From a virus, in IMG/VR virus record IMGVR_UViG_3300047496_000059, positions 1 to 38,104 of that record: DNA of 38,104 bases. One strand, given 5' to 3'. Both the position numbers and the translations under genes were made by a program. Position 1 is the stretch's first letter, and each line of letters begins with the position of its first letter. Under the pieces are notes generated by a model, which was not told the origin of the DNA, ran no database searches, and saw only the letters and a program-made list of their open reading frames with translations. Of this stretch, positions 1 to 38,104 are shown one piece after another.

Positions 1-149
1 CCGTCACCGGAACCGTCACCGGAACCGTAACCGCCACCGTCACCGTAACCGCCACCGGAACCAGAACCGTAACCGTAACCGCCACCGGAACCAGAACCGT
101 CTCCGGAACCGGAACCGGAACCGGAACCGTAAGCGATTACTGCGTCCAT
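1..149 (-). CDS. Gly-rich repeat protein, N-terminal part (second copy, cut by window edge)
   Basis: Reading leftward from the ATG at 149, this is the same reading frame as the complete gene at 37750-38046: MDAVIAYG followed by alternating Gly-Ser/Tyr/Asp. It runs off the left edge because the contig was opened inside the gene. It carries one extra Gly-Ser pair compared with the right-hand copy. It starts 13 nt inside the end of the upstream gene at 137-448, consistent with translational coupling. It is the terminal duplication of one gene, not a second gene. Confidence 0.75.
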   Translation of the reverse strand, partial: MDAVIAYGSGSGSGSGDGSGSGGGYGYGSGSGGGYGDGGGYGSGDGSGD

Positions 150-207
150 ACCGGAACACTTTCTATGTTCTTTTTGGCAATATTAGTAATGGGAATCATT
201 TCTATAA
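1..207. repeat. Left copy of terminal sequence overlap
   Basis: Positions 1-207 repeat 37904-38104. Bases 1-104 align with an offset of 37903 and bases 131-207 with an offset of 37897. The only difference is one 6-bp GGAACC unit: four copies here, three in the right copy. The overlap indicates that the contig closes on itself. A true packaged terminal repeat is possible, but the two copies would then be expected to be identical, and the join falls inside coding sequence. Circular permutation with repeat slippage fits better. Confidence 0.9.
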
Positions 208-448
208 CTTCAGTCAAAATTACCTCATCCACTGGACAAGGGAATTTACATTCATTAGGACAAGAAGATCCGCGCATTGCTAGCTCGCTCAATGTGGCCG
301 CTCCTTTCCAGTAGTAAATCCTCCTAGCTCGCTCTAAAACTACTTCTTTGCCTTTTCGACTCCGCAAATACCCGGCGAACACTCCAGCGGAATAGGTCCT
401 AACCATCATGTATTTTAATTTAGCTACATTTTTCTTTTTCATTTTCAC
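137..448 (-). CDS. DUF6948-like conserved phage protein
   Basis: This 103-aa basic protein contains a block around residues 15-60 (VRTYSAGVFAGYLRSRKGKE, then ARRIYYWKGAATLSELAMRG) and a later DEVILTEVIEMIP motif. I recognise these from a small family of unknown function, DUF6948, common in phages and prophages. Residues 64-72 hold a short Cys pair (PNECKFPCP). It lies in the leftward early operon, overlapping the ribbon-helix-helix gene upstream by 4 nt and the Gly-rich gene downstream by 13 nt. Its 3' end is duplicated at the right end of the window (38034-38104). Family assignment is from memory of the motif; no biochemical role is known. Confidence 0.75.
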   Translation of the reverse strand: MKMKKKNVAKLKYMMVRTYSAGVFAGYLRSRKGKEVVLERARRIYYWKGAATLSELAMRGSSCPNECKFPCPVDEVILTEVIEMIPITNIAKKNIESVPVWTQ

Positions 449-630
449 TCACCTAAAGCCAAGACAAACGTTTTATCTGACAGAGCCTTGGTAAGACTCA
501 GATTTATAATCGCCGCGCGGCTTAATTTCACTTTCTTCGCAATTCTACCCACTTTCTTGTAACTCTTTCCGTCGACTCGAAGTGTATATAGGACTCCTGC
601 ATCAGTCATCTTTTTTCTAGCTTTTCTCAT
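445..630 (-). CDS. Small ribbon-helix-helix-like DNA-binding protein
   Basis: This 61-aa basic protein has the pattern of an Arc/MetJ-type ribbon-helix-helix domain. A beta strand (VLYTLRVDGKSYKKV, about residues 13-27) is followed by a helix-turn-helix (GRIAKKVKLSRAAIINLSLTK). RHH proteins of this size act as dimeric repressors or as small accessory DNA-binding proteins in phages. It is coupled by 4-nt overlaps to the zinc-finger gene upstream and the DUF6948-like gene downstream. It is the best candidate for a small regulator within the early operon. Its target operator is unknown; the palindrome at 35457-35469 or the TTGGTT repeats near 2440-2500 are possible sites. Confidence 0.65.
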   Translation of the reverse strand: MRKARKKMTDAGVLYTLRVDGKSYKKVGRIAKKVKLSRAAIINLSLTKALSDKTFVLALGE

Positions 631-926
631 TGCGTTCCCTTTCGTTGAATCTGTTGTATGTTATCGTTTGTAATTGCGCAAGCTTCTTCTTCTACTCTAG
701 GGGGGCATAACGCGAATTCTTTGTAATCTTCACCCCAAGGACAGTGGCATCGATAAACGTAGAGGTGGAAAGCATTACCCTGCATGACGACTCTTCCCCG
801 ACTTTGGCATTCGGAACAGTAGCTTCTTTCGGCGCGCTCTCCGCTGCGTTGTTTAGGGAACTGTAAAAGCATTCCCATTCTTGGTCGGTCAAATTCTTTT
901 GTAAGCGCATCCTGATCTTCTTGCAT
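627..926 (-). CDS. Small zinc-finger-like early protein
   Basis: This 99-aa protein has a putative zinc-binding knuckle at about residues 37-63: CSEC, about 18 residues, then CHCPWG. Single-zinc ribbons like this occur in many small phage replication-region proteins, but the function is unknown. The stop overlaps the next gene's ATG by 4 nt, which supports this frame at the 3' end. The start is uncertain. The ATG at 926 has an AAGAG stretch just upstream, but an internal ATG at 878 gives a natural-looking N terminus (MLLQFPKQRSGE). The region 692-926 is also open in another frame whose first 45 codons look protein-like. Confidence 0.6.
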   Translation of the reverse strand: MQEDQDALTKEFDRPRMGMLLQFPKQRSGERAERSYCSECQSRGRVVMQGNAFHLYVYRCHCPWGEDYKEFALCPPRVEEEACAITNDNIQQIQRKGTQ

Positions 927-985
927 ATGTCGCTCTTATCATCGTTTGGGAAAGAACCCCAGTCTTCTTTTAGGGTTTCTTGCAT
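692..985 (-). CDS. Alternative overlapping early frame; N-terminal part looks real
   Basis: This 97-aa frame begins 16 nt inside the end of the helicase-loader-like gene, as coupled phage genes often do. Its first 45 or so residues (EDWGSFPNDDKSDICKKI, then NLTDQEWECFYSSL) look like a helical phage protein. The later residues are compositionally unconvincing and lie under the zinc-finger frame. Either two genes overlap out of frame over more than 200 nt, or one protein is read by frameshift, or this copy carries a sequence error near 850-880. The upstream sequence has only a weak ribosome-binding site. Confidence 0.35.
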   Translation of the reverse strand: MQETLKEDWGSFPNDDKSDICKKIRMRLQKNLTDQEWECFYSSLNNAAESAPKEATVPNAKVGEESSCRVMLSTSTFIDATVLGVKITKNSRYAPLE

Positions 986-1512
986 AATTCTTTCATTGTG
1001 ACCCCAAGATCTGAAAGGGTTTTATCCGGTTCTACCTGTTTGCCAGTAATCTCTAGATTGTTTTGAACTTGAATTAACCCCATCACGGACTTTCTAGCCT
1101 GAGACCTCAGGGTAGGGACCATATCCTCATCGGTCACAGTACGCGCCCACACTTGCCAGCCGCCTTGCTGTTCAATCCATTTCCACCCAATAGGGCCAAT
1201 CTTCAATTTAGCTCTGCTCTCGTTGTACTTATCCGTTCCGTAGCTCCTAAGGGCTTGGAAAATGTTATCAACGATACAGGACGCCTGTTCTTCCTTGTCC
1301 TCGCGAGGTTTGGCTAACCCGTAAAGCTGTCCAGGCTGGGGGAAGAATTTGCATAGGCTCGGGTCTTTCGCGTAATACTGGACTGCCATTCTCAGCTCTG
1401 GAACAGTTAAATCTGACAATACCTGCACCCAAATGCTTAATGCGTCTGCGTTAAAATCTTTGCCGTACAATGCGCAAAAGCCGGTGTAAACTTTTCCTAT
1501 CTCTTGCCTCAC
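970..1512 (-). CDS. Putative helicase-loader/replication accessory protein
   Basis: This 180-aa protein starts at GTG, sharing GTGA with the stop of the initiator gene. Its N terminus (GKVYTGFCALYGKDFNADAL) and the later motif (IGPIGWKWIEQQGGW, about residues 104-118) resemble phage proteins encoded beside replication initiators. These are generally predicted to load or modulate the replicative helicase, as lambda P or G39P do functionally. Position, coupling and size support that role. No ATPase P-loop is visible, so it is not a DnaC-type loader. The call rests mainly on context and moderate motif recognition. Confidence 0.5.
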   Translation of the reverse strand: MRQEIGKVYTGFCALYGKDFNADALSIWVQVLSDLTVPELRMAVQYYAKDPSLCKFFPQPGQLYGLAKPREDKEEQASCIVDNIFQALRSYGTDKYNESRAKLKIGPIGWKWIEQQGGWQVWARTVTDEDMVPTLRSQARKSVMGLIQVQNNLEITGKQVEPDKTLSDLGVTMKELCKKP

Positions 1513-2396
1513 GTGATTGCTCCTTCCGAGTTGTTAGCTAGCCAATGTTCAAACGCAGTCGTGTTTGCCTCTGCCTGAAGCTGACCCTTTGATTTTTTTT
1601 GGTAAACAGGCAGTTCTAATTGCAAGTATTGCCGCCAATCACTTTTTAGCAAGTTCTCAAAGTTCTTCCGATACTGGTATTCTGGATTCTTCAAACAATA
1701 GTTTTTGATCGCTGTTCTAAGCTCTGTCTGATCCTGTTCCGTAAGCTTCTGTTTTTGAAATTCTAAAAATGAAGCTTTCTTGTCACCCTTTTTTAGATAG
1801 AGCCCCCAGAAGTCTTCAAAGACTTCTGAATAAGTAATCCGTGTATTCTTTCTTTTTAAGATTTTAGGATCAGTATCGGGAACAGGATCAGTATCGGGAA
1901 CAGGATCAGATACAGTATTAGTATAGGACGCCAATGGGGGAGTCTTTATAGGACCCGATATAGGTTCCGATATAGGAGCCAATATAGGACCCGATATAGG
2001 TTCCGATATAGGACTTTTCAGTAATTCCAGCTCAGCTTCGGCTTTTTCCAGTTTCTGAATCCGGGATAACCGGGCCGCTTCGGTCGCCAGTTTTTGCCTG
2101 CGTCTGCATTCCGTTAAATACCGGATTCTTTCGGTTGTTCCCCGGATTCTAACTTGACCATTTATATCCGTTGGCTCAGCCAATGCCGCCTCTTGTAATG
2201 CGCAGGTAAAGTTAAGTGTGTCTGTCAGAGTATCTATGACGCGGGGAGAAAGATACTCAGTGTCTCGCTCAATACAATACATCCATAAGGCTGTGCATCT
2301 GCCTATGGCATCTAAGGATTTAATGCCCAGTAGGCCCCCTAGGATTTTAAAGCGAGGATCTGAGAAAGTTGAGAAATCTACATTTACATTAGCCAT
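1509..2396 (-). CDS. Putative phage replication initiator (lambda O/replisome-organizer type)
   Basis: This 295-aa protein has three parts. Residues 1-70 form a helical module (DFSTFSDPRFKILGGLLGIK, then LWMYCIERD) resembling winged-helix replisome organizers. Residues about 128-178 are a Pro/Ile/Asp repeat linker. The C terminus (FWGLYLKKGDKKASFLEFQK, then NFENLLKSDWRQYL) has the FWxxY-KKxxKxxA pattern found at the end of many phage replication proteins. It is the first gene of the leftward early operon, with an AAGGAG ribosome-binding site 8 nt before the ATG. The linker is encoded by tandem iteron-like repeats, so the gene probably contains the origin, as lambda O does. No helicase or polymerase gene is present, so host replication enzymes are presumably recruited. 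Confidence 0.65.
   Translation of the reverse strand: MANVNVDFSTFSDPRFKILGGLLGIKSLDAIGRCTALWMYCIERDTEYLSPRVIDTLTDTLNFTCALQEAALAEPTDINGQVRIRGTTERIRYLTECRRRQKLATEAARLSRIQKLEKAEAELELLKSPISEPISGPILAPISEPISGPIKTPPLASYTNTVSDPVPDTDPVPDTDPKILKRKNTRITYSEVFEDFWGLYLKKGDKKASFLEFQKQKLTEQDQTELRTAIKNYCLKNPEYQYRKNFENLLKSDWRQYLQLELPVYQKKSKGQLQAEANTTAFEHWLANNSEGAIT
1807..1828. repeat. Perfect 10-bp inverted repeat in initiator gene
   Basis: CAGAAGTCTT, a CA centre, then AAGACTTCTG. It lies 38 bp from the 18-bp direct repeats of the candidate origin, with AT-rich sequence (about 1840-1866) between them. It could be a protein-binding site of the origin or a coincidence of coding sequence (SEVFEDFWG). Confidence 0.45.
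1867..2010. repeat. Iteron-like tandem repeats, candidate replication origin
   Basis: Five contiguous 12-bp units fill 1951-2010: GGACCCGATATA, GGTTCCGATATA, GGAGCCAATATA, GGACCCGATATA, GGTTCCGATATA (consensus GGNNCCGATATA). A second family, GGATCAGTATCGGGAACA, is repeated exactly at 1867-1884 and 1885-1902, with a partial third copy from 1903. All lie in the linker-coding part of the initiator gene. This mirrors lambda, where the origin iterons sit within O next to an AT-rich stretch; here AT-rich sequence follows at about 1840-1866. The repeats are directly visible; origin function is inferred. Confidence 0.6.
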
Positions 2397-2418
2397 GAAA
2401 AATACTCCTTTGCATCAA

Positions 2419-2447
2419 ATTGTAAAAACCAATGCTTGACGAACCAA
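2419..2447 (-). promoter_or_regulatory. Leftward early promoter
   Basis: Reading leftward: TTGGTT (2447-2442), a 17-bp spacer, then TACAAT (2424-2419). Transcription would begin near 2412 and leave a very short leader consisting mainly of the AAGGAG ribosome-binding site (2410-2405) for the initiator gene. The -10 box matches the sigma-70 consensus at five of six positions and the -35 at three of six. Confidence 0.55.
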
Positions 2448-2464
2448 AGGAAATGGCCTATAAA
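2436..2464 (+). promoter_or_regulatory. Rightward sigma-70-type promoter, back to back with the early promoter
   Basis: TTGACG (2436-2441), exactly 17 bp, then TATAAA (2459-2464). Each box matches the consensus at five of six positions, so it is the strongest-looking sigma-70 promoter in the window. Its -35 box abuts that of the leftward promoter, so the two should compete. No rightward gene follows before 26383. A transcript would start near 2471 and meet a hairpin at 2519-2551, giving an RNA of about 80-90 nt. Confidence 0.55.
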
Positions 2465-2518
2465 TGGCGCAACTCCTAATGTTGGTTAACATTGGTTGTT
2501 CTAGTGCAAAGAAGATTT

Positions 2519-2551
2519 ATAATCCCCTGGATCAAAAGTCCAGGGGATTAT
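2519..2551. terminator. Strong hairpin terminator between late and early regions
   Basis: ATAATCCCCTGGA, a 7-nt loop, then TCCAGGGGATTAT: a perfect 13-bp stem. It begins 16 bp after the stop of the last late gene (2567), so it can end leftward late transcription before the early promoter. The tails on both sides are only moderately T-rich (TTATAAATCTTCTTT leftward, TTATTGCTT rightward), so it may act bidirectionally. The rest of the 170-bp gap holds the two promoters and TTGGTT repeats on both strands around 2420-2500. Confidence 0.75.
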
Positions 2552-2566
2552 TGCTTCGTACCTTCC

Positions 2567-3211
2567 TTATCCATTCCTTGGGTCATAAACTCCGTATCTG
2601 CGACTCTTCTTTTTATTCCGAATGGCTTCTAAAGCTTCCATAGATAATTCTGACCCAGTTGGATTACCCATAACTTTATGACCTGCTACGGGGCGTTTAG
2701 GCTGCGCTGACCAGGGTTCCGATGACATAGGCATGTCTGCGATATCTTCAGGATGATTGCCGTGAAGTCTCTCATCTTCCTCAGGGCCTGCTTCCACTAA
2801 TCCACCCTGTGCATATTTGCGTTCATCCATTTCGCTTTTAAGAGCCTTTTTGTGGAGAGCATGTGCAAAGCTGTAGGCTTCCTGTTCTCTGGCTGGGTTC
2901 TCGACTTCGGCAGGGTAATAGACACCATCCTCACGAACTTCATTCAGGGAACGATTATTGTCATCGGGGCTAATCGATGCCATTTCCATCATGGATTCGT
3001 TTTTCGCCCCGCTCATCCCATATTCCTCTTGGGGCATGTCTTCCATTCCACCGTCTTCTAGATCCTGATCCTCGACCATGCCCCCTTTAGCGTACTTCCT
3101 AGCATTGGCTAATGAAGCTGCAATGGCCTGCTTTTGTGGATGTCCTGCTCGCATCATCTCCTTAACGTTTGCACTTACAACTGCGTGACTACGACCTTTT
3201 TTTAATGGCAT
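2567..3211 (-). CDS. Conserved phage protein with KKG..N.KEMMR motif, last late gene
   Basis: This 214-aa acidic, low-complexity protein begins MPLKKGRSHAVVSANVKEMM and continues with HPQKQAIAASLANARKYAKGG. I recognise this N-terminal motif from many small phage proteins encoded near structural genes; its function is unknown. The middle is rich in Glu/Asp/Met with short repeated YA(K/Q)GG(M/L)V segments at about residues 40 and 134. These resemble the AYGG/SGGMA segments of the 445-aa ejection-type protein at 16007. It has a strong AGGAG site before the ATG and ends just ahead of the late terminator. A virion or assembly role is an inference from position. Confidence 0.6.
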   Translation of the reverse strand: MPLKKGRSHAVVSANVKEMMRAGHPQKQAIAASLANARKYAKGGMVEDQDLEDGGMEDMPQEEYGMSGAKNESMMEMASISPDDNNRSLNEVREDGVYYPAEVENPAREQEAYSFAHALHKKALKSEMDERKYAQGGLVEAGPEEDERLHGNHPEDIADMPMSSEPWSAQPKRPVAGHKVMGNPTGSELSMEALEAIRNKKKSRRYGVYDPRNG

Positions 3212-3230
3212 TGAATTCTCCTAGGTTTAA

Positions 3231-3572
3231 TTATTCTGCATCTCTGGCTTGCGCTATTGATACATATTTCGAATGAAGTAATTGAAGCAATTGTCCATCC
3301 GTAGCGGTACCAATTACGTTACCGCTAGAATCGAGTAAATTAAATGTAGTTGTTGGATCGGTTACAACATAGCTAAGCAGTGCCATAGTTACTGGGGCTA
3401 CAACCACCGAACCGTCCGATTGAGCTAAAACCTGTTGCTCAATAATGTTCACAGTAGGGATATTTTGTAATGGGTTTGCTTGATTTATTTGTATTTGAAC
3501 GCTAATTTGACTAGGTGCGATCCATTTTGTGTTTGTGCCTGGGGCGATTACGGGCTGATAATTGTTACTCAT
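3231..3572 (-). CDS. Hypothetical late protein, possible fibre accessory
   Basis: This 113-aa protein is rich in Gln, Asn, Ile and Val and has no signal peptide or membrane segment. The ATG overlaps the stop of the secreted fibre-like gene by 4 nt, so the two are translationally coupled. Its C-terminal third (FNLLDSSGNVIGTATDGQLL) reads like a beta-rich structural segment. I do not recognise a family. Position at the end of the fibre cluster suggests a chaperone or accessory protein for the preceding fibre, but nothing in the sequence proves it. Confidence 0.6.
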   Translation of the reverse strand: MSNNYQPVIAPGTNTKWIAPSQISVQIQINQANPLQNIPTVNIIEQQVLAQSDGSVVVAPVTMALLSYVVTDPTTTFNLLDSSGNVIGTATDGQLLQLLHSKYVSIAQARDAE

Positions 3573-4450
3573 TGAATCCTCACTAGGTCTAAAGTTCTAT
3601 TTGTACACGTTCCTGTGCCGCCGCTTACGTGCCACTGAATTGTGATTGCATTACTTCCGTTTGCTACAAGAATAGCATTGGTTGCCACTGGAATATCTAA
3701 GGTAGACGCTAAACCTAAGTTTACAAAAGGAATAATGACCCTTTGCGTATGTGTTAATAAAGTAGCCCCGTTATAAATACCCAATGTTATAGATTGAGCG
3801 CCATTGCTTTGGCTACACCAAGAGGAAAAAGTTACCAAATATGTACCGGCAACTGGGGTTATAGTCATGCTGGTAAGTAAAACATCTGTGGTGGAGGCCG
3901 TACTTTCTGCCGAGGTCGAGTTTACCTCATAATTTCCTAAAACCGGAACGGTAGAGCCAGACCATGACAAAGCACCCGCGCCGTTATTGGTGAGAACTCC
4001 TGTACCTTGGGCCGATGGCCAAGTGATAAAATAGGCTGTGGTAGTTGGCGCAGCGTTTTGAAGGATGTACCCGGCACTTGAACCGTTGATTAGAATATTA
4101 CCTACTCCCGCAGTACCATTAACAACCAAAGTATAATTTGGTGAGTTGGTATCAATTCCAAGACGATGATTGGTTCCGTCCCAAAATAGGTTAGCATTAT
4201 CCTGAGTGAGTATTGAACCGTTGTAATAGGGTATAGACCCGGTAGTCCAGGAAGTAGTTCCAGTCCCGCCCCCGGATGTCGATAGTGTTCCAAGGCTAAA
4301 AATTGCTCCCGTGTGCGTTCCCGTAAAGTTTGGAAACCGATAGTTCCATGTAACGATGTCGCTTGCGTCTGACGAACTCTTCGAAGTGGTAGGAGGATAA
4401 GTACTCGCAAGTGATAATGATGATATTAATAATAGAAATAATAATTTCAT
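3569..4450 (-). CDS. Fibre-like protein with signal peptide and C1q-like C terminus
   Basis: Starting at the ATG at 4450, which shares ATGA with the previous gene's stop, the product is 293 aa and begins MKLLFLLLISSLSLAS. This is a textbook Sec signal peptide with likely cleavage after SLA. An ATG 5 codons upstream would bury it behind MDTN. The next region is typical phage fibre repeat sequence (TLSTSGGGTGTTSW, FWDGTNHRLGIDTNSPNYTL). Residues about 175-293 form a beta-rich block (SMTITPVAGTYLVTFSSWC, ITLGIYNGATLL) resembling C1q/TNF-like fibre tips. Virion fibres normally lack export signals, so this product may go to the periplasm or outside the cell. Secretion is an inference. Confidence 0.7.
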   Translation of the reverse strand: MKLLFLLLISSLSLASTYPPTTSKSSSDASDIVTWNYRFPNFTGTHTGAIFSLGTLSTSGGGTGTTSWTTGSIPYYNGSILTQDNANLFWDGTNHRLGIDTNSPNYTLVVNGTAGVGNILINGSSAGYILQNAAPTTTAYFITWPSAQGTGVLTNNGAGALSWSGSTVPVLGNYEVNSTSAESTASTTDVLLTSMTITPVAGTYLVTFSSWCSQSNGAQSITLGIYNGATLLTHTQRVIIPFVNLGLASTLDIPVATNAILVANGSNAITIQWHVSGGTGTCTNRTLDLVRIQ

Positions 4451-5229
4451 GAGGTTAGTATCCATTGAACATTAACCGAAACTGTACCACTAAGTGCGAT
4501 AAAGTGAAGGTAATTCCCCGCTCCTACTGGTAGAAATCCAGAGTCCCGGCCTGGCTCCATAAGCAAACCTAAAGTCGAGGAAAGAATACTGCTTGTAGAA
4601 TTACTTATTCCCCATCGAATATTAGTTGTATTACTACTGTCTGATTCGAACATCACTCCTATAGCATTGGTAGGAGCAACTAGAGACGACTCAGTTGTAG
4701 TTACTGATTGGGTAGGTGAGAGTTTAGAATTAGCATTTACGGGTGTCTGTTCGGTCCCGTTAGTTACGTTTACATTAAGCGATCCACTAGTTGAGCTGAT
4801 CGAATTACCCGAACCGTCAAAAAGCCATGCTTGGCTCAAAAATCCTGCCGCTATTTGGCTATAGACCTGTTCTTTACCAACAAAGGGGCCTGCACCCCAT
4901 GACACCGTGGCGGTGCCAGAAGTCCAGGCTGTTGCAATGACTTGGATCTGATACCAAGCGGCGGCATTTACGATTATAAACGCATTAACGGTGGTCGAGG
5001 TATTGTTATAAAGACCATTAGCATTAGAGAAAAAAACAAGCTGCGTAAATACGCCGTCCCCGTTATTGCCCTGAACTTGTAGCGTGCCGGACCAAATCCC
5101 AGTAATGTTGAAAATAATAGTTCCTTTACCGGAAGTGGAAGCAACCACTTTGCCACCGTTGGCCGCAATTGTCCCAATCCCGGTAATCTCACTTTCAATA
5201 ACTGGTAGGCTTGAATTAAAATCCCCCAT
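4447..5229 (-). CDS. Fibre-associated beta-sandwich protein
   Basis: This 260-aa Ser/Thr/Asn-rich protein begins MGDFNSSLPV, like the N terminus of the adjacent 379-aa protein (MADYNSSLPV), suggesting a shared assembly tag. Residues about 25-125 (GTIIFNITGIWSGTLQVQGN, then WTSGTATVSWGAG) match the sandwich pattern seen in the small proteins at 7220 and 10888. The C terminus (GISNSTSSILSS, PVGAGNYLHFIALSGTVSV) is also beta-rich. It is part of the coupled fibre cluster, with stop and start codons overlapping on both sides. Likely a virion receptor-binding component; no exact family recognised. Confidence 0.65.
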   Translation of the reverse strand: MGDFNSSLPVIESEITGIGTIAANGGKVVASTSGKGTIIFNITGIWSGTLQVQGNNGDGVFTQLVFFSNANGLYNNTSTTVNAFIIVNAAAWYQIQVIATAWTSGTATVSWGAGPFVGKEQVYSQIAAGFLSQAWLFDGSGNSISSTSGSLNVNVTNGTEQTPVNANSKLSPTQSVTTTESSLVAPTNAIGVMFESDSSNTTNIRWGISNSTSSILSSTLGLLMEPGRDSGFLPVGAGNYLHFIALSGTVSVNVQWILTS

Positions 5230-6368
5230 TAGACCTGGAACCCGCTTATCGTGCTGTATAGATCCTGTGCTCCCAGGTCGTTATTGGTAATAGCTACGGA
5301 GATAGCCGTTCCGGTAGGGACCAGCGTATTATTAGGCACCGGAATAACTACCGTAGGTGTAGCAGTGCTGTTAAAGATAGCCCAAAAAGCGGAAGCGCCG
5401 ATGCTGACCACTGCTTTAAATTTACCTGGTCCAGAAACTACGATTTGCTGAAGGTAAAACCCCGTAGCGCCTGTGGCTGTTGTGCTTTGTGTAGCTGTAG
5501 AACCTACTGCTACGTTAGCACTATCAGTGTAATAATTTTTAAAAGTACCTGCCGCTGCTGGGTCAATGGTTACCGGGAGAGGATTAGAAGAGCTAATAAA
5601 AGAACTTCCAAGGGTAATTTCCACGGGTAAACTATTTGAGGCGCTGGGAGTTGCCCCGCCTAACTGGGTTAAATTCTGAGACCAGGGCGCACCCCCCTGG
5701 TTAGCTGTCACGGTACCCGATACGGGCTGAGTTACACCCGATCCATCCACACGCAAACCCCCTGCAAGATTCAATGAAAGCGGGAAACTCTCGGCAGTTG
5801 TATAGCTAGGCGCTGCTGTGGTAGCCGCACCCATGATCAATGACCCGAGTTCACCTGAGGTAGTAGAGCCCTGAGCGTATAAAGCTCCTGCGATAGTTGT
5901 CAGATATCCGATTTCGGTACTTTGGTTGGCAGATGTTGCCGCACCAGTAGGAAGTGGAAGAGATGCCGCGCTGACTGGCTGAGTCACGCCTGAGCCGTCT
6001 ACCCGCAAACCCCCTGCAAGGTTTAATGAGAACGGTTCTAGATTGCCCGATGAATAGCTAGGGGCAGCCGTACCCGTAAGCGCACCAATGTAGGTAGCAA
6101 TACTAGGAGGAGCTGACCCGACCGTCCCATTAGCCGGATCGCTGACCGTGATATTTCCAGAGATAGGTACCGCCGTTCCCCCGGAAACCCCTTGTATTGA
6201 TACAACCCCACCGGCAGGAGTGCCGGCTACACCTTGCCCGGCAATCTGAGCTGAGCCCGCAGCATTGACCGCCTGCTGTTGGGTCGGCGTGGTAGCGTCT
6301 CCGACCTTAACAACTACATCGCCCGGATTTTGGGTCCTGACTGGTAAACTGCTGTTATAATCTGCCAT
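5229..6368 (-). CDS. Repetitive fibre-like structural protein
   Basis: This 379-aa Gly/Ala/Thr/Ser-rich protein begins MADYNSSLPVRTQNPGD. It contains an internal duplication: SLNLAGGLRVDGSGVTQPVS occurs twice (encoded near 5718-5785 and 5970-6040) with diverged DNA, so the repeat is old. The C-terminal 110 residues (GFYLQQIVVSGPGKFKAVVS, NTLVPTGTAISVAITNNDLG) look like a beta-sandwich. A GGGGG-containing ribosome-binding site precedes the ATG. The composition is typical of phage fibre or head-decoration proteins; I would call it a fibre component from its position. Confidence 0.65.
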   Translation of the reverse strand: MADYNSSLPVRTQNPGDVVVKVGDATTPTQQQAVNAAGSAQIAGQGVAGTPAGGVVSIQGVSGGTAVPISGNITVSDPANGTVGSAPPSIATYIGALTGTAAPSYSSGNLEPFSLNLAGGLRVDGSGVTQPVSAASLPLPTGAATSANQSTEIGYLTTIAGALYAQGSTTSGELGSLIMGAATTAAPSYTTAESFPLSLNLAGGLRVDGSGVTQPVSGTVTANQGGAPWSQNLTQLGGATPSASNSLPVEITLGSSFISSSNPLPVTIDPAAAGTFKNYYTDSANVAVGSTATQSTTATGATGFYLQQIVVSGPGKFKAVVSIGASAFWAIFNSTATPTVVIPVPNNTLVPTGTAISVAITNNDLGAQDLYSTISGFQV

Positions 6369-6371
6369 GAT

Positions 6372-6548
6372 CTATTCCCCCGAAAGTTTTTGGTTAAGCA
6401 ATTCCTCTGCTTTTTCCTGATTTAAAATATTCTCCCGCAATCGCTCAATCTCCATTAGCCTCTGCTCGACTACATACTCCATATCTGCCTTAGCCTTCTG
6501 CACCCCTAACAACTCCGCTTTTAATTTCATACCTTCCAGCTTAGTCAT
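6372..6548 (-). CDS. Small coiled-coil protein, 58 aa
   Basis: The 180-bp space between two fibre genes is filled by an open frame starting at the ATG at 6548, immediately after the TAG of the upstream gene, with AGAGGTGA as a ribosome-binding site. The product begins MTKLEGMKLKAELLGV and continues YVVEQRLMEIERLRENILNQ. It is Leu/Glu/Lys-rich with heptad character over nearly its full length. Similar tiny coiled-coil genes sit beside phage fibre genes, where trimerisation or chaperone roles are plausible. Function unknown. Tight packing, the good ribosome-binding site and the lack of any other gene here support it. Confidence 0.65.
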   Translation of the reverse strand: MTKLEGMKLKAELLGVQKAKADMEYVVEQRLMEIERLRENILNQEKAEELLNQKLSGE

Positions 6549-7220
6549 CTACGTCACCTCTAAAGCAAATATTCTAGCATTGTATAAAACGCTAGACATT
6601 CCAGAATTAATAGCTTTTACCAAAATGGTAGAGCCAGATGGAACTACGTAACCCGGCACCGAGCCGGAATCAGTCTTATAATCAAAAATAAGATTAAATA
6701 AAGTATAACTTAAATACTGCCTATCGAACAATGCCCCATTCAAATAAATATTAAATAGGCCGATATTTTGGCCTGACGTATTTATACCCAAGAGATAGGC
6801 TATCCCGCTTCCGGGTGCCGTATAAGTATTGATGTCAGTCTCTACGCCCACCGGAACGCTAGCAACTTCATTATAGATAACTCTGACGGTCTGAACTCCA
6901 AAACTTCCGCTGCTATTAACAACCAGCGCGCCGTTTGCATCGACTAAAAGGCCCTCCAAAAGTCCTGAAGGGTTGATACCCCCAACTTCAGTTGACGAGG
7001 TAGGAGCTAACTGTCCATTTAAACCAACTGAGGCATTACTTCCGCTTGTAGCGATTAGAAACCAAACATTCCCTCGCCATTGATAAAGAAACCCTGTATC
7101 AAGGGTAACTCGATAGTCACCTTGGAGGTTTCCAACTGTAGGAAGTGTGGATAGCGTAGTGACTGGGTTCTGCCAGTTACCGCCTCCATACCCTGGAATG
7201 GAAGCCGAATTTCCAGACAT
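6549..7220 (-). CDS. Short fibre protein (second fibre cassette)
   Basis: This 223-aa protein has an N-terminal segment (LQGDYRVTLDTGFLYQWRGN, then VWFLIATSG) matching the one near the start of the 1099-aa fibre (GQLAVAADSGNLYEWNGTSW). This repeat is common at the N-terminal part of phage fibres and probably marks virion attachment. The remainder is beta-rich (YTAPGSGIAYLLGINTSGQN, GYVVPSGSTILVKAINSG). It lies downstream of, and coupled to, the small sandwich protein at 7220, reproducing the small protein plus fibre arrangement at 11271-7589. Confidence 0.7.
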   Translation of the reverse strand: MSGNSASIPGYGGGNWQNPVTTLSTLPTVGNLQGDYRVTLDTGFLYQWRGNVWFLIATSGSNASVGLNGQLAPTSSTEVGGINPSGLLEGLLVDANGALVVNSSGSFGVQTVRVIYNEVASVPVGVETDINTYTAPGSGIAYLLGINTSGQNIGLFNIYLNGALFDRQYLSYTLFNLIFDYKTDSGSVPGYVVPSGSTILVKAINSGMSSVLYNARIFALEVT

Positions 7221-7588
7221 TAGAACCCTTTAGCATTGAATGTAGAAACGGTTAGAATTGCTGTCGACGTGCCACCGGATGTATCCTGATAGTAGAGTTC
7301 AACCCAGTTGTACATTGGGTCGATCACATTCCAGAGATAGTTACCTGCCGCTGAAATAGCATAAGATGAATTGGTAATGACTGAAAAATTAGTTGGCTCA
7401 TAATCAGCGCCAACGCTTTGAACCGGATCACATGACCCCAATAGGCTAAACGTCCCTGTAGGTGTTCCAGTTACTACTATTTGAATAGAATAACCTATCA
7501 TATTCCAAAGCTGCATAGCTTTGCTAGTCTTATTGGCACTCAATACGGAGTTTGAGGTGATTATATTTTCAAAGTTATATGTTCGCAT
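7220..7588 (-). CDS. Small beta-sandwich fibre accessory protein (paralogue of 10888-11271)
   Basis: This 122-aa protein shares its core with the protein at 10888-11271. IQIVVTGTPTGTFSLLGSCD aligns with CQVTFSGTPTGTLSVLGSND, followed by a similar WNVIDPMYNWVELYYQ segment and a C-terminal TAILTVSTFNAKGF strand. Each paralogue precedes a fibre gene, suggesting a matched base or adaptor for each. It overlaps the next gene by one base (TAATG). Alternative: a decoration protein. Confidence 0.65.
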   Translation of the reverse strand: MRTYNFENIITSNSVLSANKTSKAMQLWNMIGYSIQIVVTGTPTGTFSLLGSCDPVQSVGADYEPTNFSVITNSSYAISAAGNYLWNVIDPMYNWVELYYQDTSGGTSTAILTVSTFNAKGF

Positions 7589-10500
7589 TTAATTTCCTAC
7601 TCTCTCGATTGACAGGTTATTATAGGCTGCGCCATAATACGCAGTCGTGCTAGGTGTACAGGATGTATAAATGGCCAGCGAGTCTCCACCCAAACAAGGT
7701 ACGCTAGCACTTACTAGCACCTGCCAGTCAGACGTTCCTCCATAACTATAAACCTGATTGGCCACGTACTGACTACCATTATGATAAATTGCTAATAAAA
7801 ATGAGTTTCCTGTGCTAATATTAGTAGCTGCCGTGGTTAAAATCGCAGAAATCCTGTATTTACCTGAAACCGGACATGTGTATAAACCGGTACTTGTATT
7901 ATAGGCGTTATGACTATCATAAAGTCGTGTAGTATATTTATACACACCCTGTGAAGAGCCTATTGAGCCGATGCTAGAATCCGTATAAGACATATTAACC
8001 GATTCGGTTGCAGTAATGACGGCAGGTCCGTTCTCTAGTCCTATAGTGAAGTTGCTTAAAGTATTTTGACCTCCTGTATATGTGGCCGTGCTGGCACTTG
8101 TCAAAACATATATACCGGCAGTGTCACCAGCATTAAAAGCCAAGCTTTTAGCATTCACGGTAGGGCTGGCTGTTGCTGTTGTTGTTGGTATATAAAAAAC
8201 TGGGCCTCTGTATATTTCACTTCCATTTTTATAGATTGCTATAATTATATATTGATTAACTGTAAAAGCTGAGGACGTTTCTACATCTAGAGATGCTGAA
8301 ATATCGTAAAGCCCAGTAACTGGTATAGTGTATAGCCCAGTGCTTGCACTATAAGATCCACTTTTATCGGTGATGACAGTAGGAAACTTAGCGATATTAA
8401 ATGATCCGGTTAAGGTCCCTGTAGGTACACCGTTCATCTGCGCGCCTATGACTCTAGTATTTGAATCAGCGCTCATTACGGAGTTTGAAGACCATCCGAC
8501 AATGGGGACCGTGAAATATCCAGACATCCAAGTATTTGAATTAAATATGGCGCTCCCATTTTGCTTTGTGAATACAAAACTAGCAGTCGATATGCTTATA
8601 AAAATTTGATTTGACGTGCTGCCGTCAACAAATAAAATACCTGTTTTATTTCCTGAACCAACAGAAGCCGGGGTTCCGCTAGAATCAGCTTGTGTAAAGC
8701 TTCCAACAATACCGCCGTTACTTTGATTTGTTACTTTTGTGTAATCAATAGAAATTCCGGATGGAATACCTATAAAAGCTGTCGAAGCTGTTACTGTTCC
8801 TGGAGAAAACGAAAATTGAACCGTTAATTGATCCCCTAGTCTCTTATAAGCATAGGTTACAGAGGATAATGTGCCCAATCCCCCTGAGGATGGAACTGTT
8901 GTTAAAACTGTGCTATCAGTCATCGCCGGACCACTTGGAGCTGTTTGAGGTCCTACATAAAAATCATCTATATAAAGTGTTGCTGCCCCACTAGTTGCGT
9001 TTGCATTGTAAAAACAGAATCTAATTTGCTGCGTGGTAGCATTTGTTTGGAATGTTCCAGTGCAGTATCCCTGACCTGTTGTTTGAACTAGACCAAAATT
9101 TCCGGCTGAACTTAGCCAAGAACTATTCGTTACATCGTAGGCTGCCCAAGCAAACGAATTGGATGCACCACCGGAAAAGTTAGTATTCGACGCACCGGAT
9201 GCTACTTTATAGTAAAACTTAACCGTTAAGACTTTAGCCTGATCTTCTGCATCGATATAAAATGCGGAAGATGCAACCATATTCCCCTGTGTGGTTGCAG
9301 CCGAAGATGCGTAGGATAAACTATAGTTTCCAGATATCTGTGACCCTGAGCCAATGGCGCTAATAGAAAGGTTACCACTTGCACCGCTTCCGAATGTCGG
9401 TGTCCCTGTGGGTAAAGCGTTGGTAAGTGCCCCGATCGTACCAAGAGCCCAGCCTGATGTGGTACCTGTTTCAAAGTCTCCGTTTCCAGGATTCCCTATT
9501 CCACTTCCAAAGCTTGGAATATAGGTGCTAAGATAGTTTTTAGATGCAGAGCTATTGCCCTGAGGCATAGCCCCATTGGCTATCGGAAGAATACCAGTAA
9601 CCCCAGCTGTCAGGCTAAGTTGCTGGAAGGTGGCAGGGCTTCCCCCACCTCCATTAGAAACTAATGGATAGGCAGTAGTACCGGCGCTGGTAGATGCTAT
9701 TGCTGACGCGGAAGTAGCATAGATGATCCCATCAGTGGTGAGTGCAGAAAATGCAGGTTGCTTAGAGTTAAATGTATTCCAGTCCGCACTCGACAAATAT
9801 CCATTATGGGTTGTATCGGCCACGTGTTGAGCAATCGACGTACCCGATCCTAAAACCGAATTTGTTCCTCCCGTGATCGTAATTCCATCGGTACCCACAT
9901 CTGTTAAATTTCCCGTGGTAGCCGCACTGATTGCCGTACCGTTGCCTTGCAGAAGACCCGTAATAGTCGTGCTTAGACTGATAGCGGGTGTTGTCGTCGG
10001 ATTCGCTACTGTTCCAGCTAGGCCATTTCCTGACACTACGGACACGCTTGTAACCGTGCCGGATGTGGCAGGGGCTGCCCATACGGGCGCACCTCCGGTA
10101 ATCGTAAGAACCTGCGTGTTACTGCCTAACGGGTAAATCCCCCCGTTAGTTAAAAGTAACTGGCCTGTAGTTCCGGTATTAAGTGGCAAACCAGTGCAAT
10201 TTGTTAAAAGTCCTGAACTCGGAGTGCCTAAAACCGGGGTTACCAACGTGGGAGATGTCGCTAGAACTACATTTCCGCTTCCCGTGGTAGACGCCGCACT
10301 GATTGCCGTACCGTTACCTTGTAAAATCCCTGTGATAGTAGTGGAAAGGCTTAATGCAGGGGTCGACCCCCCGGATGATGTCCCCGCTAATCCATTGACG
10401 GAAGCCACCGAGACCGCCGTCACGGTTCCCGTTGTGGGTGTCGTCCAGGTCATCGCTGAAGCAATGCCACCCTGAGACGTTAGAACTTGACCAACCGTCC

Positions 10501-10888
10501 CCGCAGTAGTGGGTAGATTGAAGTTATACGTCCCTGCAACGGCCTGAGGAAGAATGGAGATAATGCCAGACCCACTACCTCGAACCTGTAAAGATAGAAG
10601 GTTTAGAGAAGCTGCTGTTAAATGTCCGCTTCCGTCTGTAGTAAAGTTTGGCTCTCCGCCCAAAACTCCACCGCTGTTAAAGATGATATCCCCGGAAACG
10701 CCAGGTGCGGGTGCACCACCGCCAGGACTCGCCAGCAATACCCAGCTTGTCCCATTCCATTCATACAGATTGCCAGAATCAGCCGCTACGGCTAGTTGTC
10801 CCGCTTGAGTTCCCGCAGGAAACACCGAAAACGTCGAATAGATACTAACTCCGCCCCCACCGCCGGGAGGCCACGCAAAAGTGGTCAT
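7589..10888 (-). CDS. Main tail fibre, 1099 aa
   Basis: Largest protein of the window. It begins with a Gly-rich head (WPPGGGGGV) and an LYEWNGTSWVLL attachment-type repeat. Residues about 155-385 form a repetitive shaft, with TTITGILQGNGTAISAA and TTITGLLQGNGTAISAA copies and the widespread fibre motif YLSSADWNTFNSKQ. Residues about 465-650 resemble a carbohydrate-binding module fold (NPGNGDFETGTTSGWALG at the start, ATLYIDDFYVGPQ at the end). Two C-terminal beta-rich blocks (about 805-950 and 960-1099; SASTGLYTIPVTGLYDISAS, NTSTGLYTCPVSGKYRISAI) are C1q/TNF-like tips. Function: host surface recognition. The CBM-like middle suggests glycan binding; this is inferred from pattern, not from alignment. 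Confidence 0.85.
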   Translation of the reverse strand: MTTFAWPPGGGGGVSIYSTFSVFPAGTQAGQLAVAADSGNLYEWNGTSWVLLASPGGGAPAPGVSGDIIFNSGGVLGGEPNFTTDGSGHLTAASLNLLSLQVRGSGSGIISILPQAVAGTYNFNLPTTAGTVGQVLTSQGGIASAMTWTTPTTGTVTAVSVASVNGLAGTSSGGSTPALSLSTTITGILQGNGTAISAASTTGSGNVVLATSPTLVTPVLGTPSSGLLTNCTGLPLNTGTTGQLLLTNGGIYPLGSNTQVLTITGGAPVWAAPATSGTVTSVSVVSGNGLAGTVANPTTTPAISLSTTITGLLQGNGTAISAATTGNLTDVGTDGITITGGTNSVLGSGTSIAQHVADTTHNGYLSSADWNTFNSKQPAFSALTTDGIIYATSASAIASTSAGTTAYPLVSNGGGGSPATFQQLSLTAGVTGILPIANGAMPQGNSSASKNYLSTYIPSFGSGIGNPGNGDFETGTTSGWALGTIGALTNALPTGTPTFGSGASGNLSISAIGSGSQISGNYSLSYASSAATTQGNMVASSAFYIDAEDQAKVLTVKFYYKVASGASNTNFSGGASNSFAWAAYDVTNSSWLSSAGNFGLVQTTGQGYCTGTFQTNATTQQIRFCFYNANATSGAATLYIDDFYVGPQTAPSGPAMTDSTVLTTVPSSGGLGTLSSVTYAYKRLGDQLTVQFSFSPGTVTASTAFIGIPSGISIDYTKVTNQSNGGIVGSFTQADSSGTPASVGSGNKTGILFVDGSTSNQIFISISTASFVFTKQNGSAIFNSNTWMSGYFTVPIVGWSSNSVMSADSNTRVIGAQMNGVPTGTLTGSFNIAKFPTVITDKSGSYSASTGLYTIPVTGLYDISASLDVETSSAFTVNQYIIIAIYKNGSEIYRGPVFYIPTTTATASPTVNAKSLAFNAGDTAGIYVLTSASTATYTGGQNTLSNFTIGLENGPAVITATESVNMSYTDSSIGSIGSSQGVYKYTTRLYDSHNAYNTSTGLYTCPVSGKYRISAILTTAATNISTGNSFLLAIYHNGSQYVANQVYSYGGTSDWQVLVSASVPCLGGDSLAIYTSCTPSTTAYYGAAYNNLSIERVGN

Positions 10889-11271
10889 CAGTTAAGATCC
10901 TTCCCGAATACAGAAACAATCAAACCCCCGGTGCTCGCGGAATTCACATAGCTAAAAGCCAAATAAGACCATGGGAATTGGTTCAAATCGATCCCATAGC
11001 TTAAAGCTGCCCCTGACGGTTGTGTGAGAGATGGTGAGAATGTGAGAGCAAAGAAAGAGACATTATCATTAGATCCAAGAACGCTTAACGTGCCCGTAGG
11101 AGTACCCGAAAACGTCACCTGACAGCCAATATTGTCGATGTTGCCTACATAGGTCGATGGAGAGCTTTGATAGGTATTAGTCCCGGTAACCACTAAAGGG
11201 GTTATACCTTGCGTTAAATCAGTTGCAGGCTGATACGGATAGTAAATCGGTAAGGTCTTCTTAGATCCCAT
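10888..11271 (-). CDS. Small beta-sandwich fibre accessory protein
   Basis: This 127-aa protein is paralogous to the one at 7220-7588 (shared GTPTGT-SVLGS-D core and C-terminal strand LIVSVFGKDLN). It is the first gene after late promoter-like element C and has a strong ribosome-binding site (GGGGGAG two bases before the ATG). It overlaps the main fibre gene by one base (TGATG). Probably a fibre adaptor or decoration protein. Confidence 0.65.
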   Translation of the reverse strand: MGSKKTLPIYYPYQPATDLTQGITPLVVTGTNTYQSSPSTYVGNIDNIGCQVTFSGTPTGTLSVLGSNDNVSFFALTFSPSLTQPSGAALSYGIDLNQFPWSYLAFSYVNSASTGGLIVSVFGKDLN

Positions 11272-11311
11272 TTCTCCCCCTTATGGGTTAAGCGGCTGTA
11301 AACCGCATAGT

Positions 11312-11334
11312 CTCATAAGAGGGGAAAAGGTAGC
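11312..11334 (-). promoter_or_regulatory. Late promoter-like element C
   Basis: Reading leftward: GCTACCTTTTCCCC followed by TCTTATGAG. It shares the exact 12-mer GCTACCTTTTCC with element B at 26345. It ends 40 bp upstream of the fibre-cassette start (11271), in the only sizeable gap of this region (11272-11378). A small GCGG/CCGC hairpin (about 11291-11306) follows in the leader. The T/A-rich TTATGA may act as a -10-like box; no sigma-70 -35 box is evident. Confidence 0.6.
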
Positions 11335-11378
11335 TTTAGGTCTCTGCTTCCTGTTTCAGTTTCATAGATTTATCACCA

Positions 11379-11807
11379 TTAAATTACTGTAAGAATAAAC
11401 TCGTCTTTCGGAACACGCAATAGAAAATCAAGAAAAGTATCTCGACTTCTTGTTAAAATCTCACGGTTTAAATCGCCGAGAAGTATGCATCCGTCACTGT
11501 CTACAAGAGGATCGTTACCAGGATGGAACAAGATACCCGTGTGATTTGGAACATTAAGGACTTCATACGTATAATACATACCGTGCGATCCTTTATGCAT
11601 TCCCCTAACGCACTTATAAACACCACGAATTAGCTTAACTTGACCGTCGATGAAAGGTTCGGCTGTATTGCAGAAAAATTTACCATTTATGTATAAGTCG
11701 CTAAATTGGCGAGTTCCCAACGGCAAGAACCGATGAATTACAACTACTGTAGGAAGATCTTTACTCGTCGGGTCTGTTAGCCCGTGTTTCACTTCGTTTG
11801 GAAGCAT
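11379..11807 (-). CDS. DUF5675-family protein, possible cell-wall acting
   Basis: This 142-aa protein carries the DUF5675 signature: an N-terminal THRF-type strand (VVVIHRFLPLGTRQFSDLYI), FFCNTAEP, and the diagnostic GILFHPGNDPLVDSDGCILLG at about residues 90-110 with a His and a Cys in catalytic-looking positions. The family is of unproven function but is frequent in phages beside structural or lysis genes, and its motif recalls L,D-transpeptidase-like folds. No classical endolysin was found elsewhere, so this is the only candidate peptidoglycan-acting gene. It overlaps the end of the 920-aa gene by 47 nt, so the start is less certain. Confidence 0.75.
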   Translation of the reverse strand: MLPNEVKHGLTDPTSKDLPTVVVIHRFLPLGTRQFSDLYINGKFFCNTAEPFIDGQVKLIRGVYKCVRGMHKGSHGMYYTYEVLNVPNHTGILFHPGNDPLVDSDGCILLGDLNREILTRSRDTFLDFLLRVPKDEFILTVI

Positions 11808-14523
11808 TTAACTTATCCAATCCTTTCTGACTTGTTTTTTGCATCCCCGCAGGTATTTGCTGCGACTGTTGAGGCGCGCTAATAGCCATTTGGTTTGCAG
11901 TGATTCCTAAGGTAGTCATATTCTCATCTAGAGGAACATTCAAGAACTTAGCAATTGAAAGCTTTTGTCCGTAGGGTAAGTGAAGTACATCGGCCTTTTC
12001 CCAATGATCATACATCACTTGGCGCATGTACGTTAACAGTTTTTGGTGTACTTGTTGTAAAGCTTCCATGGATTCATTGCTGAGTGATCCGTTTTTAACC
12101 TGCTTAAGCACAGAAATAGGATCGTTAACGGCGGCATAATATTGGCTAAACTTGCCCCGTTCTTGAGGTGTGGGCTCAAATTTAGGGCTTAAAGGCATCT
12201 CTGACTTTGCCGCTGGCATCTTAGCCTTCAAAAATTGAAGAGCATTCATCACGTTAATCTGCATGGCCTGGCTAACCTGAGGGGCAGCATTATAGATACC
12301 GCTCGTGTTTTCCACCATGTAATCCACCAAAGCCTTAGGATTGCTAGTTAAGGTCCCTATTTCCTTACGCTTTTCCTCAAACTCGGACTTCGAGAGCATC
12401 ACCTGCGCGCCTATTTTAGAGGTCTTTAAAAATGCCTCTCTTGCATTGTGCAAAATGCTTTTATCCGCATCCTTAATCATTTTTCCTAGAATACTCATCT
12501 GGGTAGCCTTCTCACCCGCCTGATTGAGTTTTTTGTTAATAGCGTATTCATCAATTTGCTGTTGAACCGTGTCCTCAACTTTACCAAATAGTTTCTCTTT
12601 GATATTTTTTGGAGAGAGGCTTGCCATCAATGTTTTAGCCGTCCCCGAGGGGTTACCCGTAGCAGTTACCGGGAATAGCCGTAAAGCCGTCAATGCTGCC
12701 TTAATGTCTTCAAAAGACTCCGAACCGCGTGTTTTAAACGCTTCTGAGAGTGCTACTGCTTCTCTGCTCAGGAAATTGCTCATGTTTTGATGAGAAAGGA
12801 CATTATCCTTAGTGTGTCTGAGTCTTACATTGTTTAAATAATCAGCCGTAATAGTAGCAAAATTGTCTTCCCCTACGATTTCTTTTACAGCCTTAGCACT
12901 GTGACTATCTTTAAAGATCTTATCAAGAACATGCTCGGGAGCTTTGGATTGTGAGACTCTTCTCCAATCCTTTAAGTCAATATCGGCACCAATTACACTC
13001 TGAAGATAATCAATTCTATCCTCATTTTTAGCGTATTTGGTCATGATATCCCGAACCTTTGCGTCCGGAATTGTCTCAACTACTTCCTTTTGGATATAAT
13101 CCAACATGGCCGCCTGGGCCTGAGTTAATTGTTGAGATACCTTGGTATTGGCTGTCTTATCGATTTCTCCGATAAGACCTTCGCGTATCTCAAACAAAGC
13201 CTTGATGTTAGTCGGTTCTTTCCTCAGTAAATTTTCAGCTTTTTTTATAGCTTCATAAGTAGGCTTTGTAAGCACTTTTACGTCTTTAAAGGGCTTAATA
13301 GCTAACTGACCATCAACTATATGAAACATATTGCCGATTTCAGGATTTGCGAAAGGCGATGCACTCCCATCGGTTAGATACTGCAAAACCCCGTATAGAT
13401 TATTCTTAGTTTGATCAGCCGTTTTAATTTTTCTTAACTCGGGAATAAGATCCTTCCGAGTAGTTTGGACCACCTCATCCATTAATCGAGCTGCTCGCTC
13501 ACCGGCAGTTTTAAAGTCTGTAGCTAAAGTATGTCCTGGTGCAATGTCTTGAATCGACGTTTTGATTAATTCTCGAAGTTCGTTATTTTGGACGTTTAAA
13601 AAACTTCTTAAAATCCTACCCGGCTCACCTGGACGATCCAAGCGCAATAGGAAATCCTTCATGGCCTGCGGATCAGAATAAGCCTCTACTTGGATATCCT
13701 GATAAGGAAAATGCATCTTAGGATTTAAATGAGCTACTGCATCGTCTGCGGCGGCCTTTTGAGGCATTTCAAAAAGTTCTGCCAATTTTGGGTTTTTCTT
13801 AGCTGCCTCAAGGGTCTCATCTATCTGCTGTAGCGTGGTAAATGGCTTGCCCTTGCTCTCGACAAAGTAAACCGGCTCCTCAATCTTATTCTCCGTCTTT
13901 TCCAATGCCTGTAGAGCTTTTGTTCCACGTGGAACATTCTTAGATTCCTTCAGGAACGGAAGAGCTGCCTTTAACGCATAGGACAGTCCGCCCAATCCGG
14001 CACCAAACACACCCCCGGTTGTAACCATGGATGCAATTTTAGAAGCGTTGAGGTCGGGTTCTCCCAAAGCAAGCTCACTAACAGCTTCCCCGCCTCCTAA
14101 GAACGCCCCCTCTATCCCGTATTCAAGAGCTTTACCTGCAAGACCCTTTTCGGCAAGATTTACTCCTGCAAGTTGGGCTACTTTAGCCCCGCCACCGGTT
14201 AGTGTAGCTAAGGTGCCGGTGCCTACCATGTTCCCGATAAAAGACTTTATCGGATTGGCTTCTCTTCTCTTTTTACGTGCCTCAGGACCGAATAAAGCCG
14301 GGTTAGCCGGGGCGAGAACCTTTTGCTCTATAAGATCCGAGCCCCCTAAAGTAAGGCCCTGTAATGCTTCCTCAACAACGCCTAATGCCTGTTGTCCGGG
14401 TGTCTGATACTGATCAAGCTCATTGCCGACCACGCTAAAATCGTCCTGCTTGACCTGATCCGCAGGGATTACACTCCCATCCTCGCCTACAAGATTACCG
14501 TTGTCGTCTACAGTATATCTCAT
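11761..14523 (-). CDS. Large ejection/internal virion protein
   Basis: This 920-aa protein is last in a run of three ejection-type genes, the position of T7 gp16 or P22 gp16. Residues about 100-190 are Gly/Ala-rich and hydrophobic (MVGTGTLATLTGGGAKVAQL, GVFGAGLGGLSYALKAALPF), fitting membrane insertion during DNA entry. The rest is mainly charged and helical. No lysozyme or transglycosylase motif was seen, unlike T7 gp16. The ATG shares 4 nt with the preceding gene. Codons 196-201 (NVPRGT) contain a perfect parS palindrome. Function is assigned from order, size and composition. Confidence 0.65.
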   Translation of the reverse strand: MRYTVDDNGNLVGEDGSVIPADQVKQDDFSVVGNELDQYQTPGQQALGVVEEALQGLTLGGSDLIEQKVLAPANPALFGPEARKKRREANPIKSFIGNMVGTGTLATLTGGGAKVAQLAGVNLAEKGLAGKALEYGIEGAFLGGGEAVSELALGEPDLNASKIASMVTTGGVFGAGLGGLSYALKAALPFLKESKNVPRGTKALQALEKTENKIEEPVYFVESKGKPFTTLQQIDETLEAAKKNPKLAELFEMPQKAAADDAVAHLNPKMHFPYQDIQVEAYSDPQAMKDFLLRLDRPGEPGRILRSFLNVQNNELRELIKTSIQDIAPGHTLATDFKTAGERAARLMDEVVQTTRKDLIPELRKIKTADQTKNNLYGVLQYLTDGSASPFANPEIGNMFHIVDGQLAIKPFKDVKVLTKPTYEAIKKAENLLRKEPTNIKALFEIREGLIGEIDKTANTKVSQQLTQAQAAMLDYIQKEVVETIPDAKVRDIMTKYAKNEDRIDYLQSVIGADIDLKDWRRVSQSKAPEHVLDKIFKDSHSAKAVKEIVGEDNFATITADYLNNVRLRHTKDNVLSHQNMSNFLSREAVALSEAFKTRGSESFEDIKAALTALRLFPVTATGNPSGTAKTLMASLSPKNIKEKLFGKVEDTVQQQIDEYAINKKLNQAGEKATQMSILGKMIKDADKSILHNAREAFLKTSKIGAQVMLSKSEFEEKRKEIGTLTSNPKALVDYMVENTSGIYNAAPQVSQAMQINVMNALQFLKAKMPAAKSEMPLSPKFEPTPQERGKFSQYYAAVNDPISVLKQVKNGSLSNESMEALQQVHQKLLTYMRQVMYDHWEKADVLHLPYGQKLSIAKFLNVPLDENMTTLGITANQMAISAPQQSQQIPAGMQKTSQKGLDKLNASKRSETRANRPDE
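13921..13936. promoter_or_regulatory. Perfect parS (ParB-binding) palindrome
   Basis: TGTTCCACGTGGAACA is an unbroken 16-bp palindrome identical in form to chromosomal parS sites recognised by bacterial ParB proteins (general consensus TGTTNCACGTGNAACA). It is the only such site noticed in the window. It is in coding sequence (NVPRGT of the 920-aa protein). With equal base frequencies an exact 16-mer would be expected about 1 in 100,000 times in a sequence this long. No parA or parB gene accompanies it, so any function would use host ParB. Confidence 0.75.
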
Positions 14524-16010
14524 TGTTTGCGTTCCAAAATATCGCCCTTTTGAAAGTAAGCCTTAGGGCGTGTAGATTCAAAGTTGTTTAAATCAATCCC
14601 TGCTGCTGACAGAACACTGCTTGCGGCGTTGCTATCAAGATATTGAATTAAACCCTTTCGCCGTTCTGCCACACTATTAGCACTTTCAAATTTGCTAGGA
14701 AAAGATGCCTCTTCTAATGCCTCTTTGGCGGCTACTCGAACAGTTCCTTCGATTTGGGAGAGTGTAGCCGGTAGCAAAGTCTTTAATTTAGCTTTACCTC
14801 CATTTTCCAAAGGACTGAATCGTTCTTTAACGGCCTGGTCGTAAGCCGCAATAATTTCATCTTTAAATTTCTTCCTGTTTTTAGCTGCATCTATCGCTGC
14901 GATAGCCTCTTTTTGAAGATGCTTAGGCACTTGAGTATAAACCAGCTTAGCCGGGTCCATATTAGACACTCTACCTTGCCGAACGGGTTGGTTAGCCATG
15001 TCCATCAAAGCCTGCGCCTTGTTGTTCTCATTGATTTGGTTATCAAGCTCGAGCCCTAGTTTTACGGCTCCTGCTGCCGCCTTAGGTCCTGCTGCGAGTG
15101 CCTGAGCTTGATTTACCTTAGCTTTTGCCAGGCTTAAATACTGGTTTTGGGTAGCCAGCGTAGCCTTCTGATCTGCACCCATCAACTGTCGGTTCATCTT
15201 CCAGAGATTCATTGCATTGGATTGGCTATTCTTCTGACCTTCAATGTCTTGATTTATAGCCCTTTTAATATTCTCTAAAGCATAATTAGGCTGTCCGGTG
15301 ACCGCTGATCCCATTCCAGACAGAACCATTCCTATGCTTGCGGCGATTCTAGATCCGGTATCTAAACTGTTCCAATAGCGATCAGGGTCGATCTTATTTT
15401 CGACCGCTGCTTTGTAAAGATTCGCATCGCGCGTGTTGTAATCCTTAACTCGTAAATCATAAGCATCCTGAGAGGCTTTTACTAATTTAGCTGCATCTTC
15501 GTAAGCCTGGTTTGATGTTTCAGCTGCCTTTACTTCTGCTTTTACACCCTGATCTAAAAGGGTTCGTGCTTTTCCCGTAGGATCTTCAATCAAATCAGGG
15601 ACTTTTTCAGATTGCGGCTGAGCAGGCATTTGTACATTTGGAACAGAGGCCGGGGCTGCGGCGGGTTCAGGAATAGATGCATTGGGAATTTCCTGAGCCT
15701 CATATCCCATTGTCTGATTAAGATCTTCTAGACCCTGATCAGAACCTAGGTTTACAGGCAGGGACTCTAGCGGCTCAGATGGTGCGATATTTGCGTTCAA
15801 AACGGCATTTGCAAACTCCTCATCCTCATAATTGGGATTCTCGGCTTCTCCACCCTTGTAAAGCCCCTCTTGTCGTTTTAAACCGGAGATTAATTTCTGT
15901 GCTTTGTCGGAAATGCCCTTTTTTGGAACCGTGATCGACTTACCCTTAGGATGACCGATCACATAGTTAGTCTCGTCTTCCTTTAAAAGAGAAAAGTCAT
16001 TTAGATTCAT
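14520..16010 (-). CDS. Putative ejection/internal virion protein, Ala/Gln/Lys-rich
   Basis: This 496-aa protein begins MNLNDFSLLKEDETNYVIGH and has a disordered acidic/Pro-rich stretch (about residues 70-140). A long helical, coiled-coil-prone section (about 150-330; AEVKAAETSNQAYEDAAKLV, DAYDLRVKDYNTRDANLYKA) follows. A short Gly-rich hydrophobic element lies near residue 222 (IAASIGMVLSGMGSAVTG). It is coupled by ATGA overlaps to both neighbours. Composition and location between the 445-aa and 920-aa proteins match the middle ejection protein of podoviruses (T7 gp15 or P22 gp20 position). Confidence 0.6.
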   Translation of the reverse strand: MNLNDFSLLKEDETNYVIGHPKGKSITVPKKGISDKAQKLISGLKRQEGLYKGGEAENPNYEDEEFANAVLNANIAPSEPLESLPVNLGSDQGLEDLNQTMGYEAQEIPNASIPEPAAAPASVPNVQMPAQPQSEKVPDLIEDPTGKARTLLDQGVKAEVKAAETSNQAYEDAAKLVKASQDAYDLRVKDYNTRDANLYKAAVENKIDPDRYWNSLDTGSRIAASIGMVLSGMGSAVTGQPNYALENIKRAINQDIEGQKNSQSNAMNLWKMNRQLMGADQKATLATQNQYLSLAKAKVNQAQALAAGPKAAAGAVKLGLELDNQINENNKAQALMDMANQPVRQGRVSNMDPAKLVYTQVPKHLQKEAIAAIDAAKNRKKFKDEIIAAYDQAVKERFSPLENGGKAKLKTLLPATLSQIEGTVRVAAKEALEEASFPSKFESANSVAERRKGLIQYLDSNAASSVLSAAGIDLNNFESTRPKAYFQKGDILERKQ

Positions 16011-17344
16011 GATTTAGATTTCCTGTTCTTTATAGCTTTGGCCAAGGCTGTCTTAAAATCTCCATGTTCCTTCCCGCCTACCTTGGCAATCGAGGCCACA
16101 AATCGAGCCGCGTTACCTGCCGGGTCGTCTGACTCCATGACGCTCCTCGGAATAACCACCTCTCCGGGGCTCAACTTTGCAGCTACCGTATCATTTGCGG
16201 GATGGTCTCCTGCCATTTTGGCCTTTCCTGGCACCTTGCCACCATCCTTAGCCATTCCACCGGAGTAAAACTTAGGCATTTTCTCTAATTCTTGGAGTTT
16301 GTCGCCATGATAAATCGCGGCTATTCCTTTAATGTGAGCTGGAAATCTATCGGCCTCAGAAACTGCGGCTAACTTAGGATTTCCAATAACCCCCCCATAT
16401 GCGGCTTTTACAGGAGGCTTAGTTTCAGCTTTTTCCGGGGTTAGTGCGGTAGTTAATGCCCCACCAACTGAATTAATAACCCCACTTGTGATAGTATTCT
16501 GATTGCCTTGAGCCTGTTCGTTAGCTCGAGCCGCATTATTAGCAGAGGCAATATTTTGCTTTGCAGAAGCGTCAAGAAGTTGCCCATTAGCTTGATTTTG
16601 AGCTTGCTGATTCCCTTGGAGAGCCCCTAGCCCTAACTGCTCTTGAGCTAACTGATTACGGTTTGCGTTATTTATGCCCCCATTTTGTAATGATGTAAGA
16701 TTACCTATCTGCGAGGTATTGCCCTGGAGAAGTGCGTTCAGGTTAGCTAAAGCATTTGATTGCTGTCCTACCTGTTGGCCTGCTATGTTCCCGGCCCCCC
16801 CCAAACCACCTAGACTCTGCTGGGCCTGAAGTAGAGAAGCCTGTTGAGCACCCTGCTGTTGAGCATTAGATCCTGCTTGACCCGCTTGTCTAGCGATTAA
16901 CCCCACATTAGACGAACCACCACGCTGGCCAGCCTGCAATGCGGCCTGATTAGCTACATTGGCGCCTGTAGCTTGCGCGAGCATCTCCTTGGCAGGATTA
17001 GGCCCTTTACCCGCATAGATATCTTGATATTGTCCGTAGACCTGATTTTGATTACCGACCCCATTTTGGCCACCTAACTGATTAGCAAATCCTTGCTGTT
17101 GGCCGATTCCCCCCTGTTGAGCAGCAAGCGCGCCCTGGACATATGGATTTTCAAACGGGTTTTGTTCCTGCTGAAGCTGACCCGGATTATAATTAACAGC
17201 CGCTGGGTTGGTTACATTTGGCAACGGCGCTATGGAACCAGGGCTACCACCCTGAGAGGAGCCTCCCGGATTCAGTACCTTATTTAAGAGAGCACCGCCA
17301 ACTGCCCCCGCAATTGCTGGTAGAACTGGTAGTAAAAAAGGCAT
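16007..17344 (-). CDS. Putative ejection/internal virion protein, Gln/Asn/Gly-rich
   Basis: This 445-aa protein starts with a hydrophobic Gly/Pro/Ala segment (PFLLPVLPAIAGAVGGALLN). Residues about 60-290 are extremely rich in Gln, Asn, Gly and Ala. The C-terminal motif (GGKVPGKAKMAGDHPANDTV, then AKLSPGEVVIPRSVME) recurs in phage virion proteins encoded between tail-tube and ejection genes. It is the first of three consecutive ejection-type genes. The conserved GDHPANDTV...LSPGE block is the strongest evidence; its function is unknown. Confidence 0.65.
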   Translation of the reverse strand: MPFLLPVLPAIAGAVGGALLNKVLNPGGSSQGGSPGSIAPLPNVTNPAAVNYNPGQLQQEQNPFENPYVQGALAAQQGGIGQQQGFANQLGGQNGVGNQNQVYGQYQDIYAGKGPNPAKEMLAQATGANVANQAALQAGQRGGSSNVGLIARQAGQAGSNAQQQGAQQASLLQAQQSLGGLGGAGNIAGQQVGQQSNALANLNALLQGNTSQIGNLTSLQNGGINNANRNQLAQEQLGLGALQGNQQAQNQANGQLLDASAKQNIASANNAARANEQAQGNQNTITSGVINSVGGALTTALTPEKAETKPPVKAAYGGVIGNPKLAAVSEADRFPAHIKGIAAIYHGDKLQELEKMPKFYSGGMAKDGGKVPGKAKMAGDHPANDTVAAKLSPGEVVIPRSVMESDDPAGNAARFVASIAKVGGKEHGDFKTALAKAIKNRKSKS

Positions 17345-17731
17345 CTAGATGACCTCCAAATTTAAGCTAGAGCAAAACCAATCTTGACGTTTGAATCCAA
17401 TTTTTTCCGTCCGTGCAGTAAGGCTGTAATGAGGGCTGAAACACAAGATCGCTTTAAAACAATGAAGCTTGGCTATCTCAACTAGTTTATCACGGATCTT
17501 ATTAATGGCTTCATCCCTTAAAAATGGGTCGCATGCAGGGTTAGTAATAAAAGAGTCAAAAAACCCTATACCGCCATCGGCACGCCTCAAGCCTCCCGCA
17601 GCTACAGGAATATCCTTCTCAAGTGCCAAATAACTTAAAAGTGGCCAATTATACCGCGACCCCATGTCACGAGACTCCAAGATATTAACGGCATGATGAC
17701 AAATCTCGTCACTCAGCCTCAAGATGTTCAC
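17345..17731 (-). CDS. GNAT-like acetyltransferase-fold protein
   Basis: This 128-aa protein has the general layout of a short GNAT domain: a strand around AAGGLRRADGGIGFFDSFIT, a helix (LRDEAINKIRDKLVEIAKLH), a strand (CFKAILCFSPHY) and the terminal TARTEKIGFKRQ pattern typical of GNAT ends. It sits between the large tail protein and the ejection proteins, where related podoviruses also carry a small GNAT-like gene (T7 gene 13 position). No obvious acetyl-CoA-binding Q/RxxGxG/A loop is seen, so it may be a structural or catalytically inactive derivative. Confidence 0.55.
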   Translation of the reverse strand: MNILRLSDEICHHAVNILESRDMGSRYNWPLLSYLALEKDIPVAAGGLRRADGGIGFFDSFITNPACDPFLRDEAINKIRDKLVEIAKLHCFKAILCFSPHYSLTARTEKIGFKRQDWFCSSLNLEVI

Positions 17732-20700
17732 GATCCACCCACTTGCTGTGTAAACTTGGTAGGCCGGTAACCCTTCTTTAGCCCTACAACCAAATTAATC
17801 CCGGACATGGTAAACCCGGCACCGGCTGGAGTCTGGAAAGAATCGTCAAAAATCTCCGAGATAGTGATTTGAAACGACTCACACCTCTGAATAGTCAGGT
17901 ACACTTTCCATTGCTCCAAATTGCTAGGTCCACCAAATACGGGTTCATTCCCATATGAATATCCATTACCATAATTTGGACTCCAATTTTTGGGATAAAT
18001 CAGACACTGCTGTCTGAAAGCAGGGTTGTAATCATAGGCAATCTGAACGTTCAGGATGTGAGGAGACAAATAAGTAGCCAGCAGGTAAAAGAAGTAAGCG
18101 CGCTGATAGCCTTGCAGGCCCATCAAATTGATCCATGACGTGGTAAAACTCATCAAGGTAGGATTGGCGCCATCTAAATATGCTCCTGGACTTTCCTGTA
18201 GCACTTGACCTTTAGAATTGATGAATGTATGTAGTCCCTCGTAAAGTACATTGGATACTGCGGGGATGTTGGAAAATGTCCCCCATTGTCCATAATAATA
18301 ATCATACATTAGGACTATTCCCGAGCTGAGTGTGAATCGTACTTGATTAGTGCCTGGAACACTGATTGAGTCGATCACCTCAGCGTCCTGAAGGTACGAC
18401 TGTACCGGGGCACCTATGTAGCTCGTGCTTAAATCTCTTCCTAACAACCAGATTTGATTTCCGCTAGGCGACGTAAACTGAAACATGAGCCCTTGTGGCT
18501 GGAATACGATACTGGCCTGGCTAGAACATCCGACAGTAGAATTGATAAAAATAGGCTGACTATACCCATTATTAGCCCCTGTGATGTCCGGCCCAACGCC
18601 GTTAATATAATTGATGGCGGAACTCTTAAAAAGGACCAGCTTATCGTCCATTGAGGCGCCGCAAGTCAAGTCCCCAGTCGATCCCTCTGCCCCAATCACC
18701 GGACTAACATACAGAGTTTGTAAGTCAGACATCTCTACAGGCGTGTTTTGAATCACTTGCTTACTAAACCAAAGCAGGTTTTTATCTTCCGAAACAATGC
18801 CCCAAAGTCTATTATCAAACAAAAACACGGAGTCAAATCCGGGGGGGCTAATGTTTTCTAAGACTCCGCCCGTAGTATAAAGGATATTATTTCCCAAAAT
18901 AGATGCATCGGACAAGGTATCCGTAAAGGTGAAGCTATCCACCGTAGGATCGTTGATCAATGGATCTGCAATCGATGTCACCTGATAATACACAGGCTGG
19001 GCTATGGACCATCGATAAATACAAATCTTAACCGGGTTATTATCATTTTTAAGGCTGAGTCTAAGAGTAGGACCATTAATCGTCACTGATGTGTCAGAGG
19101 TAAGAGTCACACTCACAGGTATACTAGGAGCGGATCTAAACAAGTTGCCCTGGTTGTCACTCCATTCATAGGTAGTCTGGTAAAAATACTGCTGGGCTGA
19201 CATACTCCCGCTAGTCCCGGACCCCGCCACCTCAACCAAGTCAGGATACAGAAAGAACCCATTCTCAAACAGACTGTAGCCATCGTAAGCCCATAGGAAC
19301 CCGCCAGTAATATTGAGATTAAACCCAATCTCAGCGGAAAAAAGTGTACTGATTGTAAAAGTGAAAGAAGAAAGATTGATACCAGTTTGGCTATAAATGC
19401 CGTTCACCTGTGAGCCACTAGGGACATTCGTGTTCACATTGGCAGCCTGGATTAAGTTTTTATAAAGATAAGCAATCCGTACAGTATCCCCAGATACCAA
19501 AGCAGAGGGCAATCCTTGAGTTAAATAGCCTCCTGCATTTTGATAGGCAAGTTTTCCTATGATATTTCCGTTAACATCCGACAAAAAATAAGTACTCTGA
19601 TACGGGGACTGATAAACATACAAGGCATAGATTCGACCATCGTAAACGAAAGCTTTTGAAGCTAATCCCACAGACCTTAATACTGTTGTCGCACTAGATA
19701 CAGCGCCGCCTGACTGATTGATAGCAATGTAGCGACAATAATGAGTCGGGATACCTGAGTCGTAAGAATATGGATTATTAAATATCTCGTAAATCGCCGT
19801 CAATATCCCGCCTGACGCACTTATGGTCAAATTGCTGACGCTGTTGGCAGGCGTTCCCAAAGAGGTAGGCCCTAAAACTGAAATTAAATTTATATTTCTG
19901 GCCGCAGCATACAAATAATTACCGGAATAATTATAATACGAAATCCAAATTACCGAGTTAACTGTATCGGCTGTGATAGTAACAATATCGCCTGTATGCG
20001 ATGGATCGATATTAAAAATACCTGATTGCCCCAAATACCCAGTCAAAAAAGCCGCTTTTATTCCTGTACCAGAGGCACCATTCCAAGCTAAAAACACAGT
20101 GTCATTAAAGACTACTGCATCAAATACGATACCATTGCTTGAAGGAGCAATCGAGGTAGAAATCCTGTTAGGACCTTGAACGGTAGAAGGCTCATAAATA
20201 TCAACGGCAATATAGTTTAAATTGTAAGCTGCTGAGACCAGAGTTATGTAAACTATTACAAAATAATTATCAAGTCGATAAACTCTAGGTACACCATAGG
20301 TAGCGTCTGAATTAATCACAGTAGGTGAAACTACATTTTGACCTGTGGTATAATCAGCAATCACATACTTATAAACCGGAGTACTTAAACTTGAAATAGT
20401 CTGATCTGTAAACACGGTACAAACCAGACCACTCTCGGAGACAACCGAGTCACACTGAGATTGATTGGTATTGGACTTTATAATCGATAATACATCGATA
20501 TCTAACCCCTGAAATGGAATTGAATCGGTCCATCCCTCTATAGGCTTGGAGAGGCTGCTTAGTTCGTCCCCAATAGCGACAAGATTATTGTTAAAAGTAG
20601 TAAGGTATCCATAGTTATGATTAGGTAGTCCAGGAAGATTATCATAGCCATTCCTCTTTTGAAGCAATCCACCTTTGTTGAAAATGGAATTATTTAATTT

Positions 20701-20793
20701 CAAAAAACTGCCAAGAGCAACTTGATAAGGATCTGTCTTAGTGTCTAGTCCTTTGGCAAAGTTGATGTTAACAGGTTGTTTTGTCAGTGCCAT
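17728..20793 (-). CDS. Large tail tube/hub protein (tail tubular B/gp10-like)
   Basis: This 1021-aa protein begins with a motif typical of podovirus tail nozzle proteins: NFAKGLDTKTDPYQVALGSF, then LNNSIFNKGGLLQKRNGY. The body is beta-rich and repetitive, like a beta-propeller (LVAIGDELSSLSK, FLFDNRLWGIVSEDKNLLWF, DDKLVLFKSSAINYINGVGP). The C-terminal third contains Tyr/Trp-rich strands. It is longer than T7 gp12 (about 790 aa). It lies downstream of the adaptor protein and upstream of the ejection genes, matching T7 genes 11-12-13-14. It forms the DNA exit conduit below the portal. Confidence 0.75.
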   Translation of the reverse strand: MALTKQPVNINFAKGLDTKTDPYQVALGSFLKLNNSIFNKGGLLQKRNGYDNLPGLPNHNYGYLTTFNNNLVAIGDELSSLSKPIEGWTDSIPFQGLDIDVLSIIKSNTNQSQCDSVVSESGLVCTVFTDQTISSLSTPVYKYVIADYTTGQNVVSPTVINSDATYGVPRVYRLDNYFVIVYITLVSAAYNLNYIAVDIYEPSTVQGPNRISTSIAPSSNGIVFDAVVFNDTVFLAWNGASGTGIKAAFLTGYLGQSGIFNIDPSHTGDIVTITADTVNSVIWISYYNYSGNYLYAAARNINLISVLGPTSLGTPANSVSNLTISASGGILTAIYEIFNNPYSYDSGIPTHYCRYIAINQSGGAVSSATTVLRSVGLASKAFVYDGRIYALYVYQSPYQSTYFLSDVNGNIIGKLAYQNAGGYLTQGLPSALVSGDTVRIAYLYKNLIQAANVNTNVPSGSQVNGIYSQTGINLSSFTFTISTLFSAEIGFNLNITGGFLWAYDGYSLFENGFFLYPDLVEVAGSGTSGSMSAQQYFYQTTYEWSDNQGNLFRSAPSIPVSVTLTSDTSVTINGPTLRLSLKNDNNPVKICIYRWSIAQPVYYQVTSIADPLINDPTVDSFTFTDTLSDASILGNNILYTTGGVLENISPPGFDSVFLFDNRLWGIVSEDKNLLWFSKQVIQNTPVEMSDLQTLYVSPVIGAEGSTGDLTCGASMDDKLVLFKSSAINYINGVGPDITGANNGYSQPIFINSTVGCSSQASIVFQPQGLMFQFTSPSGNQIWLLGRDLSTSYIGAPVQSYLQDAEVIDSISVPGTNQVRFTLSSGIVLMYDYYYGQWGTFSNIPAVSNVLYEGLHTFINSKGQVLQESPGAYLDGANPTLMSFTTSWINLMGLQGYQRAYFFYLLATYLSPHILNVQIAYDYNPAFRQQCLIYPKNWSPNYGNGYSYGNEPVFGGPSNLEQWKVYLTIQRCESFQITISEIFDDSFQTPAGAGFTMSGINLVVGLKKGYRPTKFTQQVGGS

Positions 20794-22251
20794 TCATAGC
20801 TCGTATGCGTACATGTATATATTATTTATAAAAACAGTTCCTGATCCTGTCAAAGTGAAAGCTTGAAAAAAGTATGTGTAAGTTCCGGCAGGAACATTAT
20901 CTAGAATAGTAAAACTTTGAGTTACCCCATTCGGACCCACTGACGGTGCTCCTAGTTGCATAGGAAAGGGTTCGTTAAGAGTCTGATTATATATCAAAAT
21001 ATAACCCGATTGCGTGCCAGAATAGAGCATCCCGGCTGCATTGCTTATGCTCTGAGCAATGGGTGAAACTCCTACTATTACGGGACGCCCTGAGGTAGTT
21101 ATTATAACGGATTGACTCGTAACACTCACCGGCGTAGAGGAGGATGTACTAAAATTACCGCATGAAGGAGCAACGGCCACTCCTCCTGTTCCGACAGTTC
21201 CACCCGTAGATCTAGTTCTACTAGCTGCAACGGCATTGGCACCCGTTGAATTCATGGATGTGCCCATGAGATTGGCCACGCCTGTAGGAACGCTGGTAAC
21301 CGCCGCTATGATCGTATTTGCTGGTCCCGAGCTTACTGATGTAACGCTGCCAATCACCGCATTGGCACCCGTTGAATTCATGGATGTGCCCATGAGATTG
21401 GCCACGCCTGTAGGAACGCTCGTGACCGCTGCTATGATGGTATTTGCCGGACCCGAGCCTACCGATGTAACCTTTGCAATGATTGCATTGGCGCCGGTGC
21501 TATCCATAGTAGCAGCAATGGCATCCGCTCCTGCACTCGTCATACTTGAAGCAATAGCATTAGCCCCAATATAACTCATGTTCTCACCCACTGCGTCCCA
21601 CGTAGTGCTCGAAATGATACCCGTATTCCCTAAGGTCATGACATTGGTCTGAGCTGGGAGAGCCGGCAGGATTAGCGAATAGGCACTAGCCAGACTACTA
21701 GGAGCTTCAAGCTGGATATAATCCCCTGACGGGTTTGGATAAGACCCTGGATACCGAATTGCTATGCTAGCTACGTCCAGATTAGCCCCGGTTCCGACAG
21801 ACTGTAAAAACTGAAAAGTTCCCGATGCCGACAGGTAGTTAGCCGCAGCCGTACCCGAAGGAAGACCCGTAAACCCGATACCCCCGGAAACGTTCACACT
21901 TCCGTTTAAGGTAATTTGAACTGAATGACCGTTAGAATCGTTCCAATAAAGTTCTCCATTGCTTCCTACCGCATAAGCACAAGAAATATATGGGCTTACA
22001 GGACTCAATGTTCCTGATCTAGGCGAAAAGGTACTGGCGTATAAATCCATAGCGGCAAAAGTATTGAAATTTAAGTTTGCATTGATGTTCAGCCCTGCCG
22101 TGGGTATCTGAACACCCGATCCGCTCACATGGTTATGAGCATCCAAGATCGTAAGTGAAGCATTCAAAGCATAAGACCAATTAGGACCAGGGTCTTGAGT
22201 TGGGACGGGTATCACAAGATCCATATTTGGACTAATATACTCGGTAGCCAT
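20794..22251 (-). CDS. Tail fibre-like protein with 12-15-residue repeats
   Basis: This 485-aa protein has an N-terminal region (DLVIPVPTQDPGPNWSYALN, then LDAHNHVSGSGVQIPTAGLN) typical of podovirus fibre or tail-needle-like proteins, marked by the DAHNH...G motif. Residues about 225-340 are a chain of short repeats of the type M-SxGANAIxxx and VTSVPTGVANLMG, probably a trimeric beta or coiled shaft. The C terminus (STSSSTPVSVTSQSVIITTS, GRPVIVGVSPI, TGSGTVFINNIYMYAYEL) is a beta-sandwich tip. It is encoded between the adaptor and the large tail protein. Residues around 265-340 contain a 42-aa duplication visible at DNA level. Confidence 0.7.
   Translation of the reverse strand: MATEYISPNMDLVIPVPTQDPGPNWSYALNASLTILDAHNHVSGSGVQIPTAGLNINANLNFNTFAAMDLYASTFSPRSGTLSPVSPYISCAYAVGSNGELYWNDSNGHSVQITLNGSVNVSGGIGFTGLPSGTAAANYLSASGTFQFLQSVGTGANLDVASIAIRYPGSYPNPSGDYIQLEAPSSLASAYSLILPALPAQTNVMTLGNTGIISSTTWDAVGENMSYIGANAIASSMTSAGADAIAATMDSTGANAIIAKVTSVGSGPANTIIAAVTSVPTGVANLMGTSMNSTGANAVIGSVTSVSSGPANTIIAAVTSVPTGVANLMGTSMNSTGANAVAASRTRSTGGTVGTGGVAVAPSCGNFSTSSSTPVSVTSQSVIITTSGRPVIVGVSPIAQSISNAAGMLYSGTQSGYILIYNQTLNEPFPMQLGAPSVGPNGVTQSFTILDNVPAGTYTYFFQAFTLTGSGTVFINNIYMYAYEL
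21233..21420. repeat. Direct repeat, 62 bp identical, period 126 bp
   Basis: Positions 21233-21294 and 21359-21420 are identical over 62 bp (beginning GCATTGGCACCCGTTGAATT). The intervening 64 bp and the 64 bp after the second copy differ at many mainly synonymous sites. Together they encode two copies of a 42-residue block in the fibre shaft. The mix of an identical half and a diverged half points to recent gene conversion or selection on part of the unit. Confidence 0.85.
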
Positions 22252-22562
22252 TAAAAAACCTCCAAGTTGATCGTAACCGGGGAACTGCTCACGAGTATCA
22301 ATGTCAGATCAGGCATTTGGTTAGATGCCTGTTTGTCGTAAATGGTTGCAGCCGCGTTTATCCCTACAATCCGCCACCCAATCAAGTTGCGTCCGAGCCT
22401 ATGGTTTACTGTATTATAACCCGGTCCAAGAACGATCTTATCAAGTAATTGACTGTCTAAGGAAGGATTTGAAACCAGCTTGTTTAGGATGCTAGCCCAT
22501 TTGGACTGCATCATGTGCAAGATGCGATCTGACGTAAAAAAAACAGGAAGCCTGATCACCAC
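22251..22562 (-). CDS. Small conserved podophage tail-region protein
   Basis: This 103-aa protein starts at GTG (22562), with a second GTG directly after it and a GGGGG ribosome-binding site in the end of the upstream gene. The block LHMMQSKWASILNKLVSNPS, the central VNHRLGRNLIGWRIV motif and the closing PDLTLILVSSSPVTINLEVF recall a small family found between adaptor and tail genes of podoviruses. It overlaps its upstream neighbour by 7 nt and its downstream neighbour by one base. Role unknown; probably a virion component. Confidence 0.65.
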   Translation of the reverse strand: MVIRLPVFFTSDRILHMMQSKWASILNKLVSNPSLDSQLLDKIVLGPGYNTVNHRLGRNLIGWRIVGINAAATIYDKQASNQMPDLTLILVSSSPVTINLEVF

Positions 22563-23578
22563 ATACCCCCATTAGATCCACCGTAATCACCATCACTCCA
22601 AGCAAAATTACGGGTCCTAGAGTCACTCACTGTCTGAGGTTCTCCAATGTTCCTATTTTCAGCCGCTTCTTCAATCCTCTTCATCAAAGCTGCTTTTTGA
22701 TTCATAAAAATGATAGGATCTTCTTCTGTCTTAGTGAGTGCCTTTATACAAACATCGGCGACAATATACTCTTCGTATCCGCTTATTCCGTCAAGCGTGT
22801 CAGTGCTATTAATAAGTTGATTAGGACGAGGAGAATACCAAATCCGAATATACTGGCCAGCGGACGCGATAGGTACAATCTGCAAATTATTGCCCCATAA
22901 ACGATACCGCAGGTTAGTAATACCGTAAAAAGTATAAACATTAGGGTAGTTCCATAAATTAGCCTGAATCGTATTGAATTGTCTCAAAGTAATCCAGGAA
23001 TTTGGATCCGAAAAATTTAGAGCTACCTCAACCCTTTGAAGCTTATAGAAATCGTCTGGAAGAGGAAATGTTTGAATCTGAGTAACCGGGTCTACCTGTC
23101 CCGTAGTCACGTAAATTTTTGGCAACGCTATAAAGTAGTCATCGCCAAACTTCTGAATCAAGATGTCGTACAGCTCTTTATAAGACTGACTAATCATCGA
23201 GTTCCACTCTTGATCTGAGATGTTGTCAGAATTAACCCTATCAGTCCTCTGCTGAGCCTCTAGCCGAACATTACCAACCGTAGTTTGCCCCGGTAATAAG
23301 GACTGAGCTGATAGTGAATAAGTAGGTGGGCTTGAAATTAACGAAGTGGCGGCTTGAACGTAGTAATAATAGATAGTTCCTAAAGTTCCACTAGCATCAT
23401 TGTATTGCAACGAACTAGTGGAACCAATCAGAACAAATGTAACACTATCGATAGATCGGCTGACATAATAGATAGTTGCCAAGGGTGAATATGTCCAGGT
23501 CAAAATAGCCTGCCCCTGAGCAGAAACTGCCAAGAAATTACCCGGAGTAGTTAAATTCCCAATACTTGGAACGGGCAT
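22556..23578 (-). CDS. Head-tail adaptor (gp4/gp11-like) with N-terminal fibronectin III-like domain
   Basis: This 340-aa protein has two modules. Residues about 10-95 form a fibronectin type III-like fold (FLAVSAQGQAILTWTYSPLA, YYVSRSIDSVTFVLIGSTSS, GTIYYYYVQA). Residues about 100-330 are an adaptor domain of the P22 gp4/T7 gp11 type: RTDRVNSDNISDQEWNSMIS, then SYKELYDILIQKFGDDYF, LPDDFYKLQRVEV and SGYEEYIVADVCIKALTKTE. The adaptor ring binds below the portal, and gene order supports this. An FN3 addition to this protein is uncommon and would decorate the connector surface. Confidence 0.75.
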   Translation of the reverse strand: MPVPSIGNLTTPGNFLAVSAQGQAILTWTYSPLATIYYVSRSIDSVTFVLIGSTSSLQYNDASGTLGTIYYYYVQAATSLISSPPTYSLSAQSLLPGQTTVGNVRLEAQQRTDRVNSDNISDQEWNSMISQSYKELYDILIQKFGDDYFIALPKIYVTTGQVDPVTQIQTFPLPDDFYKLQRVEVALNFSDPNSWITLRQFNTIQANLWNYPNVYTFYGITNLRYRLWGNNLQIVPIASAGQYIRIWYSPRPNQLINSTDTLDGISGYEEYIVADVCIKALTKTEEDPIIFMNQKAALMKRIEEAAENRNIGEPQTVSDSRTRNFAWSDGDYGGSNGGMW

Positions 23579-23587
23579 AGAATCCCC

Positions 23588-23851
23588 CTACTCGTGATCA
23601 ACCATTGCGTCCTTTGCAGAGTGATGAATGGTAATAAAATGACTCAAAGCTTCCATAAGTTGCATAGGGCTCTTACTATGGATTGCCCCCATAATCTCTT
23701 GAGCAGCTATGTGCTTGCCGTCAATCATCCCACCTTCATCTTTAACCACTTCGTTCTGCATAGGAACGTTTTCGACGATTTTGGGTTCACCGTTGGAATT
23801 CCTCCTAGAAGAAATCATAGTGGCGATGCGTTTATGGTCGTCAAAATACAT
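23588..23851 (-). CDS. Small conserved phage protein (MYFDDHKR family)
   Basis: This 87-aa, mostly helical protein begins MYFDDHKRIATMISSRRNSN and ends with LMEALSHFITIHHSAKDAMV. The DDHKR...M opening and the central EGGMIDGKHIAAQEIMGAIH motif resemble a conserved small protein encoded between capsid and adaptor genes in podoviruses. Function unknown; His-rich C terminus. It is closely packed between two structural genes (1 bp and 9 bp spacing). An antisense frame (23594-23890) is taken as a shadow. Confidence 0.6.
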   Translation of the reverse strand: MYFDDHKRIATMISSRRNSNGEPKIVENVPMQNEVVKDEGGMIDGKHIAAQEIMGAIHSKSPMQLMEALSHFITIHHSAKDAMVDHE

Positions 23852-23852
23852 T

Positions 23853-24776
23853 TTATTCTCCCTGTACTAAGATCGAGGAGTTGCTCATGAAGAAGCTTAG
23901 TCCGATCACTGAACCGTTAGGAGGAGCCGTAGGAATTAATGTCGTTGTGCTCGAATTGGTAGGAGCCAAGCATTGAAGCATTAGGTAAGAACCCCCGGCT
24001 GAGCCTAAAATGCTAGCAGTAGACGAATTAAGAGTTTGATTGGGGTCTCCAATTACTTCGATCGCATGAATTCCGCTGACCCCTGGAGCTTGTACTATCC
24101 CACTCCCTGATCCAGCCGATGCCGTTGCAGCTATAAAAGGAACACCTACAGCCGGAACGATCCCAACCGGAAGCCCTAAAGTTTGCCATTGAGCAAGCGT
24201 AGTGCTTCCCACCGAAACGATGACATAGGGTTTATACTGCGTCAGTCCGCTAGTGACATTGACGTTACTCCCGGAAAGAGGGGAAACGAACCCGCTGGTG
24301 CCAAAAAAGTACCGATTAAAGTTGTCTTGAAACTGGACAATGATAACACCTGCGGCTGGGTTAGGATTGCCGCTCGATGCTTGATTAGGCACAAATGAAA
24401 GCGTATCTCCAGGGGAAGAAGCAGACGCACCCAAAGTAGCAGCCGATAAGGTAACCTGATTGCCTGGAACATAGATTGATACAATCTTGGTGCCACCGGC
24501 AATATTTCCCCCGGTCGTGCTATCCGTAACGGTCATCCCTACAGCCAAAGAGTTAAGGGAGTTGACCACAATGGTAGTTGCACCCGATGCGAAGACAGAC
24601 GTGGTCGTAGTAGCCGTATTAGCCGTATTCATGAATACATTGCTAATCCCAGGACCCTTGAGACTTCGAATCCCAAGCCCGTTCCCGTTAGTCTGATCGA
24701 CCACGAAATTACAGTCTAATTGTACAGGTTTCTTATGAAGTGAACCATAAAACTGCGTAAACCAGCGACTAGCCAT
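23853..24776 (-). CDS. Conserved podophage structural protein, possible head decoration
   Basis: This 307-aa protein begins ASRWFTQFYGSLHKKPVQLD and continues NFVVDQTNGNGLGIRSLKGP, a pattern I recognise from podovirus proteins encoded after the major capsid gene. A beta-rich insertion (about residues 55-130, Thr/Ser/Gly-rich) interrupts it. The conserved SGNPNPAAGVIIVQFQDNFN and RYFFGTSGFVSPLSG blocks follow. It is transcribed from element A, about 47 bp upstream, and separated from the capsid gene by a terminator. A capsid decoration role fits; no proof in sequence. Confidence 0.65.
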   Translation of the reverse strand: MASRWFTQFYGSLHKKPVQLDCNFVVDQTNGNGLGIRSLKGPGISNVFMNTANTATTTTSVFASGATTIVVNSLNSLAVGMTVTDSTTGGNIAGGTKIVSIYVPGNQVTLSAATLGASASSPGDTLSFVPNQASSGNPNPAAGVIIVQFQDNFNRYFFGTSGFVSPLSGSNVNVTSGLTQYKPYVIVSVGSTTLAQWQTLGLPVGIVPAVGVPFIAATASAGSGSGIVQAPGVSGIHAIEVIGDPNQTLNSSTASILGSAGGSYLMLQCLAPTNSSTTTLIPTAPPNGSVIGLSFFMSNSSILVQGE

Positions 24777-24822
24777 CTGATTATTCCCTCTCAGGTAAGG
24801 GCAGACTTAATTATCTGCGCGC

Positions 24823-24844
24823 CTACTAATGTGGAAAAGGTCGC
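24823..24844 (-). promoter_or_regulatory. Late promoter-like element A
   Basis: Reading leftward: GCGACCTTTTCCAC followed by ATTAGTAG. It matches element B at 19 of 22 positions. It lies directly after the T-run of the capsid-gene terminator and 47 bp before the start at 24776, so it can restart transcription beyond the terminator. The core TTTTCCACA resembles a DnaA box, but the full-length conservation and placement favour a promoter. Confidence 0.65.
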
Positions 24845-24878
24845 AAAAAAACCCCCCAAGGATAGCCGCCTTGGGAGG
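24845..24878 (-). terminator. Rho-independent terminator after the major capsid gene
   Basis: Reading leftward: CCTCCCAAGG, a 7-nt loop, CCTTGGGGGG, then seven Ts. The 10-bp stem has one G-T pair. It lies 50 bp behind the capsid stop codon. The gap 24777-24928 contains this terminator, element A and no gene. Confidence 0.9.
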
Positions 24879-24928
24879 TCTGATATGAAGATTACAACAA
24901 CATGGATTGCTGTTAGACTATATCAAGT

Positions 24929-26221
24929 TTAGAACTCCTGCAACTGAACTTGTATTACTCCATTATGACCTGGGCGGATACAATACAGGTTTCCGTACAT
25001 CCCCACGCGAAGCTCGGCAGAGTCGACCCCTGGTACCCTTAAAATTTCGATTTCATCCATGTATTTTAAGATATGAGGAGCCGGATTCTGACTTCTCAGA
25101 ACCCATGAATCCATTTCAAGACAGTAAATCACACCATCTGGACAGTTTCTGTCAGGAAATACAGACATTACGGTATTCGCACCGTTAACCTGGACACCTC
25201 TAAATCCAATGTCTCCGATCTTCTCGTCAATATACTGGACTTTAGAGCCTAAACTGACGATTAGAGCGGTATAGGTTGCATAGGAACAAATCCCTGTGTC
25301 GACGCGTCCACCGTTAAGAGCAATGCGTCCAGTACCCCCTAGCAATGCTTCCTCTAAACTCAGACTTCGACCGTCAAAAAATACGCCTGCCAAGCGTTGA
25401 ACATCCAAATTTCTGTTCACTCCGAAGAATGAATCAGATACAGGGGGTCCACCAATCGGAAGCCAAGCAGCAAATCCAGCAATCTTTAACAGGCTGTTGG
25501 TGCCTGCCGATCCCGAAGGCTGAAAGTTGTTATTGCTAGAGCTCTGCGTATCACCTTGTACAGCGAGGTAATAAGCGGCCCCGGTCCAAGCTGCCGATGG
25601 ACTGGAAGTCGATCCAACCCCAGCTAGGACGCCTGTATTACGATTTACAGAGTTTAGAACTACGGTATCGCTGGAAAGAGTCCCGCTTCCATCAAAGTTC
25701 TGAACCGCAACCAATGTAAAGCCCACTTCGAACTGAACCGCATCATCTGGATTGCTCAGGGTAATAGTCCAAGCAGTACCAGTGTTACTAAATGCGCTCA
25801 TTTGACCGATGGTGCCGCCACCGTTTCTAAAGATAGCTGAAGCAATACGGTTGACTGCGATCTGGAATGCAGCGTCAATCATTAACTCCGCACCGTCAAT
25901 GAACGTCCCCGGATCGGTCTGAGCTGCGGCGAGAAGCTGCCCATCGATACTAGCAACAGAGAAGTCAGCAACACGAGTAACCAGGAATTCAGCTACACTA
26001 GGTGAATACTGGTTATTATAAGCATTCGCAAAGGTAGCAGACACGCCGCCAGTAAGGCCGAATACGACAGGCACAGGGTAGTATTTCCCTGGGAATTTCT
26101 CTTGTTTGTTTAACATTGCCAGTGTAGGATTGTCCTTATAGGTTAGCCACTGGACTTTCTGATCATCATATAATTCTTTCAAAATACCCGACACTGCCGC
26201 CTGGGTAATAGGAGCTGACAT
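24929..26221 (-). CDS. Major capsid protein
   Basis: The product is 430 aa when started at the ATG at 26221, which has a GAGGT ribosome-binding site 6 nt before it. An upstream ATG at 26251 adds 10 residues but has no such site. The N terminus (MSAPITQAAVSGILKELYDD) and the segments NPTLAMLNKQEKFPGKYYPV, AQTDPGTFIDGAELMIDAAF and the C-terminal LEMDSWVLRSQNPAPHILKY are typical of HK97-fold podovirus coat proteins. A Ser/Gly/Thr-rich central part (about 140-245) looks like an insertion domain. It stands alone as a transcription unit, with element B upstream and a terminator downstream, as expected for the most abundant virion protein. Confidence 0.85.
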   Translation of the reverse strand: MSAPITQAAVSGILKELYDDQKVQWLTYKDNPTLAMLNKQEKFPGKYYPVPVVFGLTGGVSATFANAYNNQYSPSVAEFLVTRVADFSVASIDGQLLAAAQTDPGTFIDGAELMIDAAFQIAVNRIASAIFRNGGGTIGQMSAFSNTGTAWTITLSNPDDAVQFEVGFTLVAVQNFDGSGTLSSDTVVLNSVNRNTGVLAGVGSTSSPSAAWTGAAYYLAVQGDTQSSSNNNFQPSGSAGTNSLLKIAGFAAWLPIGGPPVSDSFFGVNRNLDVQRLAGVFFDGRSLSLEEALLGGTGRIALNGGRVDTGICSYATYTALIVSLGSKVQYIDEKIGDIGFRGVQVNGANTVMSVFPDRNCPDGVIYCLEMDSWVLRSQNPAPHILKYMDEIEILRVPGVDSAELRVGMYGNLYCIRPGHNGVIQVQLQEF

Positions 26222-26323
26222 AAATTTACCTCGATTGATGAAGTTAGACATTCTTGTGAATGCCTAGATTCCTTAGTCGGGCGTAATGTCTTTGAGTGCC
26301 TTATATCTAGAATGACGCGGTCT

Positions 26324-26345
26324 CTACATAAGTGGAAAAGGTAGC
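26324..26345 (-). promoter_or_regulatory. Late promoter-like element B (capsid gene)
   Basis: Reading leftward: GCTACCTTTTCCAC followed by TTATGTAG. It lies 103 bp upstream of the capsid start codon, in the 161-bp divergent gap before the alginate lyase gene. Here a TTGCAA can be placed 17 bp before TATGTA, so host RNA polymerase may also use it. The rest of the gap (26222-26323) has no gene and becomes the capsid leader. Confidence 0.65.
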
Positions 26346-26382
26346 GTTTGCAAAATATGACCATCAGAATTAACGTGCGCAT

Positions 26383-27762
26383 ATGAAACTAAAAAATCTG
26401 CTCATCCTGCCAATCTTGCTCATTTCGTCTAACTGCTTTGCCTTTTCTCACCCGGGAGTGCTCGTGTCCCAGTCTCAGTTAGACTTTATGAAGCAACAAG
26501 CATTAGCCGGGGCAGAACCCTTTGCATCGACCTATGCTAAGGCTAAAGCTAGTAAATGGGGATCTTTGACCTATGCCGTACAAGGCCCCCCCTCAGGTGG
26601 GACGATTGACTGTGGATCTTATTCAAATCCAAATATAGGCTGCACGCTTGAGGATGATGATTCTACCGCTGCCCTAACTCAGGCACTTTTATGGTATATT
26701 TCGGGTAATCAAACCTACGCCAACAACGCGATTGCCATTATGAATGCCTATTCCAAGGGCTTAAAGGGCGGGCATACCAACACAAATGCCACCGTTCAAG
26801 CTTCCTGGTCGGCTAGTAAATTCCCCGCTGCTGCTGAGATCATTCGTTACTCAAATGCTGGATGGGCTGACGCTGACTTTACAGCCTTTCAGTCTTTACT
26901 TACAAATCAGTATCTCAATTCCCTAACTGCCGTGCCGGGACTAGTGAATAAAAACGGTAACTGGGCTATGACCACGATTGGATCTTGGTTCGGCATAGCC
27001 GTAGTCACTGAGAACCAGGCCCTCTTTCAGCAGGCAGTATCAGCTCTTCAGGGAGCTATCCCGGCCTACTTCTATTACTTCCCGGAAGACGGTGCCACTC
27101 CTAAGACAAACCCCCTTGTGATAGGTAAATGGAATGGACAGAAAGTCTTTGACGCTAGCGTTAGCGGAATCTGCCAAGAGACGTGCCGGGATTTGCAGCA
27201 TACTCAATTCGGAATTTCTGGAGCTTTCAATGCCCTTGAAACGGCTTATGCGCAGGGAACTGATCTCTACACTCCGTTTGCGAATCGACTCACTACTGCT
27301 CTCGAATTCAACGCCGGACTCTTCCCACTCGGATTTAGTGACATGTCATCTGGAGGTACAAAACAAGGGTCGTCTGTAAATATTTGTGGCGGCAACGTGA
27401 CCCTGGTTTTGAACCCTACATTTGAAATTGCCTATAACGCATACGCTAACCGACTCGGTTACTCTCTGCCTAACACCCTTGCTTATCTGACTGGTTCAGT
27501 TCGAAAGATCACGTACCAAGAGAATGCGCCCTCTGAGAACCATCCAATGGTATTTGAGACCCTGCACCATGGTGGAAGCCCTGGAGTTGTCCCACCCGGC
27601 ACTACACCCGCGCCCACACCTAGCTCTTCCCCTACACCGACCCCTGCACCAAGTGCTCTATCTTGCATAGCTAGCAAGCTTAAGCCGACTAAAGCGCGCA
27701 TCGATGTCACGTTTTCAGGTGCCCCGGCTTCATTTGAGGTTAACGGAGTCAATTGTCAGTGA
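26383..27762 (+). CDS. Secreted alginate lyase (polysaccharide lyase family 5-like)
   Basis: This 459-aa protein carries a Sec signal peptide (MKLKNLLILPILLISSNCFA, cleavage near residue 20). The alginate-lyase fold spans about residues 22-395 and includes HPGVLVSQSQLDFMKQQALA, NKNGNWAMTTIGSW (about 189-202; the N-W active-site region) and the family signature CRDLQHTQFGISGAFNALE (268-286) followed by QGTDLY. A Pro/Thr/Ser linker (about 400-423) leads to a 36-residue tail with two Cys. Expected action: beta-elimination cleavage of alginate outside the cell. It is the sole rightward gene within the late block, between capsid and scaffold, without an evident ribosome-binding site. It looks like an acquired moron. 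Confidence 0.88.
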   Translation: MKLKNLLILPILLISSNCFAFSHPGVLVSQSQLDFMKQQALAGAEPFASTYAKAKASKWGSLTYAVQGPPSGGTIDCGSYSNPNIGCTLEDDDSTAALTQALLWYISGNQTYANNAIAIMNAYSKGLKGGHTNTNATVQASWSASKFPAAAEIIRYSNAGWADADFTAFQSLLTNQYLNSLTAVPGLVNKNGNWAMTTIGSWFGIAVVTENQALFQQAVSALQGAIPAYFYYFPEDGATPKTNPLVIGKWNGQKVFDASVSGICQETCRDLQHTQFGISGAFNALETAYAQGTDLYTPFANRLTTALEFNAGLFPLGFSDMSSGGTKQGSSVNICGGNVTLVLNPTFEIAYNAYANRLGYSLPNTLAYLTGSVRKITYQENAPSENHPMVFETLHHGGSPGVVPPGTTPAPTPSSSPTPTPAPSALSCIASKLKPTKARIDVTFSGAPASFEVNGVNCQ

Positions 27763-27833
27763 GCGCTAAACCATAAATCCAGAATTATGGTACCTACGAA
27801 AATAATCAGTGCCAAGGCATATAAAGTCTTCAT
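27756..27833 (-). CDS. Possible 25-aa single-span membrane peptide
   Basis: An ATG directly after the TAG of the Cys-rich lipoprotein gene opens a frame beginning MKTLYALALIIFVG and ending TIILDLWFSAH. It is one hydrophobic helix with a basic N terminus. It fills the gap and overlaps the end of the alginate lyase gene tail to tail by 7 bp. The abutting stop/start resembles other couplings in this genome. A frame this short can arise by chance, and no ribosome-binding site can be confirmed beyond coupling. Nothing else but a weak hairpin (27770-27791) lies in the gap. Confidence 0.35.
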   Translation of the reverse strand: MKTLYALALIIFVGTIILDLWFSAH

Positions 27834-28517
27834 CTAAAAACAACTTTTATGGGTGTAGCCTATCGAAACCCCATCGGTATTAATACCGTCTTTATTGCAA
27901 CAATTTGTTTGTTGAAGCTTTCTTACTGCCGTGTCGCAATCATTATAGATTCTGTTTTCTACATCGCATTTGTAGCCAAGATTCTTGGACGATTGACAGC
28001 TATGTTGACCCTTGGCATTAACTACTTTCATCCCTGGCTGCATTAGCATAGCTTTTACCGGGTCTAAGTCAGGTACTACTCCAGGGCCATGAAGGATCTT
28101 ACCATCTGGATAGTTAGTCTCATTTACGATCAGTGAACCATCCCGTCCATTAGCTTCCTCTTCAATGTAATCCAGAGCAATTCTATAGACTATGCCATAC
28201 CGGGCAAGACTTGGATCTGCCTTGACCACTTGAAAGTATTCTTTATCCTTTGCCAGAGCATCATAGCCCATCCAATGACTGACTTTCCGGTATCTATTTT
28301 TCCCAAATTGCCATGCTGTGCCAAATTTGAGGCCCCGTTCCTCGACATCATCGTCGGGAGAAATATCATCGGGTAAATCTTTTACATACTGAACTCGAAT
28401 GACATTTGCCTGACCGGGAAACGGATTCATCTTAGGACCATCGGGACTATGTACATCACCAATTGCGCCACACGAAATATTTAACAACGAGAACAGCAAA
28501 GCACATTTATACTTCAA
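27834..28517 (-). CDS. Cys-rich predicted lipoprotein, 227 aa, TTG start
   Basis: The frame opens at TTG (28517), with GGGAG nine bases upstream and no suitable ATG. The N terminus (MKYKCALLFSLLNISCGAIG) is a short lipoprotein-type signal with Cys16 as the probable lipidated residue, although the lipobox is not perfect. The mature part is hydrophilic, and its C-terminal third is Cys-rich (HSCQSSKNLGYKCDV, YNDCDT, TNCCNKDG). It lies between scaffold and capsid genes beside the alginate lyase, an insertion hot spot. Phage lipoproteins often block superinfection or receptors; that role is only inferred here. Confidence 0.65.
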   Translation of the reverse strand: MKYKCALLFSLLNISCGAIGDVHSPDGPKMNPFPGQANVIRVQYVKDLPDDISPDDDVEERGLKFGTAWQFGKNRYRKVSHWMGYDALAKDKEYFQVVKADPSLARYGIVYRIALDYIEEEANGRDGSLIVNETNYPDGKILHGPGVVPDLDPVKAMLMQPGMKVVNAKGQHSCQSSKNLGYKCDVENRIYNDCDTAVRKLQQTNCCNKDGINTDGVSIGYTHKSCF

Positions 28518-28537
28518 AATTTAATACTCCCTAAACT

Positions 28538-29458
28538 TTAAAAACCACCGTTTTTAAGCTTCTCAATCAACCTCTCCCTCTTCTGAGCAAACGTTTCCGT
28601 CATCTTAGTAGTAGATGCAACCGTAGCCGTAGCCCTTGGCGGTAAAGTCCTGGCAGGCCCTTGTTGTAATGTCCTACTTCTCTCAGGCGGACGAGGAGAT
28701 ACTTCAGCTTTTAATGGTTGATCTTCTATCTTAGGTTGTCTCTTTTTAATAGTAGTACTCATAGTTTTATCTTCTTCTTCGTAAAATTGTTCTACCAACA
28801 ACGCAGCTTCTTCAGGCGTTGGAACATCGGCACCCTGACTCGAGTCTACAATAGCCTTAACAGTCTCATAAATAAGCTCTTGAGCCGCCGGACCATGATA
28901 AGCACAATATTCAAACTTAAGAGGATTCCCCGTAATGATCTTAGCTACATTGTCCCGGTATTGATCTATAACCCGTTTATCTGCCTGTTCTTGGGCTTCC
29001 TGTTGTTTCTTGGCTTGTGCATCCTCAAATGCTTTAATCCTCGCCTCAGTGGCACTCTCGGCAGCCTTAGCCGCCTTTTCTTCAGGGGATAGCTCAACAG
29101 GCTGATTAGCTGCCATATAGTTAAAAATGTCTGTCTCAGAAAAGCCTAGAACTTTTAATGCCGCGACTGGATCAGTTTGCTTAAGTTGTAGATATTTTTG
29201 ATATTCTTGCGCAGCAGCTTGGATCTTTTCCCTCTCTGCGGCCACTTCCTGCCTCTGTCTCTGTAAGTCTGCTTCTTTGCGTGCAAGCTGGACAAATGCC
29301 TTGCTTTTAAGCGCGGAAGGAGCCGGAGATTCGGAGGTCCCCGGTCCAGAATCTTCGACTCCGACCGTGCTATGATCATTGTCTTGTGTGGAGACATTAA
29401 GGTTCGGAGTAAGATCGGTACTCCCTTGGGCTAAAGCTAACGCACTTTCATTACTCAT
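28538..29458 (-). CDS. Scaffolding protein
   Basis: This 306-aa highly charged protein is rich in Glu, Gln, Lys and Ala, with a long coiled coil at about residues 50-100 and 125-165 (LARKEADLQRQRQEVAAERE, EARIKAFEDAQAKKQQEAQE). It ends in a basic helix (TFAQKRERLIEKLKNGGF), as expected for scaffold C termini that bind coat protein. It follows the portal gene with a 4-nt overlap and precedes the capsid gene, apart from the inserted lyase/lipoprotein module. Position and composition together make the call. Confidence 0.75.
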   Translation of the reverse strand: MSNESALALAQGSTDLTPNLNVSTQDNDHSTVGVEDSGPGTSESPAPSALKSKAFVQLARKEADLQRQRQEVAAEREKIQAAAQEYQKYLQLKQTDPVAALKVLGFSETDIFNYMAANQPVELSPEEKAAKAAESATEARIKAFEDAQAKKQQEAQEQADKRVIDQYRDNVAKIITGNPLKFEYCAYHGPAAQELIYETVKAIVDSSQGADVPTPEEAALLVEQFYEEEDKTMSTTIKKRQPKIEDQPLKAEVSPRPPERSRTLQQGPARTLPPRATATVASTTKMTETFAQKRERLIEKLKNGGF

Positions 29459-31395
29459 TGCAAGACCCCCGGAACATTTTGGATTAAATTGTTAACTGGT
29501 GGCGGCTCGGGTGCCGCTTGAGGGACTCCTTGAGCCTGCTCGGCTCCTTGGCCGTCAGTTTGAGCTTCTTGGGCTATGATTCCAGGTATCTTAGACAAAG
29601 CTTCTGCATTCACCTGCGCGATGTAGTCTCGTACCAGCTGAATCTTGTCATCTGGACAGTTATAGTACTGAGCATAGTTGATGTATTTGATACCCAATTG
29701 AACGGCAAGCTCGGCATCATGAAATCCAGGCTCAAAGCGGGTAACTTCACCCTTTTCAAGCATGTTCTCAAAGATCTGAGTAATACGATCCTCCGCGGAG
29801 TTAGCCAAAGAATCAGCCATTTCTACGTCTGGCATATCCATAAGCCTTCTACTCGACCTAGGGGTGATCATTCCCGATTGGGTGAGTTCTTGTACCTCCG
29901 CCAAACGGCCTGTAAGATCGTCAGACAGAGAACTAGTAGGATAAGCTTTGAGCACGTACTGCTCTTCATCAAGTTGCACATCAGCCCAGTCAATAGTCTC
30001 AACAAAACGAGTATCAGGGAAAACCACTTCATACTTGCCTACCCTGCTGTAGATGTCTTTGACTACGTTGATGGCTTGTTTAGCAATTTCCAGGCAAAAG
30101 TCTTCCATGTTCTGTTGCATGAAAATAAATCGGTCATCAGTGATTTGATTCAAAGTCCGCATAGCCTTCCCGGACTTAACTGACATAGGCACTTCACCCG
30201 ATGAGTTGAGCTGATTAGCCCCCTCTTGCTGATATCCCCAATCTCTTAGCTTATCAATCCACGCGTCTAACTCTGGATTCGTAGCTGGCGGCGTGATATA
30301 TTGAGGGGCCACACCTGAGTAATGGATGACGGTACCCACCTCATTGTCTAAGTGTTGGCTTACGACCTTAGATCCATTCTCTACCAGGATCTTAAACGCT
30401 GACTGCATCCAAAGTGCTCTTTGCTTGAGCATCATGCATCGGTTTATTTCACCCTGGATGGCCATCAATCGCTCACAAGCACCTTGACCATTCCATCCAA
30501 GCTTGCGATTCACATAACGGAGATGAGGAAACGGGAAATAGTCCTTATCATAATCCTCGGCCAAAGCCCCATCACCAACGCAAAATACGTGGACACCATC
30601 TTTAGCCAGAGGTCCTGACTTCAAATGCCAGCTTTCAGTCACCTGGATGATATCAACCGCAGTTCCTTGACCCCCTATTTCTTGATAGTTAGCGGGACTT
30701 ACCGTTTTGATCTCTTCTTCTAATTCAGGGAGGACCTGAAGCGCTATATCCCTATCCATCAGCCTTACCCTATGTAGCTGCCTTGGCTCACTAGTAAGAG
30801 ACTCAATAGTGTCCACAAACAACTCATGAGGCAATACTCGATCAATGCAAACCTTGTCGTCATTTTCATAAACTTGTACAAATCCATCTCCCCATACCCC
30901 CGCATCGTTCCAAGAAATGATCGATTTACGATGAACGTTTTGCTGGTAAAACAACCCCCCGCAGAACTTAGTCAGTTGTTTAGCCTTCTTCTGAACCTTC
31001 CAATCAGCCCCATTAGTAATAAATGTAGGGATAACCTTGTTCTTGGCCATCTTAGCCTCTAAAGTCTCTACTACGGAAGAACACAGATTATAAGATATCC
31101 TCTGACTCATAGGAGAGTTATTTGCGGCACTAGCCCGAGTAAAAGCTGTACCAATTAGGTTGTACATGCTTGTATGCCCATATAACCTAGTTGAGACTGT
31201 CAATTGCTCTATCCTACTGCCCTGGTGTTGCTTGATGAATAAAATCGTCGCTGCAATAGCAGGCGCCATCTCTTTCTCATCTAAAACCCACCATCTGAAG
31301 TTCACATTGGTCTCAGCTAGGTTTTTTGGTTCCCTGGTAACCTTTCCTTTTGAATCGGTCTGAGTCATGTTCGAACGTTCTACTGTTTTACTCAT
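29455..31395 (-). CDS. Portal protein
   Basis: This 646-aa protein has features of podovirus portals: RISYNLCSSVVETLEAKMAK near residue 100, VWGDGFVQVYENDD (about 168-181), DRVLPHELFVDTIES, a central AIQGEINRCMMLKQRALWMQ segment and a helical stem-like part. A Gln/Pro-rich tail (GQGAEQAQGVPQAAPEPPPV) follows, which may form a crown or be disordered. It sits between packaging genes and scaffold, with ATGA overlaps on both sides. The portal is the dodecameric DNA channel at one capsid vertex. A 221-aa antisense frame within it is a shadow. Confidence 0.85.
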   Translation of the reverse strand: MSKTVERSNMTQTDSKGKVTREPKNLAETNVNFRWWVLDEKEMAPAIAATILFIKQHQGSRIEQLTVSTRLYGHTSMYNLIGTAFTRASAANNSPMSQRISYNLCSSVVETLEAKMAKNKVIPTFITNGADWKVQKKAKQLTKFCGGLFYQQNVHRKSIISWNDAGVWGDGFVQVYENDDKVCIDRVLPHELFVDTIESLTSEPRQLHRVRLMDRDIALQVLPELEEEIKTVSPANYQEIGGQGTAVDIIQVTESWHLKSGPLAKDGVHVFCVGDGALAEDYDKDYFPFPHLRYVNRKLGWNGQGACERLMAIQGEINRCMMLKQRALWMQSAFKILVENGSKVVSQHLDNEVGTVIHYSGVAPQYITPPATNPELDAWIDKLRDWGYQQEGANQLNSSGEVPMSVKSGKAMRTLNQITDDRFIFMQQNMEDFCLEIAKQAINVVKDIYSRVGKYEVVFPDTRFVETIDWADVQLDEEQYVLKAYPTSSLSDDLTGRLAEVQELTQSGMITPRSSRRLMDMPDVEMADSLANSAEDRITQIFENMLEKGEVTRFEPGFHDAELAVQLGIKYINYAQYYNCPDDKIQLVRDYIAQVNAEALSKIPGIIAQEAQTDGQGAEQAQGVPQAAPEPPPVNNLIQNVPGVLQ

Positions 31396-31685
31396 CCCGG
31401 TTCTCCTGCAGCTTTCTTAGCCATGGCCTCTTTCTTAGCCATCATTTCATCAAAATACGGTGTTGCGTAGTACAGCATTTCCTCTTCAGTCAAAGAATCG
31501 AGCACCGATATGGGCTTGATCAGTTCCTCTGCGAGTTTGTCAGGGATGACCGGCTTCTTGGGCAACTCAGGCGATAGTTTCTGAGAATTATCCTTAAACT
31601 TGACAGTGAATCCTTCCGTAGTTAACTCCGAAACTCCCAATTCCTTAGCTTTCTCAATTAGCTTTAAAGACTCTTCATAAGTCAT
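31392..31685 (-). CDS. Small hypothetical packaging-region protein
   Basis: This 97-aa, mostly helical charged protein (TYEESLKLIEKAKELGVSEL at the start, SLTEEEMLYYATPYFDEMMA near the end) is rich in Lys and Glu, with no membrane segment. Small proteins of this kind with a C-terminal EEE-LYYATPY-like motif are common just upstream of portal genes in phages; their role is unknown. It is coupled by 4-nt overlaps on both sides. Confidence 0.65.
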   Translation of the reverse strand: MTYEESLKLIEKAKELGVSELTTEGFTVKFKDNSQKLSPELPKKPVIPDKLAEELIKPISVLDSLTEEEMLYYATPYFDEMMAKKEAMAKKAAGEPG

Positions 31686-31993
31686 TCAGAATAACCCCCT
31701 ATCGCCTCAGTTATGTCCCTGCGTATTTTTTTATAGCTTACGTGTACCGTAAGACCGTCTTGATCATAGAGGATGTCATTCCCAAAATTTAGGGCAGGCG
31801 TTAGTCTTATGCCTATCCTTCTGAGCAACTCCATGATTTTTAACTGAACTAATTCCTCAAATGTAAAGTGAGCCCTCTTGCCAGTCCCTTGAGTTTTAAA
31901 AAGCCTTTGCCTTCTATAATCAGAGACCTGATCTAGATTGATCCCAAGGATTTTAGCAGCTTGCTTAGTTGTAAATTGGTCGCCTATGTCCAT
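31682..31993 (-). CDS. MerR-like helix-turn-helix protein
   Basis: This 103-aa protein starts with a winged helix of the MerR/excisionase type: FTTKQAAKILGINLDQVSDY, then RRQRLFKTQGTGKRAHFTFE. The ELVQLKIMELLRRIGI helix that follows is typical of MerR-like dimers. It lies among packaging genes, coupled to its neighbours. Phages use such proteins as small terminase-like DNA binders or as transcription regulators, and here both are possible. It is a candidate for binding the late promoter-like elements or the packaging site. Confidence 0.65.
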   Translation of the reverse strand: MDIGDQFTTKQAAKILGINLDQVSDYRRQRLFKTQGTGKRAHFTFEELVQLKIMELLRRIGIRLTPALNFGNDILYDQDGLTVHVSYKKIRRDITEAIGGYSE

Positions 31994-32187
31994 TAGTTCA
32001 CCGGAAACTTAAGCTCTGTTTGTTTGCCACATTCGCATTCAAAGGTAATAATTGCGTAATACTCTGTCTCATCATCAGGCTGGCTAAGATGCACATAGTC
32101 CCGTCCGCACTCACACATAAACTCGTGCTTGAGCTTCTTATTATAGTCTTTATCTGAAAGTTCGTAGTGCTTCAGTATTCTGCTCAT
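31993..32187 (-). CDS. Small zinc-ribbon protein
   Basis: This 64-aa protein has two CxC pairs (EFMCECGRDYVHL at about 23-35 and TFECECGKQTELKF at about 48-61), which can bind one zinc ion in a ribbon fold. It lies directly after the large terminase gene with a 4-nt overlap. Function unknown; a DNA-packaging accessory or regulator is suggested by position only. Confidence 0.65.
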   Translation of the reverse strand: MSRILKHYELSDKDYNKKLKHEFMCECGRDYVHLSQPDDETEYYAIITFECECGKQTELKFPVN

Positions 32188-33662
32188 TGCTTCCTCTTAT
32201 TAATATAGTAATTAATCACGTCGTCTTCTTCCATTCCAGATGTATTAAATATATCTAAACCCTGCTCTTTCTTTTCATCCATTTCAATCTGCTTATCTAT
32301 GTTTTGGGAATGGATATTAGCTTGGTACTCCAGCCATTCTTTGGTGCCTGGTTTGCCTTTAAATTTAGGAGGATCTGAGAGCATAGGACGACTCATAAGC
32401 CCATATCGGATCATGTCGTAAGCATCATCACCGGATAAAGGATCGCCATCAACGGCGTCTATCTTAAGCACATCTTCTACGTGCAAGGGATCGTGTTCCA
32501 TACGGGTGAGTGTGTCAAATGACACCGGGCAGGTTTTGAAGATCTTAAAACGCGGCTCTTGGTTATCGATACAAGCTAGGAAGCTTCTGACTTGGGATGC
32601 TCCTTGAACCCGATCAATCTTAGCCCGTGATAGTATAAGGTTATGCTTAAGAAACTCTTCTGCGATAGTTGGCGTAGACCCAGACTGTATCGTACCCTTT
32701 TTTGCCCAGGAATCCCAACCCGCACTAATATAAGATAGCTTCTCTGTGTCCGGGAACTTGTTGATTTCTTTTGCAAACTGATCAATTCGAAGCTTAGCTT
32801 GAACCAACTCCCGATATTGATAGACCGTTCCATCCTCATCTACTGCGAACCAACCAAAAGCAGCAGGATGGTTATAGCCATAGTCGTAAGCACCGAAAGT
32901 ATTCCAGTGAGACGGGATTGGGAACGGTTTAACGATGTGACGTTCTCTAGAGATTTCTGAAAAGAACTGTCCTGCGAAGATGTCCCACGAGCCAAATCTA
33001 AAAGCTTTTCGTAATGTTTCATTTGGCTCTGATTCCAACCGTGCGACATACTCAGGGTCATTATCAATAAGGGCAGCATTATCGTCAACAAGTGCTTGTA
33101 TGAAGGCATAATCATCAGGTCTTTCTCTTTCGTTGTATCTTTTCTCTACAAATAGCCTCTTCAACCATTTATGTCCAGGTCCGCCCGGATTACCAGTTAA
33201 AATAGTGCGAGCGGGGATTCCCGGAACTGAGGAACGGTTAGAACCCATCAGCTTACGAACCATGGCCTCCGTCCATTGACCGGCCTCATCAATGCCTAGA
33301 TCGTGAAACTCTCTACCTTGGTAGAGGTCGATGTCGGACTCGTTGGAACAATGACAAAACTGGAGTGTTGACCCGTTCGGAAGTTCGAGTAGCTTTTTCC
33401 CAGCGGACCAGAATTGACGGAGAATATGATGTTGTCCGAGAAGTGGTCTAATGTGGTTAGCATCCAACTCCGCATACGTCTTTCTAAATATAGCCCCATG
33501 GCTATTTGGATACTTAAAGCGCCTAGCAAGCAACAGATTACGCAAAGCATAAGATTTACCTCCACCTTTAGCCCCCCCAAAGAATGTAACGGGTTTAGCC
33601 TCTATAGCCTCATAGAACTGAATCTGCTTAGGCTGTAGGTTAACTTCCAGAGTTTGCAGCAT
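32184..33662 (-). CDS. terL: Large terminase subunit
   Basis: This 492-aa protein has a full ATPase and nuclease. Walker A is GGAKGGGKS (29-37), Walker B is DLGIDEAG (121-128, Asp125/Glu126), and the coupling motif is TGNPGG (156-161). The RNase H-like nuclease has acidic residues in GAYDYG (Asp260), AGWDSWA (Asp317) and GDDAYDMIRYGL (411-422). It pumps DNA into the prohead and cuts it, together with the small subunit and the portal. Length and motifs are normal for the family. The start overlaps the small-subunit candidate by 23 nt. Confidence 0.93.
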   Translation of the reverse strand: MLQTLEVNLQPKQIQFYEAIEAKPVTFFGGAKGGGKSYALRNLLLARRFKYPNSHGAIFRKTYAELDANHIRPLLGQHHILRQFWSAGKKLLELPNGSTLQFCHCSNESDIDLYQGREFHDLGIDEAGQWTEAMVRKLMGSNRSSVPGIPARTILTGNPGGPGHKWLKRLFVEKRYNERERPDDYAFIQALVDDNAALIDNDPEYVARLESEPNETLRKAFRFGSWDIFAGQFFSEISRERHIVKPFPIPSHWNTFGAYDYGYNHPAAFGWFAVDEDGTVYQYRELVQAKLRIDQFAKEINKFPDTEKLSYISAGWDSWAKKGTIQSGSTPTIAEEFLKHNLILSRAKIDRVQGASQVRSFLACIDNQEPRFKIFKTCPVSFDTLTRMEHDPLHVEDVLKIDAVDGDPLSGDDAYDMIRYGLMSRPMLSDPPKFKGKPGTKEWLEYQANIHSQNIDKQIEMDEKKEQGLDIFNTSGMEEDDVINYYINKRKQ

Positions 33663-33933
33663 TTAGCTTAGTCACAAGCATCATTTGCATAATGTTGCGG
33701 GTTTCCTCTGGTGTGAATTCATCACCCTTAACTTTAGGGTAAATGTATTGCATTAAATCGATATTTATCTTAACTTTCAAGCTGGGATGCGTAGCAGGGT
33801 CTTTAGCTATATGGATTTGAGCCTCTAAAGGATCGTAACCAAAGCGTCTGCAAACATCTTGAACACAGATGGTTTCCTTGTTTGGTATCCCTTTCTTTCT
33901 GCCACCTGTTTTAGCATTCCCTTTACCTGCCAT
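33640..33933 (-). CDS. Probable small terminase subunit or packaging DNA-binding protein
   Basis: This 97-aa protein has a basic N terminus (KGNAKTGGRKKGIPNKETIC), a motif very common in proteins preceding phage large terminases. A helical body follows (DVCRRFGYDPLEAQIHIAKD, LMQYIYPKVKG). It is shorter than classical TerS proteins and no clear helix-turn-helix is visible, so the assignment rests on position and the GGRKKGxPNK motif. A regulator-like protein at 34652 is the alternative TerS candidate. Confidence 0.55.
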   Translation of the reverse strand: MAGKGNAKTGGRKKGIPNKETICVQDVCRRFGYDPLEAQIHIAKDPATHPSLKVKINIDLMQYIYPKVKGDEFTPEETRNIMQMMLVTKLNAANSGS

Positions 33934-33941
33934 AAATTTAT

Positions 33942-34193
33942 CTACTTCAACTTGTTTAATTTATTGGGTTGGTCAGAGAATAGCTCAATCCCTTTAATAT
34001 TGGAGAAAGGGAGGAGAACGACCCGCTTGGTTTTCCTGGATGTTACCCTGAGTCCTGTTGCATAAATAAGCTCTAGCTCTGCATCTTTATGCGAAAGTGT
34101 CGTTTTGGAACCTATGAGGTCGAGACCTGCATAGAGGTGTACAGTTTTGACTAATTCCTTAGCCGGGCTCACGCTGAGTTTTTCGTCTGCCAT
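33942..34193 (-). CDS. Small hypothetical protein near terminase genes
   Basis: This 83-aa protein has mixed alpha/beta character (KELVKTVHLYAGLDLIGSKT, then RVVLLPFSNIKGIELF) and a basic C terminus. No signal peptide or known motif. It overlaps the end of the GNAT-like gene by 25 nt and is 8 bp from the small terminase candidate. No function can be suggested. Confidence 0.6.
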   Translation of the reverse strand: MADEKLSVSPAKELVKTVHLYAGLDLIGSKTTLSHKDAELELIYATGLRVTSRKTKRVVLLPFSNIKGIELFSDQPNKLNKLK

Positions 34194-34630
34194 TCGGGTG
34201 CTCCTTGTTTAAAAAGTAAGAAAGGGTTGTAGATAAAATTAGGTCTGCTTGCTACAAAACTGGTGATGAAATGAGTCGCGTGGGTATAATAGACTGGTTT
34301 GTCCGATGGTTGCTCTAAGGGATAAATTAAAGCCTTGGCTATGCCATACCCGGTAAACGCTTGTTTAGTGAAAACGAAATGAATTATGTCAGGGGGTTGC
34401 TGAACTGAGTAACCGAAGATTAAATCAGGGTCATCGGGCTTATAGGCTACTGATATTTTTGTTGTCTCAGAACTCAGAATCCCATCGATTACCCGACTAT
34501 AATTATCAAAAAATATCAGATTTCTACAGGACTTCCCTAGAAGAGACCCGTATCGATACGATTTAAGCCAAGTCGCATAAATAAAATTAATATCCAATTT
34601 GTTAGGTTCTCTGATTTTCCATAGATCCAT
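34169..34630 (-). CDS. GNAT-fold phage protein of the packaging region
   Basis: This 153-aa protein begins with the pattern DINFIYATWLKSYRYGSLLG. It continues with PDDPDLIFGYSVQQPPDIIH, FVFTKQAFTGYGIAKALIYP and HATHFITSFVASRPNFIYNP. The central GYGIAKALI resembles the acetyl-CoA loop (R/QxxGxG/A) of GNAT enzymes in relaxed form. I recognise this architecture from podovirus genes next to terminases. The substrate is unknown. It lies 21 bp downstream of the preceding gene, with promoter-like element D at the junction. Confidence 0.6.
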   Translation of the reverse strand: MDLWKIREPNKLDINFIYATWLKSYRYGSLLGKSCRNLIFFDNYSRVIDGILSSETTKISVAYKPDDPDLIFGYSVQQPPDIIHFVFTKQAFTGYGIAKALIYPLEQPSDKPVYYTHATHFITSFVASRPNFIYNPFLLFKQGAPEWQTKNSA

Positions 34631-34651
34631 AGCTAATTTCTCTTTATCTCT

Positions 34652-34673
34652 CTACTTATATGGAAATAGTCGC
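34652..34673 (-). promoter_or_regulatory. Late promoter-like element D
   Basis: Reading leftward: GCGACTATTTCCAT followed by ATAAGTAG. It shares GC(G/T)AC, TTTCCA and the GTAG end with elements A and B, and contains TATAAG as a -10-like box. It coincides with the last codons and stop of the upstream gene and lies 21 bp before the start at 34630. It is the weakest of the four matches. Confidence 0.45.
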
Positions 34674-34987
34674 CCCATCTTGTAGCTTTTGATCACTCTA
34701 TGGACCGTAGCCTTGTGCTTTTTCACCAAGAGGGCAATTCTAATTACTCTAATTCCGTCTGCGTAAAGCTTGAGGATATCATATTCAAGGGGTGAGATAT
34801 TCGGCTTAGAGTCTAGATAAGCAGATAGCTGCATGAAGAATCGACGAATACTCTCACGGTTTTGAAAGGCTATTGTGCGTCTATCTTGACGTTCAAGCCT
34901 GCCTTTGAGATCTTCTATGTCTTTAAACCCTTCATCCTTCAGTTTTTGGTACCACTGTAACCGGAGTTCCAGGAATTTCTCTTCCAT
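34652..34987 (-). CDS. Helix-turn-helix protein, sigma region 4/TerS-like
   Basis: This 111-aa charged protein has a helical N-terminal half (LELRLQWYQKLKDEGFKDIE, LKGRLERQDRRTIAFQNRES). Its C-terminal helix-turn-helix (SPLEYDILKLYADGIRVIRI, then LLVKKHKATVHRVIKSYK) follows the spacing of sigma-factor region 4 or LuxR-type domains. It could be a small terminase or a transcription regulator. Its 3' end contains promoter-like element D. It overlaps its upstream neighbour by 56 nt, so the start may lie slightly downstream. Confidence 0.6.
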   Translation of the reverse strand: MEEKFLELRLQWYQKLKDEGFKDIEDLKGRLERQDRRTIAFQNRESIRRFFMQLSAYLDSKPNISPLEYDILKLYADGIRVIRIALLVKKHKATVHRVIKSYKMGRLFPYK

Positions 34988-35255
34988 TGGCCTCCTTTTT
35001 GGCTGCCTCTTCTTTGTCCTTTTTGGCTTTGTTTAGGAGTACAGGGACTGGTTCGGGATCTAACCCAAGATTTACCCTAGCAAAGTCATAGATGGTTTTA
35101 GGGATATAGGCCCAATGGAGAGCTTGCCGGTAGAGGTGGAGAACTGCGGCTGTGGCTTTGGTCTGTGTATCCAGATGAGCATCATACTCTTGGGAAGCCT
35201 GAAGCCTCATCGTAAGTTCCTGGTACCTATTCTCGCAGAACTTCACAATGTTCAT
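34932..35255 (-). CDS. Hypothetical late-operon protein
   Basis: This 107-aa protein has a helical N-terminal part (MNIVKFCENRYQELTMRLQA, ATAAVLHLYRQALHWAYIPK) and a Lys/Glu/Pro-rich tail (NKAKKDKEEAAKKEANGREI) that looks disordered. No family recognised. It is the second gene of the leftward operon and is coupled to the first by a 4-nt overlap. Confidence 0.6.
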   Translation of the reverse strand: MNIVKFCENRYQELTMRLQASQEYDAHLDTQTKATAAVLHLYRQALHWAYIPKTIYDFARVNLGLDPEPVPVLLNKAKKDKEEAAKKEANGREIPGTPVTVVPKTEG

Positions 35256-35446
35256 GCAGTATGCTTTTCCGTCTCTTTGTGCTGCTCAACTTCCCATCTT
35301 TCAGCAATGAGAGCAGCCATTTTTGTTTTAACCGTTTCCATCTCAGATTCCAGTCTGACTTTAGTAAAGACTTTGTCTCCTAGAATGGCGGCGTTTGATG
35401 TATATTCCTGAGCGATTTCATCTTTTGTTCTTAGCTTTGATTCCAT
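35252..35446 (-). CDS. Small coiled-coil protein, first gene of the late/packaging operon
   Basis: This 64-aa Lys/Glu-rich protein is mostly helical (MESKLRTKDEIAQEYTSNAA, then LESEMETVKTKMAALIAERW). It resembles tiny phage proteins that open the packaging operon. No function is known. It lies directly downstream of the divergent promoter region at 35447-35502, and its ribosome-binding site is weak (AATAAGA). Confidence 0.6.
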   Translation of the reverse strand: MESKLRTKDEIAQEYTSNAAILGDKVFTKVRLESEMETVKTKMAALIAERWEVEQHKETEKHTA

Positions 35447-35482
35447 TCTTATTCATGTAATAATATTACTTAACTCTGTCAA
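35437..35482. promoter_or_regulatory. Divergent promoter/operator region
   Basis: Rightward: TTGATT (35437-35442), 18 bp, TAATAT (35461-35466), leading to the holin-like gene with its AAGGAG site. Leftward: a perfect TTGACA (35482-35477), 17 bp, then a poor TACATG (35459-35454). A palindrome GTAATA-A-TATTAC (35457-35469) covers both -10 regions and looks like an operator that could switch both directions at once. The intergenic space is only 56 bp. Confidence 0.5.
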
Positions 35483-35502
35483 CATAAAAAGGAGACAAGC
35501 TT

Positions 35503-35685
35503 ATGAGTTGGTTATCTGCTAATTGGGGTGCTCTTCTGTCAATTCTATCCATGATCCTTGCGATTATTGTGGCCATTGCTCAATTATTCCATGCTAATTC
35601 GGTGGCTCAGATTGCTGCTCAGATTGAGGCTATTATTAATCAGATGAACCCACCTAACCCACCTAGCCCTCCTCCCGCTGTATGA
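35503..35685 (+). CDS. Small holin-like membrane protein
   Basis: This 60-aa protein has one strongly hydrophobic segment (NWGALLSILSMILAIIVAIA, about residues 7-26), a short amphipathic helix (VAQIAAQIEAIINQM) and a Pro-rich tail (NPPNPPSPPPAV). Ribosome-binding site AAGGAG, eight bases upstream. It is first in the rightward cassette and overlaps the next gene by 4 nt. Size and topology allow a small class III-like holin or a pinholin, but many unrelated small phage membrane proteins look the same. Confidence 0.55.
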   Translation: MSWLSANWGALLSILSMILAIIVAIAQLFHANSVAQIAAQIEAIINQMNPPNPPSPPPAV

Positions 35686-35921
35686 CTGTCATTGAGGGAG
35701 TAGTTGCATTTTTTAAGGCGTTGCCGGAGTTGTTGTCGCTCCTTTCCCGTTTAGGGGCACTTTTAGACTCGATTATTAAGTATGCACATCAGAACGATAT
35801 TAACGGCTGGCTCGATAAAGTTGAAAAGAATGTGGATGGACTAAAAAATGCTAAAACCAGAGAAGAAAAGCTTACTGCGGCTCAAAATATTGTTGATATC
35901 GTTCGCGGGATTGGTCCTTAA
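35682..35921 (+). CDS. Small amphipathic protein of the rightward cassette
   Basis: This 79-aa protein has a Leu/Phe-rich N-terminal half (VVAFFKALPELLSLLSRLGA) that reads as an amphipathic or weakly membrane-associated helix, then a charged helical half (WLDKVEKNVDGLKNAKTREE). It starts within the stop of the holin-like gene (ATGA) and overlaps the lipoprotein gene by 74 nt. The pairing with a nested lipoprotein gene recalls spanin pairs, but there is no clear transmembrane anchor. Function unknown. Confidence 0.55.
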   Translation: MTVIEGVVAFFKALPELLSLLSRLGALLDSIIKYAHQNDINGWLDKVEKNVDGLKNAKTREEKLTAAQNIVDIVRGIGP

Positions 35922-36249
35922 CTGCGCACCATCCGGTCCTAGTATAACTGGGTGCGTTGTAGATGCAGTTAATGCTGGCTATCGATGTGTGACTGAGCCC
36001 GATATCAAATCATTCAAGACTTGGGACCAGGGCAAAGGACTTAAATGCTGTTCTCCTGATGACTTAGAACTCTTTCTTAAGCAGTGCAAACTCGGAAATG
36101 TGTATGTCCCGGTATTGTGTGAATTCAATCCTTCCAGTCAAAAATTTGACTGTTCAAAAGACTATTCTGTTGAGATTACTGAAGCAGACAACTACTTTTG
36201 CATAAATGAACTTGATCTCAGAAGAACGACCGAGCGGTGCAAGCATTAA
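35848..36249 (+). CDS. Cys-rich predicted lipoprotein, 133 aa
   Basis: The N terminus (KKSLLRLKILLISFAGLVLN, then CAPSGP) is a signal segment ending at Cys28, with an atypical Asn at -1. The mature part has about ten Cys residues (TGCVVDAVNAGYRCVTEP, GLKCCSPDDL, KQCKLG, VLCEFN, KFDCSKD, YFCINE), suggesting disulphides in the periplasm. It starts inside the preceding gene and ends inside the RusA gene. Its Cys-rich makeup resembles the lipoprotein at 27834, although no alignment is evident. Outer-spanin or superinfection-exclusion roles are possible. Confidence 0.6.
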   Translation: MLKPEKKSLLRLKILLISFAGLVLNCAPSGPSITGCVVDAVNAGYRCVTEPDIKSFKTWDQGKGLKCCSPDDLELFLKQCKLGNVYVPVLCEFNPSSQKFDCSKDYSVEITEADNYFCINELDLRRTTERCKH

Positions 36250-36694
36250 TACGCACTATGAGCAGATAGCGTATTTCCCGAACCTGCCATTACCCCCAAG
36301 CTCTAACAATCAGTACTTTTTAGTGAGAAGAGGTCCTAAAACGTTTCATGTGCCCAGTGATGAACTGAAGGCATTTAAGGCCCTTATGGACCAGTATGCA
36401 GCTAAGGAGGGAATGCCCTTTACCTTCAATTCTAACCTGGTAAAGGCTTGGGTATCTGAACCGGCTGGTTTAAGTATTAAAGCCGTGTTCTTTTTTCATA
36501 AAGAAAGAGTCATGACTAAGCAGAATCTACCTAAGAGATTAGACTGCTCTAACCGGATTAAGGCACTCCATGACAACCTGTGTCGTATTATAGGGATTGA
36601 TGACAAGTGGTTTTTTAAGGTGGAAGCTGAGAAGGCAATTTGCCCCCCCAGCGTCCAAGAGACTACATGTGTAGAGATTTCGAGGTATTCTTGA
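36206..36694 (+). CDS. RusA-like Holliday junction resolvase
   Basis: This 162-aa protein has the RusA pattern: an N-terminal NLPLPPSSNNQYF (about 26-38), then RLDCSNRIKALHDNL (111-125), then IIGIDDKWFFKVEAEK (128-143). In E. coli RusA the catalytic region reads DxDNxxK followed by DD. Here the first Asp (113), Asn, Lys119 and the later DD (132-133) are kept, but the second Asp is Ser115, as in some family members. Expected role: cutting branched recombination or replication intermediates before packaging, with the ERF annealing protein. It overlaps the lipoprotein gene by 44 nt, so the start is uncertain. Confidence 0.75.
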   Translation: MNLISEERPSGASINTHYEQIAYFPNLPLPPSSNNQYFLVRRGPKTFHVPSDELKAFKALMDQYAAKEGMPFTFNSNLVKAWVSEPAGLSIKAVFFFHKERVMTKQNLPKRLDCSNRIKALHDNLCRIIGIDDKWFFKVEAEKAICPPSVQETTCVEISRYS

Positions 36695-36896
36695 ATTTCT
36701 TACGGGATTCTAACAACGCGTCCGATAATTCAACCTCGATTGATTTTAAAAGCACAATTTGATCACTTAATTTACCAGAACAGTTAAGATTGGTAAATCC
36801 TTCACTATCCGTAAATCCGATGACATAGGATTTTACATCTCCCTGATCAATGGCCTTTTTGAATAGTTTATCTAACTCCTCTTCAAGGATAATCAT
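36663..36896 (-). CDS. Small hypothetical early protein, 77 aa
   Basis: This acidic alpha/beta protein (ILEEELDKLFKKAIDQGDVK, SYVIGFTDSEGFTNLNCSGK) overlaps the ERF stop by 4 nt, so it belongs to the end of the early operon. Its 3' end overlaps the converging RusA gene by 32 bp, leaving no room for a terminator between the two operons. No family recognised. Confidence 0.55.
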   Translation of the reverse strand: MIILEEELDKLFKKAIDQGDVKSYVIGFTDSEGFTNLNCSGKLSDQIVLLKSIEVELSDALLESRKKFKNTSKSLHM

Positions 36897-37495
36897 TTCT
36901 GGCTCCTTCTAGCATTAATCTCGGTATTCAACCACGCTAACAACGTACCTTTTTGCTCAAGTCCTAACCGATTGTAAGGAGCGTTAAACAAATCTTTGCA
37001 AATTTTAAATGCATCATCATCGCTTAAACCTAGTTTCACACCTGCATGAATGATTCTCTCATCAATCGATTGATCCTCTGGGGGTTTTATCTTTCCACTG
37101 GATGCATTTCCATCATCGTCTTTTTCATCCTCAGAGGATGGAATGAACAAGAAGCTTTGAATCCCATACCGTCTAGCATAGCTACAAGCGCTACCAATGG
37201 CCTGCATATCCTGCTTGGCTAGGATTAACTTAATCTTGGCTGATAATTTCTCCCCTGAGGCATGGAGGAGGATCGTTTCCACATAATAGCCAGTTTCATC
37301 ATAGGTCAGTGGTTGAAGCACCACGATACCAGCCTGGTTAAGGGCTTCCTTACATGCCTCAATGACGGCGGGTAAAGCTGCGTATTTGCTACCCTTAAAA
37401 AACGTATTAGTCTCCGATTTTATCGCCACCCCAATATGCTTTTGAGCTGACACTAACGCTAACGCTATCTTGTTGTATTGCTGTATTTCTTCCAT
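36893..37495 (-). CDS. erf: ERF-family single-strand annealing protein
   Basis: This 200-aa protein has the ERF core: YNKIALALVSAQKHIGVAIK, FKGSKYAALPAVIEACKEAL, GIVVLQPLTYDETGYYVETI and the signature MQAIGSACSYARRYGIQSFL (about 104-123). An acidic stretch (SSEDEKDDDGN) and a helical tail (SDDDAFKICKDLF, GTLLAWLNTEINAR) follow. ERF proteins anneal complementary strands for phage recombination and circularisation. The ribosome-binding site AAGGA is 5 nt before the ATG. The gene overlaps its upstream neighbour by 89 nt. A RusA-like resolvase is encoded next to it on the opposite strand, and the two may work together. Confidence 0.9.
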   Translation of the reverse strand: MEEIQQYNKIALALVSAQKHIGVAIKSETNTFFKGSKYAALPAVIEACKEALNQAGIVVLQPLTYDETGYYVETILLHASGEKLSAKIKLILAKQDMQAIGSACSYARRYGIQSFLFIPSSEDEKDDDGNASSGKIKPPEDQSIDERIIHAGVKLGLSDDDAFKICKDLFNAPYNRLGLEQKGTLLAWLNTEINARRSQK

Positions 37496-37772
37496 ATCGT
37501 TCCTTTTCCATTCGTATCTCGGCTAAGATATTTTTTATATTTCTATATTTGTTTATCGCTGCTAAAGCCGCATCCATCGCAAGCCTTAACTTTTCATTGC
37601 TTTCTAATCTCTTATAAAACACCTCCTCAAACTTCTCTAATTTAGGGTAGAGAAAAGCCCCCGTAGGATACTTTTTATTTATCTCATGAATTTCATTCAT
37701 GAATTCAAATTGCTGCTGTTCAGTTAAATAAATAATTCTGTCAATTATCTCATCCATAACCTGATCCTGCAT
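37407..37772 (-). CDS. Hypothetical early protein, 121 aa
   Basis: This mainly helical, charged protein (IIDRIIYLTEQQQFEFMNEI, LEKFEEVFYKRLESNEKLRL, YRNIKNILAEIRMEKERYGR) is supported by its place in the early operon. It shares 23 nt with the Gly-rich gene upstream, and an internal ATG at 37757 is an alternative start. The last 30 residues lie over the start of ERF in another frame and look low-complexity (DSVSVSVSSK). No family recognised. Confidence 0.5.
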   Translation of the reverse strand: MQDQVMDEIIDRIIYLTEQQQFEFMNEIHEINKKYPTGAFLYPKLEKFEEVFYKRLESNEKLRLAMDAALAAINKYRNIKNILAEIRMEKERYGRNTAIQQDSVSVSVSSKAYWGGDKIGD

Positions 37773-38046
37773 CGGAACCTGATCCTGTACCAGAACCTAT
37801 ACCAGAACCAGAACCTGATCCTATACCAGAATCATAAACGTAACAGTAACCGAAACCGTCTCCGGAACCGGAACCGTAACCGTAACCGTAACCGCAACCG
37901 GAACCGTCACCGGAACCGTCACCGGAACCGTAACCGCCACCGTCACCGTAACCGCCACCGGAACCAGAACCGTAACCGTAACCGCCACCGGAACCAGAAC
38001 CGTCTCCGGAACCGGAACCGGAACCGTAAGCGATTACTGCGTCCAT
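37750..38046 (-). CDS. Gly-rich hexanucleotide-repeat protein, 98 aa
   Basis: Almost every second residue is Gly, alternating with Ser, Tyr or Asp (start MDAVIAYG, end GSGSDAGSGYG). It is encoded by 6-bp units reading GGT plus a variable codon. No domain, signal peptide or known function; such Gly/Tyr/Ser tracts are disordered and can be adhesive or phase-separating. The number of units differs between the two contig ends (one unit), so length variation occurs without loss of frame. It starts within the end of the DUF6948-like gene (copy at 137-448), so it is expressed as part of the early operon. Confidence 0.6.
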   Translation of the reverse strand: MDAVIAYGSGSGSGDGSGSGGGYGYGSGSGGGYGDGGGYGSGDGSGDGSGCGYGYGYGSGSGDGFGYCYVYDSGIGSGSGSGIGSGTGSGSDAGSGYG

Positions 38047-38104
38047 ACCGGAACACTTTCTATGTTCTTTTTGGCAATATTAGTAATGGGAATCATTTCT
38101 ATAA
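37904..38104. repeat. Right copy of terminal sequence overlap
   Basis: This is the counterpart of 1-207, with three instead of four GGAACC units near 38005-38024. It includes the N-terminal half of the Gly-rich gene and the last codons of the DUF6948-like gene. Removing one copy gives a circle of about 37.9 kb. Confidence 0.9.

Follow-up and report, generated by a model that had tools for sequence, protein, structure and literature searches.

Why does a phage carry a gene for a secreted polysaccharide lyase in inverted orientation between its head genes? The DNA analysed here, an IMG/VR virus record of 38104 bases (the window), has genes for TerL, portal, scaffold-like and capsid proteins in this order, all on the minus strand, with a plus-strand lyase gene between the last two. 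The initial annotation had described this gene as an inverted moron for an alginate lyase; we asked what the enzyme is, how it came to this site and what it may do for the phage.

The head gene cluster and its insert

The features of the region are as follows.

32184-33662, minus strand: TerL gene of the head cluster
29455-31395, minus strand: portal gene of the head cluster
28538-29458, minus strand: scaffold-like gene bordering the cargo slot on its upstream side (label given by position and conservation in relatives)
27834-28517, minus strand: second gene of the insert, 227 aa, with signal- or lipoprotein-like N-terminus and Cys-rich C-terminus
26383-27762, plus strand: gene for a predicted secreted polysaccharide lyase of a PF05426 clade, 459 aa (profile match, fold and clade)
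26222-26382, no strand: intergenic region separating the divergent capsid and lyase genes, containing the capsid-gene leader
24929-26221, minus strand: major capsid protein gene (NF033394, phrog_9953, relatives)

The scaffold-capsid order is indeed interrupted by an inverted lyase gene, as had been claimed, but the gap holds two genes, not one: the gene at 27834-28517 lies on the same strand as the head genes and is convergent with the lyase gene. We found no homologue of its protein, and PADLOC gave no match to either of the two cargo genes. It is fair to say that no other gene runs rightward in 33 kb: apart from the lyase gene, only a small cluster at 35503-36694 has credible genes on the plus strand. 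Signal- or lipoprotein-like N-termini were also seen at 3569-4465 (minus strand) and 35848-36249 (plus strand); the phage may export several proteins.

Profile searches produced no family match for the scaffold-like gene. The capsid protein matched NF033394 (capsid_maj_Podo) at 54 bits, below the 80-bit cut-off, as well as phrog_9953, and is 61-91% identical to that of relatives. No named phage matched the capsid protein; the TerL relatives among named phages were all at <60% and do not indicate a host. The start of the capsid gene is most likely at 26221, preferred over 26251 because of a GAGG Shine-Dalgarno sequence and the starts of homologues; therefore the minus-strand ORF 26179-26382 was considered spurious and rejected as a gene.

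The capsid leader of the window carries TTTTCCAC...TTATGTAGA at 26323-26339 on the minus strand; in relatives this leader adjoins the cargo. A TTTTCC...TAT..AGA block is common to the leader before the capsid gene in the window (26222-26340, minus strand) and in L066, L077, L079, L080, L082, L085, L086 and L089. A second such block was seen at 11311-11328 (minus strand), ∼40 bp upstream of the gene 10888-11271, and could represent a class of phage promoter. Capsid leaders of many relatives have a hairpin with an AGACAT-type loop and paired stem changes (GACCTT/AAGGTC, TGCCC/GGGCA, CATCC/GGATG); its score was ≥9 in 9 of 26 leaders (shuffled mean 4.4, maximum 9), and the hairpin is weak in the window.

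A strong Shine-Dalgarno sequence was not found before 26383, nor a sigma-70-like promoter upstream of the lyase gene (26222-26382); sites in the region were at chance level only. The divergent orientation with respect to the capsid gene would imply that the lyase gene has its own promoter.

The scaffold-capsid gap in relatives

Relatives were gathered by TerL and capsid searches and grouped at 95% identity of the capsid gene, which gave 25 clusters besides the window. The gap was empty (103-143 bp) in 15 of the 25 clusters and filled in the other 10. Eight of the nine protein ORFs in the slot of relatives were inverted; the slot statistics refer to the 25 clusters, and the orientation bias is given without a formal null. 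The occupants are listed below.

L065: two inverted ORFs, one of them a BamE-like lipoprotein
L069: one inverted ORF, putative, without family support
L074: two inverted ORFs, one of them BamE-like
L078: tRNA-His and a short ORF without family support, both inverted
L079: inverted Tad2-like gene (71.5 bits)
L085: inverted gene for an Acb2/Tad1-hairpin protein (28 bits against a 27-bit cut-off)
L062/L064, L063, L073: forward tRNAs
L087: forward MerR-like ORF

The BamE matches were below the cut-off, and the second ORF of L065 and of L074 had no family support. The tRNA genes lie exactly in the slot (Gln in L062 and L064, Asn in L063 and L073, His in L078).

Neither the lyase gene nor the gene at 27834 was present in any of the 25 clusters; in this lineage only the phage of the window carries the lyase in the slot, and the relatives without it keep the whole head gene set. 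As proposed in the initial annotation, the locus was compared with relatives lacking the gene: with the site empty in 15 clusters, the lyase appears foreign to the head cluster and is, like a moron, an extra gene missing from the same site in relatives. The slot was missing from 51 loci of more distant relatives (capsid identity 39-46%): the gaps there were mostly short, and none held an inverted gene that was credible. In nucleotide alignments with empty sites only capsid-proximal scraps aligned, and the edges of the insert could not be fixed.

By these comparisons of gene content, this phage lineage uses the gap between scaffold and capsid genes repeatedly as a slot for inverted cargo, counter-defence families included. 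The Tad2 and Acb2/Tad1 genes occupy in L079 and L085 the same inverted slot as the lyase gene in the window; their products are intracellular counter-defence proteins with sequences unrelated to the lyase. Tad2 and Acb2/Tad1 are nucleotide sponges. One could speculate further that the slot, next to a conserved capsid leader, is dedicated to inverted accessory genes with an anti-defence load (Tad2-like, Acb2/Tad1-like, envelope lipoproteins), the lyase being counter-defence cargo against the barrier of the extracellular matrix; we put this forward as a tentative extension, well short of probable. If the reading of the lyase favoured below is right, ORFs of unknown function inverted in this gap are good candidates for counter-defence or for action on the host envelope. 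A different inverted insertion near the capsid gene was seen in L006 (18191-19715, minus strand), where two inverted collagen-like ORFs with G-P-Q repeats lie downstream of the capsid gene.

Family, fold and active site of the lyase

The ORF 26383-27762 is intact. Judged by eye, its N-terminus, MKLKNLLILPILLISSNCFA|FSHPG, is built like a Sec signal peptide (residues 1-20), and C19 makes a non-classical lipobox possible. The catalytic domain spans residues ∼21-400; residues 93-309 matched PF05426 (Alginate_lyase) in a profile search with E-value 2.7e-7 and 30.8 bits, above the curated cut-off of 22.2 bits. A Pro/Thr/Ser-rich linker (∼404-425) is followed by a short tail with two Cys. The initial picture of a putative secreted lyase with signal peptide, linker and two-Cys tail is borne out. 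Searches with the single sequence produced no relative in viral contigs and no meaningful match in the PDB, alignments being required in both cases; the best PDB profile match was 3nfv.

An AF2 model of the lyase (mean pLDDT 61.8, pTM 0.66, weak at 232-270 and 315-343) matched PL17, PL38 and PL5 lyases with Z 22-26 over ∼290-320 residues. The values were 24.8-24.9 for A1-III and 22.5 for AlgL, which at such a pLDDT support the fold only, and the model has the (alpha/alpha)-toroid of PL5. Among the best fold matches were the PL38 lyase BoPL38 (8bdq) and BACOVA_01668 (3nnb, 3nfv), with Z 25-26 and 10-14% identity to the lyase. We take the structural matches to the model to indicate shared fold, not shared activity.

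The active site was compared in an alignment of 32 rows, with PL5/PL38-type rows and the phage clade among them. The PL5- and PL38-type rows have NNH and a catalytic Tyr, while the phage-clade rows mostly have (G/A/T)NW and QE..RD..H, with exceptions in L003 (NH) and L094 (NL). In HMMER alignments N193 of the lyase aligns with N191 of A1-III and N242 of BoPL38, and W194 with the His next to that Asn in both enzymes. Thus, the N191-H192 pair of A1-III is replaced by Asn193-Trp194, and the column of the PL5 catalytic Tyr246 holds an invariant His273. The pairs Asn-His and His-Tyr of PL38 (N242 followed by His, and H297/Y298, in BoPL38; positions from PDB titles and alignment) are absent as well, with GNW and QH in the lyase clade against NNH and HY in PL38-like rows, e.g. 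L096. With the PL5 enzymes A1-III and AlgL the lyase shares the Pfam family, the fold (Z 22-25), a signal peptide and the conserved Asn; it differs from them in GNW for NNH, in His273 for Tyr246 and in belonging to a clade separated at 100/99. The term 'family-5-like' therefore holds for fold and Pfam family and fails for the catalytic residues; as a member of PL5 proper the lyase was rejected by its active site.

GAGase III no longer cleaved alginate once its corresponding His was replaced by Asn or Ala, and the His next to the Asn is conserved in alginate lyases of PL5/15/17/38/39 (PMC12088678). Given that GAGase III depends on this His to cleave alginate, the substrate of the phage lyase should not be taken to be alginate and may be another polymer.

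Trp and His at the positions of PL5 His192 and Tyr246 could also mean that the protein is a catalytically dead, carbohydrate-binding relative. We regard this as improbable, since the replacements are clade-wide and extend to members from bacterial polysaccharide-utilisation loci (at the first position L003 with His and L094 with Leu are exceptions), and the full set of polar clade-invariant residues, N193, Q265, E266, R269, D270 and H273, is retained in the phage lyase.

Relatives of the lyase

In the tree the lyase belongs to a ten-member PF05426 clade set apart from the rest at 100/99, and it groups with chromosomal beta-proteobacterial proteins (support 99/99 and 100/99). A relative at 58% comes from the chromosome of a Rhodocyclales MAG, where it adjoins a PL7-type alginate lyase, and one at 48% from a second Rhodocyclales genome. 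Bacteroidota relatives sit in SusC/SusD loci, the one from Sphingobacterium adjoining GH88. On alginate, therefore, the genomic neighbours of relatives point both ways, a PL7-type alginate lyase on one side and GH88 in a SusC/SusD locus on the other. We found no characterised member of the clade (GNW plus QE..RD..H), which is present in bacterial polysaccharide loci.

The nearest bacterial relatives carry further domains at the C- or N-terminus, and their gene neighbours are degradative. This bears on the site of action. The phage enzyme could work within the envelope, either in the periplasm, as AlgL does, or at the cell surface, where it would degrade host polymer during the export of that polymer; PL5 AlgL is periplasmic (PDB 4ozv title), the signal of the phage lyase is of the Sec type with no outer-membrane export signal recognised, and slot genes of relatives include lipoprotein-like envelope proteins. 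The domains and neighbours of the nearest relatives, however, fit extracellular breakdown better than a periplasmic role in biosynthesis, and we consider action within the envelope rather unlikely. To the same modest degree we allow for its consequence, an infected cell stripped of its capsule, which could alter superinfection or prevent trapping of progeny.

Two further members of the clade are phage-borne. In a virus record (L094/L095), a P2-like element, the secreted member has 551 aa; it is flanked by a P2-like gene for replication (phrog_91) and by a fragment of a portal gene (phrog_68), and adjoins an exported repeat protein. In a prophage (L196) a member of 401 aa precedes the tape-measure gene of the tail module. 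As the two fall in different parts of the clade in the tree, phages appear to have captured this clade at least two times, probably three; besides the phage of the window, no fewer than two phages or prophages did so (two virus records, with secreted cargo). The sole 'phage' match of the lyase, MT836184.1 (L002, GenBank 'Bacteriophage sp.'), was rejected: SusC/SusD and glycosidases, read by eye, make it a Bacteroides-type chromosomal polysaccharide-utilisation contig.

A recently captured bacterial gene could be a neutral or transient passenger with little effect on the phage. Its occurrence in one phage of the lineage only would agree with this, as would its GC3 of 0.467 against 0.406 ± 0.030 for other long genes of the genome and its codon-usage distance (z 2.1). 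Yet the portal gene is equally deviant in codon usage, and the foreign composition of the lyase gene is only mild. Moreover, the intact ORF keeps every clade-invariant residue, the slot has been refilled repeatedly with some occupants from known functional families, and other phages have captured members of the clade. We hold a mere passenger to be unlikely, by about as much as a dead enzyme or slightly less.

Genome completeness and lifestyle

Between positions 1-207 and 37904-38104 of the window the identity is 97.1%; a 6-bp indel falls within a low-complexity repeat of Gly/Ser/Tyr codons, and an exact copy of the last 40 bases lies at 168. An end-repeat classification tool did not class the window as having end repeats. 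Given the overlap of its ends, the genome is most likely complete, circular or terminally redundant, with a length of ∼37.9 kb. Among ORFs ≥150 aa, PHROGs matches were to replication, Erf, RusA, terminase, portal and capsid families; none of these ORFs matched an integrase, a transposase or a partition gene, and many of their proteins match no family.

A carrier-state benefit had been offered as one reading of the gene. The lyase would then serve a surviving phage-bearing cell, e.g. in feeding on or reshaping the matrix. The two other phage-borne clade members do reside in prophage-like elements. Nevertheless, with a genome that is probably complete and no integrase match among its ORFs ≥150 aa, a temperate lifestyle with lysogenic conversion is unlikely, and as the main reading we set it aside with only a small residual probability.

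Proposed role of the lyase

The explanation we favour, with some confidence, is that the gene encodes a Sec-exported polyuronate lyase of (alpha/alpha)-toroid fold, from a non-PL5 PF05426 clade with beta-proteobacterial kin, carried as accessory cargo in a lineage-specific slot and acting as a free depolymerase of matrix or capsule. Catalysis, substrate, export, timing and benefit are what we infer in the following scheme. During infection a divergent transcript of its own would give rise to the lyase, which Sec would carry into the periplasm; from there a secretion system of the host, or else cell lysis, would release it, free and separate from the virion. Its target would then be a polymer of capsule, exopolysaccharide or biofilm that contains uronic acid, which it would cleave by beta-elimination; Asn193 would neutralise the carboxylate, and His273 would stand in for the usual catalytic Tyr. 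Cleavage of the polymer would enable escape and diffusion of progeny.

The gene sits among virion genes, and podovirus depolymerases are often tailspikes (PMC6966330), so a depolymerase decorating tail or head has to be weighed too. The signal peptide and the inverted orientation speak against it, as do the fold, common to bacterial secreted enzymes, and the full head gene set of relatives without the lyase; no virion-attachment domain, whether tail-anchoring or trimerising, was recognised in the protein. We consider this the least probable of the alternatives, by a wide margin from likely. If a free exported lyase is correct, the phage has an enzyme that leaves the cell by export instead of on the virion.

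Comparison with known systems

Prophage morons, the genes of lysogenic conversion, resemble the lyase gene in being autonomous-looking foreign genes in opposite orientation and absent from relatives; the window differs from their setting in that no lysogeny genes were found. The view that phage depolymerases are normally virion-bound, from which the initial annotation started, overstates the contrast, as free, non-virion (soluble) forms are already known; depolymerase halos were described in 1956 and an Azotobacter phage alginate lyase was reported in 1977 (PMC5380687). Bacillus phage phiNIT1 has soluble PghP and LevP (PMC6966330). Like these free enzymes, the lyase is phage-encoded and would be directed against an extracellular polymer of the host. 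The GH32 enzymes of SP10, phiNIT1 and SPG24, however, have no signal peptides (PMC4595243), whereas the lyase of the window has one, belongs to another family and lies inverted in a capsid-side slot. New in the present case are a signal peptide, an enzyme clade as yet uncharacterised and a recurrent inverted slot shared with counter-defence families.
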